A DNA stretch of 54,559 nucleotides. Source: a virus. Below, one piece after another: positions 1 to 54,559 of the stretch. Location of the stretch: positions 1-54,559 of IMG/VR virus record IMGVR_UViG_3300045971_000096. One strand, given 5' to 3'. The translations under genes were made by a program, and so were the position numbers. How positions within the stretch are numbered: position 1 is the first letter of the stretch; each line of letters opens with the position of its first letter. The notes below the pieces were generated by a model. It did not search any database. It was not told the DNA's origin and worked only from the letters and a program-made list of their open reading frames with translations.

Positions 1-101
1 GTTGCTACGAAGAACAATGGAACTGTTGGCGCCGCCGCTGGGATGTAGAATGACTCATCAATAACGGTGACTGACACGCCTGGGGAAACAAGGGTTGCCA
101 T
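1..101 (-). CDS. gp18: Tail sheath protein gp18, N-terminal fragment
   Basis: Only the first 33 codons are inside the window; the gene runs off the left edge. The start, MATLVSPGVSVTVIDES, is typical of contractile-tail sheath proteins, where SPGV.V.E/D marks the N-terminal arm that links neighbouring sheath subunits. In T4, gp18 polymerises around the tail tube and contracts to drive infection. The ATG at 101 follows a strong AAGGAG ribosome site and a CATAAATA late-promoter motif about 70 bases upstream. It lies downstream of gp15, which in T4 terminates sheath assembly. The call rests on a short stretch plus context. Confidence 0.82.
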   Translation of the reverse strand, partial: MATLVSPGVSVTVIDESFYIPAAAPTVPLFFVA

Positions 102-171
102 ATGAAAATTCTCCTTAATATATCGCTTAGACTTACCGTAGAATATTATTACAATGCGGTTTTCGTACTAG

Positions 172-179
172 TATTTATG
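172..179 (-). promoter_or_regulatory. T4-type late promoter for the sheath gene
   Basis: On the minus strand this reads CATAAATA, one base from the T4 late -10 consensus TATAAATA recognised by gp55-type sigma factors. It lies about 70 bases upstream of the sheath start and just after the end of gp15. Confidence 0.6.
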
Positions 180-185
180 TTTTAG

Positions 186-204
186 TCGGGTTTTCGGGCC
201 CGAA
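186..204 (-). terminator. GC-rich inverted repeat after gp15, possible weak terminator
   Basis: TCGGG at 186-190 pairs with CCCGA at 199-203, and TTCGGGCCCGAA at 193-204 is itself palindromic. It lies 15 bases past the gp15 stop. No T-run follows on the minus strand, so termination is uncertain. Confidence 0.3.
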
Positions 205-218
205 TACGCTTACTTTCT

Positions 219-965
219 TTATCCACCAACCACCATTGTGCCCCAAAGAGCACTGCTATCAAACGGAACCATATTGCCATTCTCGTCAAACTCATTAACC
301 TGAAACTTATCAAGGTCACCAAGCTTAATAACGATCTTTTTAACGACATCATCTTTAATATCAACAGGAGCAGAGATGTAAATTGGCATGTCAAATGATA
401 GAGACCATGTTATCATACGACGATCACCACCTGGAGGATAGTTTTCTTCATTGTTCAGGCCCACCAACTCAACTGATGCTATCTTAGTCCAGTCTAATGC
501 TGAATCTGACGTTTGGATTTGTAACACCGGATCAAACAGCATTAAAAGCTGCTCAAGGATTTGGTGCATTTGCTGCGTGTTGGATGCATATATCGAAAGT
601 TCTGTTGTCATGATATACGGGATAGGCATAACACGCGTAACAGTACGTAAGTCATTAGGATAGACTCCGCCTGCCGGTAGGAATGTTCTACGATCTACAA
701 TGCCAACACCTTTTCTATTTGGCGATAGTGCCAAGCTTGTCATGTTTGCTACCATAGCTGGTACAGAGAACGGTCTGTTCTGCGTATTGCCAGCTTGAAT
801 AGCAGCAACAACTCTATCTCTGCTACCAATAGAAATTGGAACAGTGATGAATTCTGGGACATCACATTCTCCTTTACCAGTTTGAACTTGCAACCCAGTA
901 AAGATATTACAGAATTGAAGAAGGTAACTTCTAAGTTGTCCTTCGTAGAAATAATTCGCTATCAT
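219..965 (-). CDS. gp15: Tail sheath stabiliser/completion protein gp15
   Basis: At 248 aa it is close to T4 gp15 (272 aa). The N-terminus, with YFYEGQLRSYLLQFCNIFTG, matches the T4 pattern YFY....RRY....GDLFS. The middle has the family's TELSIYA...MHQILEQLLMLFDP segment and a later R.ITWSLSFDM strand. In T4, gp15 forms a hexamer that caps the finished tube and sheath and joins the tail to the neck. The start overlaps the preceding stop as TAATG, so translation is coupled to the upstream gene. The sheath gene follows from its own promoter. Confidence 0.85.
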   Translation of the reverse strand: MIANYFYEGQLRSYLLQFCNIFTGLQVQTGKGECDVPEFITVPISIGSRDRVVAAIQAGNTQNRPFSVPAMVANMTSLALSPNRKGVGIVDRRTFLPAGGVYPNDLRTVTRVMPIPYIMTTELSIYASNTQQMHQILEQLLMLFDPVLQIQTSDSALDWTKIASVELVGLNNEENYPPGGDRRMITWSLSFDMPIYISAPVDIKDDVVKKIVIKLGDLDKFQVNEFDENGNMVPFDSSALWGTMVVGG

Positions 966-1690
966 TAATCGTCCTCATCAAATGAATGGGTAAGCTTTAC
1001 TGCACCTTTGTATTTAAGGACTTTAGTGTTGAACCAAGCTGTTGATTCAACATCCCAACCATAGGTGAAAGAATCAGAACCATACGAATACGTGTGACGA
1101 ACGCCATCGAAATGACGAGCCATTGTGTCCCATGGATAGTTGGTTCTCATTTGATCAGTGCCCCAATAGTTCTTAGCCCAGTCAGGAACTTCCTTGGTGA
1201 ACTTGTGGGCGAATTCAGCCCATTCATAGAACTGATCAAGATGAGATGCGCCAAGCACTAATGCAGAACTGTCAACTTCAAATAGGTAACCATAATCGGT
1301 CTGCCACTCTGGAAATGTTTTTTGTACAAATCTATACCAATCGCTGGTATATCCATCCCCGCTTTTAATAGCTGAAGATGTCCAGAAAGCGCCTGACGGC
1401 TTGCTATCACCTGCCCATGGACTCTCTTTAAATGATGTTAGAATCGGAATTGATTCTTCTTTAATTTCATCAGGGAACTGTTTCTTAATGTCCCGCCAAT
1501 CTCTATCGCGTTTACGTTCTAGCTCGCGCTTGGGGTCTCTACGTTTCGGCACAAAGAGCTGTGTGGCCATATTCTTTTCAGTACATGCACGTTGAATGTC
1601 CTTTAAGCGAGCATAGCCAGAGGAATAATCATCTGCCCATGAAGGCTCAACAACCTTCTTCTTTTCATAAAGAAAGTCTTTGAATCTCAT
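965..1690 (-). CDS. Unrecognised virion-associated protein with capsid-targeting-like N-terminus
   Basis: No family is recognised for this 241-aa protein. Its N-terminus MRFKDFLYE-K resembles T4 capsid-targeting peptides such as that of internal protein IPIII, and ends in L-Y-E (residues 7-9), which fits the (I/L)-x-E consensus of the T4 prohead protease. Residues 50-75 are very basic (RDPKRELERKRDRDWRD). Residues 100-157 (FWTSS, a spaced Trp, then YLFEVDSSALVLGASHLDQF) faintly resemble ADP-ribosyltransferase-fold proteins, but this is weak. It is coupled on both sides by ATGA and TAATG overlaps between a possible ADP-ribosyltransferase and gp15, so it is made late with structural proteins. 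Confidence 0.6.
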   Translation of the reverse strand: MRFKDFLYEKKKVVEPSWADDYSSGYARLKDIQRACTEKNMATQLFVPKRRDPKRELERKRDRDWRDIKKQFPDEIKEESIPILTSFKESPWAGDSKPSGAFWTSSAIKSGDGYTSDWYRFVQKTFPEWQTDYGYLFEVDSSALVLGASHLDQFYEWAEFAHKFTKEVPDWAKNYWGTDQMRTNYPWDTMARHFDGVRHTYSYGSDSFTYGWDVESTAWFNTKVLKYKGAVKLTHSFDEDD

Positions 1691-2583
1691 AATATAAAAT
1701 ACTTCACGTCTATTTTAAGAGCTGAGCAAAATTCCTGAAGCTCTTTGGTTGGCTTAGGCTGCATTCTAACTGCACAAAATTTACCATTGAACCAGATTTC
1801 TCTGTTGGTTGGAAATGGCTGACCTATTGTTTGGATTAAGAATCCATTCTCTCCAGGTGACATTAGAATATTGAGTGCATCAAATAAAGTTGGTGCATCT
1901 GTAGCATCCATCATCCCCGCATAATGCTTAAAGGCGCTCGTCTTTGTTTCTTCAATAGCCTTCTCGATCATAGGAAGAGTTATCTTCTTTAGACTGGGAA
2001 TGAAATTAGGAGTCTTCTTGCTGTTTGAAGCAGCAGCATTATCAAAGATAGCAGCAATCAATTGACCAACACCTCTAGCAATCCCAGTAGCATTGAGACC
2101 ACTACCAGCTGTTGGGCCCAAGCCAGAAATACCTTTCCACTTTCCTTGATGTATATCTGCTAATGGGCTAACAACTAACTTTGTTCCATTCTCTGGCAAA
2201 ATAACGTATGGGACTCCAGCATCACCATGAGTGTCACCAGCTTTTATCTTATCACTAGAGCAGATGAACGCTTTTTTGCGTGGTGCAATAGCGTTGATTT
2301 CTTTCCATGCAGGAAGAGCATCTAGTAATGAATGAAAATTGCCGCCATGATCTGAGTGAGCATCTCTAAAATCTTTTTCCTGATAACCATAATTGAAAAG
2401 GAATGCGCCTTTACCATGTGAGCCTAATCCTCTGTAAAGAACATGTCCATGTTCTAACTGTTTAACAGCATCAGTAAAATCATAGAGCTTCTTTTTTAAC
2501 CCGGCCAAGATAGCAGATGGGTGTCTATCCAAATACTCTGGTAGAGATTGCTCAGCTAGTAAAAATTCTTTGAAGCCTATCAT
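1687..2583 (-). CDS. Putative ADP-ribosyltransferase-like protein, possibly packaged and ejected
   Basis: This 298-aa protein has a T4-IPIII-like leader, MIGFKEFLLAE, ending in L-A-E (residues 9-11), a candidate prohead-protease site. Further in, VLYRG at 48-52 resembles the first arginine motif of R-S-E ADP-ribosyltransferases. FICSSD at 106-111 occupies the place of the S-T-S strand, and VPYVILPENGTKLVVSP at 124-140 resembles the VILPRG..V.V segment that follows the E-x-E motif in T4 Alt. The two catalytic glutamates are not obvious here, so activity is doubtful. Both ends overlap neighbours as ATGA inside the gp13-gp14-gp15 operon. The family call is inference from short motifs. Confidence 0.5.
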   Translation of the reverse strand: MIGFKEFLLAEQSLPEYLDRHPSAILAGLKKKLYDFTDAVKQLEHGHVLYRGLGSHGKGAFLFNYGYQEKDFRDAHSDHGGNFHSLLDALPAWKEINAIAPRKKAFICSSDKIKAGDTHGDAGVPYVILPENGTKLVVSPLADIHQGKWKGISGLGPTAGSGLNATGIARGVGQLIAAIFDNAAASNSKKTPNFIPSLKKITLPMIEKAIEETKTSAFKHYAGMMDATDAPTLFDALNILMSPGENGFLIQTIGQPFPTNREIWFNGKFCAVRMQPKPTKELQEFCSALKIDVKYFIL

Positions 2584-4481
2584 ACTGTCTTCTTGTTAAT
2601 GGATTGTTTTGTTGCAGACTGCAGAATGTTTCTTACAGAAGGTTTGTGCGAACTATAATCAGCTCGTCTATCTGTCTCTAAGTATAACCACTTGTTCTTC
2701 ACCATAGAGTATCTATACAGACGAGGCGCAATGTTTAAATGTGGTGCATAGTTAAGACGGAAAAAGTCACCATCATGCGCAGTGGTTAAATCTGGTAGTG
2801 CATAACCCTCACCATATGGTTCGCCACCCTTTGGTAAACCATCTTCAATGTATCCATTGAGTGTGCCATGTGGTCCTTGAGGTGGAGGATTGCCCTTAGG
2901 TGTTGAGGATTGCGGCTTGACAGGATATGGAACTGGTCCCATAGTAGTCCCATCATCTGAACCACGTTCTGGAACTGCATCTGCAGCTTCCTTCATTATC
3001 TCTTCCATCGAGGCAAGTGGCATGACATCTATCTGGTCTGCTACACCATTATTAAGAACTGAGTCAGCAATAAGATACTTCTGTGAATCAATAGTACCAA
3101 AGATGTCTCTATTTTCTTGTGAAGGTGTTGCTTGAGATGCAGAGAATCTGTATACTGTTGGGCGCCATGTAGTGCTGAACCCTTCTGATGCCCAACCAGT
3201 ATCAGTAACTTCCAAGAACTTTCTAACTGGTTTCAGGTTATGATCGTATTGCATTTCAGGAATGACTTCAACGATATCACCTACAATAATTGGTCTACCT
3301 AACTGCTGAACCATGGTCACGAATGACACAGTGAACGAGTATGAGTCAAGGATACTGAGACCGAATCTGCTAAGGTCAGACATTGAATCTGCAGGAGAGT
3401 ACTGCATCTTCATTAGAATAGGTTCAACACTATAATCACGATCTCTATTCTCATTAAAGAATAGGTCTTGAATATTATTAATATCTGTGGGCGCTGAATC
3501 TAGTACGTCCAATGCAAGCACTTCCCAATTTCCTGAACCTTGAAATAAGGTAGGAACTATACGTACTGCTTTTACTGTTAATGGAGTCTTAAAGCCCAAT
3601 GTTTGAGGAAGCGGGGATTGAACAAGATTAAATATGCCAATGCGTTTCCATACATAATTGACAGCAATAGTAAACATGTCACCGATAGCAAATGGAGCAA
3701 CTCCCTGCTCAAGGGTAACATTAATGATAGTGCTTAAAAATGGTACGCCTACGAATGCATTATTAAGCTGCAGAGTGCTTCCATCTGGCATTGATGCATG
3801 AACAGTAAATGCTGATGAAGATATAGCTACAATAGAAACAGTACATCTAGTAGCATTGGGACCAAATCCATTAAATGATATAGAACCATTACCTAAACCT
3901 GAATAAAGCGGATCAATAACCTCACATGATCCATCTGCAATTTCTACCTTGACCTGTCTAGCAAATTCATTGGGCGTATTCGCCTGTGTGATTTGTAATG
4001 CACCGACTTTAGTCCATTTAGCTTTCTCTGGAGCGTACTCGGTTCTTAGATTAACTAATCGTTTGATGCCAAAATCTATGCCAACATAAGCATTTGCAGC
4101 AACCGCTGCACCCGTTTGGAAAGATTTCCAAGAGGTGCTATTAATACCAGTTATCGGGAATCCAGGATAAGCCATAGATGCTATCACTGAACCTTCAGAT
4201 AAAATAGATCCGGTTCCTTGCTCGTGTACGCCTAATAACTTGTAAAGATTTATTGGGGCTCCAGATATACGAAGAGCTTCGGCTACGTAAGTTTCTTGTC
4301 TAAGCTGATCATTCTGCTCGCATAGATCCGGGTTAATGCTATTTAATTCCCATTCGCCTGACGGAAGACTTGGAGCTATATAAGGAGCAAGCGCAGGGTT
4401 ATTTAGTCCAGTTTGAACAGCTGAACCATTTGGATTGTTGATGCTGCCTGCACCATTTTCGCAAGGTAGTGTCTGTGGCAT
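2580..4481 (-). CDS. gp14: Neck protein gp14 with added domains
   Basis: At 633 aa it is far longer than T4 gp14 (256 aa). The part from about residue 365 to 480 looks like gp14: a FGLSILDSYSFTVSF strand, then GDIVEVIPEMQYD, then WRPTVYRFSASQ. Residues about 85-330 look like an inserted galactose-binding/discoidin-type region (SMAYPGFPITGINSTSW, later an AYVGIDFG strand and a GSGNWEVLALDVLD end). The C-terminus is proline- and glycine-rich and ends with a GDFFRLNY...NKWLYLETD motif like those in gp13. In T4, gp14 joins the head-completion ring to the tail. It starts 4 bases after gp13 and its stop overlaps the next start. Confidence 0.7.
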   Translation of the reverse strand: MPQTLPCENGAGSINNPNGSAVQTGLNNPALAPYIAPSLPSGEWELNSINPDLCEQNDQLRQETYVAEALRISGAPINLYKLLGVHEQGTGSILSEGSVIASMAYPGFPITGINSTSWKSFQTGAAVAANAYVGIDFGIKRLVNLRTEYAPEKAKWTKVGALQITQANTPNEFARQVKVEIADGSCEVIDPLYSGLGNGSISFNGFGPNATRCTVSIVAISSSAFTVHASMPDGSTLQLNNAFVGVPFLSTIINVTLEQGVAPFAIGDMFTIAVNYVWKRIGIFNLVQSPLPQTLGFKTPLTVKAVRIVPTLFQGSGNWEVLALDVLDSAPTDINNIQDLFFNENRDRDYSVEPILMKMQYSPADSMSDLSRFGLSILDSYSFTVSFVTMVQQLGRPIIVGDIVEVIPEMQYDHNLKPVRKFLEVTDTGWASEGFSTTWRPTVYRFSASQATPSQENRDIFGTIDSQKYLIADSVLNNGVADQIDVMPLASMEEIMKEAADAVPERGSDDGTTMGPVPYPVKPQSSTPKGNPPPQGPHGTLNGYIEDGLPKGGEPYGEGYALPDLTTAHDGDFFRLNYAPHLNIAPRLYRYSMVKNKWLYLETDRRADYSSHKPSVRNILQSATKQSINKKTV

Positions 4482-4485
4482 CTGG

Positions 4486-6363
4486 CTATCCGATCATGAA
4501 GGCCGTATTGCCGAAGTTTACACCACCATTACCAGCTTCATAGTCGGTAATCTGACGTAGTAGTTCATTCTGGAGTTCTGTTGCCATATTTAGCAGTGTA
4601 TCACCATTCAGCGTAATACCGCCATTAGGGCCAGGCAAATTGCCATACTTAGAACGAATCATACCCAGCATTTCCAATGCTTCAGATTGAGCCCAACCTT
4701 GAAGCCATTGCTTAGCCCATCTGTCAAGAAGTAATTCTTGCTCAGTGCGCTCCATAACTACTTCAAGGATAACACGTTCTTGTTCTAGCGAGATGTTGCG
4801 CAAGATAATGAGCTGACGCGATGCTTCATCCCAGGTGAAGACTAAATTACCAGCAAAGATTTTCTCGTAAGTTTCTGCTAGCTGAGACATTAAATGAATT
4901 GATAATACATCAACATTTGAGCCTTGATACAATTGATTAAAGAATGCTTGGGCATACAATCCATTCTCTGCAGACAAAGAACTAATGCCTAACATGTTAA
5001 CTCGATGTATTTTTAACACGTTTACAATTTTGTCTGTCTTATCACGAGGATCATTTAGATAATATGTGCTCTGACCACGCTTGAGTGTAAATGCAATATG
5101 ACGGTGCAAATAAGCATTATCGGCGCGACGTCTAAATTCATCTAAAGAATTGTCAATGGCTACGTTGAATTGTTCTTCTGAGAGCTCAACACATAAAGCT
5201 GGCCACCCAAGCTGATGTTTTAAAACCTTAATAAGTCTTAAACGCTCGTCATATGAGCCATCTGTACCAACACCAATTTTATCGGTTGTAGGTGCACCCT
5301 CATTATCAGTATCAGCTTTTAACCAATTATCACCAGTCCACACCATTAGGTCGCGTGTGCTTTGCTGATAAAAGAAATCTCCTATACTAGGAACACTTAT
5401 ATCAGCTGAGCCAGCGATTGTTCCACTTGGAACAATATTCTGCCATGTTGCAGCTGGCGTTCCAGGTATCAATACTCTTACTAAATCCGAGGCTGGTAAA
5501 TACCATGACCCTAAAGAATAAAATTTAATTACACTTTGCTGAATAGTACTAGCACTAGTTCTAAGCGTCAAGTAAATAAAATCGCCTATTGCTGGTGTTA
5601 TGGGGAGAGTACCGGTAACAGAAACACTATTGAATGGAGCCCATGCCGCGCCCATTTTTACTTGCGTGTTCGTAGAGTCGCAAATGGTCCAAGATGTACC
5701 ATTAAAATACTTTAACGCTTGTTCAGAAGTATTAAAGAAAATCTGGTTTTTTACAATGGGAAGAAGCTCGCCAACTGGAACAGTGTTTTGAGTACCTTGT
5801 ACCCAAGCGCCCATCGTTTCATTCCATACTTGAACAATATTTGACAATGGGTCAAAGTAAGCTTGACCATTTGTTGGATTAGATGGAGGGACTAGTCCTG
5901 TCGGAATAGAGCCTGCATATGTCTCTGATTGTTTTTCGAAACGAGATGATTCTAACGGATAGGACTGATTGCCAACTGTATAATACTGCAGTACATTAGA
6001 TGCGGCGTGAATAGACGCATAATACAGCTTAGTCGGATCGATGTTGGTAACATCTACTGTCTTCGTAGTTATCGGGTCACCGAAGAATCCATAAAAAGCT
6101 GCTACTACTTGAGCTGTGTTTATCGTATCAGCAGGTGATGCCCAGTTTGAAGATGCAGTGTAGCGTGTTCCATCGACTGGAAAATGGATAGAAGAAAACC
6201 GTGATTCCGATAAAAGAACAACGGCACCATCGTATGCTTGAGGCACAGAAGGCAAATCCCACGACAGTCTAAGTGTAGTAGGATTGACTTTAGTCGCCGT
6301 AATGTTTAGTGAGCGGCCCTCAACCCATAGTTCATGGGTGGTTAACTGAATCGAATCTGACAT
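4486..6363 (-). CDS. gp13: Neck protein gp13 with N-terminal binding-type domains
   Basis: This 625-aa protein is about twice T4 gp13 (309 aa). The gp13-like part begins near residue 375: LIKVLKHQLGWPALCVELSE and EEQFNVAIDNSLDEFRRR match the T4 LT.EQL..AIDDA pattern. Residues about 15-130 look like a fibronectin-type-III domain (TTLRLSWDLP ... LYYASIHAAS). Residues 160-360 hold four loosely repeated units of the form G..FY....L..W....W (for example NGQAYFD...VQVWNETMGAW, GDFFYQQ...MVWTGDNW). In T4, gp13 sits at the neck between portal-completion and tail proteins. The extra domains may decorate the neck surface. A late-type promoter lies 34 bases upstream. Confidence 0.78.
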   Translation of the reverse strand: MSDSIQLTTHELWVEGRSLNITATKVNPTTLRLSWDLPSVPQAYDGAVVLLSESRFSSIHFPVDGTRYTASSNWASPADTINTAQVVAAFYGFFGDPITTKTVDVTNIDPTKLYYASIHAASNVLQYYTVGNQSYPLESSRFEKQSETYAGSIPTGLVPPSNPTNGQAYFDPLSNIVQVWNETMGAWVQGTQNTVPVGELLPIVKNQIFFNTSEQALKYFNGTSWTICDSTNTQVKMGAAWAPFNSVSVTGTLPITPAIGDFIYLTLRTSASTIQQSVIKFYSLGSWYLPASDLVRVLIPGTPAATWQNIVPSGTIAGSADISVPSIGDFFYQQSTRDLMVWTGDNWLKADTDNEGAPTTDKIGVGTDGSYDERLRLIKVLKHQLGWPALCVELSEEQFNVAIDNSLDEFRRRADNAYLHRHIAFTLKRGQSTYYLNDPRDKTDKIVNVLKIHRVNMLGISSLSAENGLYAQAFFNQLYQGSNVDVLSIHLMSQLAETYEKIFAGNLVFTWDEASRQLIILRNISLEQERVILEVVMERTEQELLLDRWAKQWLQGWAQSEALEMLGMIRSKYGNLPGPNGGITLNGDTLLNMATELQNELLRQITDYEAGNGGVNFGNTAFMIG

Positions 6364-6396
6364 TAACGTATCCTGACAACATAAAATGATATTACA

Positions 6397-6404
6397 TATT
6401 TATG
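6397..6404 (-). promoter_or_regulatory. T4-type late promoter for the gp13 operon
   Basis: The minus strand reads CATAAATA, one mismatch to TATAAATA, 34 bases upstream of gp13 and in the gap between divergent genes. It would drive gp13, gp14, the two effector candidates and gp15. Confidence 0.6.
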
Positions 6405-6462
6405 CTATCTGGAAAGTTTTAGTCGTTCAATCAGTAAATAGACTATCAATCGGAGATAAGAA

Positions 6463-6687
6463 ATGAAAATCAGCAAACGTATACAAGCCAAATCACATAT
6501 GTTTATGCCAGGCGATACAGTGCAAGCAGTTGTCAAAAAGTTCAACTTGCATGATGTTACTAAAGAAGAAATGTGTCAACTAATCGATCAGTTTAAGGAT
6601 ATAAACCCACCATTAGTTCTTAAGCCAGGGATAAATGCCTTAATCCCAATCTTAGATAGACATCAAGATAAAGTCTTTACCCATTGA
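6463..6687 (+). CDS. Small LysM-like protein
   Basis: This 74-aa protein starts at an ATG preceded by GGAG with a 7-base spacer. The sequence has the LysM outline: PGDTVQAVVKKFNL, then an INPP segment, then LKPGINALIPI. LysM folds bind peptidoglycan and also appear as structural modules in phage baseplates (gp53 family). It stands alone on the plus strand between minus-strand operons, divergent from gp13, and its last 11 bases overlap the end of the next gene. No signal peptide is seen. Function within the virion or during lysis cannot be decided. Confidence 0.6.
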   Translation: MKISKRIQAKSHMFMPGDTVQAVVKKFNLHDVTKEEMCQLIDQFKDINPPLVLKPGINALIPILDRHQDKVFTH

Positions 6688-6889
6688 GATAATCAGCTAG
6701 AGTGTCAATATAAGCTTCTAGCTCTACTTTCCTGCTAGTCATGGTAGATAGAGCCATACTGACTGCAGCAGCACCATGATTACGTGAATGTCGATTAAAA
6801 TCTTCGCCCCGTAATCTTGCTATGCTTGCTGATACTAGCTTGTGCTCAGCAATAAGCTTCTCCAGATACTCTTGGGAGAAATGATTCAT
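6677..6889 (-). CDS. Small unknown protein
   Basis: This is a 70-aa protein starting MNHFSQEYLEKLIAEHKL, mostly helical and polar. No family is recognised. The chosen ATG at 6889 has AAGGA with a short spacer. An in-frame ATG at 6931 would add 14 residues, but it lies in the loop of a perfect inverted repeat and has no ribosome site. It converges with the LysM-like gene. Confidence 0.55.
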   Translation of the reverse strand: MNHFSQEYLEKLIAEHKLVSASIARLRGEDFNRHSRNHGAAAVSMALSTMTSRKVELEAYIDTLADYLNG

Positions 6890-6910
6890 ATGTTTTTCCT
6901 TAGGTTTCGG

Positions 6911-6960
6911 CTTACGCCACCATTTTAGCATTATTCATTATAATCTAATGGTGGCGTAAG
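6911..6960. repeat. Perfect 14-bp inverted repeat with AT-rich loop
   Basis: CTTACGCCACCATT at 6911-6924 is the exact reverse complement of AATGGTGGCGTAAG at 6947-6960, with a 22-base AT-rich loop. On the minus strand the hairpin lies between the membrane-protein gene and the ribosome site of the 70-aa gene. No T-run follows on either strand, so it is not a simple terminator. It may be an mRNA leader structure or a processing site. Confidence 0.8.
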
Positions 6961-6971
6961 TAAACTTGAGC

Positions 6972-7367
6972 TTAGAAGAAGTCTGATAATTTATCGTCGT
7001 TTCGATCTTCAGTTAATTTTTCTATTCTTCTGCGTTCTCTGTATAAGGATAGAATAAAGTAGCTGTTTAGAAACATGTAGAAGCCAACCAAGAAGTCATA
7101 TGATAGCCAATCGTGACTTTCAAAATCTTTACCCTGTGTTATGATGTAAAAAATTCTGAACGTAAAGAAACATGCTGTGAGTATCGAAATACCTGCGACA
7201 ATATATCCATTACGAATAACTTTTGGATTCAACTCAGCATCAAACTTTATGGATATGTAGTCTGGGTAATGAAGCAGAAAAGGCAGCATGATCAATCCAC
7301 CTACTAATGATAGCAGTCCTGAAAAGAAGGACACTGCTAAATCAGCAAAAATCATTTCCATTGTCAT
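6972..7367 (-). CDS. Small multi-pass membrane protein
   Basis: This 131-aa protein has hydrophobic stretches at about residues 8-32, 53-75 and 88-107, so probably three membrane passes (FFSGLLSLVGGLIMLPFLLH, then YIVAGISILTACFFTFRIFY, then FLVGFYMFLNSYFILSL). A charged cytoplasm-like tail rich in R, E and D follows. No family is recognised. The start lies two bases after the stop of the 769-aa gene, so it is probably read from the same message. A membrane role in lysis or superinfection exclusion is possible but unsupported. Confidence 0.6.
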   Translation of the reverse strand: MTMEMIFADLAVSFFSGLLSLVGGLIMLPFLLHYPDYISIKFDAELNPKVIRNGYIVAGISILTACFFTFRIFYIITQGKDFESHDWLSYDFLVGFYMFLNSYFILSLYRERRRIEKLTEDRNDDKLSDFF

Positions 7368-7368
7368 A

Positions 7369-9678
7369 TTATAAACTCGCTAGGTGATCTTTCTCTTCTT
7401 TGCCTAAACGCTTTTCAGCGGCAGCAATAATCTCTTTCTTGTGTTTCTTAACTTCAATGTCTCCCCACTTGTCAGCTGTCACAAGCTCTGGTTCTGTACC
7501 TGGCTTCCCGAATACCACGTTGACACCATTGTAGTCGTCAAAGTTGCTACTCATTTCGCTGCCCATAACAAGAACCATTACTCCATCAGGCATATGGCTT
7601 ACATCATAGCCTTTGTATGTTGGGGTTGCTGCTTCACCAACATATTCAGATGGCTGCTTTAGAAGCGTGAGACGATCTTTTACGTCATAAGCCATAACCA
7701 AATATTGCTGCGATGCTGCTAAGTTGCGGCGATCTTGATCATCCCATGCCTTCTCATATCCTTCTTCATAGTCCTTGTTTGACTTTGATCCCTTTGGGTA
7801 AGGGTTCTTTGGTTCTTTCTTACCCTTAGCAGTGTAAGTGTAGTACACATACTTTCCAAGAGCCTTAGCTTTTGGGTCAGACTCTTCAGCGGCTTCTTCA
7901 ACATACCCTGCTGAATCTCTACGCTTAGCTTCTGCTTTCAAAGCCTTAAGACCTGAAGTTGCATTGCTATCACCCATCTTAAGTTGTGATTCAAAGTCCT
8001 TGATCATCTCTTTAAGCTTGTCATCTGACAAAGCTCTTACAGCTTCCATATCAACTTCTTCAGCTACTTTAGTTGGGGCTGTAATGCCATATACTTGTTT
8101 CAAATGATTCTTATATGCAAGGCGCATATCCTTCCATTCCTTCATTCCTTCTTCAAATGACTTCTTGAAAGCACGTGCGACCCCATCAATGTCATAAGCA
8201 AATGCTTTTGAGAATTCACCCTTCTTATCATCTTCAGTATGAGCAGCTCTCATAAGCTGTTGCCAAAATGGTTCACCTTCTTCGCCAAGGATGCCGCGAG
8301 GGATCATCTTCATCATATCGCGAATCAAGCTTTCACCAACACGATTTTTAGCTTCATGTTCTGCTTGATTGTTGTCGCGTCCTTTCTTAACAGCCCGGAA
8401 GAAATCATCCCAATCAAGCGGGTCAGACTCAGCAAAATCAGCAAAATCGTTTTTGTTAACGTACTTCTCAACGTCGATAAGCTTCTTAACTTTAATAACA
8501 CTACCATCAGTAGCTACTAGAGTTGTCGGTTTAGTTACGTCCATCAAGTATGAGTAGTCATCACCCTTGAACCACATCTTGCCACCCTTCTTCTTAAGGT
8601 ATGCAATAATTTCTTTTTCTAGTTGTGCTGGTGTAATGTTCTTTTTCCAATCTTTATTGTCATATGTCAAGCCCCATTCTTTGAGAGCTTCTTCTTTAAC
8701 AGTTTTAGACTTGAAGATGTTCCAAGTGCGATCACCTTCACCATCAATGTCGCTCAACGCAACTTGAACTCCATCTTTATCTTTGAAGATCCAACGACCA
8801 TCTTTGTCTGTTGATTTAGTTGTAGGACCAAAACGTTCCTTCATAAGCTCAGTAGCTTTAGAAGAAGATGTTGTGTAGTAGGAATCGTCCTTAGCTTCTG
8901 ATGTAAGACCACGCTTCTTCATTTCACGATCAAGAACTTTGCGCTGTAAGCCGCGAGGAGTCTTGTCACCAGCTTTAGCATCCTTGCCAAATGGGAATCC
9001 AAAATCACCCGTCTTAGCTAGACGTTGAACTGTTTCGTCGTCATAACCTTTATTACGCTTGACAATATCTTTAGGGTCAGCAGGTTTTTCGCCACCTGGA
9101 CCTTCAGCTTCCTTATCCCATCCAGCCATACCACGCTTAACGCTCTTGATACCCTTCTTGATGGTATCAACAACACCTTCTTGTGCAAGATGCTTCTTCA
9201 TGAATGCTTGACCAAGTGACTCATATGTTTGACCACTCAATGCACCAAGTGGTGTAGCTTCTTTGTATGCTGATACGAAGTCGCTTGCGAAGTCTTCATC
9301 ATACTGGAAGTAATAGACTGCTGAACGACGACCAATATCTTTCTCAGCAAGCTTAAAACCAGCTGCAAGAATTTCTTCTTCTGTTGTGAGGTCTTTAGGA
9401 AGACGTGATGCAAGATCATCAGCATAACGCATTTCTTGCTTGGGCGTCATTTCATTTTCTGGTTGTGGTATCACTTGTTCTTCCTCTTTTACTTTAGTTA
9501 TCTTTGTTAGTTCTAAGACATCAGTCTTGTACCATTCTTTGATCTGGCTTGATGTCCAAGATGCAGGAAATGATGCTATTGATGTAATCTTTTTGCCATC
9601 TTTCTTGACAATTACTTTATAGTCTTGCTTTTTCTCTTTAGCTTCTGCCTCAGCAATAGTAGTAAGTTGTTTGAGCAT
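7369..9678 (-). CDS. Large candidate internal head protein with capsid-targeting-like leader
   Basis: This 769-aa protein is very rich in lysine and acidic residues. It starts MLKQLTTIAE-AEAKE. The IAEA junction (cut after residue 10) is identical to that of the T4 IPIII targeting peptide, and I-A-E fits the gp21 protease consensus. Short (I/L)-x-E sites recur through the chain. No enzyme motif is recognised. It has its own late promoter, a good ribosome site (AGGA, 7-base spacer), and lies directly downstream of the gp23 terminator. The size, charge and leader suggest a head core or ejected protein; this is inference. Confidence 0.6.
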   Translation of the reverse strand: MLKQLTTIAEAEAKEKKQDYKVIVKKDGKKITSIASFPASWTSSQIKEWYKTDVLELTKITKVKEEEQVIPQPENEMTPKQEMRYADDLASRLPKDLTTEEEILAAGFKLAEKDIGRRSAVYYFQYDEDFASDFVSAYKEATPLGALSGQTYESLGQAFMKKHLAQEGVVDTIKKGIKSVKRGMAGWDKEAEGPGGEKPADPKDIVKRNKGYDDETVQRLAKTGDFGFPFGKDAKAGDKTPRGLQRKVLDREMKKRGLTSEAKDDSYYTTSSSKATELMKERFGPTTKSTDKDGRWIFKDKDGVQVALSDIDGEGDRTWNIFKSKTVKEEALKEWGLTYDNKDWKKNITPAQLEKEIIAYLKKKGGKMWFKGDDYSYLMDVTKPTTLVATDGSVIKVKKLIDVEKYVNKNDFADFAESDPLDWDDFFRAVKKGRDNNQAEHEAKNRVGESLIRDMMKMIPRGILGEEGEPFWQQLMRAAHTEDDKKGEFSKAFAYDIDGVARAFKKSFEEGMKEWKDMRLAYKNHLKQVYGITAPTKVAEEVDMEAVRALSDDKLKEMIKDFESQLKMGDSNATSGLKALKAEAKRRDSAGYVEEAAEESDPKAKALGKYVYYTYTAKGKKEPKNPYPKGSKSNKDYEEGYEKAWDDQDRRNLAASQQYLVMAYDVKDRLTLLKQPSEYVGEAATPTYKGYDVSHMPDGVMVLVMGSEMSSNFDDYNGVNVVFGKPGTEPELVTADKWGDIEVKKHKKEIIAAAEKRLGKEEKDHLASL

Positions 9679-9705
9679 TGTGTCATCCTGGAATAGTATT
9701 GATTC

Positions 9706-9713
9706 TATTTATC
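9706..9713 (-). promoter_or_regulatory. T4-type late promoter for the 769-aa gene
   Basis: The minus strand reads GATAAATA, one mismatch to TATAAATA, 28 bases upstream of the start codon and downstream of the gp23 terminator. Confidence 0.6.
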
Positions 9714-9731
9714 ACTATTCTATCCCGAGGC

Positions 9732-9758
9732 AAAAAGAAACCCGCCGAAGCGGGTTTC
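9732..9758 (-). terminator. Strong UUCG-tetraloop terminator after gp23
   Basis: GAAACCCGC at 9737-9745 pairs with GCGGGTTTC at 9750-9758. On the minus strand the loop is TTCG closed by C-G, the very stable tetraloop used in many T4 terminators, and five T residues follow. It lies 27 bases past the gp23 stop codon and insulates the capsid gene from the next one. Confidence 0.92.
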
Positions 9759-9784
9759 TAATATCTTACTTACCTAATTCACTA

Positions 9785-11029
9785 TTACATGAATGAAAGG
9801 CTAGCAACGGAGATACGACCGTAGTAGTCAGCACTGTTACCAAGAGATGTAGTGCTTGAAGTAAAGGTAGCTTTACCGTAGCGTGTCATCAATGATACAT
9901 GTGGGTTGAATGTTTGTGGGTCAACAACAACACCAGAAGACATAAGAGGAATGTATGGGCAGTAGAAATAACCGCTGTCCATTTCACCAGAGCCACCCTT
10001 AAAGCCCATCAAGATTGGCTCAGTGCCTGTATCGTGATAGATGTAAGTGTAAACCTTGATAGAACCATTCAAAGTACCAACCAACTTAGTGTTGTTTGGA
10101 CCATCGAATGAACCGCTTACAGCTGGTGCGAAGACGGACTTAGCAGCAGATTGCAATACGGAAACAACAAGTGGAGAAACTACGATCCAGTTAGCTGGAC
10201 CACGGCGTGTCTTACGAGCAATTTCGTTAGCAACCTTGTTGATCAAGATGCCAAGAACCGCGTGACGATCACCAACATAGTTAGGAACACCAGTGAATGT
10301 TGTAGCTGCCATGTCAAAAGATTCTGTAGTACCAGCAAGAGCGATCAAGTCATTGATCAATTCATTGTCGATTTCAGAAACAACTGCTGCAGAAAGGGAT
10401 GCTGTGATTTCAGCTTCAAGGTCAAGACCATGAGATGCTTTCAAATCTTGCATAGCTTCTGGAGTCCAACGTGCTTGCAACTTGCGTGAGCCAGCTGTAA
10501 CAGTTTGCTTCAATACTTCAAGAGTAAGTGAACGACCACCGAATGCTTCGTAGTCAGATGTGATAGAAGCTGCACCAGTAGAAGAACCAGCACCAGCAGG
10601 CAATGCACCGCCGACAGCTGCTACGTCAGATGAAGAGTAGAAACGCTTCATTTTACCAAGGTTAGACCACATTTCTGTACCAGTTGTTACACCGAAAGCT
10701 TCATCAAGACCTGATGGAGTTGTTGCTGGGCCGTTAACAGCTTCAGCAAACAAGAAACGCATAGAGTATACAAGACCAACTGGACCGCTCATTGGCTGTA
10801 CGCCGACAAGTTCAGTAGCAATTGTGCCAGGGATAATACGGCGGATCATAGGGATCATGATCTTCTGGAAGGCTTGGATGCCACCAGCAGTGTTTGTGCC
10901 AGCGCCAGCAGTTTCCTGAAGGTGTTGCATTTGGTTTTCTAAGACAGGGCCTAGAATACGCTTCTTGCTTTCGGAAAGACCTTCAAGAAGTGTCTCTTTG
11001 GTTTCTGCCCAGTTTTCATATAGTTCCAT
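9785..11029 (-). CDS. gp23: Major capsid protein gp23
   Basis: This 414-aa protein shows the gp23 signature IMIPMIRRIIPGTIATELVG followed by VQPMSGPVGLVYSMRF, which matches T4 M.RRAIPNLIAFDICGVQPM..P.G..FALR. The first 39 residues are a helical delta-like domain ending HLQE-TAGAG, a likely gp21 protease site (L-Q-E at 37-39). At 414 aa it is about 100 residues shorter than T4 gp23, so it probably lacks the T4 insertion domain. It has a strong AAGGAG site and follows gp22 by 21 bases, with no promoter between them, and it ends at a strong terminator. It forms the shell hexamers; a separate gp24-type vertex gene is not seen here. Confidence 0.95.
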   Translation of the reverse strand: MELYENWAETKETLLEGLSESKKRILGPVLENQMQHLQETAGAGTNTAGGIQAFQKIMIPMIRRIIPGTIATELVGVQPMSGPVGLVYSMRFLFAEAVNGPATTPSGLDEAFGVTTGTEMWSNLGKMKRFYSSSDVAAVGGALPAGAGSSTGAASITSDYEAFGGRSLTLEVLKQTVTAGSRKLQARWTPEAMQDLKASHGLDLEAEITASLSAAVVSEIDNELINDLIALAGTTESFDMAATTFTGVPNYVGDRHAVLGILINKVANEIARKTRRGPANWIVVSPLVVSVLQSAAKSVFAPAVSGSFDGPNNTKLVGTLNGSIKVYTYIYHDTGTEPILMGFKGGSGEMDSGYFYCPYIPLMSSGVVVDPQTFNPHVSLMTRYGKATFTSSTTSLGNSADYYGRISVASLSFM

Positions 11030-11050
11030 TGAAATTCTCCTTAGGACTAA

Positions 11051-11923
11051 TTAAGAGTTCATACCAGCAAGTTTTCTCAATTGAGAAAATTTATCGCTAG
11101 CTACGGGTTTGGTTGGAGCAGACTGCTCATCACCTGTTACAACAACTGACTCAACCAAAGGCTGTGTCTTTGCATCTGCTTCTGGAGCTGCTTCTTCTTT
11201 AAGAACGCGGCCGATGAAGTGGTTATATGCTTCCTCTAGACGTGATGTTTCTACGTTCTGAAGAACGAAAGACATTTGTTCACGCTTCTTACCATTAAGA
11301 GGAGCAAGTATTTTTTCTAGTTTGGATTCGCGAACCATCTTAGCTTGTGACTCTTCGAGTTTAGCAATTGTGGATTCTGCGTCGCCGAGTTTAGCAACGG
11401 CCGCTTGTAACTTAGATTGAATTGAATCTTCGTCGATGTGAGCACCATTGAATTCAGTAGCGAATGCTTCAAAGATCTTACGGCCAAATTCGTTTTGTTT
11501 AACGATTTCTAGATCTTCACGAAGCTCTTTGAATTCTTCGCTAAGGCGAAGGTCAAAGAATGCATCCATCTTATCTACCAATTGGTCTAGTTCTTCTGAA
11601 AGTGTTTCTGCCATAGCATGCTTTTCTTCAACGATCTTTTCAGCATATTCTGCTTCAAGGTCGCGGAAGCGTTCGATGTCATGACGAAGCTCTTCGATTT
11701 CTTCTTCAAGTTTCTTAGCAACGAAAGTTTCGACGTTTTCAATCAAGCTGTCGCGTTCGTTAGCCCACTGTTCAGCAATTTCACCTCTTACCGTCATAGT
11801 AACATCTTCACGAACAGTAGTTTTATACTCTTCGATTGCTGTTGTCCATTGGGTAGAGATTTCTGCTCTTGCCTCTTCGCTTAATAGCTCAGAGTTTAGC
11901 AATTTCTGAAGGATTTCATCCAT
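11051..11923 (-). CDS. gp22: Prohead core scaffold protein gp22
   Basis: This 290-aa, almost wholly helical, acidic coiled-coil protein (long runs such as EELRHDIERFRDLEAEYAEK) lies directly upstream of gp23. T4 gp22 (269 aa) is the main scaffold, degraded by the prohead protease after shell assembly; many (I/L)-x-E sites are present. The C-terminus, SQLRKLAGMNS, carries an LR-LAG motif repeated in the neighbouring 244-aa protein. The ATG follows AAGGAG, and a late promoter with a leader hairpin lies upstream. Confidence 0.88.
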   Translation of the reverse strand: MDEILQKLLNSELLSEEARAEISTQWTTAIEEYKTTVREDVTMTVRGEIAEQWANERDSLIENVETFVAKKLEEEIEELRHDIERFRDLEAEYAEKIVEEKHAMAETLSEELDQLVDKMDAFFDLRLSEEFKELREDLEIVKQNEFGRKIFEAFATEFNGAHIDEDSIQSKLQAAVAKLGDAESTIAKLEESQAKMVRESKLEKILAPLNGKKREQMSFVLQNVETSRLEEAYNHFIGRVLKEEAAPEADAKTQPLVESVVVTGDEQSAPTKPVASDKFSQLRKLAGMNS

Positions 11924-11948
11924 GCAGTTCTCCTTATTTGTTGGGGGA

Positions 11949-11975
11949 ATTAAAGACTGAATAGCCGTCTTTAAT
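11949..11975 (-). promoter_or_regulatory. Leader hairpin upstream of gp22
   Basis: ATTAAAGAC at 11949-11957 pairs exactly with GTCTTTAAT at 11967-11975 around a 9-base loop. It lies within the predicted 5' leader of the gp22-gp23 message, before the ribosome site. It could stabilise the message or shape translation. Confidence 0.5.
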
Positions 11976-11989
11976 GGCTTAGAACTTTA

Positions 11990-12053
11990 ACGCGTTCAAT
12001 ATTATAAATATAAACATCGCGTGAAACGTACAATTTTATTTATACGAACGCGT
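11990..12053. repeat. Inverted repeat enclosing two opposed late-promoter cores
   Basis: ACGCGTTC at 11990-11997 is the reverse complement of GAACGCGT at 12046-12053. Between the arms lie a plus-strand TATAAATA at 12003-12010 and a minus-strand TATAAATA at 12037-12044. The minus-strand copy serves gp22. The plus-strand copy has no sense gene ahead of it and would run antisense into the gp67-like gene. Confidence 0.6.
12037..12044 (-). promoter_or_regulatory. Consensus late promoter for gp22-gp23
   Basis: The minus strand reads a perfect TATAAATA, 114 bases upstream of the gp22 start. It is the best placed candidate for transcription of scaffold and major capsid genes. Confidence 0.72.
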
Positions 12054-12071
12054 AAAAATCCATAAAAATCA

Positions 12072-12088
12072 AGCATATTTTATATGCT
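12072..12088 (-). terminator. AT-rich hairpin after the gp67-like gene
   Basis: AGCATAT at 12072-12078 pairs with ATATGCT at 12082-12088. On the minus strand it is followed by TTGATTTTTAT. It lies 18 bases past the gp67-like stop, so it could be a weak terminator or attenuator before the gp22 promoter. Confidence 0.45.
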
Positions 12089-12105
12089 ATCAAACTATTT
12101 CAAAC

Positions 12106-12294
12106 TTACTCTGTATCAATCTCGTCATTAGCAGTGAGTTCTTCTTCCTCTGCTGGAGCAACGGCTGGTTGGCCGATACCGGAAATTTCTTGCATCTTAG
12201 CTGTCATGTAACCATGTAGGTCCATGGATGCTTCTTCATGTTTATCGTTGATCAAGTTATTGAGCATCGACTTTAGTGCTTCTCTTTTGTCCAT
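12106..12294 (-). CDS. Small prohead core protein, gp67-like
   Basis: This 62-aa protein has a helical first half (ALKSMLNNLINDKHEEASMD) and an acidic C-terminus (PAEEEELTANDEIDTE). It lies immediately upstream of gp22. T4 has the small acidic core proteins gp67 and gp68 between gp20 and gp21/22, which affect head shape and core assembly. The call rests on size, charge and position more than on sequence. A strong AAAGGAG site with an 8-base spacer supports the ATG start. Confidence 0.6.
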   Translation of the reverse strand: MDKREALKSMLNNLINDKHEEASMDLHGYMTAKMQEISGIGQPAVAPAEEEELTANDEIDTE

Positions 12295-12308
12295 ATTTTA
12301 TACTCCTT

Positions 12309-12321
12309 TGGCTGTGAGCCA
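12309..12321 (-). promoter_or_regulatory. Short hairpin abutting the gp67-like ribosome site
   Basis: TGGCT pairs with AGCCA around a 3-base loop, and on the minus strand it runs directly into the AAAGGAG ribosome site of the gp67-like gene. It lies in a GC-rich 62-base gap that is unlike the flanking AT-rich gaps. Confidence 0.4.
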
Positions 12322-12356
12322 GTGGGTGAGGAGGCTACCGGCCCCCGATCGGTTTA

Positions 12357-13091
12357 TTAATAGTTACCAGTCTTCTTGTTGAAGCGGCCCACTTCTTCGC
12401 CATTGTCATCGCGAGCAACGACTTCATCTTTCTCATCTTTGAATGTTAGACTCTTGAAGTTAGACTTCATGTCAGCTTTGAATGCTTCCAATTTTTTAGC
12501 AATGTCATCAGAAGATTCCATCAAACCTTTGTCTTGAAGCTCAGCAGCAACAAGTGCAAGAAGATGCTTTGTATCTGTCTCAGCCTTACCAACCATAGAA
12601 AGATACTTCTTAACCAATGGCTCAAGTGTAGCCATCTTTAGGTTAGGCGTTCCTTGGATCTTAGCTGCAATTTTCTTTGCCGCAAGTTCATCACTAATGC
12701 CCATAGGAGCGAGTGCTTCCTTGACATCTTCTTCTTTAGGAGCTTCTTCTTTTTCTTCCTTAGTGGAAGCTACGCCGTCTTTGAAGCCAGCGTCATAAAC
12801 TTTCTGAAGCAAACCTTCAAGGTCTTCACCCGTCTTGCCTTCAGCTTTCTTTGCAATCTTCTTGATGATAGCTGGAATGTCGTCTTCAGCTTCTTCACCT
12901 TCAGCTGGAGCAGCTGCATCATCTGCTGGCTCTTCTTCAGCTTCTTCCTTTTCAAGAACTGGTGCAATACCAGCCATCTTGCGAAGCAAGTCAAAAGATT
13001 CTTGAAGTTCTGTTTTCTTTGATTTCTTTGCAAGAGCAGCACGGTCTGTTGAAAGGCCGGCTAGCTGTCTAAGTCTTAAAATGTCGCTCAT
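12357..13091 (-). CDS. Acidic prohead core-type protein with LR-LAG motifs
   Basis: This 244-aa protein is not assigned to a family. It opens with MSDILRLRQLAGL and repeats the motif as DLLRKMAGI at residues 35-42, like the gp22 C-terminus LRKLAGM. A possible gp21 site, L-Q-E at 29-31, separates the two copies. A low-complexity acidic stretch (about 48-72, rich in E, A and D) follows, then helical K/E-rich sequence ending VGRFNKKTGNY. It lies between gp21 and gp22, where T4 keeps core proteins, and has an AAGGA ribosome site. A role in the scaffold core is likely by context. Confidence 0.6.
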   Translation of the reverse strand: MSDILRLRQLAGLSTDRAALAKKSKKTELQESFDLLRKMAGIAPVLEKEEAEEEPADDAAAPAEGEEAEDDIPAIIKKIAKKAEGKTGEDLEGLLQKVYDAGFKDGVASTKEEKEEAPKEEDVKEALAPMGISDELAAKKIAAKIQGTPNLKMATLEPLVKKYLSMVGKAETDTKHLLALVAAELQDKGLMESSDDIAKKLEAFKADMKSNFKSLTFKDEKDEVVARDDNGEEVGRFNKKTGNY

Positions 13092-13104
13092 GATGTTCCT
13101 TTAA

Positions 13105-13395
13105 TTAAGAAGCTTCTTCTTCGAAGTGGGTTAATAGGTCGCCGAGTTCACCAATAGAGCTCTGAATAGCTTTAACAATATCGTTGTTACGACTTACACC
13201 ATTCGTGCTGAAGTTCTTATCTGTATCGCGCATGTGCTTTTTCCAATCAGCAGATGTAACGATTGCAAGAGCATCTTTAAGATGTTTTTCTGCCTTGTCA
13301 AATTCAGCGTCAAAGTCTGAAGACTCTTCGTAAGCTTCAACAACTTTAGATGGCTGCGAAGATTCTTGAATTTTAATTAGTTGTTGTAATAGCAT
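13105..13395 (-). CDS. Small core-region protein with targeting-like leader
   Basis: This 96-aa helical protein begins MLLQQLIKIQE-SSQPSK. The leader ends in I-Q-E (residues 9-11), again matching the prohead-protease consensus. The rest is acidic and helical (SDFDAEFDKAEKHLKDALAI). No family is recognised. It starts just past the gp21 stop and lies 13 bases before the 244-aa gene, so it belongs to the head-core operon. Confidence 0.58.
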   Translation of the reverse strand: MLLQQLIKIQESSQPSKVVEAYEESSDFDAEFDKAEKHLKDALAIVTSADWKKHMRDTDKNFSTNGVSRNNDIVKAIQSSIGELGDLLTHFEEEAS

Positions 13396-13398
13396 GAT

Positions 13399-14013
13399 TT
13401 ATTTCTTTGTAATAGAGTCAATGAACTTCTTGATCTCAGCCGTCAAATACTTTTGAGCTTTCTTGTCATGCTGAACTGCTTCAGCAAGAGACATGATCTT
13501 TTGGTTTTCTACTGACTCACGGACTACATCTGGATAGCAGCCTGGACCAGAAGGTTGAGCTACAATGTCAAGAGTAACGAAAGCGAAGTCTTCAACTACA
13601 CCTTCTGAAGTTACATTGCCAGTACCGCGGGAAGATACTCCAAGCTTAACGCCACCTTCAATAAGGTTCTGAACAATAAGTCCAGATGGTGTGTTCAAAA
13701 CTTTGCACTTACCAACGGCATTGTCACCATCCATCCAAGCTTCAGTGATGATGTGAGATACATTCTTAAGGTCAACAGAAAGATTATCTGGGTGGTTAAG
13801 TTCACCCATAATGAAAGCACCTTCTTTTGCTTTTTCTGCAATAAGTCCAACAGCTCTTTGAATTTCAGCTCTAGGATATACTCTCTTGTTTAGATTTTGC
13901 TGCTCTGCAGCCATGATGCGACCAGAAAGATATAAATTCTTTAGTTGATCGCGAGACTCTACAAGAGCTGCGGCCACTGGCGTTAAGTGTTCAATGAGAA
14001 GTTGTTGTTTCAC
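13399..14013 (-). CDS. gp21: Prohead core protease gp21
   Basis: This 204-aa serine protease of the T4 gp21 family (T4: 212 aa) has GRIMAAEQQNLNKRVYPRAE early, then the catalytic histidine in GELNHP (H74), and the catalytic serine in GVSSRG (S127/S128). An aspartate in TLDIVAQPSGP (D149) is placed as in T4 VGVDAVWGPS. It cuts scaffold, capsid and internal proteins at (I/L)-x-E during head maturation. LIE-H at residues 6-8 and SLAE-A near 178 could be self-cleavage sites. Translation starts at GTG with a good AGGAG site. A late promoter inside an inverted repeat lies just upstream. Confidence 0.93.
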   Translation of the reverse strand: MKQQLLIEHLTPVAAALVESRDQLKNLYLSGRIMAAEQQNLNKRVYPRAEIQRAVGLIAEKAKEGAFIMGELNHPDNLSVDLKNVSHIITEAWMDGDNAVGKCKVLNTPSGLIVQNLIEGGVKLGVSSRGTGNVTSEGVVEDFAFVTLDIVAQPSGPGCYPDVVRESVENQKIMSLAEAVQHDKKAQKYLTAEIKKFIDSITKK

Positions 14014-14043
14014 TGGGAAATCTCCTGTGCATTTCTGATAAAT

Positions 14044-14051
14044 TATTTATA
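14044..14051 (-). promoter_or_regulatory. Consensus late promoter for gp21
   Basis: The minus strand reads a perfect TATAAATA, about 30 bases upstream of the GTG start of gp21. The motif forms part of one arm of a perfect inverted repeat. Confidence 0.7.
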
Positions 14052-14077
14052 AGGGAACTAAGTGCTCCCTTATAAAT
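14045..14077. repeat. Perfect 12-bp inverted repeat between gp20 and gp21
   Basis: ATTTATAAGGGA at 14045-14056 pairs exactly with TCCCTTATAAAT at 14066-14077 around a 9-base loop. It begins at the gp20 stop codon and contains most of the gp21 late promoter. As RNA it could end or stabilise the gp20 message; as DNA it places a promoter core in a dyad. Confidence 0.75.
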
Positions 14078-15678
14078 TATGCTGCAGGAGGTGTTTCTTC
14101 TGCTGGGGCATCAACTTCTGTGTTGATTTCTGCTGGTGCTTCAGCTTCTTCTGGAGGAGCTTCAACTGAAATGTCCTTACGATTTTCGTAAACAGCTGGG
14201 TCATATATCTGTTGAAGTTCATCAACCATCTGCTGGTCTTGAATATTACGTTCTTGCTTAAGCATTGCTTCATTCATCTGGATATCGTCTTCTGTCAATC
14301 CCAAGTAACGCTTCATAATGAATCGACGACTCAAATACTTGTTAGGTTCGATAGCGTTGAATGAATTAATAAGGTCAGTATCAAGAGCAGCTTGACGATA
14401 AAGATCGAAATTCTGTGGTTCAGCAAGCTTTAACACAAACATATCTGGGTCGATATTAATGCCTGTAACTTGAAGATAAACCTTAAATTGAGCATCTAAT
14501 ACTTCTTCAACGCAGGTCTGAAGACGTTGGACAAAGTTACCAAAGATACGTTCTTCCATGTAAGCAACACCAGTCTTACCGTCATTATAGGTAGCACCTG
14601 GAGCTGCAGCATCTGCACCCTTCATGTATGATGTAGGAACACGCAGAGCACGGAAGACTTTGTTCTGGAAGTAATCTAACTCAGGAATTTCCCATGTTGA
14701 ACCACCTGGAAGAGTTTCAACTCTAGAACCGCGACCAGCAGCTGTAGTTGGAAAGAAGTAATCTTCTTGAATAGATTCTGGGTTGTATGTTGAATCTGTA
14801 CCCTTTGTATCTTGTGTACTTGGCATACGCTTCTGACGAATGTCATTGCGAATCTGTTCAATGTATTGCTTGACACGCTGAGGAGGCATATTACCTACGT
14901 CAATGTAGAACACTCTACGCTCTGGTGCGCGTACAATACGATAGATAATAGCAGAGTCTTCCAGCATAGTAAGCTTCTGATAGTCTTTAAATGCTGGCTG
15001 AAGAATAGACAGACCAAATGGAGCCATATCACCAGTGTCATCTGACAATGTGAAGTGAATCATTGCTGAAGTTGGTGTGATTTCAACAGTTTCTTGCTTA
15101 CCCTGATTACCGTTTACTGTATTTCTAAAGCTAGATGGACGGACATGATATGCAACATTCTTTCCGTCTTGATCTATTTCAATACCAATAATGCGTGTTG
15201 GGTCTATATATTCCCAAGCTTTAGTGTCAGATGTTTTTCGGAAGAAGCAATCACCGTACTTGACAAGGTTTCGAGAAATATTAAACATTCTCTTATTAAG
15301 ATTATGGAACTTAGACCAATGGCGTAGTGCCGCTCTTAATGTAGTGACAGTAGTGTCTGGGACTTCTTGATTTTCTTCAGTTTGATAATCAACTATGAAC
15401 GGTAGATCTGTGCGTTTATCGGGATTAGAAATTTCTTCTGCTACAATATCGAGTGCTCGGGAAATATCTCCCATATCCATAGCATCATACTGTTTATATC
15501 GTTGTAAGCGAGCAGTTGCTCCCTTCATTAAATTTGTGAACCACGATACAGTAGAAAATGCTGCATACCCCGCAGTATTCAAATTCATACCATCATCCAT
15601 CACTACTGGTGGTTGATTATATGTAGTTTTTCTAGAAGGTGGAGTTACTATTCTCCAGTAGTTGGTCCATTGTGCCAT
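14077..15678 (-). CDS. gp20: Portal protein gp20
   Basis: This 533-aa protein is close in length to T4 gp20 (524 aa). Family features include DISRALDIVAEEIS near residue 72, NLVKYGDCFFRK near 140, the APERRVFYIDVGNMP block near 255, then GGSTWEIPELDYFQNKVFRA and ALRVPTSYMKG. The dodecameric portal starts head assembly, guides DNA packaging and joins the neck. The C-terminus is an unusual run of E, A and P (about the last 35 residues). It lies just downstream of the 1239-aa gene and upstream of gp21. Confidence 0.95.
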   Translation of the reverse strand: MAQWTNYWRIVTPPSRKTTYNQPPVVMDDGMNLNTAGYAAFSTVSWFTNLMKGATARLQRYKQYDAMDMGDISRALDIVAEEISNPDKRTDLPFIVDYQTEENQEVPDTTVTTLRAALRHWSKFHNLNKRMFNISRNLVKYGDCFFRKTSDTKAWEYIDPTRIIGIEIDQDGKNVAYHVRPSSFRNTVNGNQGKQETVEITPTSAMIHFTLSDDTGDMAPFGLSILQPAFKDYQKLTMLEDSAIIYRIVRAPERRVFYIDVGNMPPQRVKQYIEQIRNDIRQKRMPSTQDTKGTDSTYNPESIQEDYFFPTTAAGRGSRVETLPGGSTWEIPELDYFQNKVFRALRVPTSYMKGADAAAPGATYNDGKTGVAYMEERIFGNFVQRLQTCVEEVLDAQFKVYLQVTGINIDPDMFVLKLAEPQNFDLYRQAALDTDLINSFNAIEPNKYLSRRFIMKRYLGLTEDDIQMNEAMLKQERNIQDQQMVDELQQIYDPAVYENRKDISVEAPPEEAEAPAEINTEVDAPAEETPPAA

Positions 15679-15690
15679 AGTTTCTCTTAG

Positions 15691-18600
15691 TTAAGCCCTA
15701 AATCCTGTCTGTTTTTCGAAAATGGTTGGTATTTTCGCTGGACTGAATCTAGATTCAGGTGCTGTTGAACTCGTCTTATCATTTACCATTTGCTGTAATA
15801 ATTGTGCCGATAAGGCAGTATTATCAGCAATTGCTGTTAGCTGTTTTATAGATGCAGCATCAGCTACATTCATAATGTTTGTTGTAGCATTTACACTAGA
15901 AGAGTCTGCAACAACTGGCTTATTATTTACTTGCTGATTTTGTTGATCAGTACCTGCTAAAGTAGAAATAGGAGCGACTGGAGCTTTAATTACTGGTTGA
16001 GCAACGATAGGTTGAACTGCAGGAATCTCTGATACAGGAGGAATTGCAGGTACAGGAGGAATTGCAGGTACAGGAGGAATTAGCGTTGAAGATAAAGCCT
16101 TCATCTCTCTAGGCGATGGTAATACAACTGGAATTTCTGGTTCTACTTGTTCCTGCTGTACAGGCTTTGCTATTTGTACTTTATCTTCTTGAACCTTTTG
16201 AACAGGCTTTGCAACTTGTATCGCAACTGGTGCAGCCGGAATTGGCGGTGCTGCTTGAACTATAGGTGAAACATTTATTTCAGGTTTAACAATAAGTGGT
16301 AAGTCTGTTTTAACAGGCTCCTTTTCCCTAGTGTCAACCTTAGTTGGTGTAACATCAGAAGTCTTGACAACTGGCTGATCAAGCGCCTTAGTGATAGGCT
16401 TAGTAATATCTGAAGCATTCTGAAGTATTACAGCAGTGGCTGCACTTATGCCACTCGCAGGTCCAGCAGTCATTTTTGATGCTTGATCAGCAATGTCTTG
16501 TGGTATTAATGATGTTGCTAATTGCTTCTGCTCTTTAGGCACAGCTTTCACAGGAGGAGGTGTAACTGGTTCCTCTTTTTTCGGTGTAACTTTAACTACT
16601 GGAGGTGCAACTGGTTCTGGTGCAGGCTCAGCCTTTACAGTTTGTTTCGCTACAGGAGGTGGTGTAACTGGTTCCTCTTTTTTCGGTGTAACTTTAACTA
16701 CTGGAGGTGCAACTGGTTCTGGTTCTGGCTTCACAACCGGTTTTGCTACAGGAGGAGGTGTAACTGGTTCCTCTTTTTTTGGTGCAGGTTTTGCTACTGG
16801 TGTTTCATCTTTAGGATTTTCCTTCGATGGTCCAAACAGTTCGTCTTTGTGCTTATATAAACTTATGCCACCACCAAGTGCGGCGCCTAATGCACCTCCA
16901 ACAACTGTACCCATAGGTCCAAGAAATGAGCCAAGCATTGCTCCTGTTGATGCGCCTTCTAAAGCAGCACTACCTACCTGTAACCCAGCACCAACTTTTT
17001 CATGCCCAGATGCAGTAGCTGCATCACCTAGCATGCTAACACCCATACCAGCAATACCTGCAACGCCAGCCTTGCCAAGGCCTGTGCTCATTACACCCTT
17101 AGCTGCACCAGGTAATCCTCCGGCAGCCTTACCTTCAGTAATCGCTGTACCTAATTTGCCGAGTGCACTATCCTTACCGAAGCCGCCAAGGGCCTTAGTC
17201 GTAAAGCCAGCTTGAACAGCTAGTCCTAATAACCCTGTTGTCGCGCCATATAAACCTGTTAATAGAGCATTATTTGCAATAGATTCAACGGTGTTAGCAA
17301 CATTACCAGCTGTTGCAACTGCTTGTGAAGGCTTAGCTAATTCTTTAGCTTTATCAAACTGATCTTTACTAATAGCTTGATTAGTTTGCGTTGCTTTAAC
17401 TAATGGTTCATTCGCTTTAATAGCTGCTTCACCAGCACCTGTACCCTGAATAACTTCATATTTAGCTTCTAGCCCTGCCTGAGCGGCAAGATTACCACTA
17501 CCAACATACTGTGCTTGATCTTTTACTCTGCGTTTTGCTAGCTCTTCTCTATTAGCATTTAATGCAGTTGTTTCCTCACCCGTTGCAGCTACACCCTTCA
17601 TTGCTGTCTGCATAGATGTCATAGCCTCTTCGGCGCTGAATCCATTCGTGATCATCTGTTGATACAGCTGACCAGCTTCTGTTATACGTGAATCTAATTT
17701 TTCACGTTTGGCTGCTTCTTGCGCTTGAATAAGTACTTGTGCTTGTTCATTTGATATTCCGCGAAGTACTAATTCTTTTCTACGGGATACTAGATCATCT
17801 GCATACACTTTAGCACTTTGCTTATCTAATCCGAGGAGTGTCTGTGAAATACCTTCGGTATTATAAAGTTCTGAATTAAGCTTGAAGAATTGTTCAGCTG
17901 TTATACCTGTAACCTGTGCAACATCTTGCCACGCCTTCATTGACTTATCAATATATGCGTTAAGTTCATCGCCATTCTGAGAATCGATATGGGCAGTATC
18001 AAGTGCAGCAGTAACAGCAGGCCCAATTAATCCAGCCGATTGTTTAAGGTTGAACCCATATGCTTTAAAAGTATCACCAAACTGAGCACGCAAACCATCA
18101 AATTCTTTTTTGCCATAAAGAGCCATGACTCTTTTATTTTCTTGAAGAAACTTTACAGTTTCTTCAAATGACATTCCCATCTTAGCTGACAAAACTGACA
18201 CATCTGCGAATGATGCAGATATCTGTGCTATATTAAAATCGAATAGCTCTTTTGAAAATCTACTTAAACCTTCTTTAGCTTTAGAATATCCCGCAGCAAT
18301 AGTTGCATCTGCAGCTAAATGTTTTGCTAGAGCTACACCAACACCATCTGACAGCTTAGCTTGAATTTTTATTAATGTTCTGCCAGCTTCTGTTGCTACT
18401 TTGACAACTTGCTTATCAATTTCCTTAGCTGTACCATCTAGATTATTAGCAAATTCTGCAATAGCAGCCGATGCAACATCGGTTTTCATTGCAAAATCTT
18501 CAATCTGTTTGTCGGTAGCGTTTGCGTCTAATCCTCGTACAGTTAACCCTTGCGAAATTAATTGCTTAAGACCTATACGTAGAACCTTCTCTATCTCGTC

Positions 18601-19410
18601 GACAGCGCCGACTTGTCCTTTTATATTCTCTTTATCCTTATCACTGCCGCCAGTCTGTTTAGCTAGATCATGAATGTCTTTGATACCAAATTGCTCAAGG
18701 TTACCAAATGTATCAGAAATTGCAGTCTGCGCATCGCCCATTTTAAGACGAAGTTTCTTAAAATGCTCCGGCTTAAGATTATCCTGTATGCCTTTAGCTG
18801 TATCATCCCATAAATCGTTTTGTCTTAGCATACTTTCGCCAAGACCTTCAGCGGACTTACTTAATTTACTAATGAAGAAATCATATTCTTCTGTGCCTTC
18901 ATAAAACATGTCGCGGCTTGTCAACAGCGAAGCACTTAGTAATGACGCATTTAGTTGTGACTTAGCAAGTGTATTTGTAAATGCACCTGTAGTTTTAGAT
19001 AGTTTACTCATCGCCAAGGAATGAGCGGCAATACTATTCAGACTAGTCTTTGTAAATGATTCGGTTGCATCAGCGTAGCTGCTAACTAAACCCGAAGATT
19101 GTTTTAAAATCTCATTATATGCTTCTTGAATAGCAATGGATTCTTTAGTAGCAACTCCTAGACGACTGGTCTGTTTACCATAATTATCAGCAGCTTCTTT
19201 AAGAGCTGCTGCATAATTTTTTAAACCTTTAACTGTTACTTTTGTTGCTTCTTCAGTATCTTTTTGTCCACTATCTGATCTAGACGTTTGACGCGGTTCA
19301 GAATCTGACCGCGAAGACTGTCTAACAGTAGCCATCCGTCCGTTCAATAACATTTCTGTTAAGGCGGTCGTAAGTCTATCAATTTCCTGCGGGTTTAAGC
19401 GTGTTGCCAT
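15691..19410 (-). CDS. Large structural protein, candidate tape measure
   Basis: The long N-terminal part of this 1239-aa protein (1-720) is alpha-helical and rich in A, K and E. Residues about 730-860 are a hydrophobic Gly/Ala region (GVAGIAGMGVSMLG, later GTVVGGALGAALGGGISLY). Residues about 870-1137 are proline-rich repeats of the type KKEEPVTPPPV. The remaining 100 residues are polar. Long helical chains with Gly/Ala-rich membrane-active segments are typical of tail tape-measure proteins, and no other candidate for T4 gp29 lies among the hub genes here. Its position beside the portal gene is unusual for gp29, so it may instead be another virion protein. Confidence 0.5.
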   Translation of the reverse strand: MATRLNPQEIDRLTTALTEMLLNGRMATVRQSSRSDSEPRQTSRSDSGQKDTEEATKVTVKGLKNYAAALKEAADNYGKQTSRLGVATKESIAIQEAYNEILKQSSGLVSSYADATESFTKTSLNSIAAHSLAMSKLSKTTGAFTNTLAKSQLNASLLSASLLTSRDMFYEGTEEYDFFISKLSKSAEGLGESMLRQNDLWDDTAKGIQDNLKPEHFKKLRLKMGDAQTAISDTFGNLEQFGIKDIHDLAKQTGGSDKDKENIKGQVGAVDEIEKVLRIGLKQLISQGLTVRGLDANATDKQIEDFAMKTDVASAAIAEFANNLDGTAKEIDKQVVKVATEAGRTLIKIQAKLSDGVGVALAKHLAADATIAAGYSKAKEGLSRFSKELFDFNIAQISASFADVSVLSAKMGMSFEETVKFLQENKRVMALYGKKEFDGLRAQFGDTFKAYGFNLKQSAGLIGPAVTAALDTAHIDSQNGDELNAYIDKSMKAWQDVAQVTGITAEQFFKLNSELYNTEGISQTLLGLDKQSAKVYADDLVSRRKELVLRGISNEQAQVLIQAQEAAKREKLDSRITEAGQLYQQMITNGFSAEEAMTSMQTAMKGVAATGEETTALNANREELAKRRVKDQAQYVGSGNLAAQAGLEAKYEVIQGTGAGEAAIKANEPLVKATQTNQAISKDQFDKAKELAKPSQAVATAGNVANTVESIANNALLTGLYGATTGLLGLAVQAGFTTKALGGFGKDSALGKLGTAITEGKAAGGLPGAAKGVMSTGLGKAGVAGIAGMGVSMLGDAATASGHEKVGAGLQVGSAALEGASTGAMLGSFLGPMGTVVGGALGAALGGGISLYKHKDELFGPSKENPKDETPVAKPAPKKEEPVTPPPVAKPVVKPEPEPVAPPVVKVTPKKEEPVTPPPVAKQTVKAEPAPEPVAPPVVKVTPKKEEPVTPPPVKAVPKEQKQLATSLIPQDIADQASKMTAGPASGISAATAVILQNASDITKPITKALDQPVVKTSDVTPTKVDTREKEPVKTDLPLIVKPEINVSPIVQAAPPIPAAPVAIQVAKPVQKVQEDKVQIAKPVQQEQVEPEIPVVLPSPREMKALSSTLIPPVPAIPPVPAIPPVSEIPAVQPIVAQPVIKAPVAPISTLAGTDQQNQQVNNKPVVADSSSVNATTNIMNVADAASIKQLTAIADNTALSAQLLQQMVNDKTSSTAPESRFSPAKIPTIFEKQTGFRA
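16033..16080. repeat. 18-bp tandem repeat in the proline-rich region
   Basis: TACAGGAGGAATTGCAGG is repeated twice in full, plus 12 bases of a third copy. On the minus strand it encodes repeats of IPPVPA in the 1239-aa protein. Repeat units of this kind are prone to length change. Confidence 0.85.
16559..16784. repeat. Direct repeats encoding KKEEPVTPPPV units
   Basis: A 62-base unit beginning GGTGTAACTGGTTCCTCTTT occurs at 16559-16620 and 16661-16722, identical by eye, and its first 28 bases recur with one change at 16757-16784. It encodes the proline-rich linker of the 1239-aa protein. The near identity at DNA level suggests recent duplication. Confidence 0.85.
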
Positions 19411-19435
19411 GTGATTCTAAAAGATCCCAGATTGA

Positions 19436-19443
19436 TGTAAATA
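19436..19443 (+). promoter_or_regulatory. Weak late-promoter-like motif for gp26
   Basis: TGTAAATA, one mismatch to TATAAATA, lies 53 bases upstream of the gp26-like start in the divergent gap. Confidence 0.32.
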
Positions 19444-19454
19444 CAAGTATAGGT

Positions 19455-19462
19455 TATTTATT
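19455..19462 (-). promoter_or_regulatory. Late promoter for the 1239-aa gene and portal
   Basis: The minus strand reads AATAAATA, one mismatch to TATAAATA, 45 bases upstream of the 1239-aa start. It would also drive gp20. Confidence 0.5.
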
Positions 19463-19495
19463 ACATAATCAGATTATCAAAAATAGGAGTCCAGG

Positions 19496-20284
19496 ATGTC
19501 AGATACAACTAATCCGTTGCTAGCCAATCTAAAATTACCAGGTCGAATTTTCCAGCTGCCATCTAGAGGTATCTTCTATAAGAATGGAGAGCTTGCAGAT
19601 AACATCAAGGAAGGTGAATTGCATATTCACCCAATGTCCGCCTTAGACGAAATTAACATGAAGAACCCTGACCAATTGTTCAGTGGTGCAGCAGTTAATA
19701 CTGTCTTCAAGCAGTGTATATCAGGAGTTGAGAAACCGGCAGAGCTTCTTTCTAAAGACGTAGATGCAATTATGGTTTTCCTTCGCACAGTTACATACGG
19801 TGCTGGATATGAATTCTCCGCTAAGCATGGATGTGAAGGAGCGAAGGATCATTCCTATGTTGCTGACATTGATCAGATGATTGACAAAATGAAGATGATT
19901 GACCCAACTACTGTTGATGCGATGTATACAGTATCGCTGCCAAATGGACAGGTTGTTAAGCTTCGACCTAACCGTTATCAGCAGGTTCTAGATTTGATTC
20001 GTGCAAATGAAAATAAGAAAGAAATTTCCGCTGAAGATCAACAGAAGAATTTAGTGCAAATGCTGATGGGTGTTATTCAGTCAGTAGATGGTCTTACAGA
20101 TATTCCGCAGATCACTGAATGGGTAACACGTATTCCATCTCCATACGTTAATCGTATTGCAGAGAAGATTGAAAATCTTAATGAATGGGGACCAAGCCTT
20201 CGCTGGACTTGTAACTGTAAAGATTGTGGTAAGGACTATGAGGTTGAAATTCCAATCAACCCAGTGTCTTTTTTCACCGAATGA
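19496..20284 (+). CDS. gp26: Baseplate hub protein gp26-like
   Basis: This 262-aa protein opens with an LPSRGIFY motif and an HPMSALDE segment near 46, as in gp26-type hub proteins of T4-like cyanophages. Near its end, WTCNCKDCGKDYEVEI and then NPVSFF form the typical finish, with cysteines at 239, 241 and 244 that could bind metal. In T4, gp26 is needed for hub assembly. It has an AGGAG site 6 bases from the ATG and an ATGA overlap with the next gene, so the two are translated together. They are alone on the plus strand between two minus-strand blocks. Confidence 0.7.
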   Translation: MSDTTNPLLANLKLPGRIFQLPSRGIFYKNGELADNIKEGELHIHPMSALDEINMKNPDQLFSGAAVNTVFKQCISGVEKPAELLSKDVDAIMVFLRTVTYGAGYEFSAKHGCEGAKDHSYVADIDQMIDKMKMIDPTTVDAMYTVSLPNGQVVKLRPNRYQQVLDLIRANENKKEISAEDQQKNLVQMLMGVIQSVDGLTDIPQITEWVTRIPSPYVNRIAEKIENLNEWGPSLRWTCNCKDCGKDYEVEIPINPVSFFTE

Positions 20285-20505
20285 TCAAAGCAGGGGACAT
20301 GGGAGCAGTTCAAAAGCTCATCACTAGATTAGGTAATGAGATTAAAGGGTTAGTAAAATCAGCCCTTGAAATTTCTTACTACTCTAGAGGTGCATGGAGT
20401 TATGATACTGTGCTTCACATGTCTCAAGGTGAACGTGAATTGGCTGTAGAATTTATTAATGAACGATTGAAAATTGCAGCCAAGTCAATGTACCCCGTTT
20501 ATTGA
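20281..20505 (+). CDS. Small baseplate hub assembly protein, gp51-like by position
   Basis: This 74-aa helical protein contains ALEISYYSRGAWSYDTVLHM and then SQGERELAVEFINERL. The pattern of aromatic-RG-x-SY followed by GER is found in small proteins encoded next to gp26 in T4-like phages of aquatic bacteria. T4 gp51 is a catalyst of hub assembly and not part of the virion. The start overlaps the gp26 stop (ATGA). A tail-assembly chaperone role is plausible; sequence support for gp51 itself is thin. Confidence 0.5.
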   Translation: MIKAGDMGAVQKLITRLGNEIKGLVKSALEISYYSRGAWSYDTVLHMSQGERELAVEFINERLKIAAKSMYPVY

Positions 20506-20543
20506 TCAAGCCTACGAATTCATATACTTGTAGAGGCAAAAGA

Positions 20544-20567
20544 AAAGGGCTCCAATTGGAGCCCTTT
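20544..20567. terminator. Bidirectional terminator between convergent operons
   Basis: A 24-base perfect palindrome, AAAGGGCTCC-AATT-GGAGCCCTTT, lies between the plus-strand gp26 pair and the minus-strand histidine phosphatase. A-rich and T-rich flanks let it work in both directions. Confidence 0.88.
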
Positions 20568-20572
20568 GTTCG

Positions 20573-21079
20573 TCATACTAATACTAATCGATTGTTGCGC
20601 AGTAGATGTTCTTCATAGAACTTATCACGATCGTAAATTCTGTATTCGGTGTTCTCGACTTGCGGCTTAAGTGGATCACAATGCCACATCAACTCACCAT
20701 GACAGAACAGAATCAAGCTTGTATCTTGGTAATCGTCTAGAACAGCTTTCACTCTCAATCGAACTGATTCATTCGATTCAAATGCATCACCCTTCCTAAA
20801 GACTTGCTGACATTCATTCAACCGATGGTCTCTATGGATTTCTTGCCCTGTATGGTGGCAAGCAATATCAGCAGTAAGCATTGCTCTAATAAGTCTGGAT
20901 GAAATGATTTTTGTTGTCCCAGTAATATCCAATAAGCTGTTTATTTTCTTAGACAATTCCATAGCTTGTTGCACACCTTTCTCTGAAAGAATGATTGCTG
21001 GATCTGGCCAATAGTAATAATTGGGGTTTACGTTCGCTAGGCTCTCGCCGTGTCTAATTAGAATAACTTTATAACTCAT
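20573..21079 (-). CDS. Histidine phosphatase (phosphoglycerate-mutase-like)
   Basis: This protein (168 aa from the chosen ATG) has the RHGES catalytic motif with the phosphorylated histidine at H10, SSRLIRA with R62, and a second histidine in LFCHGEL (H127). That is the histidine-phosphatase superfamily layout. Substrate is unknown; phage members may act on nucleotides or sugar phosphates. The ATG at 21079 overlaps the preceding stop as ATGA; an ATG three codons earlier is possible. It is the last gene of the minus-strand DNA-metabolism operon and ends at a shared terminator. Confidence 0.8.
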   Translation of the reverse strand: MSYKVILIRHGESLANVNPNYYYWPDPAIILSEKGVQQAMELSKKINSLLDITGTTKIISSRLIRAMLTADIACHHTGQEIHRDHRLNECQQVFRKGDAFESNESVRLRVKAVLDDYQDTSLILFCHGELMWHCDPLKPQVENTEYRIYDRDKFYEEHLLRNNRLVLV

Positions 21080-22353
21080 GCTGTACATGCATCCGGTGTA
21101 TCGACACTGACACGTATCGATGTTTGTTTTTCAATGAGCTCAATGAGCTCGTTCTCATCCATACTATTCATTACCCCGTCAAGTCCATCATGGAGATGGA
21201 GCCCGGTTCTACCAGTAGCATTCCAAATAGCATAGCGTGATGTTCGCTCCCAATCAAAATACATCTTGAAGATTTTCTTTTGGTTCTCACGTGTAGGTTT
21301 AATCTTCAACACATGCAAACATAAATCTTTCTTGACGCTCTTAAATTGTTTTGCAATAGAGGATAGTTTGTTCCCTATTACAATTAGATCCGAAGGTAGC
21401 AAGTCAGGGTTCATCTCGTGAACAATCCGTACTGCTTCAGATCTGCCAGACCCATTCGTCATGAGCGCTGGTGTTGCATTAGATCCGTTTGCTAAGGACA
21501 TAATCAGTCTCTTAACGAGAGAGATGTTGTCTTCAGTGGGTTCTAATTTTAGGTCTCTACAAAGTTCAATGCGATAGTTTGTTTTATCCGTATCCAAACG
21601 AACTAAGTCTGGATACTTCATCGCCATCTTTGCTTGATTACCTTTATACTTTGGTGCAATCGTTTTGATAATGAATTGACAGTAAGCATTCTCAATGTCA
21701 ATCACTCTGCCAAACAGCATCGTACGTAGCCAGCCAGGCCACATCTCAATTGCTTTGATAGGCCAAACAGACTTATCACGTGCAAGTAAAGTTCCAGCAC
21801 GTTCATAGTAGAACTTATGGGTGTCCTGCTTTAGAAGCCATCTAACTGCTGGGATAAGGTCTTCACGTTCTTCGTCTTCAAGTTTACGAATAACAGAGAC
21901 TGCAATACCTGGTTGGATCTTAACTGTGGATACCGTTAGATCCTTTTTAAGTGGAGGCAAGCCTGGAGCAAACTGCACTTCATCAATGATGTTGATGATT
22001 GCAGCCATCATCTTACCACTCAATCTCTTGGGACTGATTTGGGTTGCTTGCTTGTTGCCATTACCAAAATTATAACCGATCTGGTTTATCGTGAAGAATT
22101 TCTCAAGGATAACTTTCGCGTCCTTAACTTGTTTAGTCAAGGAGGTAATTAGCACTTCTTCGCCGATAAAACCAGGGGCGGTAGAATTCCGTTTAGTTAA
22201 CCGATACCAAGCTACTGCCATTGACAAGATTAGACCCTGTCGTTGCTTTCGTTTTCTCCACCACATACCATCAAGATTAAAGAAATTGCCGACGAACAAA
22301 GGATTATCACGATTCAAATCCTGTTCTACTTCTACTGGGTGGAATACTAACAT
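21076..22353 (-). CDS. Unknown protein with polymerase-palm-like motifs
   Basis: No family is firmly recognised for this 425-aa protein. Three segments resemble the palm motifs of single-subunit (family A/T7-type) polymerases in order. VIDIENAYCQF near D219 is like motif A; LVKRLIMSLANGS (K281 to G290) is like the K-to-G part of motif B; GLHLHDGLDGV (H388-D389) is like motif C. The A-to-C distance, 170 residues, is near that of E. coli Pol I. The motif B arginine is not evident. The ATG at 22353 overlaps the previous stop as TAATG with AGGA upstream. If it is not a polymerase, the motifs are chance. Confidence 0.55.
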   Translation of the reverse strand: MLVFHPVEVEQDLNRDNPLFVGNFFNLDGMWWRKRKQRQGLILSMAVAWYRLTKRNSTAPGFIGEEVLITSLTKQVKDAKVILEKFFTINQIGYNFGNGNKQATQISPKRLSGKMMAAIINIIDEVQFAPGLPPLKKDLTVSTVKIQPGIAVSVIRKLEDEEREDLIPAVRWLLKQDTHKFYYERAGTLLARDKSVWPIKAIEMWPGWLRTMLFGRVIDIENAYCQFIIKTIAPKYKGNQAKMAMKYPDLVRLDTDKTNYRIELCRDLKLEPTEDNISLVKRLIMSLANGSNATPALMTNGSGRSEAVRIVHEMNPDLLPSDLIVIGNKLSSIAKQFKSVKKDLCLHVLKIKPTRENQKKIFKMYFDWERTSRYAIWNATGRTGLHLHDGLDGVMNSMDENELIELIEKQTSIRVSVDTPDACTA

Positions 22354-22844
22354 TAGAATCCTGTGCAATATTTCTTAACAGCTTTAACTAGCTTTGGATA
22401 ACTATCGACTAATTGTATACCATAACGCTTGCAAACGATATCTACATTACCCTTACGGAAATAACCATCTGGGCAGCAGACAATGACCGCCTTATCTGCT
22501 TGGTATTGCTGCTGTTCAGCTTGCATGCCTAGTTCCATTAAGGTGATAGGTGATGTTGTATTAGGATCAAAATAGAAAACAACTAAGTCTGCTCTATCAA
22601 GAGCATCTAACTCCCAGATAACTTGCGCTCTGAAATTATCATTGGCGATTGTTTGTTCCCAAGTTGGGTCCCAGTCATCTCGTCTAGGATTAAATGCTAC
22701 TACATCTAATTGTTGAAGATCATAAATGAGCTTCTTCTGCCAATCTTCAGCAGTTCCCATCTCAATAGAACCAGCTAAAAATAACGCCAAGACAAATGAA
22801 TTAATAGATTCAACTGCTGCAGGTGGTTGAAGAACTTTAATCAT
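22353..22844 (-). CDS. Nucleoside 2-deoxyribosyltransferase-like protein
   Basis: This 163-aa protein has FLAGSIE (22-28), NPRRDDW (52-58), a QVIWELDALDRADLVVFYF helix-strand, and SPITLMELG with E104 as the candidate nucleophile. This is the layout of the nucleoside 2-deoxyribosyltransferase fold. Such enzymes cleave or exchange the base of deoxynucleosides or deoxynucleotides, and could salvage or alter bases during phage replication. Starts and stops overlap both neighbours (ATGA and TAATG). Confidence 0.8.
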   Translation of the reverse strand: MIKVLQPPAAVESINSFVLALFLAGSIEMGTAEDWQKKLIYDLQQLDVVAFNPRRDDWDPTWEQTIANDNFRAQVIWELDALDRADLVVFYFDPNTTSPITLMELGMQAEQQQYQADKAVIVCCPDGYFRKGNVDIVCKRYGIQLVDSYPKLVKAVKKYCTGF

Positions 22845-23062
22845 AGCATTGCCCGCTTCTTCATTGCTTTATAAACAGCTTGCCCACATTCTGGTTTAAG
22901 GACACTCTGCTTTACTGAAGTCATTGTGCCCATCACCACATCATCCATAGTAGGGCGATCGTGTGAGATGCTTCCTCCTACCTTCCACTCCTTATCTACT
23001 ACACCCTTGTCTTGCATAACTCGGGTGAGCTGTCTGAGTTTCTTCGCCTTTTTGCTGTTCAT
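22841..23062 (-). CDS. Small unknown protein
   Basis: This 73-aa basic protein begins MNSKKAKKLRQLTRVMQDKG; no family is recognised. An AGGA site precedes this ATG. A GTG at 23092, overlapping the upstream gene, would add 10 residues. The stop overlaps the deoxyribosyltransferase start (ATGA), so it sits within the same operon. Confidence 0.55.
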   Translation of the reverse strand: MNSKKAKKLRQLTRVMQDKGVVDKEWKVGGSISHDRPTMDDVVMGTMTSVKQSVLKPECGQAVYKAMKKRAML

Positions 23063-23073
23063 ATATATTTTTC

Positions 23074-23733
23074 CTACATCAAACCACTCCACCTCGGGTT
23101 AAGATGGGAGTCCACATGCTCCACAATATACCCGTGATGGCGCTTATAAAATAATGCTTCCCATCTATTAGCACTAGCTGTTCCTAACTTACCAAGCTTA
23201 GGACGCAAGATGATAAAACTAATTTGATCTGGTGGGATAACTAGATTCTCTACATAGACTGGTTCTTGCGCATTTGCAAACTCAATCTTATGAAGTGTTC
23301 TAACTTCCTTCCGAATCATCTTATCATCTCTAAGTCTAGGATGAGCATCCTTTACTTCACTAATCTCAAATGTTCCAGACGGGAACTGTGCAGAGTGGTG
23401 AGAGCTAGGACTAGGAGTGATCAATGTTTTCTTTCCTTTGTTCTTAGAAAGATAACTAATGATAGCATCAATGAATGCTGTCCTAGCTCTGAAGCTAATC
23501 GCTGGTCTCTGCGTTCCTAAAGCTGCTTCCATTTGCTCTTTTGTAGGAGCAAAGAACATTGTATTGCCAAACTGCTTTGCAATCCATGGTCCTAAGAATG
23601 TTGATGCACGAGAATACTGTTCATAGTAGCATGCAACAATCTTTAGCAAGTCTGAAAACTCTGTCGTTGGACGGTAAACATCAAGCTTAGCATTCCAACG
23701 GTTAATATCTTCTACTGTTTTTACAGTATCCAT
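23074..23733 (-). CDS. Unknown protein of the DNA-metabolism operon
   Basis: This 219-aa protein is not assigned. It has a mixed helical N-terminus, a central Ser/Pro/His stretch (TPSPSSHHSAQFPSG), then PPDQISFIILRPKLG and a C-terminal NRWEALFYKRHHGY segment. The ribosome site (GGGAG) lies inside the 3' end of the HNH endonuclease gene, and its ATG overlaps that gene's stop as TAATG. This suggests that the gene adapted to, or was always next to, the homing insertion. Confidence 0.55.
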   Translation of the reverse strand: MDTVKTVEDINRWNAKLDVYRPTTEFSDLLKIVACYYEQYSRASTFLGPWIAKQFGNTMFFAPTKEQMEAALGTQRPAISFRARTAFIDAIISYLSKNKGKKTLITPSPSSHHSAQFPSGTFEISEVKDAHPRLRDDKMIRKEVRTLHKIEFANAQEPVYVENLVIPPDQISFIILRPKLGKLGTASANRWEALFYKRHHGYIVEHVDSHLNPRWSGLM

Positions 23734-24440
23734 TATACACTACTCCCATTATCTAGGTATAAGAAATGTGGCGAACCTGCCCCGCTCTTGCCCCATCCTA
23801 GATTAATAGCCATTTCTTTCTTGCTGGGATAAACTGTTGCACCATTATCTATAGTGCACTTACGACTTTTTGCTGCTTTCATTTTTTGAATAGCCTCCGG
23901 TGTTCTGTTTCTGGCTGCATGTCCTATTTTCTCTCTAGTTTCTAGGCTAGGATTTTTAGTCCATGAACTTACAATATCTCTAGCACTTTTATTTTTAAAC
24001 CTTTTATACTGTGCGTCGCTCATTTTTTTCCGAGTTTCTGCAGAAAACTCTCTTCCTTTCTGGGTTTCACTTAATAGCTTTCTGCTATATTCATACCACT
24101 TAGAATTTGGAAAATATCTTTCCTGCAGTTTACTATTTCGTATTAACATAAAGGAAAATGCATATGACATTTTGCATCTTTTAAGTCCGGTTGTCATTTT
24201 AGTTAGCAGCAAATGCACTATAAAATGTTCTCTAGCACTTAGACTAACTATATTATCTGCGGTATCTGGACCACCTAAAGATGATGGCACAATATGATGC
24301 CCCTCTGAATATGTTAACTTATCTATTCTTACTAATGCTTTTTCTATTAGCATTGCATACCATCGAGTATACTTATTCTTTTGAAACAGCGGCACGCCAG
24401 AACTCTGGATGTTTAATAAGTTCGTCAAAATACGAGACAT
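23733..24440 (-). CDS. HNH homing endonuclease
   Basis: Its 235 aa from the chosen ATG hold the family's NKYTRWYAMLIEKAL, then an HNH core SEGHHIVPSSLGG with DNIVSLSAREHFIVH, then two NUMOD3-like DNA-recognition helices (SAETRKKMSDAQ and SLETREKIGHAA), then a NUMOD1-like end (TVYPSKKEMAINLGWG). Free-standing HNH genes of this kind spread in T4-like phages by cutting uninfected alleles. The open frame extends back to 24467 and overlaps the upstream nuclease gene by up to 95 bases. The conserved part begins only after that overlap, so the exact start is open. It has its own late promoter. Confidence 0.88.
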   Translation of the reverse strand: MSRILTNLLNIQSSGVPLFQKNKYTRWYAMLIEKALVRIDKLTYSEGHHIVPSSLGGPDTADNIVSLSAREHFIVHLLLTKMTTGLKRCKMSYAFSFMLIRNSKLQERYFPNSKWYEYSRKLLSETQKGREFSAETRKKMSDAQYKRFKNKSARDIVSSWTKNPSLETREKIGHAARNRTPEAIQKMKAAKSRKCTIDNGATVYPSKKEMAINLGWGKSGAGSPHFLYLDNGSSV

Positions 24441-24969
24441 AGATTTTTCTTTCATTTGGAATTTCAAGGCTAAGCATTACACACGGGGTAGGTATAAATG
24501 TAGCAACAAGAATATTTATATTATTCCACTTGAAGATAAGAACAGGATTACGATTTATTTTTGCAGCATCTGTTTCTGCTTCTTTGATCCACTTAAAAAC
24601 ATTTGCTGTGCCTGATACTAGTTGCGGAAAACTGTCGGGAGTTTTATAGGCCTTACACTCTATAGAATGAAGGAATGTAAATCCTTCTTTCTTTTCATTT
24701 ATAGGAACAACGTCAGACGTGAAGAGGGCGAGTGCCTCATCACCAAACATCTGTCCAAACTTTTCAAAATTCTTTCCACCTGTCCTTGCACCAGAGCCAG
24801 GTGTGCGCATAAAATTCAACGGCTCTAAAGCAGCCGATAATTTTTTAGCTATTTGAAGCTCGAATCCCGAACCTTTTGCTTTACCCATTCCTGGCTTAAG
24901 CTTCCGCTTCTCTTTTTTAAGCGGTGTCTTTTGTGCTGGTTGTTCACCAATAGATAGTTGATCTGTCAT
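24373..24969 (-). CDS. PD-(D/E)XK nuclease, Holliday-junction-resolvase-like
   Basis: A basic N-terminus (1-30) in this 198-aa protein precedes a PD-(D/E)XK fold: KGSGFELQIAKKL with E37, MRTPGSGART, TSDVVPI with D86, and HSIECKAYK with E104 and K106. The later PVLIFKWNN strand is typical of archaeal-Hjc-like and phage resolvases. It probably cuts branched DNA from recombination before packaging, in line with gp46 and gp47 upstream; T4 uses endonuclease VII for this. The last 68-95 bases are shared with the homing-endonuclease frame. A paired inverted repeat lies in its leader. Confidence 0.72.
   Translation of the reverse strand: MTDQLSIGEQPAQKTPLKKEKRKLKPGMGKAKGSGFELQIAKKLSAALEPLNFMRTPGSGARTGGKNFEKFGQMFGDEALALFTSDVVPINEKKEGFTFLHSIECKAYKTPDSFPQLVSGTANVFKWIKEAETDAAKINRNPVLIFKWNNINILVATFIPTPCVMLSLEIPNERKIYVSYFDELIKHPEFWRAAVSKE
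24513..24520 (-). promoter_or_regulatory. Consensus late promoter inside the resolvase gene, upstream of the HNH gene
   Basis: The minus strand reads a perfect TATAAATA, 73 bases upstream of the chosen homing-endonuclease start. T4 homing genes such as I-TevI are also late-controlled, which makes this placement meaningful. Confidence 0.6.
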
Positions 24970-24972
24970 AGT

Positions 24973-25025
24973 CCTGATTATGTTTAGTTGATATGCGATT
25001 GCATAATCTATTTAACATAATCAGG
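24973..25025. repeat. Nested inverted repeat in the resolvase leader
   Basis: CCTGATTATGTT at 24973-24984 pairs exactly with AACATAATCAGG at 25014-25025. Inside, TATGC pairs with GCATA around GATT. On the minus strand the 3' arm carries the AGG of the resolvase ribosome site three bases before the ATG, so a hairpin would hide it. Confidence 0.7.
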
Positions 25026-25041
25026 GAACAGAAAATCAGGT

Positions 25042-25356
25042 TTACTTCATAATGTTAGCCATGAAAATAACAAACCCAAGGATAACACCTGCCTTAGCAA
25101 AGCCGCCCCACCATTTGGTTGGATGCTCTTCTGAATAAACGTCTGATGCTCTCCAGCATCCAACCCATGCCCAAACCAAATACGGGATAGATGTAATGTA
25201 AGATGCTTTTACAATAGATGTTTCTGCAACCCCGCTGGCAGCTAATAGGAATCCAATAATAAATCCTATTACCCAAGATAGAACAACGGAGTTTATCCAA
25301 TACGTTCTTACTAGCGATTGTCTACCAAACCAATGCTCTACAATATAATTTGTCAT
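25042..25356 (-). CDS. Small membrane protein
   Basis: This 104-aa protein has three likely membrane spans (VVLSWVIGFIIGFLLAASGV, YITSIPYLVWAWVGCW, AGVILGFVIFMANI). The start, WFGRQSLVRTYWINSV, loosely recalls DUF805 proteins. It begins one base after the gp46 stop, in the same operon. Function is unknown. Confidence 0.6.
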   Translation of the reverse strand: MTNYIVEHWFGRQSLVRTYWINSVVLSWVIGFIIGFLLAASGVAETSIVKASYITSIPYLVWAWVGCWRASDVYSEEHPTKWWGGFAKAGVILGFVIFMANIMK

Positions 25357-27117
25357 TTATGTTACTCCGAGTTCCGATCCACTCTCATCTAAAATCTTAG
25401 AGAACCCGTTTTCCTTGCGGATAATAACAGCTCTGTCAAACCGACCAACTGCTTCTGGTCTGTGAGAAATAATCCAAAGTCCAAGATGTTCATCTCGTGC
25501 TTTAGTCTTTAGCAGTTTGAAAATACTTTCAACACCAGACCCATCTAGTGAAGCATCGATCTCATCAATGAATAAACAATTTACCCATGCATGCAAATGA
25601 TGCAGCACATCTCTAAATGCTAATGATAGAGAAAGGTTAACACGTTTCTTTTCACCACCAGATAGATTACCGAAGTCTAACTCACGGCCATATTCAGAAA
25701 CGGTACAGCTCATATCATCGTCAAACTTTACAACGTGGGGTAGTCCAGTCTCCTTTGTATAACGCATAAGCTGCTTGTTAAGGAAAGGAATTGTCTTGCT
25801 GATAATCTTACGACGAATGAACGAGTTCTTATCTGTAAGAAGCTTCAACAGGAATTGCTGATGCTCTAACTCTTTACGGATGTTATCAAGATCAGAATAG
25901 GAAACAGTTTTGACTGCTTGCTTTTTCAGTTCTTCATGAGCCTCAATGTGAGGGTTAGTAGAAGCAACGAGATCGTCGATCTTAGACTGTGCTGTGAGAG
26001 CAGAACTTTCTGCTTTGAGTGCTGCTTCGAGGCTAGCAAACTTCATAACACCATCAGCTTGATAGCGCTGATCTTCTAACTCTACAGATTCAGCTGCCAT
26101 GTTATCAATCTTGAGAGTAAGAGCAGCAAGCTGAACCTTCTTACGTTCGAATGATTGCTGCTTCTCAACCAATTTATCTGCAGCTCCTTCATATGCTTGC
26201 AAACAGTAAGGGCACTTAGCTTCAATAAGGTGCTTCAGTTCTCCATCGAGCTTCTTTACATCACTTGTGAGAGTTACCTTTTCACTGCCGAGGATACGAA
26301 GCTGACTGTTGATTTCATTCTCTTGCTTCTTCAAGTCAGCCACAAGTGAATGGAGTTCTTTTTCCTCTTCCATGTTCACCGTGCTGATCAAAGCAAGATC
26401 ACCCTTAAGGGTTGCTACTTGCTTATCACGATCTTCATCCCAACGAACTACACGGGCTGCCGCATCTTTAAGCTGCCGATTGTAAAGAGCTACTTGACCT
26501 TCTTGTTCCTTGATGATAGCTTCTTGAATTGAAATGCTACCTTCAGTTGTCTTAATGATTTCCTTCAGCTTGATTGCTTTCTCTGTAAGCAAGGTGATGT
26601 TGAATAGCTCTTCAATCTGTGCACGCTGCTGTGAGACAGGCATCTGCAAGAATGGAGTTGAACTACCAGAGAAGATAACAACCTTCGTGAATAGTTCGTA
26701 GCTCATGCCAACTATCTCACATACAAACCGATCATTCTCAGCAACACTGTCAAGTGTTACGTCTTCACCATTCATTGAGATGTTGATGTTGAACGTTTCA
26801 CCGCGTTGACGATGGATTTCAAACTCGTCTTCACCCTTCTCAAAGATCAATCTAACTTCCATTAGAGTGTTCTTTGAACTGTTAGTGGAGTTGATTAGCT
26901 TCTGAAGAGAGATGTTGTCAAATGGTTTGTTATAGAGAGCATAACAGATTGCGTTGATGATCGTTGTTTTACCTGCACCGTTATTGCTTGAGGTATCAAT
27001 GTTCTCACCCTGAATAAGGGTGCTCATGATATCGGAAAGATCAATGGACGTAGCCACGGCTCCGAAACTCATGAAGTTTCGGACTATCAGCTCTTTGAAT
27101 TTAAAAGGTGTGCTCAT
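25357..27117 (-). CDS. gp46: Recombination endonuclease subunit gp46 (Rad50-like ATPase)
   Basis: This 586-aa protein (T4: 560) has Walker A NNGAGKTT (45-52), two long coiled coils around a CPYC zinc hook near residue 304, signature LSGGEKKR near 489, Walker B CLFIDEID near 515, and an ISHR H-loop. With gp47 it forms the Rad50-Mre11-like complex that resects DNA ends for recombination-dependent replication and degrades host DNA. Its ATG overlaps the stop of the terminase-like ORF, which separates it from gp47. Confidence 0.97.
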   Translation of the reverse strand: MSTPFKFKELIVRNFMSFGAVATSIDLSDIMSTLIQGENIDTSSNNGAGKTTIINAICYALYNKPFDNISLQKLINSTNSSKNTLMEVRLIFEKGEDEFEIHRQRGETFNINISMNGEDVTLDSVAENDRFVCEIVGMSYELFTKVVIFSGSSTPFLQMPVSQQRAQIEELFNITLLTEKAIKLKEIIKTTEGSISIQEAIIKEQEGQVALYNRQLKDAAARVVRWDEDRDKQVATLKGDLALISTVNMEEEKELHSLVADLKKQENEINSQLRILGSEKVTLTSDVKKLDGELKHLIEAKCPYCLQAYEGAADKLVEKQQSFERKKVQLAALTLKIDNMAAESVELEDQRYQADGVMKFASLEAALKAESSALTAQSKIDDLVASTNPHIEAHEELKKQAVKTVSYSDLDNIRKELEHQQFLLKLLTDKNSFIRRKIISKTIPFLNKQLMRYTKETGLPHVVKFDDDMSCTVSEYGRELDFGNLSGGEKKRVNLSLSLAFRDVLHHLHAWVNCLFIDEIDASLDGSGVESIFKLLKTKARDEHLGLWIISHRPEAVGRFDRAVIIRKENGFSKILDESGSELGVT

Positions 27118-27509
27118 TGAAAGAATTTAATTAGGTGACCTGAAGATACGATAGGTCTAAATGCATACATCCATTCTTTATCGATATTGACTTTACTATG
27201 GACAAACATCAGATCTAATTTTATACCCTGTAGTCTGTTAGGTCCATGCAGTAATTTTATCATACTTCCATTATCAAAGACAATGCAACCATTGGATTGA
27301 CCTCGGCGGGTAATGGTAGACTTCATCCAGTTTGGAACTGTTTTCTCTTCATCGAGTATCTCATGGAATATTTCAGCTAACCATACTTGCTCTGGAACTA
27401 CAATACCGATAGTCTTATTATCAGCACGCCAACAGTCTGCTAAAGTATAACGAATCATGTCAATGACAGTCATAGTATATGTGTCATCTAGAATATCAAA
27501 GTTGTCCAT
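27114..27509 (-). CDS. Stand-alone remnant of terminase large-subunit ATPase domain
   Basis: This 131-aa protein aligns along most of its length with the later half of the T4 gp17 ATPase domain. KTIGIVV (32-38) matches gp17 KAVGILA; FDNGSMI (78-84) matches LDNGSSI; RLQGIKLD matches AVRGNSF; and WMYAFRPIVSSG (113-124) matches SWLAIQPVISSG. The Walker A half is absent, and Walker B MIYIED is LMFVHS here, so both acids are lost. ATP hydrolysis is therefore unlikely. It is coupled between gp47 (14-base overlap) and gp46 (ATGA). A TTG three codons earlier is an alternative start. Its role is unknown. Confidence 0.72.
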   Translation of the reverse strand: MDNFDILDDTYTMTVIDMIRYTLADCWRADNKTIGIVVPEQVWLAEIFHEILDEEKTVPNWMKSTITRRGQSNGCIVFDNGSMIKLLHGPNRLQGIKLDLMFVHSKVNIDKEWMYAFRPIVSSGHLIKFFQ

Positions 27510-28542
27510 ATATTTCAATCAGCTTTTCAGCATTAATGGTTGTTGTTCCTGAGATACCAGTTTGAAGCATTCTGATAACAGCATCATTCAATGATCCCAT
27601 ATCAAAGTCTTCCATCTCTTCACCAGCAATTGCTTCCTTACGTTCAGCAAAGTTTTCTTCTAAAGAGAATTCACGCAGCCCCAGGGTCTTAATCATTTCT
27701 TCACGTAGCGTTTGCGCTTCTGAATAACCAATGTCGATGTCAATCAAACACCGAACACGACACTTAGCAGGAAAATCTAACTGTCCATTCAATACGTCAG
27801 AGAGTTTTACTTTACGGTACTTAGGGCAATCACCCCAATCAATAAAGGCCACATCGTCATCTCGTACATCCAAAATGCACATCCCACGGGCATCATCCCA
27901 TGCATCACCGTAGTCCATTGGGAAAGTGTTTCCGATATAAACGACATTGTCAATTGATTGTCTCTTGTGGTAGTGACCAGAGAAAATGTAAGTAGGTCCA
28001 GCAAACAACTTGTGGTCTGGTCCGTGCTCCATCTTACGATCTGTTCCAGTGATGATGAAGTTTCTAAATTCGAAGTGGCCTAGCCAATAAGGAAGTCTAG
28101 AATATTGTGCAAGGTCTGCATACTCATTCTTGAAAAGGAATGGGCACACTAGCATCTTGTCAATGACAGTTGGTTCATTCACTAATGTAACGTTAGCGTA
28201 CTGTTCAAAAATCTTAGTTGAAAATACTTTTCTATTCTCTCTGTGATATAGATCGTGGTTACCAATGATGATGTAAACAGGAAGTCCTAGAGAGTTTAGA
28301 TCTTCTAGAGCTTGCTGTGCATAGGTCATCGTCATTACGTTGACAGCATTCCGATTTTCAAACCAATCGCCCATGAATACTACGTGAGTGATGTCTCCGT
28401 CTTCACGGACATTCTTACAGAACCAGTGGACGAAGTCCACACAGTCCTGATTATGAATTGCAGAGTTGTTCTTCTTACCAAAGTGGATGTCGGTAAACAT
28501 CGCAACCTTTTTCATCGAAGAAACCTTCTTGCTTATTTGCAT
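27496..28542 (-). CDS. gp47: Recombination endonuclease subunit gp47 (Mre11-like)
   Basis: This 348-aa metallophosphatase (T4: 339) has motif I TDIHFG (D18, H20), motif II MGDWFENR (D59), motif III GNHD (N95-D97) and GHYHKR near 190. It is the nuclease partner of gp46. GGAGG just before the first ATG supports the MQISKK start; an ATG at codon 10 is possible. Confidence 0.96.
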   Translation of the reverse strand: MQISKKVSSMKKVAMFTDIHFGKKNNSAIHNQDCVDFVHWFCKNVREDGDITHVVFMGDWFENRNAVNVMTMTYAQQALEDLNSLGLPVYIIIGNHDLYHRENRKVFSTKIFEQYANVTLVNEPTVIDKMLVCPFLFKNEYADLAQYSRLPYWLGHFEFRNFIITGTDRKMEHGPDHKLFAGPTYIFSGHYHKRQSIDNVVYIGNTFPMDYGDAWDDARGMCILDVRDDDVAFIDWGDCPKYRKVKLSDVLNGQLDFPAKCRVRCLIDIDIGYSEAQTLREEMIKTLGLREFSLEENFAERKEAIAGEEMEDFDMGSLNDAVIRMLQTGISGTTTINAEKLIEIYGQL

Positions 28543-28553
28543 AGGTCCTCCGA

Positions 28554-29432
28554 TTACTTAGCGGTTTTCTTTGCGACAACTTTCTTTACAGCAACCTTCT
28601 TTGCTGGTTTTTCTATAACCTTCTTAGCAGCAGGCTTCTTTACAGATACAACTTTATGTACAGTTGATGCTTTTTGTGCTTTTGCGACAGGGGTCGCTTT
28701 GGCCGGAACACTTCGCACCTTCTTTGGCTTAGGTTCAGGTTTGGGTTTGATTGTAATGTTTCCATCTGCGTCAATCTCAATATCTTTCGGACCATATCGG
28801 GTGACGGGGCCTGGGACTCGGTGCTGATAGCGAAGTTTTGCTTCCTTCGGAGTCTTAGGAATAAATTCCACGTCGCCTGCTGGGACTGCGTCAACTTTAA
28901 GAACTGTTGCTGCTTCTGCATCCAGTTCCGCGATCTCGTTCTCATCCAATTCTGGTAGAAAGTATTCATCTGATTCCTTAATTTCAAAGTGAACTTCTTC
29001 CTTTTCGCCTTCACCAAAATTATAACTTGGGTTTGAACCTGCATCAATCAGAAGGGCATCACGAATGTTACGATGCTTCTTTTCGTCAGCAAGATACTGA
29101 AGGAAGGAGTTATGGATACCTGTGGTGTAATAGGAGAAGGGGTTGTTAGACTTTTCTGGATTAAACTTGAGTGCATTATTACACAAGTTCATCACAGCTG
29201 CAGAGACCATATCTTCGCGGAATGAATAGCCGATGAAGTTAGCCTTACGCGAATAACGTTCAGCGATCATCTGAATCATTCGGATTAGTTTGTCTGTTAC
29301 CTTGCCACCAGCTTTAGCTTCAATAACTGCTGGTAGAAGAACGCCATTGGTAACGTAATGTCCCTTAGTAGAAGTTGATTTCTCTCTCTTCTGTTTAGGC
29401 TTCTTTTCTTTTGTCTTTTCTTTGGTAATCAA
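28554..29432 (-). CDS. gp55: Late-transcription sigma factor gp55 with basic tail
   Basis: The first 125 residues of this 292-aa protein (T4: 185) match T4 gp55: GHYVTNGVLLPAVIEAK, MIAERYSRKANFIGYSFRED, and KFNPEKSNNPFSYYTTGIHN. gp55 directs host RNA polymerase to TATAAATA promoters, which are abundant in this window. An acidic-hydrophobic segment (SDEYFLPELDENEIAELD) could be a clamp-contact region. The last 90 residues are Lys/Ala/Pro-rich like histone H1 and absent from T4. The frame starts at TTG, with GGAG nine bases before it; the nearest upstream ATG is out of use because a stop follows. Confidence 0.9.
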   Translation of the reverse strand: MITKEKTKEKKPKQKREKSTSTKGHYVTNGVLLPAVIEAKAGGKVTDKLIRMIQMIAERYSRKANFIGYSFREDMVSAAVMNLCNNALKFNPEKSNNPFSYYTTGIHNSFLQYLADEKKHRNIRDALLIDAGSNPSYNFGEGEKEEVHFEIKESDEYFLPELDENEIAELDAEAATVLKVDAVPAGDVEFIPKTPKEAKLRYQHRVPGPVTRYGPKDIEIDADGNITIKPKPEPKPKKVRSVPAKATPVAKAQKASTVHKVVSVKKPAAKKVIEKPAKKVAVKKVVAKKTAK

Positions 29433-29471
29433 AATTTAATTCTCCATATGTGAACAACGGAGATTAGAATT

Positions 29472-29500
29472 ATTATACACCGTTATTATAATTTAGTAAA
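29472..29500 (-). promoter_or_regulatory. Sigma-70-type promoter for the gp55-gp47-gp46 operon
   Basis: On the minus strand, TTTACT (29500-29495), a 17-base spacer and a perfect TATAAT (29477-29472) form a host-type promoter about 40 bases upstream of gp55. It fits early or middle expression of the DNA-metabolism operon before late promoters fire. Confidence 0.65.
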
Positions 29501-29529
29501 CTGGTGACCAGAAACGGATTGGTCTGATC

Positions 29530-29537
29530 AATAAATA
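29530..29537 (+). promoter_or_regulatory. Late-type promoter for the baseplate operon
   Basis: AATAAATA, one mismatch to TATAAATA, lies 34 bases upstream of the nucleotidyltransferase-like gene that heads the plus-strand baseplate block. Confidence 0.5.
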
Positions 29538-29570
29538 TCTTATAACCTTTACCGCCTTACAGGACACGCC

Positions 29571-30278
29571 ATGGACATCAACGAACAATTAGAACTGAAT
29601 GCACTTTATGAAGATATGTCACCTATGGGAAGCAAGAAAGTTGCTGTTGTCATTGGTCGATTCAATCCTCCAACAAAAGGTCACTATGCTGTGATTAATA
29701 TGGTAAAGAAGTTCATCAGAGATAATACAAAACTAGGGCTTGATGTATCTCCTGTAGTAGTTGTTATTGGCGGTTCAAAATCTGATGCTGACAAGAAGAG
29801 AAATCCTCTCTCAGTAGATGAGAGACTCTCATTCATGAAAGGTTCAGGTAAGGCAAATGGTGTTACTTTCATGACAGCTGTGAATGCTTTTGCAGCATTA
29901 GCTCAGTGCAGAGAGAAAGGATTAGAGCCAGTAGCAGTTGCAGCAGGAACAGATCGCATAGATGATTACATTAAAATTTTAGATAAGAATTTTCTTACAC
30001 CTGAAGGTAAACTAATTCAACATCACAAAATTCACCTTGCTCGTGATGAGGATGCTACACTTACTAAAAAAGCCGATAAGGCAACAGCTATCGATTCAAC
30101 ACTTGACGGTATGAAAAAGAAAGGTAGCGTTGATACCGATTTAGTTTCGGGATCATTAGCTAGACGAGCAGTAGAATTAGGATATGAGAAGGAATTCGCG
30201 GAGATTGTCGATCTAGTGGATAAACCTTCTTTAGCAAAAAAGATGTTCGACAAGGTCGCAGCATCCATTAAGGAATAA
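29571..30278 (+). CDS. NMN-adenylyltransferase-like nucleotidyltransferase
   Basis: This 235-aa protein has the HIGH-type motif as GRFNPPTKGH near residues 29-38, followed by a VVVIGGSKSDADKKRNPLS loop, and a VSGSLARRA segment (near 195) in the place of the family's SST.IR motif. This is the cytidylyltransferase-like superfamily, closest in outline to NMN adenylyltransferases that make NAD. The N-terminal extension, residues 1-20, ends ALYE-D, which fits the prohead-protease consensus but may be chance. It heads the baseplate operon, 2 bases before the next gene, which is odd for a metabolic enzyme. Confidence 0.75.
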   Translation: MDINEQLELNALYEDMSPMGSKKVAVVIGRFNPPTKGHYAVINMVKKFIRDNTKLGLDVSPVVVVIGGSKSDADKKRNPLSVDERLSFMKGSGKANGVTFMTAVNAFAALAQCREKGLEPVAVAAGTDRIDDYIKILDKNFLTPEGKLIQHHKIHLARDEDATLTKKADKATAIDSTLDGMKKKGSVDTDLVSGSLARRAVELGYEKEFAEIVDLVDKPSLAKKMFDKVAASIKE

Positions 30279-30280
30279 AA

Positions 30281-31633
30281 ATGGCAGCTCCTGATCTTTA
30301 TGCTGGCATTGATGGTAGTGATCACAGATTTTACAGTCCTATTAATGATACCTACTCAACATCTCCTACTCCGCCCACTCAAGATACGTTAGATTATACT
30401 AATTCTGTAACAAAGTATATTGGTGCTGCCGCCAATGGAATTAAAAATTATGCAGTATTAGGTACTAATTTGGTAATGAAGGCGACACAAATGTTGCCAA
30501 CATCTATTTCAAGTTTTGCTAAAGACCCGCTCGCAATTCTTAATACAGATTATACTAAAGCAGCAGCTAGCAAGTTGGGAGATGAACTTGCTGGCAAGAT
30601 GAACTTATCAGGCCTTGGAGATAAATTCAAAAACCTATCAACGAAGGAAACGCTTGATACAGTTGGCGGGATGAGAGCGATTAGAAATGTCGATAATGGT
30701 TTAATAGCTGGCATTATGGGACCAGCAGAGGAAAAAGGTGGTGTGCCCTCTAATCTAATTCAGCAAGATGAGATTGATCGCACTAGCAAATTCAAAGTAT
30801 CTATTTCTCAACAGCCTACTAATGACTCATACAGTGAAGTTATTTTTGATGTTATGCCGACAATTAATGAAGGTAGAACAGCGTCATATGATGCATTTGC
30901 TCCACTGCATGCAGCAGGCGAAATACTCCGTTTCAAAAATACAGCAAATAGAACGTGGTCAATAAGTGCTAAGTTAATATCACGCACTATTAGCGAAGCC
31001 ACTATTAATATGATCCGTCTTAACACTATACGTGGATGGACTATGCCGTATTATGGTCAAGGAACTGCGATGAACCCTAATACATCTGAATACTTAGGTG
31101 CTCCTCCACCAATACTAACGCTGAAGGCATATGGCGATAGAATGATCGGCCCAGTAAAATGCGTACTTGAAAGTTATAGCTGGGAGTTCCCAAATGATGT
31201 GGATTATATTCAAACTGCATATCAGGAACCGTTTCCAGTAATTTTATCAGTGTCACTTCAACTTAAGGAAGCTTGGTCTCCTGCCGAATTAAGCAATTTT
31301 GACATTATGCAATATAGATCAGGCAATTTGCCAGCAACATATGCTAAGGCAGAGCAACCAGATCAAGAAAGTATTAGTGGACCAGCAAATGCTGGCGGGG
31401 CAATGGGTGGTAGAGGTGGACAGGGCGGCACAACTGCTAATGAGATGCTGGATAATGCAAGGTCACAAGCTATTAGTGCAACCTCGCAACAAATAAATGC
31501 AGCATCAGATATACGCAAATTAGATATTGCTTCTATGGGTGACATCACCAGTTTTGGTGATAAAATGTTGGTTGGTGCCAGAAATTTAGCTAAGAGTATA
31601 AATCTAACCCCTTCTAATATTGAGAAGTTATAA
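30281..31633 (+). CDS. Baseplate tail-tube junction protein, gp48/gp54-like
   Basis: The core of this 450-aa protein has a pattern of phage tube-initiator proteins: RTWSISAKLISRTISEATIN, then IRGWTMPYYG, YLGAPPPILTLKAYG, GPVKCVLESYSWEFPNDVDY, and QLKEAWSPAEL. In T4, gp48 and gp54 cap the hub and start tube growth. The N-terminal 170 residues are helical and the end is Gly/Gln-rich. AAGGA precedes the ATG. It lies immediately before gp53. Confidence 0.72.
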   Translation: MAAPDLYAGIDGSDHRFYSPINDTYSTSPTPPTQDTLDYTNSVTKYIGAAANGIKNYAVLGTNLVMKATQMLPTSISSFAKDPLAILNTDYTKAAASKLGDELAGKMNLSGLGDKFKNLSTKETLDTVGGMRAIRNVDNGLIAGIMGPAEEKGGVPSNLIQQDEIDRTSKFKVSISQQPTNDSYSEVIFDVMPTINEGRTASYDAFAPLHAAGEILRFKNTANRTWSISAKLISRTISEATINMIRLNTIRGWTMPYYGQGTAMNPNTSEYLGAPPPILTLKAYGDRMIGPVKCVLESYSWEFPNDVDYIQTAYQEPFPVILSVSLQLKEAWSPAELSNFDIMQYRSGNLPATYAKAEQPDQESISGPANAGGAMGGRGGQGGTTANEMLDNARSQAISATSQQINAASDIRKLDIASMGDITSFGDKMLVGARNLAKSINLTPSNIEKL

Positions 31634-31634
31634 T

Positions 31635-32009
31635 ATGGCAAATGCAAATAGTCTCTTTAACAAATATTCCAGATATGTTGCCGGGGGTACCACAGAAACA
31701 GCTGATGGGAAAATAGAATGGTGGGAAAAGACTGTCTTTGAGTCTGACAACTCTGACATAGTTTATGCTGTTGAGAATTTTTATGAAGGCAGAATGGATT
31801 TAATCGCCAATGTGTTCTACAATGAGCCTCGCTATTGGTGGGTCATTGCTCAGTACAATAATATTCTTGATCCATTTACAGAAACCACAGCTGGTAGAAT
31901 GCTTCTCATTCCTAAAAAAGAACGTTTAGATTTGATGTTAGGAACAAAAATGGGTGGCGTAGATTCTACTCGCCAATCAATCAATACTATCTCTCCAGTA
32001 GTAATATAA
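31635..32009 (+). CDS. gp53: Baseplate wedge protein gp53
   Basis: This 124-aa protein (T4: 196) has DIVYAVENFYEGRMDLIANV followed by WWVIAQYNNILDPFTETTAG and MLLIPKK, the gp53 family signature including a LysM-like end. gp53 clamps wedges together around the hub. The ATG at 31635 directly follows the stop of the previous gene. Confidence 0.9.
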   Translation: MANANSLFNKYSRYVAGGTTETADGKIEWWEKTVFESDNSDIVYAVENFYEGRMDLIANVFYNEPRYWWVIAQYNNILDPFTETTAGRMLLIPKKERLDLMLGTKMGGVDSTRQSINTISPVVI

Positions 32010-32013
32010 ACAT

Positions 32014-34023
32014 ATGACAACAAGCGCAGACTATGCCAATCCATTGGACAACTTCAGATCATACTCATATCATTATGTGATAGCAGCCGGCTCTACAACA
32101 GAATCACTTCGTAAGATGCTTGGTGATGATAGTGGTACCGGCAAATCAGCGTTGCTTAGCGCTGTACAAAGTGTTAGTTTAGGCGGAGAATTCGCAGTAG
32201 AAGAATCAGTAGGGTATCTTGTTATGGATACACGTCGATTCCCCCAATACAGTATTGTTGATTTAACATTTGACCATGTGCCAGGTGGCGGTAATAATCC
32301 CGTAGCAATGATTAACACAGGGACAATGAAGATTCAAGATACGACAGGTATTTCATTCTTTAATTATCTATCATCGCTCATGCAAGATAAGCTGAAGTCT
32401 ACACAGGCTTCTTCATTCTTTTTAATGTCAATTATTTTTATTGGACATAAGGATGATGGCACCACAGAAACAGTGTCTACATGCTTCTTCCCATTCTCTA
32501 TTTTACGATTTGGTTTTAATTTTACTAGCTCTGGATCTGTTTATGATGTAACATTTTTACCATTAGAAGGTGGATCAAGTGCTACAAAATATGGCCACCA
32601 ACTTGAAAATAGAAATGATGTAAGTACAGTCACAACTCAGGGAAATGCTAAGACTATTGGTGGGTTATTAAATTCGCTGGAATCACAGCTTAACACAAAA
32701 TCGATAGAAGTGTTCAGCAAATATAGCAGTAACACAGACGGAATTAAGAAGCCTGGTAAGCTAGTACAGTACATGATAACTCTTCCTGATGAATGGAAAG
32801 ATTTTGAACCAGATTTAGCAGCAGCATCTGTTAATAGTGAGCAGCGTTTTGTATCTCGTGGAACTGGTACGCAGCAACGGAAAAAACTTGTAGCTGATGT
32901 TCAAGTATCTTTCTCTGAATCTATGGGAATTACTGATGCGGTGAAGATGATACTTGAAACATCTACAGCTTTCATGGAGCAAAGTAGCACAGAAAAATTA
33001 AAGAATGGAGATGCTATTTCATATCGATGTGTTAGAATGATTACGTCTGATGAATCTACTTTCATTGTCCACTATGATATTTTCCCAGTGAAAGCGCATT
33101 CTTCAGAAAAAGTTAAAGCAAATAAAATAAATCTAATAGAGTATGATTATATTTTTACTGGATTTAACAGTCATATACATGATCTAAAAATTGAGTATCA
33201 GCCAGAAGTTGCTGCTGCAGCATTAGATGGAAATTTTAGGGTGGGTCGCAATAGAAGTGCTGAATTAGCAGCGCAAGGGCAAAAGACTTCAGACGTAAAG
33301 AAGGAAGCTAAGTCTGATGCTAAGAAGACAGAAGAGAAGGAAGTATTAGTTAGAGAAAATGATCCGATATTTAAAGGCATGAAAACTGCCGCGCAAAGAG
33401 ATAATACAGCAGATCACTTTAATGAAGATTCTGGTACTGATGGTGGCAGGGTGTCTGTTAAAGCACGCCAAGAATATTCTAATACAATGGCTTCATTGCA
33501 TTTTGTAAAATCACTACAGCTAGACATGGTTATTAGAGGCAACCCAAATTTGATGCGTAAGTTTTCAGATGCAAAATCTAGAGGTGGACTAGCTCCACAC
33601 TTTCCTATTGTTTATGCCCGAGAAATTCCAGCATTATTATCATCAGGTAAACTAGAATCAGCAGTAAAATCTGGATTTGCAAGTTCAAAGGAAGCATACG
33701 TCAGACAATATGTTGCTCCAAAAATAAAATCAGCGGGCGCATTCAATAAGAGCGGCGATCCGGTTATGTCTGGACCCGATATAACAGTTTGCGGGTTGTA
33801 TGCAAAAATAAATATTAAAGCACCTAACATTGATTTTGTTGGTGATCAGGGTGGCGTAGGTAATTATGTAACAAGTGGACCAATGTTTACTGATAGTATG
33901 TTCTATGATGGATTATATCTAGTCCTAAGAATGACGTCATCATTTAATGGTGGTGAGTTTCAGCAGCACCTAACAATGATTGCAAGCCCAACTGAAGACT
34001 TCAACGAAAAAGCAAAGAAATGA
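32014..34023 (+). CDS. Baseplate hub protein
   Basis: This 669-aa protein begins with a YSYHYVIAA segment and ends in GLYLVLRMTSSFNGGEFQQH, a finish common in hub proteins of T4-like phages. It lies between gp53 and the gp5 spike and overlaps gp5 (ATGA). It is probably the structural equivalent of gp27, perhaps with an extra domain; T4 gp27 has 391 aa. Residues about 408-450 are a Lys/Ala/Glu-rich linker (KKEAKSDAKKTEEKE) dividing it into two parts. Confidence 0.65.
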   Translation: MTTSADYANPLDNFRSYSYHYVIAAGSTTESLRKMLGDDSGTGKSALLSAVQSVSLGGEFAVEESVGYLVMDTRRFPQYSIVDLTFDHVPGGGNNPVAMINTGTMKIQDTTGISFFNYLSSLMQDKLKSTQASSFFLMSIIFIGHKDDGTTETVSTCFFPFSILRFGFNFTSSGSVYDVTFLPLEGGSSATKYGHQLENRNDVSTVTTQGNAKTIGGLLNSLESQLNTKSIEVFSKYSSNTDGIKKPGKLVQYMITLPDEWKDFEPDLAAASVNSEQRFVSRGTGTQQRKKLVADVQVSFSESMGITDAVKMILETSTAFMEQSSTEKLKNGDAISYRCVRMITSDESTFIVHYDIFPVKAHSSEKVKANKINLIEYDYIFTGFNSHIHDLKIEYQPEVAAAALDGNFRVGRNRSAELAAQGQKTSDVKKEAKSDAKKTEEKEVLVRENDPIFKGMKTAAQRDNTADHFNEDSGTDGGRVSVKARQEYSNTMASLHFVKSLQLDMVIRGNPNLMRKFSDAKSRGGLAPHFPIVYAREIPALLSSGKLESAVKSGFASSKEAYVRQYVAPKIKSAGAFNKSGDPVMSGPDITVCGLYAKINIKAPNIDFVGDQGGVGNYVTSGPMFTDSMFYDGLYLVLRMTSSFNGGEFQQHLTMIASPTEDFNEKAKK

Positions 34024-35339
34024 CATCATCATTAGATTATATCCCAGATGCAGTTCCATATATCATGGAAGGGCAAGTTGTTTCAACAGATGACCCTGAT
34101 CAGATGGGTCGCGTTAGACTCTGGGTGCCAGCATTGGACGGCGAAAATTTTGTAATTGAACAACTTCCTTGGGCTGAGTACGCATCACCATTTGGTGGGT
34201 TTACGGTTGAATATCAAGCAGGGAATGGTACCTCTGATAATAAAGCTCAAACTGCATATGGCTTCTGGGCTATACCGAAAGTTGGTGCAACAGTTTTAGT
34301 TTTTTGTTTGAATGCAAACCCTGCTGCAAGATTTTATTTTGCATCTACTACTCGCCTCCACCGTAATCGTTCATTACCAGCTGGTAGAAATACCGATTTT
34401 AATGGAGCCATTGGCCCATTTGGCGATGATGGCGATGAGAAAGGCAATCTTGTCAAGCTTCAACCAGCATATGATAACTTACGTGAACAGTTCCAGAGCA
34501 AGGTTACGGCTTCTGAAGCGGTAACACGTGGCGCGTATGAGCGCCAAGTAGCGCAAGCTAAGGACGATAAAGATGGTAAAGAAGGTTATTCAAAGAGCCC
34601 AGTAGATACTTACTTAGACCCACAGACTTATTGCATTGTCACTCCTGGTAGACATGCAATAATTATGCAAGATGATCCAAATGGTTCGCGCATTAGATTC
34701 AAAACCGGTGAAGGTCATCAGATTATTTTTGATGACACCAACGAACGCATCTACATGTCAACAGCAAAAGGAAAGAGCTGGGTGGAGTTAGATCAGGATG
34801 GACACATTAATATATTTGGTTCGGATTCTATTAGTGTTAGATCAGGCAAAGACATAAACTTTTTTGCAGATAGAGACATTAATTTAGAAGCTGTTAGAGC
34901 AGTAAACGTCAAAGCAAACACAGGCGATATCAGACTTCATACTGGCAAATCATTCCAACTTAAAGCTGACGCAGACATTAAGCAAAGCGCGTGCGGTATA
35001 TTTGATTTAGACTGCGAAGGAAGCATTAAAGCTACTGCAGCAGCTAGCATGGATTTAAAAGCTGGTTCTAATTTAGCACTTACAGGTGGTTCAGGAGTTG
35101 ATGTTAAGGCAGGTTCAGGCCTAGCACTTACAGGTGGTTCAGGAGTTGACATCAAAGGTGGTGGTGCTGTGAATGTTCAGGGTTCAGCTATTAATCTTAA
35201 CGGCTCAGCTAGGGATGCATCTTCTGCTGCAGCTGCCTCTTGCCCAGAGTTAGCGTTAGATCCAACGGTTGTCCCAGGACATGAACCATGGACACGTCCT
35301 AAATCAACGCAGACCCGTAATAAGAGATGGAAAGAGTGA
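34020..35339 (+). CDS. gp5: Central spike protein gp5 without lysozyme domain
   Basis: This 439-aa protein has an N-terminal OB-fold domain (about 10-130; YIMEGQVVSTDDPDQMGRVR, later GATVLVFCLNANP), then GRHAIIMQDDPNGSRIRFKT and a beta-helix of repeated G/V/D rungs (about 240-400), ending PGHEPWTRP like T4 gp5. T4 gp5 (575 aa) has a lysozyme domain between the OB fold and helix. Here a short helical linker (about 145-195) takes its place, so peptidoglycan cleavage must be done elsewhere. Confidence 0.9.
   Translation: MTSSLDYIPDAVPYIMEGQVVSTDDPDQMGRVRLWVPALDGENFVIEQLPWAEYASPFGGFTVEYQAGNGTSDNKAQTAYGFWAIPKVGATVLVFCLNANPAARFYFASTTRLHRNRSLPAGRNTDFNGAIGPFGDDGDEKGNLVKLQPAYDNLREQFQSKVTASEAVTRGAYERQVAQAKDDKDGKEGYSKSPVDTYLDPQTYCIVTPGRHAIIMQDDPNGSRIRFKTGEGHQIIFDDTNERIYMSTAKGKSWVELDQDGHINIFGSDSISVRSGKDINFFADRDINLEAVRAVNVKANTGDIRLHTGKSFQLKADADIKQSACGIFDLDCEGSIKATAAASMDLKAGSNLALTGGSGVDVKAGSGLALTGGSGVDIKGGGAVNVQGSAINLNGSARDASSAAAASCPELALDPTVVPGHEPWTRPKSTQTRNKRWKE
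35074..35149 (+). repeat. 48-bp direct repeat in the gp5 beta-helix
   Basis: TAGCACTTACAGGTGGTTCA and the following eight bases occur identically at 35074-35101 and 35122-35149. The 48-base period equals a 16-residue unit (LALTGGSGVDVKAGSG), i.e. added rungs of the spike needle. Confidence 0.85.
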
Positions 35340-35359
35340 TCTGAGACTTTAGAAAGATT

Positions 35360-35367
35360 GATAAATA
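35360..35367 (+). promoter_or_regulatory. T4-type late promoter for gp25-gp6
   Basis: GATAAATA, one mismatch to TATAAATA, lies 20 bases upstream of the gp25 ATG, just after gp5. Confidence 0.65.
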
Positions 35368-35387
35368 CATGATAACTTCCTTATGAT

Positions 35388-35759
35388 ATGACTAAAGCGA
35401 TTTACCGCGGATTCTCTACAGCTAACTGGATTACTAATTCAACATTAGGACTGTCTAACATCGAGCTTGTAAAGCGCGATTTGCTAAACCATATCTACAC
35501 TGTTAAGGGTGAACGAGTAATGATGCCGAATTTTGGCACACGTATTCCTACTTTGACATTTGAACCTAATGATGAATTTACTAAAAGAATCATCGAAGAA
35601 GATTTGACAGAAGTGTTTAACTATGACCCACGTGTTAAGCTTATTGGGCTAAACGTCCTAAGTCTACCAGACAATAATTCAATTTTAGCCCTTGCCGATT
35701 TACTGTATGTTGAGTTTAACGTACGCGATACACTCAATATTGAGGTACCTTCCAAATGA
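35388..35759 (+). CDS. gp25: Baseplate wedge protein gp25
   Basis: This 123-aa protein (T4: 132) belongs to the GPW/gp25 family. It has ELVKRDLLNHIYTVKGERVM, then PNFGTRIPTLTFEPND and a final beta strand LLYVEFNVRDT. The EPR-type core is replaced by GERVM. gp25 joins wedges to the sheath's first ring. Its stop overlaps gp6 (ATGA). Confidence 0.95.
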   Translation: MTKAIYRGFSTANWITNSTLGLSNIELVKRDLLNHIYTVKGERVMMPNFGTRIPTLTFEPNDEFTKRIIEEDLTEVFNYDPRVKLIGLNVLSLPDNNSILALADLLYVEFNVRDTLNIEVPSK

Positions 35760-38700
35760 CAATTAGAAATACGTATGCTGCAGAAGCATGGGACAAAGTC
35801 TATAATGCTTTCTCTCAGATCAATTTTACGTCTTATGACTATGATACTGTAAAGGAATCCCTTTTACAGTACCTTAAAATTTATCATCCAGAAAACTTCA
35901 ATGACTTCATTGAAAGTTCTGAAATGATTGCACTGCTTGAAATGTTTGCTTATGTAGCGGAACTTCTTGCATACCGTATCGACATGGCATCTCATGAAAA
36001 CTTTATCACAACTGCACAACGCAAGCAGTCTGTCTTGAAGCTTGCACGCCTTATCTCCTATAGAGCATCACGTAATATTCCTGCTCGTGGTCTTGTAAAG
36101 ATAAACACTGTTAAGACAACAGAAGATATTTTTGACTCATTAGGCAACAACATTGCTGGAACAACTATTACTTGGAACGATCCAAATAATACAAACTGGA
36201 AAGAACAGTTCTTCCTAGTAATGAACAAGACGATGACGTCAAAGTTTGGTCAGCCTTCTAAAGCATTCCAAATTGGCGATGTGTCAATGCAATTGTATAC
36301 ACTCAACAATGCTCCTAACACATTTAGAAATGGTGTGTTCGCATTCTCTGCTAGTAGCACATCTGAACAAGTGCAAATGGAATTAGTTCCATCAGACATC
36401 GATTCGAACGGTCCATTCGAACGTGCTCCAGATATGAATGCCCAATTCAATATCATTTACGCGGCTGACGGTAAGGGTGATGGCTCTGACTTCACAGGCT
36501 TTTTAGGTTTCGTTAAGCAAGGTACACTTCTTAAGACCGATTATGCAATCACTGAACCGATTGCCAACCGTCGTATTGCGATCAATGCTATCAATGTAAA
36601 TGATACTGACGTATGGGTTTACCGTGTTAACGACCTTAATGCTATTATTGAAAATTGGATTAGAGTTGAGACTCTTAATGAACAAAATATCTATTTTAAC
36701 AACACTGAAGCATCACGTAAGAAGTATGAAATTGAAACACTTGAGAATGATCAGATCGCTTTAGTATTTGGTGATGGTAATTTTAGTGATACAGCTGTTG
36801 GCAACTTCCAGTTCTGGGCTCGTGTTTCTGTTAACCAGACTTTGACTATTCCTAAGAATAGAATCTCCGGTCAGCAAATGAGCTTCTCATATGTTAATAA
36901 GAGTAACGTTACCCAAGAATGTGCGTTAACATTCTCACTGACCGCTCCTATCCAAAACAATGCTGCATCTGAATCAATCGAACACGTACGTCAATCTGCT
37001 CCATCAACATACTACGCTCAAAATCGTATGGTTAACGGACAAGATTACAACACTTACATGTTGAAGGATCCAACTATCCTTCGCTTGAAGACAGTTAATA
37101 GAACGTTTGCTGGCCAACCAAAATATATTGAGTGGAACGATTCATCACGTACTTATGAAAATGTGAAATTGTTTGGTGATGATCTTACACTACTTTATGA
37201 TATTACTGCAGACCAAGTGGACACCACGTCAAGTTCTAAGACTCTTATTGATAGCTTCATTGAACCAGTTTTTCAATCTAGTGCTCTTCTTAATGTGCTG
37301 TCTTATGTGTTATCAGCGTCAAATAATTCTGAAGGAATTATTAGTTATCCTCGCAGAAAATTTATCGAAGATAACCGTCAGATTTATTTCCAAGCAGACG
37401 GGGTAACACCTGTTGCTCCATATGCAAGTGCCGGAGATGGTAGCTTGAATGAAAAAACAGTTATTCAGTCAGCGCTTGATCAACATTGGTACGGTGAAGC
37501 AGTTACATATGCTATCATTAATGGTATTAGACATGGCGTTATTCTTGACCCTGTTTTAAATCCTAAGGATGATAGCCGAATTTATATGGCTGACTTACCG
37601 CGGACTATTGATAGTATTAACACATGGCCACCAGGCGATACTGGGTCTGGAGTGCAACAAGTTGGTAGACAGCCTAGCTTCGGTTTAAAATTTAACCGCT
37701 TCTTAGGAATGTTTGGTAATGGAACTATTGAGTTAAGCCAATTAGATAATGAGATGTCGGATGGCTATTTAAGTGGATTTAAAAATGCGGTTGAGACACT
37801 TACTATTGAAATGACATCTGATGGTGTGAACTTCACCGTCATTAGTAATTTACGCGGAAAACTTCCAAACTACAGTTTAGATATGAGCGTCACGAATGCT
37901 AGCTCATATTGGTCTGCACAAACAGTTAAGAAACTTCCTGTAGATTTTTCTATTGTTCAAGGCACTACAGTTTTCGAACAAGGCGATGCATTTATCATTG
38001 ATCTCCAGTATTATCCTGGCGACGGATGGGGATACAGCCTTAGAAATATGGGATCAGCTATAGGACGTCAAGGAACAAATCTTAATGGCTGGTGGGAATT
38101 AATTCCTTCTAACATTATTGCAAGTGCTTTCCCTTCAGGACCAAATGCTGTCAATGGTATGACATTTGACCCTAACAATAAAGCTGACGGTACAGTCAAT
38201 CCTAATTCCTGGGTATTCCTAGTTTTTAGAAATGATAATCCTGGAACTGGTGAAGTAAAAAGCTGGTCTATTTTCAGCAGAAATATGAAGGTAGTTGCCG
38301 AGAGTTTGTCAACTAAGTTCTGGTTTAACCAGGATACTCAGATCATTGACTCAAGTACAAAGAAGCCAGTGTTTGACAAGATTAGAATTCTACGTTCTAA
38401 TCTAGATGAAAATAATTTACCGCTACAAAAGGCTGATGTGTATGACACGGTTGGATTTGTGTATGATAATGATGGTGTCGTAAACTTTAATCGTATTGAA
38501 CTATTACCAACTGATACTATTAATTTTACACAAGCTGGTGATTCAACTCCCGATAATCTACTTCAGTTTATTTCATTCTCAAAGAACTCATTTGACTTCT
38601 TTGTTATAGATACACAGGACCCTAAGAATCCTATAACAGGATCTGCATTACCAATTACAACACCCGCAACATTCGATTATTACTTCAATAATAGCAGTGG

Positions 38701-39457
38701 CAAGTATGAAATTTCGGTACCATCATATGATACACAACCATTTGTTTTTGCTAATGATAGCATTAATGTTGCGTATGTTATGCTTGGGGGTGTAATTGAC
38801 ACCAGCGTTCAGTTCCAAATCTTACGTAGAAGAACAGTAAAGAATTTAGATTTTATGTGGCAGCACTTTAGCCCAGTAACGCACCTAATTGATCCGTCAG
38901 TTACCAATATCCATGACGCATTTTTAATGACTCGTGGTTACTATACTAATGTGACAAACTACATTAAGGGTTATACTGACATCGAGCCACAACCGCCGAC
39001 TCCTTTAGACCTACGAACTTCATATGGTTATCTTTTGACTAACAAGATGCTATCAGATACTGTAGTTCTTCATTCTGGCAGAATCAAGTTACTGTTTGGT
39101 GCTAAAGCAGATCAACGCTTAAGAGCAATCTTTAAGGTTGTAAAGGCACAGGGTGCAACCTTCTCTGATGAACGCATTAAATCTGAAACAGTTGGTGTTA
39201 TCGATACATATTTCGATATTCAGAACTGGGAATTCGGTGATAAATTTTATGCTACTGAGCTAATTTCATTGATTCACCAGAAGATGCCTACTCAGATTGC
39301 TTCCGTTGTTCTTGTACCTACATACTCCGTTAACTCTTTTGGTTCATTATTCACTATTGATTCAGGATTCGATGAAATTCTTCAATCAGCAGCCACCGTT
39401 AATGACATCGAGATAGTTGATGCGCTTACACCTACAGTCCTACGTCAAGTAAGATAA
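35756..39457 (+). CDS. gp6: Baseplate wedge protein gp6
   Basis: At 1233 aa it is about twice T4 gp6 (660 aa). The N-terminus is clear: TVKESLLQYLKIYHPENFND, then AYVAELLAYRIDMASHENFI and RKQSVLKLARLISYR. The C-terminus has DQRLRAIFKVVKAQG and the ELISLIHQKMPTQIASV segment typical of gp6/gpJ. The extra 500 residues lie in the middle (about 480-1000) and are beta-rich. gp6 forms the inner wedge ring that triggers sheath contraction. It is coupled to gp25. Confidence 0.93.
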   Translation: MTIRNTYAAEAWDKVYNAFSQINFTSYDYDTVKESLLQYLKIYHPENFNDFIESSEMIALLEMFAYVAELLAYRIDMASHENFITTAQRKQSVLKLARLISYRASRNIPARGLVKINTVKTTEDIFDSLGNNIAGTTITWNDPNNTNWKEQFFLVMNKTMTSKFGQPSKAFQIGDVSMQLYTLNNAPNTFRNGVFAFSASSTSEQVQMELVPSDIDSNGPFERAPDMNAQFNIIYAADGKGDGSDFTGFLGFVKQGTLLKTDYAITEPIANRRIAINAINVNDTDVWVYRVNDLNAIIENWIRVETLNEQNIYFNNTEASRKKYEIETLENDQIALVFGDGNFSDTAVGNFQFWARVSVNQTLTIPKNRISGQQMSFSYVNKSNVTQECALTFSLTAPIQNNAASESIEHVRQSAPSTYYAQNRMVNGQDYNTYMLKDPTILRLKTVNRTFAGQPKYIEWNDSSRTYENVKLFGDDLTLLYDITADQVDTTSSSKTLIDSFIEPVFQSSALLNVLSYVLSASNNSEGIISYPRRKFIEDNRQIYFQADGVTPVAPYASAGDGSLNEKTVIQSALDQHWYGEAVTYAIINGIRHGVILDPVLNPKDDSRIYMADLPRTIDSINTWPPGDTGSGVQQVGRQPSFGLKFNRFLGMFGNGTIELSQLDNEMSDGYLSGFKNAVETLTIEMTSDGVNFTVISNLRGKLPNYSLDMSVTNASSYWSAQTVKKLPVDFSIVQGTTVFEQGDAFIIDLQYYPGDGWGYSLRNMGSAIGRQGTNLNGWWELIPSNIIASAFPSGPNAVNGMTFDPNNKADGTVNPNSWVFLVFRNDNPGTGEVKSWSIFSRNMKVVAESLSTKFWFNQDTQIIDSSTKKPVFDKIRILRSNLDENNLPLQKADVYDTVGFVYDNDGVVNFNRIELLPTDTINFTQAGDSTPDNLLQFISFSKNSFDFFVIDTQDPKNPITGSALPITTPATFDYYFNNSSGKYEISVPSYDTQPFVFANDSINVAYVMLGGVIDTSVQFQILRRRTVKNLDFMWQHFSPVTHLIDPSVTNIHDAFLMTRGYYTNVTNYIKGYTDIEPQPPTPLDLRTSYGYLLTNKMLSDTVVLHSGRIKLLFGAKADQRLRAIFKVVKAQGATFSDERIKSETVGVIDTYFDIQNWEFGDKFYATELISLIHQKMPTQIASVVLVPTYSVNSFGSLFTIDSGFDEILQSAATVNDIEIVDALTPTVLRQVR

Positions 39458-39491
39458 TCAGGTAATCACATTTTGGGGCTTTAAGAAGATG

Positions 39492-39499
39492 GATAAATA
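39492..39499 (+). promoter_or_regulatory. T4-type late promoter for the giant baseplate genes
   Basis: GATAAATA, one mismatch to TATAAATA, lies 39 bases upstream of the 3072-aa gene in the only gap after gp6. Confidence 0.62.
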
Positions 39500-39538
39500 C
39501 ATTATCCACTTCTTAAGACTACTGGGCACGCTCCAAAT

Positions 39539-42500
39539 ATGGCAAGTCAAAATCTAGACCTAAAAAAATTACTACCACTTTCAACTAGAAATGAGATGTT
39601 GGACAGTTTGATGTCTAACATGTTCAATAACTTTGTCTCAGAAGAACAGAGCGTTTTAGTTAATGGTAGAGTAGGTAAAACCGCAGACGGTGATTCTAAC
39701 ATTCAAGCAGCTAATCTCGATCGCGAAATTAATGCTCTTATACCTGCATTATACACTAAGGTCGGGTCTGAAGAAAACATTTTTACATTTGAAGATATTC
39801 TTAATAAGCTTAATGCGCTTGATACTGATACCGGTAATCTTCGTGAGTGGATGGCTGAGCAGTCATTCAATTACTCCTTGCCGGTTAATTACGATAAGTT
39901 TATTAACTACACCAACTATTACTGGATAGGTAAAGAATTATTGGCTGGTGGAAAAATAGCAGCACGTGCTTACAACCCAACTGTCGAACCTGAGTTCTAT
40001 TTAATATCAAAGCCCGCTCCAGATGATCTAGTTAAGATGGATGTCGATCTGGCTACGAACACTGCAACAGACGGGTATACCCAACTATGGGCTAATGGAA
40101 GACCACCAGAAGTATTCACGATTGCGTTTACTTCTAATCGTACATTCACTGTTACTAGTGATTTCGATGGCATGCAGAATTTACCTGGTAATGCTACACC
40201 AATTCAAATACGTATTAATAATGGTCCGTTAATGATGGTTGGCAATTTACCGTCAATTGTACCAACAGCACAGACACTAGTTACACTTTATGCAAGTGGT
40301 ATGGATCTAGTGTCATTCGTTGTAACAGTTGGATCAAACCATTTTTCTTCTGGTGACGTGTTCACTTTGAAGATTACATATTTCACGAGTAACATTGTTG
40401 TTACACTAGATACGATTAATCCTATTGGTAAGGGTGCGATAAGCGGTTCGCAGACAGTATCGCAGATGGCTACTATTGATGGGGTCAGGCTCACTGGCGG
40501 CGAACGCATCTTAGTTAAAGATAACCATGATGGCACCGACGGTATATACCACGTGTATACAGATAGACAGTGGGAAAGAACAAGCGACGCTGCTTTAGAT
40601 TCAAACTTAGTGATTGATTCAACTGTCCACGTTTTGAATGGCACTCAAGCCGGTAGTAACTGGATAATTTCATCTGAAACATTAAATGTTAATCCTACTA
40701 GTTCATTTACCAAGTCAGTTAATTTTACGTATGAATCTAATTTCGAATCTCAGATAAATGAATGGCAAAGAGTTAACTACTGGCTACATCGCGATGACTT
40801 TGCAGATGCTGCATCATTAGGAGTTACCTTTAATAAATCTATTCGTGCTAACAGACCTATTATCGAATATCGCAATTCTATTGAAAAGAATTTAGCTAAA
40901 GATGCTAATGGACGCCCAACAGTCGGTAGAAATATTCGTCAAGATAAAACTGAATTTAATCAAATTCCGCAATTTAATCTTTATAGATATGATGGCACGC
41001 ACCAAAGCTCATCATCTGGTTTGTTTTATTATGTAGAAGATCCAGATTATCCAACTGACTTGGTACTTCGCCGCCGCGTAAAGACTACTGCTGATTATGA
41101 TTTTATTTTTGGTATGGGTATCAAGGATGCAGATGGTCGCTTGCTGTATTATAAAGATAATGGCCGTCTAGTATCCGTTTGGCGTGAGGGTGTTATTGCT
41201 AACACGTCAACTCAACCTGTTATTTGGTCGGGTGCACTCAATAAGGGCATGCTAGTTCTTGATGAAATTACTTCCATTGCTGATAATCAAGCATGGACAA
41301 TATCTGCCATAAATGACACTACATTTTCTGTTATTGGTTCGCGCAGCGGTAGATTAGCTGATGCAACTGTCGGAGTACCATACCCTGGATTAGATCCATA
41401 TTCTACAGCAGAAGTAAAATTTACTATTAATGCTGGAGCTGAGCCTTTTGTTTATGGCGAAAATTTTACGTTCATTATTCACACAAAGATTACTCCTCGT
41501 TATGTAAAAAAGAATCTTGACGGATCAATTGTAAATTATCCAGGTGGTGTTAACGCCGATTTTAATGATGGCACAATAACTGGTGCATGGATGAATCCAG
41601 CCCGCATGTTTGAAAATCTTGAACGTGAAACTAGATCAGAAATTAATTTCGGTGACTTGCTTAATCATACTCGTAATGTAATTAAAAACCAAAATGGATT
41701 TATTGGTACATCATACGGTATTAACAATCTTCGTACACTCACATTCAATCCTGGCCTTGGCGGATCAATCAGAGAGTTTGGCAGCAACTTTCCGCTACTT
41801 GCGTCGATGATGATTCAAAATGACATATCACCACTGACTATTTTAGATTTTGCTGAACAACAGTATTTAACAGCACTATCTAGTATAGATCAGTTTATGG
41901 TCAACGATTATCCTGTATATCTTACTGAAAAGACAGGCGTAACCACCACTACTATTTCACCAGATGCAGTCGATATTCAAGCACTAGAAACCTATTTTGA
42001 AGATCTTCGTACTAGTAATATACTACTTAAGAATACATTTACAGATACATCTGCTAAGGTAGCCTGCTGGCCCGCAACACTCCCTATGATGGGCATATGC
42101 CCAGCAGTATTGCCAACTATTGTATTCGACAATGAGCTTGGCCTGGATATGATTGTTCACCATGATGGTCATATTACCCCAGTCTCTCATAGAAATATAG
42201 ATTTTGATATGTTACTCGTCAAGACACAGGTAACACGATCAGATGGAACTGTTGCTGCTGGTATTTTTTCAGATACTACACCGTTAAGTCCATATGCTAG
42301 ACAGTTATGGTACAAAACTTCCACAACACGAGTGTGGATGTTTAATGTTACCACTGATGCTGTTTCTCCTGGCACCGGAAAAGACGGTGATATTTGGTTT
42401 ATTCGTGCTATTGGCGAGTTTAGATACTGGGATTCAATTGGTCAAACATGGTTGACATTAGCAGATCAAAACCCACTTAGTTACTGGGTAGAAATTTCAA

Positions 42501-45500
42501 CAGCCAATATTCGTAATAGCTTAGTCTTAGCTGTTGAAAATAAGTTGTTTGCTTCTGTACATCCTTCTATGAATGTTTCAGTTGATATATTTGGCGCGAC
42601 AAGTTCAGCATACTCTAAAATTGAACTTGCAAAATATTCTGCAAAATATGGATATGACACATATGTTCCTGACTATAATGCAGCAGATCCATTCACCTGG
42701 AACTATAGAATTAAATTAGGTCAAGCCCGTTGGTTTGACGTATATAAAGCTTACTTTAACGGGTTGGCTGCTACTACATGCAGACCCAATCTTGAGCCCT
42801 GGAGATTTGGAACAGTAAGTATTCCACCATCTATTAATAAGCCAGCAAATTGGGACAGTACATATAAATCTAATGTCCAGACAACTGGCAATACTACTAA
42901 TGCAACAGTCGTAGCTACTGACAATATTCCACTCTTGAGTGGAGAAATTTTCATAGATGGAATAGTTGTCGGTGCCGGCGATATAGTATTGGTTATTAAC
43001 CAGAGTGATCCAATCTATAATGGACTGTATACTGCCGGTGTTGGTGGATGGGCACGGGTTGCTGTACCCATTGTTCATGGGCTAACAGTTATTGTTGCTG
43101 ATGGCGATAAGTATAAGGGCACAACTTGGGTGCAAACTGCAGTAGACCCAATATATGTTGCGCCTAATGTTGACCCATCATCTAATGCTCCATCTGTAAT
43201 AACTTTTGAACAATATAGACTTTGGTTATCGGTAATGTGGGATGATGTTAAAGCATATCGTGACATTCATTACCCTGGGCTCAAGCTTTGCGTTAACATT
43301 TACAATGATGAATTGCTCCCACCATACGTAAGTTCTGATAATATTGCTGGCAATGAATCACTGCTAACCGTACAACCATCAAATGCTGATATAGTTGGAT
43401 ACGCAAGTAGCTATTCTTTTGGCGAAAATGGTCCAATTGAAACTGCTTGGAAGAAATCTATTGAGTATTACTATGGTCTCGCACGTAGTTACTTCAGAAC
43501 AAACCCGCTTAAATTCCTGGACAAAACATGGGGTGACACTTACATAACAGTACCTGGCAATGTACGTGTAGAGCGAAATTTGATGGCTCCTATCCCTGCT
43601 AACAAGTTCCTACTACATGGTGAAAAGCTCAATATTATTAATTCATATCTTCCATATGAAGTCGCTAATCGTATTTCAGGTCTACCAACGCCATTAGATT
43701 TACCAGTTGCCATTGCCACTACTTCTGACATACTATTGACTGGCCTGCAAAAGATAGATGGCATAGACGTTGTTGTTAATGATCGAGTATTAGTTAAAAA
43801 TCAAATCATCCCTGCTGACAATGGCATTTATATTGTCTCTGCTGGCGCATGGACTAGAGCAACAGATTTTGATCAACCAGTGCAGATTAACTCTTCAGTT
43901 GTTTATGTCTTAGGTGGATTGTCAAATAAGTTAACTCATTGGGTCCAGACAGCCGCACTTACAGCTTTAGGTGATCAAATAGCATTTGAATATATCAGTG
44001 CATATGATTTTGAAGTAACATATTGCGGTGACGATTTAACTGTTGTTAGCATGACCAGCAGTGGAACATTTAAATCGTACATTACTGTTAATGATTTAAC
44101 TGCTCCAGTAAGCATCGTTGATAAAGGAATTCCTTATTCATTAGGCGAAAAATTATCTGTACGCTTTACAGCAGGTGTAATTGTTTATTCACATACACCT
44201 GCAATAGTTAAGAAATTTAATGGGCTTGGCCAAATATTCACAAACCTTTTAAGATATAATTATGTTGATACTGAACTATCAACAGCGGTTGCTTCTTACC
44301 GTGGATGGGCCGTTAAGCTTGTTCATAGACTTGGTGCGATGATTCGTCCAGATACGCTTACAATTAATACTACACAGGGCGATTTACCATCTACTGGTTT
44401 CAATGTCATATTGAAGAAGTCCATTGATACACAGAGTCTTTGGATTTCAGCATTACGTATTCAATTAGTTAAGCAGGGTTCTCGCAAGTTAAATTCAGAC
44501 GGTCTGTATGTTCCGCTTTCCGATGCTAGTGATTGGATCTTTAGAATCGAATCATATAATCCGCAGCACCCTGTTATTGATAAGTATACATTAGATGATG
44601 CTGGAGAATTCCAGACATTCTATGCACTTAATAAAGTAAACACAGATATAGCTTGGAAGAAATTTACTTCTAAAACTGTTCTAGAAACAGTTACTGTTCC
44701 AGTAGTAATAACCGGTCTTCAGAATGTTATCACTTATGTTTACGGGTATACTGATAGATTAGATGATATTGGCTGGACTATCAATACAGACTTTCCTATT
44801 ACAGATAGTGAGACTGGTAGAAACATAAATTGGCAATTAGAAATAGAAAAGCTTATTAATCGTGTTTATGGTGGAATGACTATTGGTCAAGGTCACATCT
44901 TGAATCCATTTATGGATAAATTATCCATTAATACTCCAGTTGGATTGTTAGGCAAATTTTCAGAGTCAAATTATATTGACGCGTATTCTATGCAAGCAGC
45001 ATATGACGTGTATGGTAAGGTGATACCTGTTAAATCTCTAAATGTTATTCGTACTGATGCTGGTACTACAGCCTATTCAAATACTCCAATATTTTCTGCC
45101 CATGTATTCATTGATGAATATGAACACGTTATCTTAATGAACCAAAAGTTCTCTGATGAATTCTCATCAGCTACTGTGTTCGATACATTCTTAGGTCTCC
45201 GCCTAAACACTGCTTATCTAAGTTTCATTAGACAGGCATATGCGAACCGCAAGCCAACGTTTAATGGTTTCTTCTTGAATGGCAATGACGTAAATCGTAA
45301 CATGTCATCCTCAATTAGCACCATATCAAATTACTATGATGCTAGTCAGACATTCTATGAACCAACAACTGCACGACATGGTTTGGCATTGTTAGGTTTC
45401 ACTCATAAAGATTACTTTAAAGCAATCAATGTAAATGATACTACACAGTTTAATTTCTGGAGAGGGTTGATTCAGGCTAAAGGTACTAACATGGCTATCG

Positions 45501-48500
45501 ACGCCTTTGTTAACTACAAGAAGTTTACATCTGCTTCTACTGATGAATACTGGGCTTATAAGATTGCAACATTTGGCGATGCACGTGAACGTTCATTCCC
45601 TGAAGTTAAGATCAACCCAACAGATGTAGTTCAGAAGTTTACTAAACTTCAGTTCTATTCGCGTGATGATATTAATTATGACCCACTTCCACTGTTCACA
45701 CAAATTGAGAACATGGATGATACTCGTTGGTACTCTGTAGATGATCTTGGCAAAGGGATTCACTTCGAAGCTACTCCTATTTCTGAAATAGTTGATGTGA
45801 CGATTGATAAGTTCCCAGATATATTCTGTCATGTTGTAGCAGCATCATATCCAAGCAACCCACTTGTTGACATTACTTCGTCTGACAGATACATAGATGG
45901 TATACATCTCAGTAACAATGATTTAGTTCTTATCAAAGACAATGCTACACTTCCTAATGGCATTTATGCATGGTCTTCGGACGGACTCTTTTACAGTAAT
46001 ACACAGCCAACAATTGGACAAGCTGTTTATGTTGATGATGGCAATACTAATGCTCAAACAATTTGGGTTGAAGGTGATGCAGGCTGGTCACAAAGCAAGC
46101 TTTACATAAGACTAGCTAACATCTATCATAATGGAGATGTATCTGCTCCAACAGTAACACCTACTGGAGCAGAAATTATCAATGCTAGTTTGCTAAGAGT
46201 TAATATTCCTGGCACTTACTTTGTTAATGGCTTCACTTGGAACAACCCAACAAAACATTCGCCAATTAAACTATTTGATTATACTGACAATGTATTGATA
46301 GATGAAATTAGCCTGTGGCATCCAGCTATTGGCATCCACACCACTGAACCTTTGGAAATTATCAACATAATTTCTAATGAGGATCCAGCTCATTACGATT
46401 ACTCAACCAAGACAACCAACAATCCTAACTATAGAACTCTTAAACCTTGGGGTAAAAGAGAAGTAGGTCGTGTATTCTGGGACACTAGCAACCTTGCATA
46501 TATCCCATACCATGATGCTACAGTGTTTGCAGATATTGAAGCACGTCATGCACGTTGGGGAGCATTATCAGAATGGGCGTCAATCGATCTTTATGAATGG
46601 ATCGAAAGCAATGTTCACCCATCAGAATACAATGCCCTTGCTGCATTAGAAGAAGGTAATTCTGCAATTGATGAATCAATTCGTTCATCTGGTAAAGTTG
46701 CATTTGCTAATTACTACAAGCGCAATCGTGCTATCACTACTAGACCAATCGCATGGTCTTATGTACCAACAGGACTTGCTAACGGTCACCCATCATTCGA
46801 GTATGCTGTTAACGTCAATGTTTATAAGGCTGGTAATCAGCTGATTATTGGCGAAGGTAGAGCAAATGAAGTAGGAATTTCAGCAGGAAGAACCTTTGGT
46901 GGATGGGTTAATAACCCGGTAACTCTCATTGGTAAACCAGTTGGTGAGGTATTAATTGACACAACAATATCTTATGACATTGGTAATTCAACAGAACCAT
47001 CAGCACCTATTCTCCAGTTAACAGTAAGCATTACGCCTATCGTAAATGGTCTATTTGGCAACAAAATTGGTGCAGTTTATCTTAGCACGTATAGTGTTGC
47101 TGGCAAGGTAATGCTTAGAATGTCAGATTCATTTGGTTTCTACCAAGATGTAATTGTTGAAGAACCTGCATCCATAGATAAGTATAAGACGATTCCGTTT
47201 GACACTTTTGGTTTACAAGTTAATGTCAGTAATCTTCCATCATCAGCCGCTGCAATAGTTGCAGTGGTATGCAACATAACTAACGATATTTATGTTCGCG
47301 AAACTGTTACATTTATTGAGACTGTTCCACTTCAAAAATCAAAATTCGTTAATGATGGCTCTGATATTTCTGGAGATAGCAGCGAGTGGCGCACATGGGC
47401 TATACCTACTCAAGCACAGTTAGATGGTGATTTATTATCTCCTAATAATTCTTGGCTTCCTGTTCTTGGTGATGCTGTTACATGGGCAGGAATTGCTAAT
47501 GCTTCAACAATAGCTGCTATGAAGGCTGATAGTAATACAATGACACTTAAGTCGGGCGTTGCTATAAAGCGCTATGCATCTACATGGACTCGTTGGGAAA
47601 GTTTAAATCAGCTGAAGATAGAAATAATCTCAGATGGAGTGAACACACTAACTTTCACTCCAGGCGGAACAATTGATTTACACCGTCTGTCTATCTACGT
47701 TAATGGTGTACAGGTTAATCCTGACGGTTATGTGATTGACGGATTAACTGTTAGTTTAGTAAATAAACCAGCAGAAGGTTATGTTGCTACAATGCTCTAT
47801 AGAGCATACCAGCCAACAAAAGATGAGTTGGGATTCAATCCCGATGTAACTGATGATGTGTCAATTCAAGTTCAATACAAGCTAGATTATCAGTATACTC
47901 AGCTTGACATTAGAAATGAAGAAGGCAACATCACTAGCAAGAAATATTACTTCTGGGTGCAAGATAAAACAATTCCTCAGGCTAATAAATCAATGTCACT
48001 AGTGCAAGCTAAAGCGCTTCTAAAGTCTGGTCCAAGCGTGTTCACAGTCTTCTCTAGATTATTACCAGATAGTACAGTGACAGTTCAACCTGCGGCTGCA
48101 TTCGATTCTTGCGCTATTTCTGGTCTTAGCATGTATGTAACAAAGAATGATTCATTCAAATTGCGTATGCTTAAGAACTTTACTCTTCTTGACGATCCAG
48201 AAGAATTAAGCCTTAAGAACATCCACACAGAATGGGTTATGATTAGAAAGAAACAAACATCTAAGATTCCAGCCGCTTTGTGGGCTGTTCTAACCAATGC
48301 TGTATGTGGCACAGATATAGGTGGTAATCTTTTACCATCTCAAACTCGTATAGACTATGATGCTAGAAATGGTACTAGAAGTAAGTTTGGCTTTGGCCCC
48401 GGACAAATTTTTGCTGATACTCAGTTGTTAAGAACATCGGTCACGCGTACACTCCTCAATACCCAACTTACTTTACATCTCGTAAATAAGATAGTACCGG

Positions 48501-48757
48501 ATTATATTACTGCTCTTGATTTCAACAACAGTGATAAATGGTTTGCAGACGCAACATCAGCTAGGATAACAATGAATCTCATTTGGAATACAGGAAGACC
48601 ACATCAAGTCAATGAAGTATTTTTCGATGCTTTAGAAGATGCTCTTGCCAATAATTACGAGTTTAGCGATATTTTCAAAACATCATTAATCACCGTTAAT
48701 TCTGCTACTACAATTGCTGATAGTTCTGTTCAGGAGCAAGCAGATGAGCTCTACTAA
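39539..48757 (+). CDS. Giant baseplate/tail structural protein (gp7 position)
   Basis: This 3072-aa protein follows gp6 where T4 has gp7 (1032 aa). The first 130 residues (LPLSTRNEMLDSLMSNMF, later INYTNYYWIG) recur as the start of giant wedge proteins in some T4-like phages. Four scattered domains share IDGV-x-L..GD.VLVK...NGIY...W.R (about residues 298-398, 1117-1228, 1384-1492, 2096-2195), a module known from tail fibres. Much of the rest is beta-rich. It is probably the outer wedge with built-in receptor or decoration modules. The end overlaps the next gene by 14 bases. Confidence 0.65.
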   Translation: MASQNLDLKKLLPLSTRNEMLDSLMSNMFNNFVSEEQSVLVNGRVGKTADGDSNIQAANLDREINALIPALYTKVGSEENIFTFEDILNKLNALDTDTGNLREWMAEQSFNYSLPVNYDKFINYTNYYWIGKELLAGGKIAARAYNPTVEPEFYLISKPAPDDLVKMDVDLATNTATDGYTQLWANGRPPEVFTIAFTSNRTFTVTSDFDGMQNLPGNATPIQIRINNGPLMMVGNLPSIVPTAQTLVTLYASGMDLVSFVVTVGSNHFSSGDVFTLKITYFTSNIVVTLDTINPIGKGAISGSQTVSQMATIDGVRLTGGERILVKDNHDGTDGIYHVYTDRQWERTSDAALDSNLVIDSTVHVLNGTQAGSNWIISSETLNVNPTSSFTKSVNFTYESNFESQINEWQRVNYWLHRDDFADAASLGVTFNKSIRANRPIIEYRNSIEKNLAKDANGRPTVGRNIRQDKTEFNQIPQFNLYRYDGTHQSSSSGLFYYVEDPDYPTDLVLRRRVKTTADYDFIFGMGIKDADGRLLYYKDNGRLVSVWREGVIANTSTQPVIWSGALNKGMLVLDEITSIADNQAWTISAINDTTFSVIGSRSGRLADATVGVPYPGLDPYSTAEVKFTINAGAEPFVYGENFTFIIHTKITPRYVKKNLDGSIVNYPGGVNADFNDGTITGAWMNPARMFENLERETRSEINFGDLLNHTRNVIKNQNGFIGTSYGINNLRTLTFNPGLGGSIREFGSNFPLLASMMIQNDISPLTILDFAEQQYLTALSSIDQFMVNDYPVYLTEKTGVTTTTISPDAVDIQALETYFEDLRTSNILLKNTFTDTSAKVACWPATLPMMGICPAVLPTIVFDNELGLDMIVHHDGHITPVSHRNIDFDMLLVKTQVTRSDGTVAAGIFSDTTPLSPYARQLWYKTSTTRVWMFNVTTDAVSPGTGKDGDIWFIRAIGEFRYWDSIGQTWLTLADQNPLSYWVEISTANIRNSLVLAVENKLFASVHPSMNVSVDIFGATSSAYSKIELAKYSAKYGYDTYVPDYNAADPFTWNYRIKLGQARWFDVYKAYFNGLAATTCRPNLEPWRFGTVSIPPSINKPANWDSTYKSNVQTTGNTTNATVVATDNIPLLSGEIFIDGIVVGAGDIVLVINQSDPIYNGLYTAGVGGWARVAVPIVHGLTVIVADGDKYKGTTWVQTAVDPIYVAPNVDPSSNAPSVITFEQYRLWLSVMWDDVKAYRDIHYPGLKLCVNIYNDELLPPYVSSDNIAGNESLLTVQPSNADIVGYASSYSFGENGPIETAWKKSIEYYYGLARSYFRTNPLKFLDKTWGDTYITVPGNVRVERNLMAPIPANKFLLHGEKLNIINSYLPYEVANRISGLPTPLDLPVAIATTSDILLTGLQKIDGIDVVVNDRVLVKNQIIPADNGIYIVSAGAWTRATDFDQPVQINSSVVYVLGGLSNKLTHWVQTAALTALGDQIAFEYISAYDFEVTYCGDDLTVVSMTSSGTFKSYITVNDLTAPVSIVDKGIPYSLGEKLSVRFTAGVIVYSHTPAIVKKFNGLGQIFTNLLRYNYVDTELSTAVASYRGWAVKLVHRLGAMIRPDTLTINTTQGDLPSTGFNVILKKSIDTQSLWISALRIQLVKQGSRKLNSDGLYVPLSDASDWIFRIESYNPQHPVIDKYTLDDAGEFQTFYALNKVNTDIAWKKFTSKTVLETVTVPVVITGLQNVITYVYGYTDRLDDIGWTINTDFPITDSETGRNINWQLEIEKLINRVYGGMTIGQGHILNPFMDKLSINTPVGLLGKFSESNYIDAYSMQAAYDVYGKVIPVKSLNVIRTDAGTTAYSNTPIFSAHVFIDEYEHVILMNQKFSDEFSSATVFDTFLGLRLNTAYLSFIRQAYANRKPTFNGFFLNGNDVNRNMSSSISTISNYYDASQTFYEPTTARHGLALLGFTHKDYFKAINVNDTTQFNFWRGLIQAKGTNMAIDAFVNYKKFTSASTDEYWAYKIATFGDARERSFPEVKINPTDVVQKFTKLQFYSRDDINYDPLPLFTQIENMDDTRWYSVDDLGKGIHFEATPISEIVDVTIDKFPDIFCHVVAASYPSNPLVDITSSDRYIDGIHLSNNDLVLIKDNATLPNGIYAWSSDGLFYSNTQPTIGQAVYVDDGNTNAQTIWVEGDAGWSQSKLYIRLANIYHNGDVSAPTVTPTGAEIINASLLRVNIPGTYFVNGFTWNNPTKHSPIKLFDYTDNVLIDEISLWHPAIGIHTTEPLEIINIISNEDPAHYDYSTKTTNNPNYRTLKPWGKREVGRVFWDTSNLAYIPYHDATVFADIEARHARWGALSEWASIDLYEWIESNVHPSEYNALAALEEGNSAIDESIRSSGKVAFANYYKRNRAITTRPIAWSYVPTGLANGHPSFEYAVNVNVYKAGNQLIIGEGRANEVGISAGRTFGGWVNNPVTLIGKPVGEVLIDTTISYDIGNSTEPSAPILQLTVSITPIVNGLFGNKIGAVYLSTYSVAGKVMLRMSDSFGFYQDVIVEEPASIDKYKTIPFDTFGLQVNVSNLPSSAAAIVAVVCNITNDIYVRETVTFIETVPLQKSKFVNDGSDISGDSSEWRTWAIPTQAQLDGDLLSPNNSWLPVLGDAVTWAGIANASTIAAMKADSNTMTLKSGVAIKRYASTWTRWESLNQLKIEIISDGVNTLTFTPGGTIDLHRLSIYVNGVQVNPDGYVIDGLTVSLVNKPAEGYVATMLYRAYQPTKDELGFNPDVTDDVSIQVQYKLDYQYTQLDIRNEEGNITSKKYYFWVQDKTIPQANKSMSLVQAKALLKSGPSVFTVFSRLLPDSTVTVQPAAAFDSCAISGLSMYVTKNDSFKLRMLKNFTLLDDPEELSLKNIHTEWVMIRKKQTSKIPAALWAVLTNAVCGTDIGGNLLPSQTRIDYDARNGTRSKFGFGPGQIFADTQLLRTSVTRTLLNTQLTLHLVNKIVPDYITALDFNNSDKWFADATSARITMNLIWNTGRPHQVNEVFFDALEDALANNYEFSDIFKTSLITVNSATTIADSSVQEQADELY

Positions 48758-51700
48758 TAGTCGCTATCTATCGGTGGCTTCAGGCCACATTGATAGCTTA
48801 ATTAGCTATGTGCTAGACGTAAAGCCATATCACGTAAAGCTTTCTGAAATTGTTGAAGAATATCTTTTCAATGATACTGTTAATGTAAAAATAGCTGATC
48901 ACCAAGAGACATTGGCTTTCTTGGGTGCAGACATTCTTCCAGCATATTCGTCACAGCATAATGTTAGACGTCGTAGAGCCACTAGCTGGTATAAAGATTT
49001 AACATCTGACGGTACTAGAACAATTTGGCAAGTACCACTAACCGTTATTAATAAGTTAGCAAGTAAGAGTGATCAAGCTGGATTAGGATTTAATACTACA
49101 CGTAGCTTAGCGCAAGAACCATTCATTCACGGCAGAACACGTAGCACAACAAATGTGCCACCAGCTTATATCGATCCGCTTGAAGCTGCAGTGCTAGGAT
49201 TTAATACCAACAATGTCGAAACTGATAATGATTTTCAGATTCCGGGTATCGACACTATTCACTATGTTAATGATCAGCCAATGCGTTCAGGTGCATTTAA
49301 TCCTAAGCGCTGGAGTGGTCCAGGGGTTCCGACTGTTACCAAAAATGGTACAGCTCAAATAGATTCAGTCGATTACTTTTTAAGTCATGGCGCATTCTCT
49401 GTTGACATTCGTGCCAACATGATGTGGAAGGAATTAAACCTCCATGATGTATCAACGTTTGCTCCTAAGTCTGGTGCTCTTGTCTATAACAAGCTTATTA
49501 AGACATACGGTACTATTGATAAAGTTGAGCTAGGCAATTATGAAGAGTGGACTATTACGTGGATTAAACCAGACAATTCTACTTCAGCTATAATAGACAT
49601 TGAAGGTTCACAGTCCGGGGCTTTGCTTGGTGGCTCATGGGGAAGCAACATGCTTCTGTCGAGCCAATTGGTTTATGACAATGGCGTAACTATCCCTGTT
49701 AGTAATTTTGCATACGGTGTGGTGTACTTTGCCGGGTTCAAACCAGACTTATTGGCAGCTAATGTTTGGAATGTTGACACTACTCTTCCACTGCCAGTAA
49801 ATGTACCTAGCATTTATGATCTAAAATTATCTGCTACTACTGCTACCACTTTGCCAGCCTGCAAAGTATTGTCAACGGCTCTTGGCGTTAACTATGCAGA
49901 TGCTAATACGGTATTTTATTTCAAGGATGGTTCGTCTGCTCAGTTAAAGAATACAACTGACGTTATTGTATCTGGGACAGTTAATGCAACACTTGCTGCT
50001 GGCACGTCTATAACAATTCATGGTGGGCAAACAGTAATACTTAATTCTGCAACAGACATTGTCTTTAATGAAGTCGAGTTAGTAACAAGCGCAGCTGGAA
50101 TTGTTACCACATATCCAGTTGTAATAAAGCATACCATGGCGCAGGGTAAAAGTGTCACACTGCCAGATGGCACCACCCATACTCTTATTGCAGCAACAGC
50201 AATAGATATCGCTGGCGGCACCGTAGTTACACTTGCTGGATACAATGCTGCTCAAGCTGCTGTAAGACCTGTCCCTGTTGAGATAGCACATAACATCGAT
50301 ATTCTTATTCCTAACGGAACAATCATCAACCCTGATTTTGATTACAGTTATGATAATCCTAAATTAGTATTCCATCTGTTTACTAATCCTAGTGAATACA
50401 TTGACGATGGCGAAAGTTTCGTCATTACTCCTTCAAACAAGATAACAGTTGCTCCTGATGCTCCGCTAGAATCATGGACACTTATAAAGACAAATCCTAT
50501 AACATCTGGTGATCGTGAAGAACACTATTTGGTTTATGGCAGTGTGTCTGGCTGGACGCCTAATTTAAGTCTATCTGCAACTGAGCAAGCAAAGAGTGTT
50601 GGTGCTGCTATTGGTGAATGGTATTGGAATGGTAAAATTGGTTTCAAGATTCCTGAACTTAAATGCTTCCCAAAGATTCAAAATGCAACTATCATTTCAT
50701 CTGCGCTAGGTGACAATAATACTTGGACAACTGAAGTAAGCAATAATCAGATTATTAAGAACATCTCTTTTGACCCAGCTGTTAGCAATGGTAAAGGAGC
50801 ATTCTTTATCACTGGTGAAGAATCGATTGCTGGTACATCTTCTGATGGTAAGACTTGGGTATCCGATGTTGGCACTACGTATTCGTTTGATGCAACTAAT
50901 CCGTTTAGAGTTCTTTCTATTACTGGTGATAATGGCAAAATATATCTAAGCACTCCAATACCTAGTGTTGATAGTTTAGGAAACCCAATTACTGTCATTA
51001 AGTGGATAGAACAACGTGTTCCAACACTGGGCGCAATTAATTCAATTACCCAGATCCCAAATGCACTTCGTGCACATGCGTCGGATCCTTCACCAACTAT
51101 TACGTGTATTCTTGCAGTAGGTGAGCAAGGTATTATCCTATCATCTGTTAATGGTATGGGCTGGCAGCCATGTAATAGTGGTACAACAGAAAACTTAACT
51201 GACGTTACTTGGTCTCCACAGAATATCGTTGCAATTGGCGATCATGGTACCATTGTCAGAGCTATTAGTCGTAATGATGTAACAGGTATAATTACTTGGG
51301 CAAAGCAGACATATGGACCACTAAATTCTAACTTTACAGAGTTCAATCTTAAGTCTGTAATTTATGTTGCTTCATTGGGTAAATTTATTGCTGTTGGTGA
51401 GTATGGCACTATCTTGACATCAGTTGATGGAACTTCATGGTTAAATCTTGGAGTCTTCCCAGCACCTCAACTACCTCCGCTTAATTCATCAGATGCAGTA
51501 GTAAGTGCATATACTGCAGCAATGAATGCGCTACCTTCATTCACAGATGTTGTCTTTGGCAATGGTAAATTAGTAGCAGTTTCAGCTAACGGAATAATTG
51601 CTACTTCAACAGATGGGTCTATTTGGACAGCATATGCTGGAAAATCGCTTAACTCTATTGCATATGGTAATGGCGTATTCGTTGGTGTCGGTGGCTCGCG

Positions 51701-54455
51701 CAATGAGGTTGAACACCTTGTTCCAAATCCATTAAAGCCATCTGTTAATCCACTAGCTGAACCATCTGAATACACTATTACGTTTTACACACAGCAGACT
51801 GATACTGAAGAGGGTCTAGCCACTGTAACAAATAACGTTTATGGATTTAGAGCAGGCTTAGTAACTAACACGTTATGGGATGATGGTCTAGTATCATTCA
51901 CCTTAGCAACAACACCAAGCCAGACAAAATACCAAACTGGCGACGTTGTTAAAATCTATCTTGCGCCAGAGTATCGCTATGTAGACTTCGCTGGTTACGA
52001 TGAAACTAACTATGCTATCAGCAAATACGAAAGTGATGTTGCTCTTGCTGAATTTAGCGTGCCATTGCTTTATAATCAGGAATTATTCCCGCTATATCAC
52101 AGTCATGGCTCGGTTATTTTTAAGGATACACTTGAACTAAATGATAGCATTGTAATTGACAAAGCATCTTCCGATGCCTTTAGACTTCGAATCATTGGTT
52201 CAGGGTTAGCATTCCCAGAACTTGCTCCAGTAGATGACTGGATTCCGTTAGAAATTAGAACTGACGTGCCATTCCCTGGGTTAGTAAAATACATCTATGC
52301 GTATTCTTCCGCAAATCCTAACTTACTTATTTTAACTATTGAGCAGCCGCAGTATAATACTGAAGATATAAATGCATCAGCGTTATTAAAGTTTGAGCCA
52401 GCATTTGTCACACAGTACTTGAAGTTCAATACCAAATTCTCTTTGGCTTTCTACCCAGATGAATCATATGGACAGAAAATTAGAGTTAAGATAACAGAAG
52501 ACTATAAAATCTTTTCACGTTTCCGCGAAGAATTCTTTGAAGGTCCTTTACAAGGATCGTATATCTGGCACTGGAACTATCCAACAGTTATTAGATACCC
52601 ACTATATGATGCTAATGATGTACCAATTGTTGACGCTGCTGGATTGCCAGTCTACACCTACCCACGTGATGCCTTTGGTAACTTGACGTACACTGCTGGT
52701 TACTACAGCTTAGTACCAGCTACTGCAGCTAACCCATACCCATTTAATTTGAACATCTCTGATGCTCCTATTAAACACTATGACACTGGCGATAAAATTA
52801 CATTCTTTGATGGTCCAGCAATTGGTTACCATTTCTGGGAATACATTACTAAGTATGCTGATCCATTAAGAATACCACGTAATAAAATTACTAAAGATGC
52901 AAATGGTGTGTTCATTGAAGAACCTATCGACCCAGTACCAAATCCTATTGTGTGGCAAGGTTGGGGTATTAAACATGTCACAGATTCTGGATACGATTTC
53001 TATAAGCAATTAACTGAAAGAGTTCCACCACAACCAATTCTTTGGACACAAGCAGAGGTAGATGCCATTGCTGCTGCAGAAGCAATTAGACAAGCAAATG
53101 ATCCACTAAATGAAACAACTGCTCCAAAGACATACTACTGGTATAATGATACCCCACAGTCACCTGTAAAAGTGCTGTTACCGGTAGCAGGTTCTGAAAA
53201 GACGGTGCAAGATGTGACGCCTATTATTCAGAGAACTGATCATAATGGTACAGTATTAGGACCACTACTGACACTTAATGTTGATGCAGCTGGTACTAAG
53301 ACATGGACTCCAACACCTAACACTGATATTACACCAGCTCGTACTGCTGAAATTGAAACTACTTGGAAATTGTTGTATCATACTGATCCATATCCGCTTA
53401 ATCATGAGTGGTATAACACTGACACATGGCCTTCAAAGCTTATAAACGGTGTGGCTCATCATAAAGCATTTTACGTAGCGATCACTGAAGGTGGTGCTTT
53501 ACCGCTAGATGATGGTTTCGGCTACTCGCCATATCAAACCATTAAGAATGGTGTTATGAAGGGTCTAAAGAAGATTGTTGCCCCATCATATACAGCCCAC
53601 CCACCTATTTCGCTAGCAGACCACTTGCCTCAACCTGCGACGCCAGACTCACTATCACCTGCACAGTTTGCGGCACTAGCAGAAACAATTACTTATTCGC
53701 AACAAGTTTTTAATCCTGGAACATTCCTTTGGTCTGGTAATCCAGCTGACTGGACATTCCCTAAGGTAACAGCTGGTCCAAGTATTCAGGTTAAACAGTC
53801 ATATCCTTCAAAACCTGGTTACGAATATTTTCCTTATGGCACATCGCCATTAAATGAATTCCCGTATAATCTTCCACCATACAAAAATTGGCAAGACAAG
53901 AATGGTGCCCCACCTGCAGCCGATACCGGCATATCTGAAGCATCAATCACCGAGGGTTTGTTTATTACTGAACGTGCTATTGATACTCGTTGGTTATCCG
54001 GATATGATACTACACCATATGACGTTACTTGGACGAATCCGATAGCTGCGCCAGGAACAATAGTATTAGGATATCCGTATGATACTCCTCTGGATTATGT
54101 TGCAGCTAAAGTGAACTTTACACTTGACTTTAAGAATATTAAAACAATTCTAACACCAGGTATTCATTATGGTGAACAGTATATGGATATAATGCCACCG
54201 CAGTTTACTAATCTACCAAGTGCTGTTGATGAATATATGGTTACTATTCTTAATAAGACATTCACTTCGACTCCTACATTTACCCTTCAGGCACTTGTAG
54301 CAGCACCAGGTGGTGGTTACATGACAACTGGACCTATAGAAAATCCAGCTACCAACCTGCATAATCCATTCCCAGAGTTGCCAGATATCACAAGTAAGAA
54401 TGCGTATGTGTTCATCACCTCGATTCCTATGCCTTTCAGGCTAACCATAATATAA
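48744..54455 (+). CDS. Giant tail/baseplate protein with BNR-like repeats
   Basis: This is a 1903-aa protein from the ATG at 48744, which has AGGAG with a 7-base spacer; an upstream ATG at 48714 lacks one. The first 80 residues (SLISYVLDVKPYHVKLSEIV) are helical. Residues about 665-990 hold at least four BNR/YCF48-type repeats (AVGEQGIILSSVNGMGW, AIGDHGTIVRA, AVGEYGTILTSVDGTSW, AVSANGIIATSTDGSIW), which form beta-propeller blades. Later parts are Pro/Tyr-rich with repeated NP..W segments. Propellers often bind sugars, so a host-contact role is possible. It may correspond to T4 gp8-gp10 by position. Confidence 0.62.
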   Translation: MSSTNSRYLSVASGHIDSLISYVLDVKPYHVKLSEIVEEYLFNDTVNVKIADHQETLAFLGADILPAYSSQHNVRRRRATSWYKDLTSDGTRTIWQVPLTVINKLASKSDQAGLGFNTTRSLAQEPFIHGRTRSTTNVPPAYIDPLEAAVLGFNTNNVETDNDFQIPGIDTIHYVNDQPMRSGAFNPKRWSGPGVPTVTKNGTAQIDSVDYFLSHGAFSVDIRANMMWKELNLHDVSTFAPKSGALVYNKLIKTYGTIDKVELGNYEEWTITWIKPDNSTSAIIDIEGSQSGALLGGSWGSNMLLSSQLVYDNGVTIPVSNFAYGVVYFAGFKPDLLAANVWNVDTTLPLPVNVPSIYDLKLSATTATTLPACKVLSTALGVNYADANTVFYFKDGSSAQLKNTTDVIVSGTVNATLAAGTSITIHGGQTVILNSATDIVFNEVELVTSAAGIVTTYPVVIKHTMAQGKSVTLPDGTTHTLIAATAIDIAGGTVVTLAGYNAAQAAVRPVPVEIAHNIDILIPNGTIINPDFDYSYDNPKLVFHLFTNPSEYIDDGESFVITPSNKITVAPDAPLESWTLIKTNPITSGDREEHYLVYGSVSGWTPNLSLSATEQAKSVGAAIGEWYWNGKIGFKIPELKCFPKIQNATIISSALGDNNTWTTEVSNNQIIKNISFDPAVSNGKGAFFITGEESIAGTSSDGKTWVSDVGTTYSFDATNPFRVLSITGDNGKIYLSTPIPSVDSLGNPITVIKWIEQRVPTLGAINSITQIPNALRAHASDPSPTITCILAVGEQGIILSSVNGMGWQPCNSGTTENLTDVTWSPQNIVAIGDHGTIVRAISRNDVTGIITWAKQTYGPLNSNFTEFNLKSVIYVASLGKFIAVGEYGTILTSVDGTSWLNLGVFPAPQLPPLNSSDAVVSAYTAAMNALPSFTDVVFGNGKLVAVSANGIIATSTDGSIWTAYAGKSLNSIAYGNGVFVGVGGSRNEVEHLVPNPLKPSVNPLAEPSEYTITFYTQQTDTEEGLATVTNNVYGFRAGLVTNTLWDDGLVSFTLATTPSQTKYQTGDVVKIYLAPEYRYVDFAGYDETNYAISKYESDVALAEFSVPLLYNQELFPLYHSHGSVIFKDTLELNDSIVIDKASSDAFRLRIIGSGLAFPELAPVDDWIPLEIRTDVPFPGLVKYIYAYSSANPNLLILTIEQPQYNTEDINASALLKFEPAFVTQYLKFNTKFSLAFYPDESYGQKIRVKITEDYKIFSRFREEFFEGPLQGSYIWHWNYPTVIRYPLYDANDVPIVDAAGLPVYTYPRDAFGNLTYTAGYYSLVPATAANPYPFNLNISDAPIKHYDTGDKITFFDGPAIGYHFWEYITKYADPLRIPRNKITKDANGVFIEEPIDPVPNPIVWQGWGIKHVTDSGYDFYKQLTERVPPQPILWTQAEVDAIAAAEAIRQANDPLNETTAPKTYYWYNDTPQSPVKVLLPVAGSEKTVQDVTPIIQRTDHNGTVLGPLLTLNVDAAGTKTWTPTPNTDITPARTAEIETTWKLLYHTDPYPLNHEWYNTDTWPSKLINGVAHHKAFYVAITEGGALPLDDGFGYSPYQTIKNGVMKGLKKIVAPSYTAHPPISLADHLPQPATPDSLSPAQFAALAETITYSQQVFNPGTFLWSGNPADWTFPKVTAGPSIQVKQSYPSKPGYEYFPYGTSPLNEFPYNLPPYKNWQDKNGAPPAADTGISEASITEGLFITERAIDTRWLSGYDTTPYDVTWTNPIAAPGTIVLGYPYDTPLDYVAAKVNFTLDFKNIKTILTPGIHYGEQYMDIMPPQFTNLPSAVDEYMVTILNKTFTSTPTFTLQALVAAPGGGYMTTGPIENPATNLHNPFPELPDITSKNAYVFITSIPMPFRLTII

Positions 54456-54466
54456 TTCGTATTAAC

Positions 54467-54474
54467 CATAAATA
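54467..54474 (+). promoter_or_regulatory. T4-type late promoter for the last gene
   Basis: CATAAATA, one mismatch to TATAAATA, lies 38 bases upstream of the ATG at 54513. Confidence 0.62.
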
Positions 54475-54512
54475 CTCTATGCTTTTAAGCCTAAGAAGAT
54501 AACGGAGAAAAA

Positions 54513-54559
54513 ATGACTGCAGCTACAATTACGACAAAAGTTATTGGCCACGTACATGT
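54513..54559 (+). CDS. Start of a further structural gene (cut by window)
   Basis: Fifteen complete codons are visible (MTAATITTKVIGHVH). A GGAG site lies five bases before the ATG and a late promoter upstream. By position it is probably another baseplate or fibre protein, but the sequence is too short to identify. Confidence 0.6.
   Translation, partial: MTAATITTKVIGHVH

Follow-up and report, generated by a model that had tools for sequence, protein, structure and literature searches.

What does a giant T4-like phage encode in an open reading frame (ORF) lodged between its neck genes? The question is raised by a 298-aa ORF on the minus strand of an IMG/VR virus record (IMGVR_UViG_3300045971_000096), of which a window of 54,559 nucleotides, the whole stretch of DNA under study, was analyzed. 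The ORF is surrounded by a T4-like head and neck region comprising gp13-like, gp14-like and gp15 genes together with the major capsid protein, the portal and a gp21-type protease (Table 1), and the source is a giant T4-like phage; judged by the capsid protein, the isolates closest to it are Xanthomonas phage XacN1 (53%) and the Stenotrophomonas phages CM1/RAS14. A sequence-only reading of the window had proposed an ADP-ribosyltransferase (ART)-like effector that is packaged into the head and injected. That proposal is sustained by the family, in which a Glu in the leader, the Arg and a Glu towards the C-terminus are all conserved, while the third motif and the missing glutamates of that reading had to be given up. 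We hold with moderate confidence that the ORF belongs to a new family of ART-like effectors that are targeted to the capsid and injected, acting in the manner of T4 Alt without being homologous to it.

The ORF matches phrog_12810 over residues 26-275 (8.2e-16) and is a member of that family, to which PHROGs assigns no function and for which one is proposed here. No family match to the 298-aa protein was found in Pfam, NCBIfam or PADLOC, megablast of phage sequences returned no match, and when 42 relatives were scanned against Pfam, the only matches were weak, each concerned a single member, and they were treated as noise. Relatives were identified by tblastn in Agrobacterium phage Atu_ph07, Salicola phage SCTP-2 and an uncultured 484-kb phage, with tandem arrays of family members in the first and last of these, and profile-guided scans of IMG/VR extended the collection to 16 and then to 70 loci. 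The loci hold 255 members (146 non-redundant at 70%), many of them in tandem arrays of 2-10 copies, with up to 10 divergent copies within one locus of ~12.9 kb. A family profile built without the target still recovers its 94%-identical copy (5e-17), and two scans with two patterns found no bacterial or archaeal relatives in 84,980 genomes.

Table 1. Features of the candidate effector gene and its surroundings (window coordinates; conservation among 139 relatives).
Feature	Position	Strand	Basis
Candidate packaged ART-like effector, phrog_12810 family	1687-2583	-	ORF, 298 aa
Leader MIGFKEFLLAE, residues 1-11, T4-internal-protein-like capsid targeting sequence	2551-2583	-	E11 conservation, FKEF match
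YRG, residues 50-52, on strand 1	2428-2436	-	91-95% conserved; aligned to ModB YRG / ModA WRG
R73	2365-2367	-	99% conserved in family
R102, just before CSSD strand	2278-2280	-	99% conserved in family
CSSD, residues 108-111, STS-like position at end of strand 106-109	2251-2262	-	aligned to ModA/ModB SFStDf..A
VILPENG, residues 127-133, strand after CSSD helix	2185-2205	-	model strand; P130 99% conserved
D143	2155-2157	-	94% conserved
Helical insertion, ~ residues 150-240	1864-2136	-	model secondary structure; missing or shortened in compact relatives
NREIWFNGKF, residues 260-269, predicted ART-type Glu hairpin	1777-1806	-	aligned to ModA/ModB E-x-E-MIPxG
E262, catalytic Glu candidate	1798-1800	-	96% conserved
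Neighbour ORF, 241 aa, leader MRFKDFLYE, otherwise unrelated to effector	965-1690	-	profile match confined to leader
gp15-like tail sheath stabiliser (context)	219-965	-	PF16724, 6.6e-36
gp14-like neck protein (context)	2580-4481	-	phrog_11591 virion structural protein; synteny
gp13-like head-tail adaptor Ad2 (context)	4486-6363	-	phrog_211, 4.1e-49
gp21-type prohead (head maturation) protease (context)	13399-14013	-	phrog_207, 1.7e-56

The candidate ADP-ribosyltransferase core

The YRG and CSSD segments are present where the sequence-only reading had placed them. R51 and G52 are retained in 91% and 95% of the 139 aligned relatives; R51 lies on the first core strand, the place of the Y/W-R-G arginine in R-S-E ARTs, and is the predicted NAD-binding Arg. 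C108-S109-S110 stand in the matching place for the STS position; close by, at a residue kept as Ser in 90% of the family, the target has A105. VILPENG had been read as the third ART motif and the usual glutamates as not visible, and both points proved wrong: VILPENG is an ordinary strand, and its candidacy as the ART Glu loop was rejected because conservation and alignment put the Glu at E262, within NREIWFNGK. This residue aligns with the second Glu of the ModA/ModB E-x-E at the ARTT hairpin, the place of the catalytic Glu, while the first Glu or Gln of E-x-E or Q-x-E is replaced by N260 (N-R-E).

When T4 ModA and ModB were combined with eight relatives into one profile and this was aligned without constraint to the family profile, LYRG fell on LYRG and all three ART motif regions were in register, the ModA/ModB STS strand and A-x-x-(Y/F) helix aligning with RSNSIFCTs..A..YG of the family and E-x-E-MlPiG with GNEIyIhG. 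The profile-profile probability is only 15.6%; confident alignment is confined to the STS region, and YRG and the Glu motif lie within the low-confidence ends. In a control against the same ModA/ModB profile, the family had a median probability of 0.53 versus 0.15 for 442 other phage ORFs, with an AUC of 0.80 that does not represent 146 independent tests because the members are related to one another; by this scoring the family does as well as genuine distant ARTs, T4 Alt reaching 0.74, a Pfam ART-PolyVal protein 0.30 and a PARP-like protein 1.12. Scored against the two family profiles, T4 Alt came 93rd and 163rd of 445, and a ModA scan for distant ARTs returned near-identical copies only. A phospholipase C match seen with one profile (A6) was put down to chance, since it lay wholly in the variable helices and the Glu hairpin and was gone with another (A9).

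AlphaFold models were obtained for the target (pLDDT 79.8, pTM 0.80) and for a 188-aa relative without most of the helical insert (pLDDT 93.7, pTM 0.90), the compact relatives of the family being 187-200 aa long. Both show a strand (YRG), a strand, a helix, a strand (SIFC/FICSS) and a short helix (A..YG), followed by two strands, helices and a hairpin starting at the Glu; this order of strands and helices fits ART proteins. In the structural check that had been suggested, with a non-ART fold as the refuting outcome, Foldseek against the PDB found no significant match for either of these models, both confident by pTM, and ART-superfamily proteins appeared only below threshold. Over three structural searches these sub-threshold matches, each of which alone is noise, were OspC3, CopC, exotoxin A (ExoA) domain III, TccC3 and RCD1 PARP, with phage PARP and PolyVal ART coming from a viral structure library. 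OspC3 and CopC stood at ranks 1, 2 and 6 of the non-significant PDB matches for the target model; we claim no membership in the OspC/CopC ADP-riboxanases, which are ART-related. The 28 significant matches in the viral structure library are uncharacterised phage proteins, among them several members of the Atu_ph07 array, one being named for a zeta-toxin part and one for a chorismate-mutase-like part.

Together, the conserved residues and the profile register support the ART assignment, the sequence profiles being more informative than the structural matches, and an ART fold of the family is likely. Alternatively, one could envision injected cargo that is targeted to the capsid but has a non-ART fold, for example an inhibitor of host defence or another enzyme, with the conserved Arg, Asp and Glu serving other chemistry. 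T4 itself offers a precedent in IPI, which inhibits a restriction enzyme and is not an ART (PMC9026906); the pTM 0.90 model matches no solved structure, its top weak matches being unrelated oxygenases, and the conserved R73, R102 and D143 are not among the residues usual in ARTs. We nevertheless consider this reading unlikely, because the three motif regions came into register with ModA/ModB unforced, ART-superfamily proteins recur among the sub-threshold matches of three structural searches, and at one locus (L015) the array also holds a genuine ART that carries a leader of this type.

The leader peptide and predicted packaging

The resemblance of the N-terminus to the leaders of T4 internal proteins, already remarked upon in the sequence-only reading, was borne out. 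In MIGFKEFLLAE the FKEF occupies positions 4-7, as in MKTFKEF of T4 IPI, the leader of IPII/IPIII being MKTYQEFIAE (T4 records); as in T4-type capsid targeting sequences, there are hydrophobic residues (F4 and F7) and a Glu (E11) at the predicted cut site. In T4 IPIII the first 10 residues are enough for packaging, with residues 4 and 7 serving mainly targeting and residues 8 and 10 cutting (PMC9026906). E11 is at least 90% conserved in an alignment of 42 relatives, although the linker after it is not, and residues 1-17 of the target model are of low confidence (pLDDT < 50). A prohead-protease cut is predicted after E11 (MIGFKEFLLAE / Q12), and the enzyme responsible is presumed to be the gp21-type protease encoded in the same genome, as is found with T4-type internal proteins. 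The likeness to IPI, IPII and IPIII extends to the general form M-x-x-F/Y-K/Q-E-F...E and to the use of one leader on unrelated mature parts; unlike the IPs, which are 95-193 aa long and are not enzymes of such kind, the family preserves an enzyme-like core.

A leader pattern, chosen after the observed leaders were known, occurs in 94 of the 146 non-redundant members as compared with 5% of shuffles; outside the family it is found in 22/99 adjacent genes and 43/403 other ORFs of the loci. This pattern was adopted for its closeness to the observed leaders because a simpler test, a Glu with a hydrophobic P4, had separated the family only moderately (32/61 family members, 22% of shuffles and 42/182 other ORFs). 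At two loci (L008 and L010) several genes around gp13/gp14/gp15, from within and outside the family, begin with internal-protein-like leaders, including MRFKQYLLE, MRFKTFLE, MRFKDFLNE and MITFKQFLLSE. In the window, the ORF downstream of the candidate effector (conserved motifs FWTSS and WDVESTAWFN) carries such a leader as well and is probably a second, unrelated packaged protein; its family and that of the effector are found together in L001, L007, L034/L035 and L004. The idea that it is a second ART was found to be unsupported, the profile comparison with the effector family aligning only the leader.

Leaders of this kind also recur on proteins of other recognizable types. In a single array of L015, three proteins (995-1858, 9079-9609 and 4021-4461) begin with MRYIEL, MKAIEL and MRAIEL; one is an ART-PolyVal protein (PF18760; 9.9e-8), one is weakly PARP-like and one has FYHGT. 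The ART-PolyVal and PARP-like proteins share a gene array and a kind of leader with the effector family, but they belong to other sequence families and have YHGS/YHGT in place of YRG. One kind of leader seems to serve different ART families. P-loop/zeta-toxin-like kinases that also begin with an internal-protein-like leader stand beside effector members at L013:5848-6549, L012:5379-6020, L055:6813-7514 and L033:11051-11764, the Pfam comparison of these neighbours covering the one in L013, and gp53 of Atu_ph07 (L002:15726-18062) is such a kinase fused to a member of the effector family. These kinases are possible further injected cargo.

Published virion data bear on packaging through Atu_ph07, whose array of family members is gp53-gp63 (numbering anchored on gp2, gp4, gp5, gp18 and gp70) and falls within CDS 31-76; for this cluster as a whole, ESI-MS/MS of virions identified 29 proteins (PMC6102473). 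The leader, the genomic context and this virion cluster support packaging of the effector. It is also conceivable that the ORF encodes an ART-like enzyme that is made and used in the infected cell without being packaged, the leader being a signal for translation start, folding or membrane association. T4 ModA and ModB are enzymes produced in the cell, which are without an internal-protein-like leader or cut site and whose genes adjoin srd, not virion genes; furthermore, some group-B relatives have no obvious Glu cut site after the leader and often a PGEK-like sequence there. Against this, the motif equals the leaders of T4 internal proteins and is common to unrelated proteins of the same operons, and the genes lie among virion genes and, in Atu_ph07, inside the main virion-protein cluster; we regard this alternative as quite improbable.

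Neck-gene setting, selection and probable exchange

Location of the ORF inside the neck operon, another element of the sequence-only reading, is confirmed by the flanking gp13-like, gp14-like and gp15 genes, and the same arrangement recurs in other loci, with relatives in the gp13/gp14/gp15/sheath region; four-nucleotide overlaps tie the ORF to the stop of the gp14-like gene and to the start of the next ORF. In XacN1 and RAS14, gp15 comes directly after gp14 with no ORF between, so the two ORFs that separate these genes in the window are an insertion. A neck, sheath or neighbour-ORF-family gene lies within 4 kb in 21 of the 84 loci with family members, and other loci hold arrays elsewhere, which makes the neck slot one of several homes of the family. 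The assertion that the protein is made late with the neck proteins agrees with its operon, and it is from the operon only that late expression can be read: the T4-type late promoter TATAAATA is not enriched, and none was found near the ORF.

Two further observations concern the head genes. Exact TATAAATA boxes at 12037-12044 and 14044-14051 on the minus strand, which immediately precede the genes for the gp22-like and gp21-like proteins, are placed as T4 late promoters are, the total count equalling chance expectation. A short motif, LR(K/Q)(L/M)AG, is found in two different head-core proteins, at the C-terminus of one (11051-11923) and at the N-terminus of the other (12357-13091), its copies being QLRKLAGMNS, and LRLRQLAGLST and LLRKMAGIAP; it is possibly a common core-binding or processing motif.

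Comparison with the copy in L001 (L001:1813-2709) gave a dN/dS of 0.05, indicating that the gene is under constraint (purifying selection), and a dS of 0.70, whereas the flanking neck genes have a dS of at least 1.9 against the same locus. The earlier suggestion that the protein may be inactive, and with it the notion of an inactive remnant, is argued against by this low dN/dS and by the retention of R51, R73, R102, P130, D143 and E262. The gene seems to have been exchanged between phages separately from its neighbours, and an exchange confined to one gene, at a dS below that of its surroundings, points to an arms race in which injected cargo is at stake. That the ORF encodes a neck protein with a role in structure or assembly, such as an accessory adaptor or tail-terminator helper, is suggested by its place between gp14 and gp15 and its overlapping reading frames, but is very improbable given the direct succession of gp14 and gp15 in XacN1 and RAS14, the arrays of up to 10 divergent copies elsewhere in other phages, and the exchange of the gene apart from its neighbours.

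A proposed injected enzyme and its wider family

Under the reading that we prefer, an injected ART-like effector, the protein would be an internal head protein expressed from the neck operon of a T4-like giant phage. Its first ~11 residues would guide it into the prohead core, where the gp21-type protease would trim it after E11, and the trimmed protein would stay in the mature head and then be injected along with the DNA. In the host it would act as a mono-ADP-ribosyltransferase-like enzyme, with R51 on the first strand holding NAD, the CSSD strand standing in for STS and E262 of the final hairpin serving as the catalytic glutamate, and would modify a host macromolecule early in infection in favour of the phage. 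The analysis establishes the ORF, its family, the conserved residues, the leader held in common, the place in the genome and purifying selection; that the protein is packaged, cleaved and injected, has an ART fold, uses NAD and acts on a host target is what we infer.

The closest functional parallel is T4 Alt, for which a 7-residue propeptide has been reported (PMC9026906). The two proteins share predicted packaging by a short N-terminal propeptide ending in Glu (MELITELFDE in Alt), the order Arg, Ser-like, Glu, and a presumed host-directed ART activity. They differ in that the target has 298 aa as compared with 682 aa in Alt, is without the extra domain and has no detectable sequence homology to it, carries N-x-E in place of E-x-E, is located in the neck operon and has relatives in multi-copy arrays. 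ModA and ModB align with the target at YRG, at the STS-like region followed by A..(Y/F) and at the Glu hairpin; the low profile probability given above sets them apart.

More tentatively, we can imagine a large unrecognised superfamily of head-packaged ART-like enzymes, in which a common leader would bring as many as ten or more divergent paralogues together into each virion and the gaps between neck genes would form an exchangeable cargo slot shared with further injected effectors, namely PolyVal ARTs, PARP-like proteins and zeta-toxin-like kinases. If the reading as an injected ART-like effector is right, injected ADP-ribosylation, known from the single T4 Alt, would become a multi-enzyme strategy, and a family of "unknown function" with more than 100 divergent members would gain a testable one. 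On the same condition, the leader would provide a general handle by which the proteins that giant phages inject could be read out.

Follow-up and report, generated by a model that had tools for sequence, protein, structure and literature searches.

A stand-alone terminase ATPase half-domain lacking the P-loop in a giant phage and its relatives in actinophages

The large terminase subunit (TerL) is described as universal in jumbo phages (PMC7824862) and as a trigger of bacterial immunity (PMC12931631). Among the systems closest to the gene product presented here, designated X, is one of the Emdodecavirus phages phiM12 and phiN3, where gp17.2 (194-196 amino acids), annotated as 'terminase large subunit', is a separately encoded TerL ATPase core that has no nuclease. 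Its gene directly adjoins terL, as do those of the motif-intact, ATPase-only paralogs in genomes G007 (238 amino acids) and G009 (247 amino acids), and it is the top match of the X profile among eleven reference phages (E-value: 2.7e-18). Furthermore, gp17.2 evolves faster than TerL, with 82.5% amino acid identity between phiN3 and phiM12 as against 99.1% for TerL (dN/dS: 0.205, dS: 0.48 for gp17.2; dN/dS: 0.044, dS: 0.105 for gp17), and the differing dS values hint at recombination. Unlike X, however, gp17.2 retains the GKTT and YIDE motifs, extends into the coupling motif and is placed between gp16 and gp17. The G007 and G009 paralogs are each preceded by an ORF (L068:2820-3395 and L072:189-758, respectively), which is presumably hydrolase-like by its GHSLGG motif.

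Gene 344 of Sinorhizobium phage Phosso (L307:3309-4154, 281 amino acids), although its product is annotated as 'terminase small subunit', likewise encodes a TerL ATPase domain on its own, in which both Walker motifs are dead (GRSMGIT, ADNAS). It differs from X in its full ATPase-domain length and degenerate P-loop, and its long branch is separate from X in the tree. The original prediction held that no member of the kind had been described, but gp17.2 of phiM12 is annotated as a stand-alone TerL ATPase paralog, while P-loop-less kin are collected, unnamed, in PHROGs 6910 and 34977. Searches of the open-licence PMC literature gave no described half-terminase or terminase paralog among the matches listed.

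Position and anatomy of X

The window, i.e. the whole 54,559-nucleotide stretch of viral DNA that was analysed, is a genome fragment and the complete record, on which a PF03237 search found no TerL. X denotes the 131 amino acid product of an ATG-initiated ORF in this window (27114..27509, minus strand). The minus-strand gene run is headed by a gp55-like late sigma factor gene (28554..29432; PHROG 234; E-value: 1.4e-26), followed by gp47 (SbcD/Mre11-like; 27496..28542; PHROG 100; E-value: 4e-60), X and gp46 (SbcC/Rad50-like; 25357..27117; PHROG 77; E-value: 1e-92). The ORF predicted between gp47 and gp46 is confirmed and overlaps both neighbours, sharing 14 nt with the 3′ end of gp47 (27496), while its stop codon and the gp46 start codon (27117) form an ATGA. 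A 14-nt overlap with gp47 is likewise found at the start of the L003 and L005 copies of X. Elsewhere in the window (23733-24467 and 24373-24969), the terminal part of a RusA-like resolvase gene is shared with an overlapping homing-endonuclease-like ORF (PHROG 655).

Seven copies of X, from the window, L003, L005, L011, L012, L036 and a distant site in G006, make up the X family profile; in alignments A1-A3, L003 is represented without its first three residues. The Walker A P-loop is absent from all seven copies, the GKT pattern found in the L036 copy lying within its RG loop. In place of the Walker B D-E pair of TerL (T4 numbering), alignment puts H104-S105 in the window copy (27195..27200, minus strand), confirming the predicted loss of both motifs, and HR, HR, SS, WT, SK and DG in the other six. 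The catalytic glutamate is thus lost in 7/7 copies and the aspartate in 6/7, the G006 copy retaining the latter. By alignment to TerL, every copy stops on β4, which in the window is formed by codons 126-130 (LIKFF; 27120..27134, minus strand) according to both model and alignment, immediately before the coupling motif. The C-terminal RNase H-like nuclease domain is consequently absent.

The short copies, including that of the window, begin at about the helix following the P-loop, while the longer L012, L036 and G006 copies keep a counterpart of the TerL N-terminal helix and lack the stretch from β1 to the P-loop, which we take to include the adenine-binding region. Retained are α1, β2, a β hairpin, the RG loop, β3 and β4. 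The usual strand order of ASCE ATPases is 5-1-4-3-2, such that these losses leave X with the contiguous half 4-3-2.

The RG loop is the best-kept motif of the class. Its position is occupied in the window by Q94-G95 (27225..27230, minus strand), which aligns with R245 of T4 gp17 and R139 of the P74-26 terminase, the latter being the arginine of an NLRG motif aligned with the TerL RG. Three copies of X carry arginine here and three lysine, the window copy with its glutamine being the exception and, by that residue, not a candidate trans-arginine-finger donor. Together with the actinophage relatives described below (10/10), arginine or lysine occupies the position in 16/17 proteins, and the arginine is invariant in the nine rows of alignment A6. 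The P74-26 arginine is a biochemically confirmed trans finger, and T4 also has arginine at this position, whereas the finger of D6E and phi29 is placed elsewhere, between α3 and β4, as described in PMC5727402.

Descent, distribution and evolution of X

The original prediction likened X to the ATPase domain of T4 gp17, a resemblance that goes beyond chance. The single X sequence matches the terminase large subunit family PHROG 5989 (E-value: 2.1e-7; residues 26-111) and, by hhalign, a TerL profile (91.7%; E-value: 8e-7), and the seven-member family profile raises the latter to 98.6% (E-value: 1.3e-15), while 15 other ORFs from gp47/gp46 junctions, two of them near-copies, reach at most 2.2%. 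Some copies taken singly are weaker, with hhalign values of 16.7% (L011) and 51.4% (L012), the L012 copy alone giving no PHROG 5989 match. Among the profile databases scanned with copies of X, the best match was at most a terminase profile, and Pfam gave no credible match to X alone. The family profile matches TerL in all eleven reference phage records (T4 gp17 E-value: 3.2e-9) and same-clade TerL proteins at E-values of 8e-9 to 1e-15, and its PDB matches are to gp17 only (E-value: 3e-6).

Structure prediction bears this out. An AlphaFold model of X based on six sequences (pLDDT: 84; pTM: 0.79) retrieved T4 gp17 as the four best Foldseek matches in the PDB (top E-value: 2.4e-7; TM-score on the query: 0.76), followed by other TerL proteins, and superposes on gp17 residues 155-286 with a Z-score of 11.7 (2.3 Å, 123 residues). 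The longer L036 copy behaves likewise (pLDDT: 83.7; Z-score: 14.4 over 161 residues). X thus has a fold related to the ASCE ATPase core of gp17, but as a partial core only; unlike gp17 and other TerL proteins, with which it shares fold and sequence descent, it has neither Walker A nor the Walker B carboxylates nor the coupling motif, and the remainder of the ATPase domain is missing along with the nuclease. Its descent from the TerL ATPase core is near certain.

Relatives were defined as contigs found by gp46 and gp47 searches whose gp47/gp46 junction is readable. Among loci L001-L046, 43/46 have complete junctions, with X present in eight and absent from 35; the eight represent five different sequences, those of L001, L002 and L003 being identical, as are those of L020 and L036. 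With L062 and 65 new complete contigs of L227-L306 (80 loci, less 12 incomplete ones and three repeats of earlier contigs), the total rises to 109 contigs besides the window, some of which may be near copies, and X lies at the junction in eight of these. The gp47-X-gp46 order recurs in related genomes, but most junctions among L001-L046 are without X. Junctions without X either have no ORF or are occupied by small ORFs of other kinds, and those tested are unrelated to X, including the junction ORFs of L235, L236, L258, L271 and L295. A 123 amino acid ORF preceding X in L036, taken by eye for a second copy, was dropped on the basis of an hhalign value of at most 0.7%. A weak candidate in G008 (L103:1450-1887; E-value: 3e-4; hhalign: 79.9%) was excluded from the count; it is the first of two adjacent ORFs with like ends (RR.FSSR; L103:1450-2401). 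An 80-locus search gave ORFs of at least 397 amino acids (TerL size), except for two known X copies and the contig-end-cut L162 and L183. Searches for close relatives that used the X copies of the window, L036 and L012 as queries gave nothing new.

Several relatives show peculiarities of their own at gp47 and gp46. In L009, L010 and L046, some 0.5 kb of other sequence splits gp46 behind codon 50, and L034 has a nearly complete gp46 (2309-4078) that is preceded, at a distance of 1.4 kb, by a second version of its initial 50 residues (797-946). In Xanthomonas phage XacN1, gp47 and gp46 are fused in a single ORF of 1099 codons (L184:2986-6285). TerL is also split in some relatives, G001 encoding it in two ORFs (L065:1498-2382 and contig positions 174214-175353; see also L067:1153-2037) with intein-like ends. 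The N half breaks after EVLC, while additional N-terminal sequence in the second ORF runs up to ISHN, directly ahead of CEFISS, so that a split intein is possibly present in the packaging motor of G001. A similar break occurs in G011. Rfam at gathering thresholds gave no match in the window, L065, L067, L009 or L034.

Comparison of the window with G001 shows how fast X evolves. When 40 window genes, hand-picked from the ORF list, were compared, 38 were matched, some large ones in part only, and X had the lowest identity at 27.8% (gp46: 86%; gp47: 71%). In trees, the end branches of X span 1.1-3.8 changes per column and those of TerL 0.01-0.8. With branches this long, the tree is compatible with one origin or several: neither X as one clade (p = 0.42) nor X together with the motif-intact stand-alone paralogs (p = 0.31) was rejected. 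The dN/dS of X (0.27-0.44) is a rough value as dS is near saturation. Neutral simulation starting from the window X (200 ORFs) left 2, 1, 1, 0 and 1 ORFs open at 0.5, 0.9, 1.0, 1.7 and 2.0 changes per site, respectively, indicating that the intact copies are under selection, and the view of X as a pseudogene was rejected on these open frames. Identity alone is insufficient against that view, since the simulated mean of 36% at 0.5 changes per site exceeds the observed 28%; simulated identity falls below the latter only from 0.9 changes per site upwards (mean: 19%; maximum: 27.5%). X is therefore under purifying selection yet very fast-evolving. Profiles, fold and neutral simulation together uphold the predicted stand-alone, catalytically dead piece of a terminase ATPase, and show it to be kept by selection.

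P-loop-less relatives in actinophages

A fold search of viral models returned ten proteins of 105-185 amino acids among its best 50 matches, four of which are uncharacterised proteins of named actinophages. The gp1 protein of Arthrobacter phage Zucker is a member of PHROG 6910 (E-value: 6.8e-16), and by tblastn finds 65 records; among the 60 matches listed, 22 from Mycobacterium are annotated as the terminase itself. Ten actinophage records, picked for diversity and odd positions, were fetched. In seven of these with the gene (Zucker, Bauer, AbbyDaisy, Galaxy, Brynnie, Ryan and Aoka), it is found upstream of the genes for terminase, but all seven are Arthrobacter phages and as such do not represent seven independent cases. 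In MargaretKali the gene is at the right end next to an HNH gene, while in the Microbacterium phages Elva (gp30) and SanaSana (gp31), both of the genus Dismasvirus and hence one lineage, it directly follows a Cas4-family exonuclease gene with overlaps of 4 and 1 bases, respectively.

In a profile-profile comparison the actinophage proteins match the X family over 102 columns (98.2%; E-value: 3.6e-14), while their matches to jumbo and T4 TerL (95.3%; E-value: 2e-8) and to TerL of six Arthrobacter phages (96.9%; E-value: 1.7e-10) are poorer. The best PHROG of the eight members scanned is 6910 or 34977, both of 'unknown function'; no match was found in Pfam for the three scanned or in NCBIfam for the two scanned. 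PHROG 6910 in turn matches the L036, L011 and L078 copies of X at E-values of 1.8e-5 to 1.3e-4 and that of L005 at 0.017, with no match to the window, L003 or L012 copies taken alone. Across 26 records it mainly hits TerL, its only stand-alone hits being the L036-type copy and the G007 and G009 paralogs.

As with X, the proteins of PHROGs 6910 and 34977 lack the P-loop, start near α1, end at β4 by alignment and hold the RG loop. The P-loop pattern was found in TerL of 5/6 actinophages examined, Zucker TerL being the exception. The PHROG 6910 and 34977 proteins are unlike the window X in that the ten fetched are 108-120 amino acids long and all carry arginine at the finger position, and unlike X in the placement of seven of them upstream of terminase genes. 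The Walker B place is mostly proline or histidine, with D-E in SanaSana gp31 and D in Elva gp30. By its sequence relation, absence of the P-loop and end at β4, X belongs with this PHROG 6910-like class of P-loop-less half-domains.

Possible roles of X and its class

We tentatively suggest that X, as a half-subunit with no ATPase activity, takes a non-catalytic place beside TerL by docking on it, a reading that we hold possible rather than probable. In the terminase ring, the half kept by X would face the ATP of the neighbouring subunit and bear the trans-arginine finger, from which docking of X-like proteins on TerL would follow. Those bearing an arginine or lysine finger could fire or gate ATP hydrolysis by TerL, while the window version would cap the TerL ATP site, in favour of which its glutamine at the finger position speaks. 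Encoded within a recombination operon, X would delay or time TerL on DNA still under processing. Docking is supported by the kept RG arginine, homology and fold, the placement of most fetched actinophage kin upstream of terminase genes, the motif-intact ATPase paralogs that adjoin terL in phiN3/phiM12, G007 and G009, and the selection on X. Against it, the trans finger arginine of T4-type TerL is not settled, the window has glutamine, X sits with recombination rather than packaging genes, and the loss of Walker B is incomplete in the class (D-E in SanaSana gp31; D in Elva gp30 and the G006 copy). A motor subunit accounts no better for the fast evolution and patchy presence of X than does a role that is accessory or part of an arms race.

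These last features tie in with the main rival reading, of X as a TerL decoy that would mimic the conserved TerL ATPase surface and either occupy a TerL-sensing STAND protein of the host (Avs type) while leaving it untriggered, or shield TerL in some other way. Avs1-4 are described as recognising TerL, portal or another phage protein (PMC12931631), and superposition of the X model on chain 8dgc_E, a TerL bound by Avs3, gives a Z-score of 11.1 over 122 residues (L036 copy: 13.6 over 160), but other TerL chains score equally well. Of the 38 genes matched with G001, none is less conserved than X, and its junction presence is patchy; X is, however, missing half of the TerL ATPase domain, and in 7/10 records the actinophage gene precedes those for terminase. 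Furthermore, no anti-Avs decoy was found among the matches listed in a literature search, and PADLOC, which covers defence proteins rather than decoys, gave no match for eight proteins. We consider a decoy somewhat unlikely. The kin in packaging modules tilt the target of X towards TerL itself, and the fast evolution of X and its location among recombination genes tilt towards a decoy.

The tight overlaps in the gp55-gp47-X-gp46 order would suit an adaptor that keeps the TerL docking surface and links the gp46/gp47 or gp55-clamp machinery with TerL. T4 gp17 is reported to bind gp55, and concatemer packaging to be about 100-fold poorer in gp55-deficient extracts (PMC10138851, PMC3012670, PMC9026906). 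Elva gp30 and SanaSana gp31, directly behind and overlapping an exonuclease gene, fit the same role, but belong to one genus and lineage. An adaptor is nonetheless unlikely, given that X is absent from 35/43 complete junctions of L001-L046, that many small ORFs other than X occupy the junction, that PA5oct and RaK2 have the gp55-gp47-gp46 order without X, and that in G006 gp47 and gp46 directly abut with X more than 50 kb away. The predicted tie to gp46 and gp47, with binding and a link between end resection and packaging, is accordingly not borne out on the junction counts and the G006 location, and a partnership of X with them is unproven.

A functionless relic, either a decaying terL duplication or the separately coded half of a split TerL, would account for the lost catalytic motifs, fast divergence and patchy presence, but is very improbable as the X ORF stays open and ends at the same point although identity is down to 18-33%, the neutral simulation leaves 0-2 of 200 ORFs open and the phiN3/phiM12 paralog has a low dN/dS of its own. 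X as a stray half of a split TerL was rejected because relatives encode TerL elsewhere, the same record holding X and a complete TerL in G006 (intact) and G001 (two halves); in G011 and G020 only a broken N half of TerL was seen.

Returning to docking on TerL, a wider form of the proposal would have jumbo myoviruses and Arthrobacter and Microbacterium phages encode stand-alone trans-arginine-finger modules, half-domains without the ATP-binding side but with the face that would complete the active site of an adjacent subunit. These would switch the packaging motor in trans, GAP-like, with the arginine-less ones capping it and the gene neighbourhoods (terminase genes, SbcCD or Cas4-type end nucleases) marking the hand-over from end processing to packaging. 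We regard this broader version as decidedly doubtful.

The original prediction was right on homology and dead motifs and wrong on uniqueness, and the larger find is the class rather than the single gene. X of this giant phage is one of a wide, unnamed class of stand-alone, ATPase-dead terminase half-domains in unrelated phages, and this suggests that the packaging motor has an accessory component, or a decoy, that has been overlooked. Should these proteins regulate the motor, they would supply a missing part for the model of packaging initiation; if they are decoys, they would constitute an anti-defence class recognisable from sequence.
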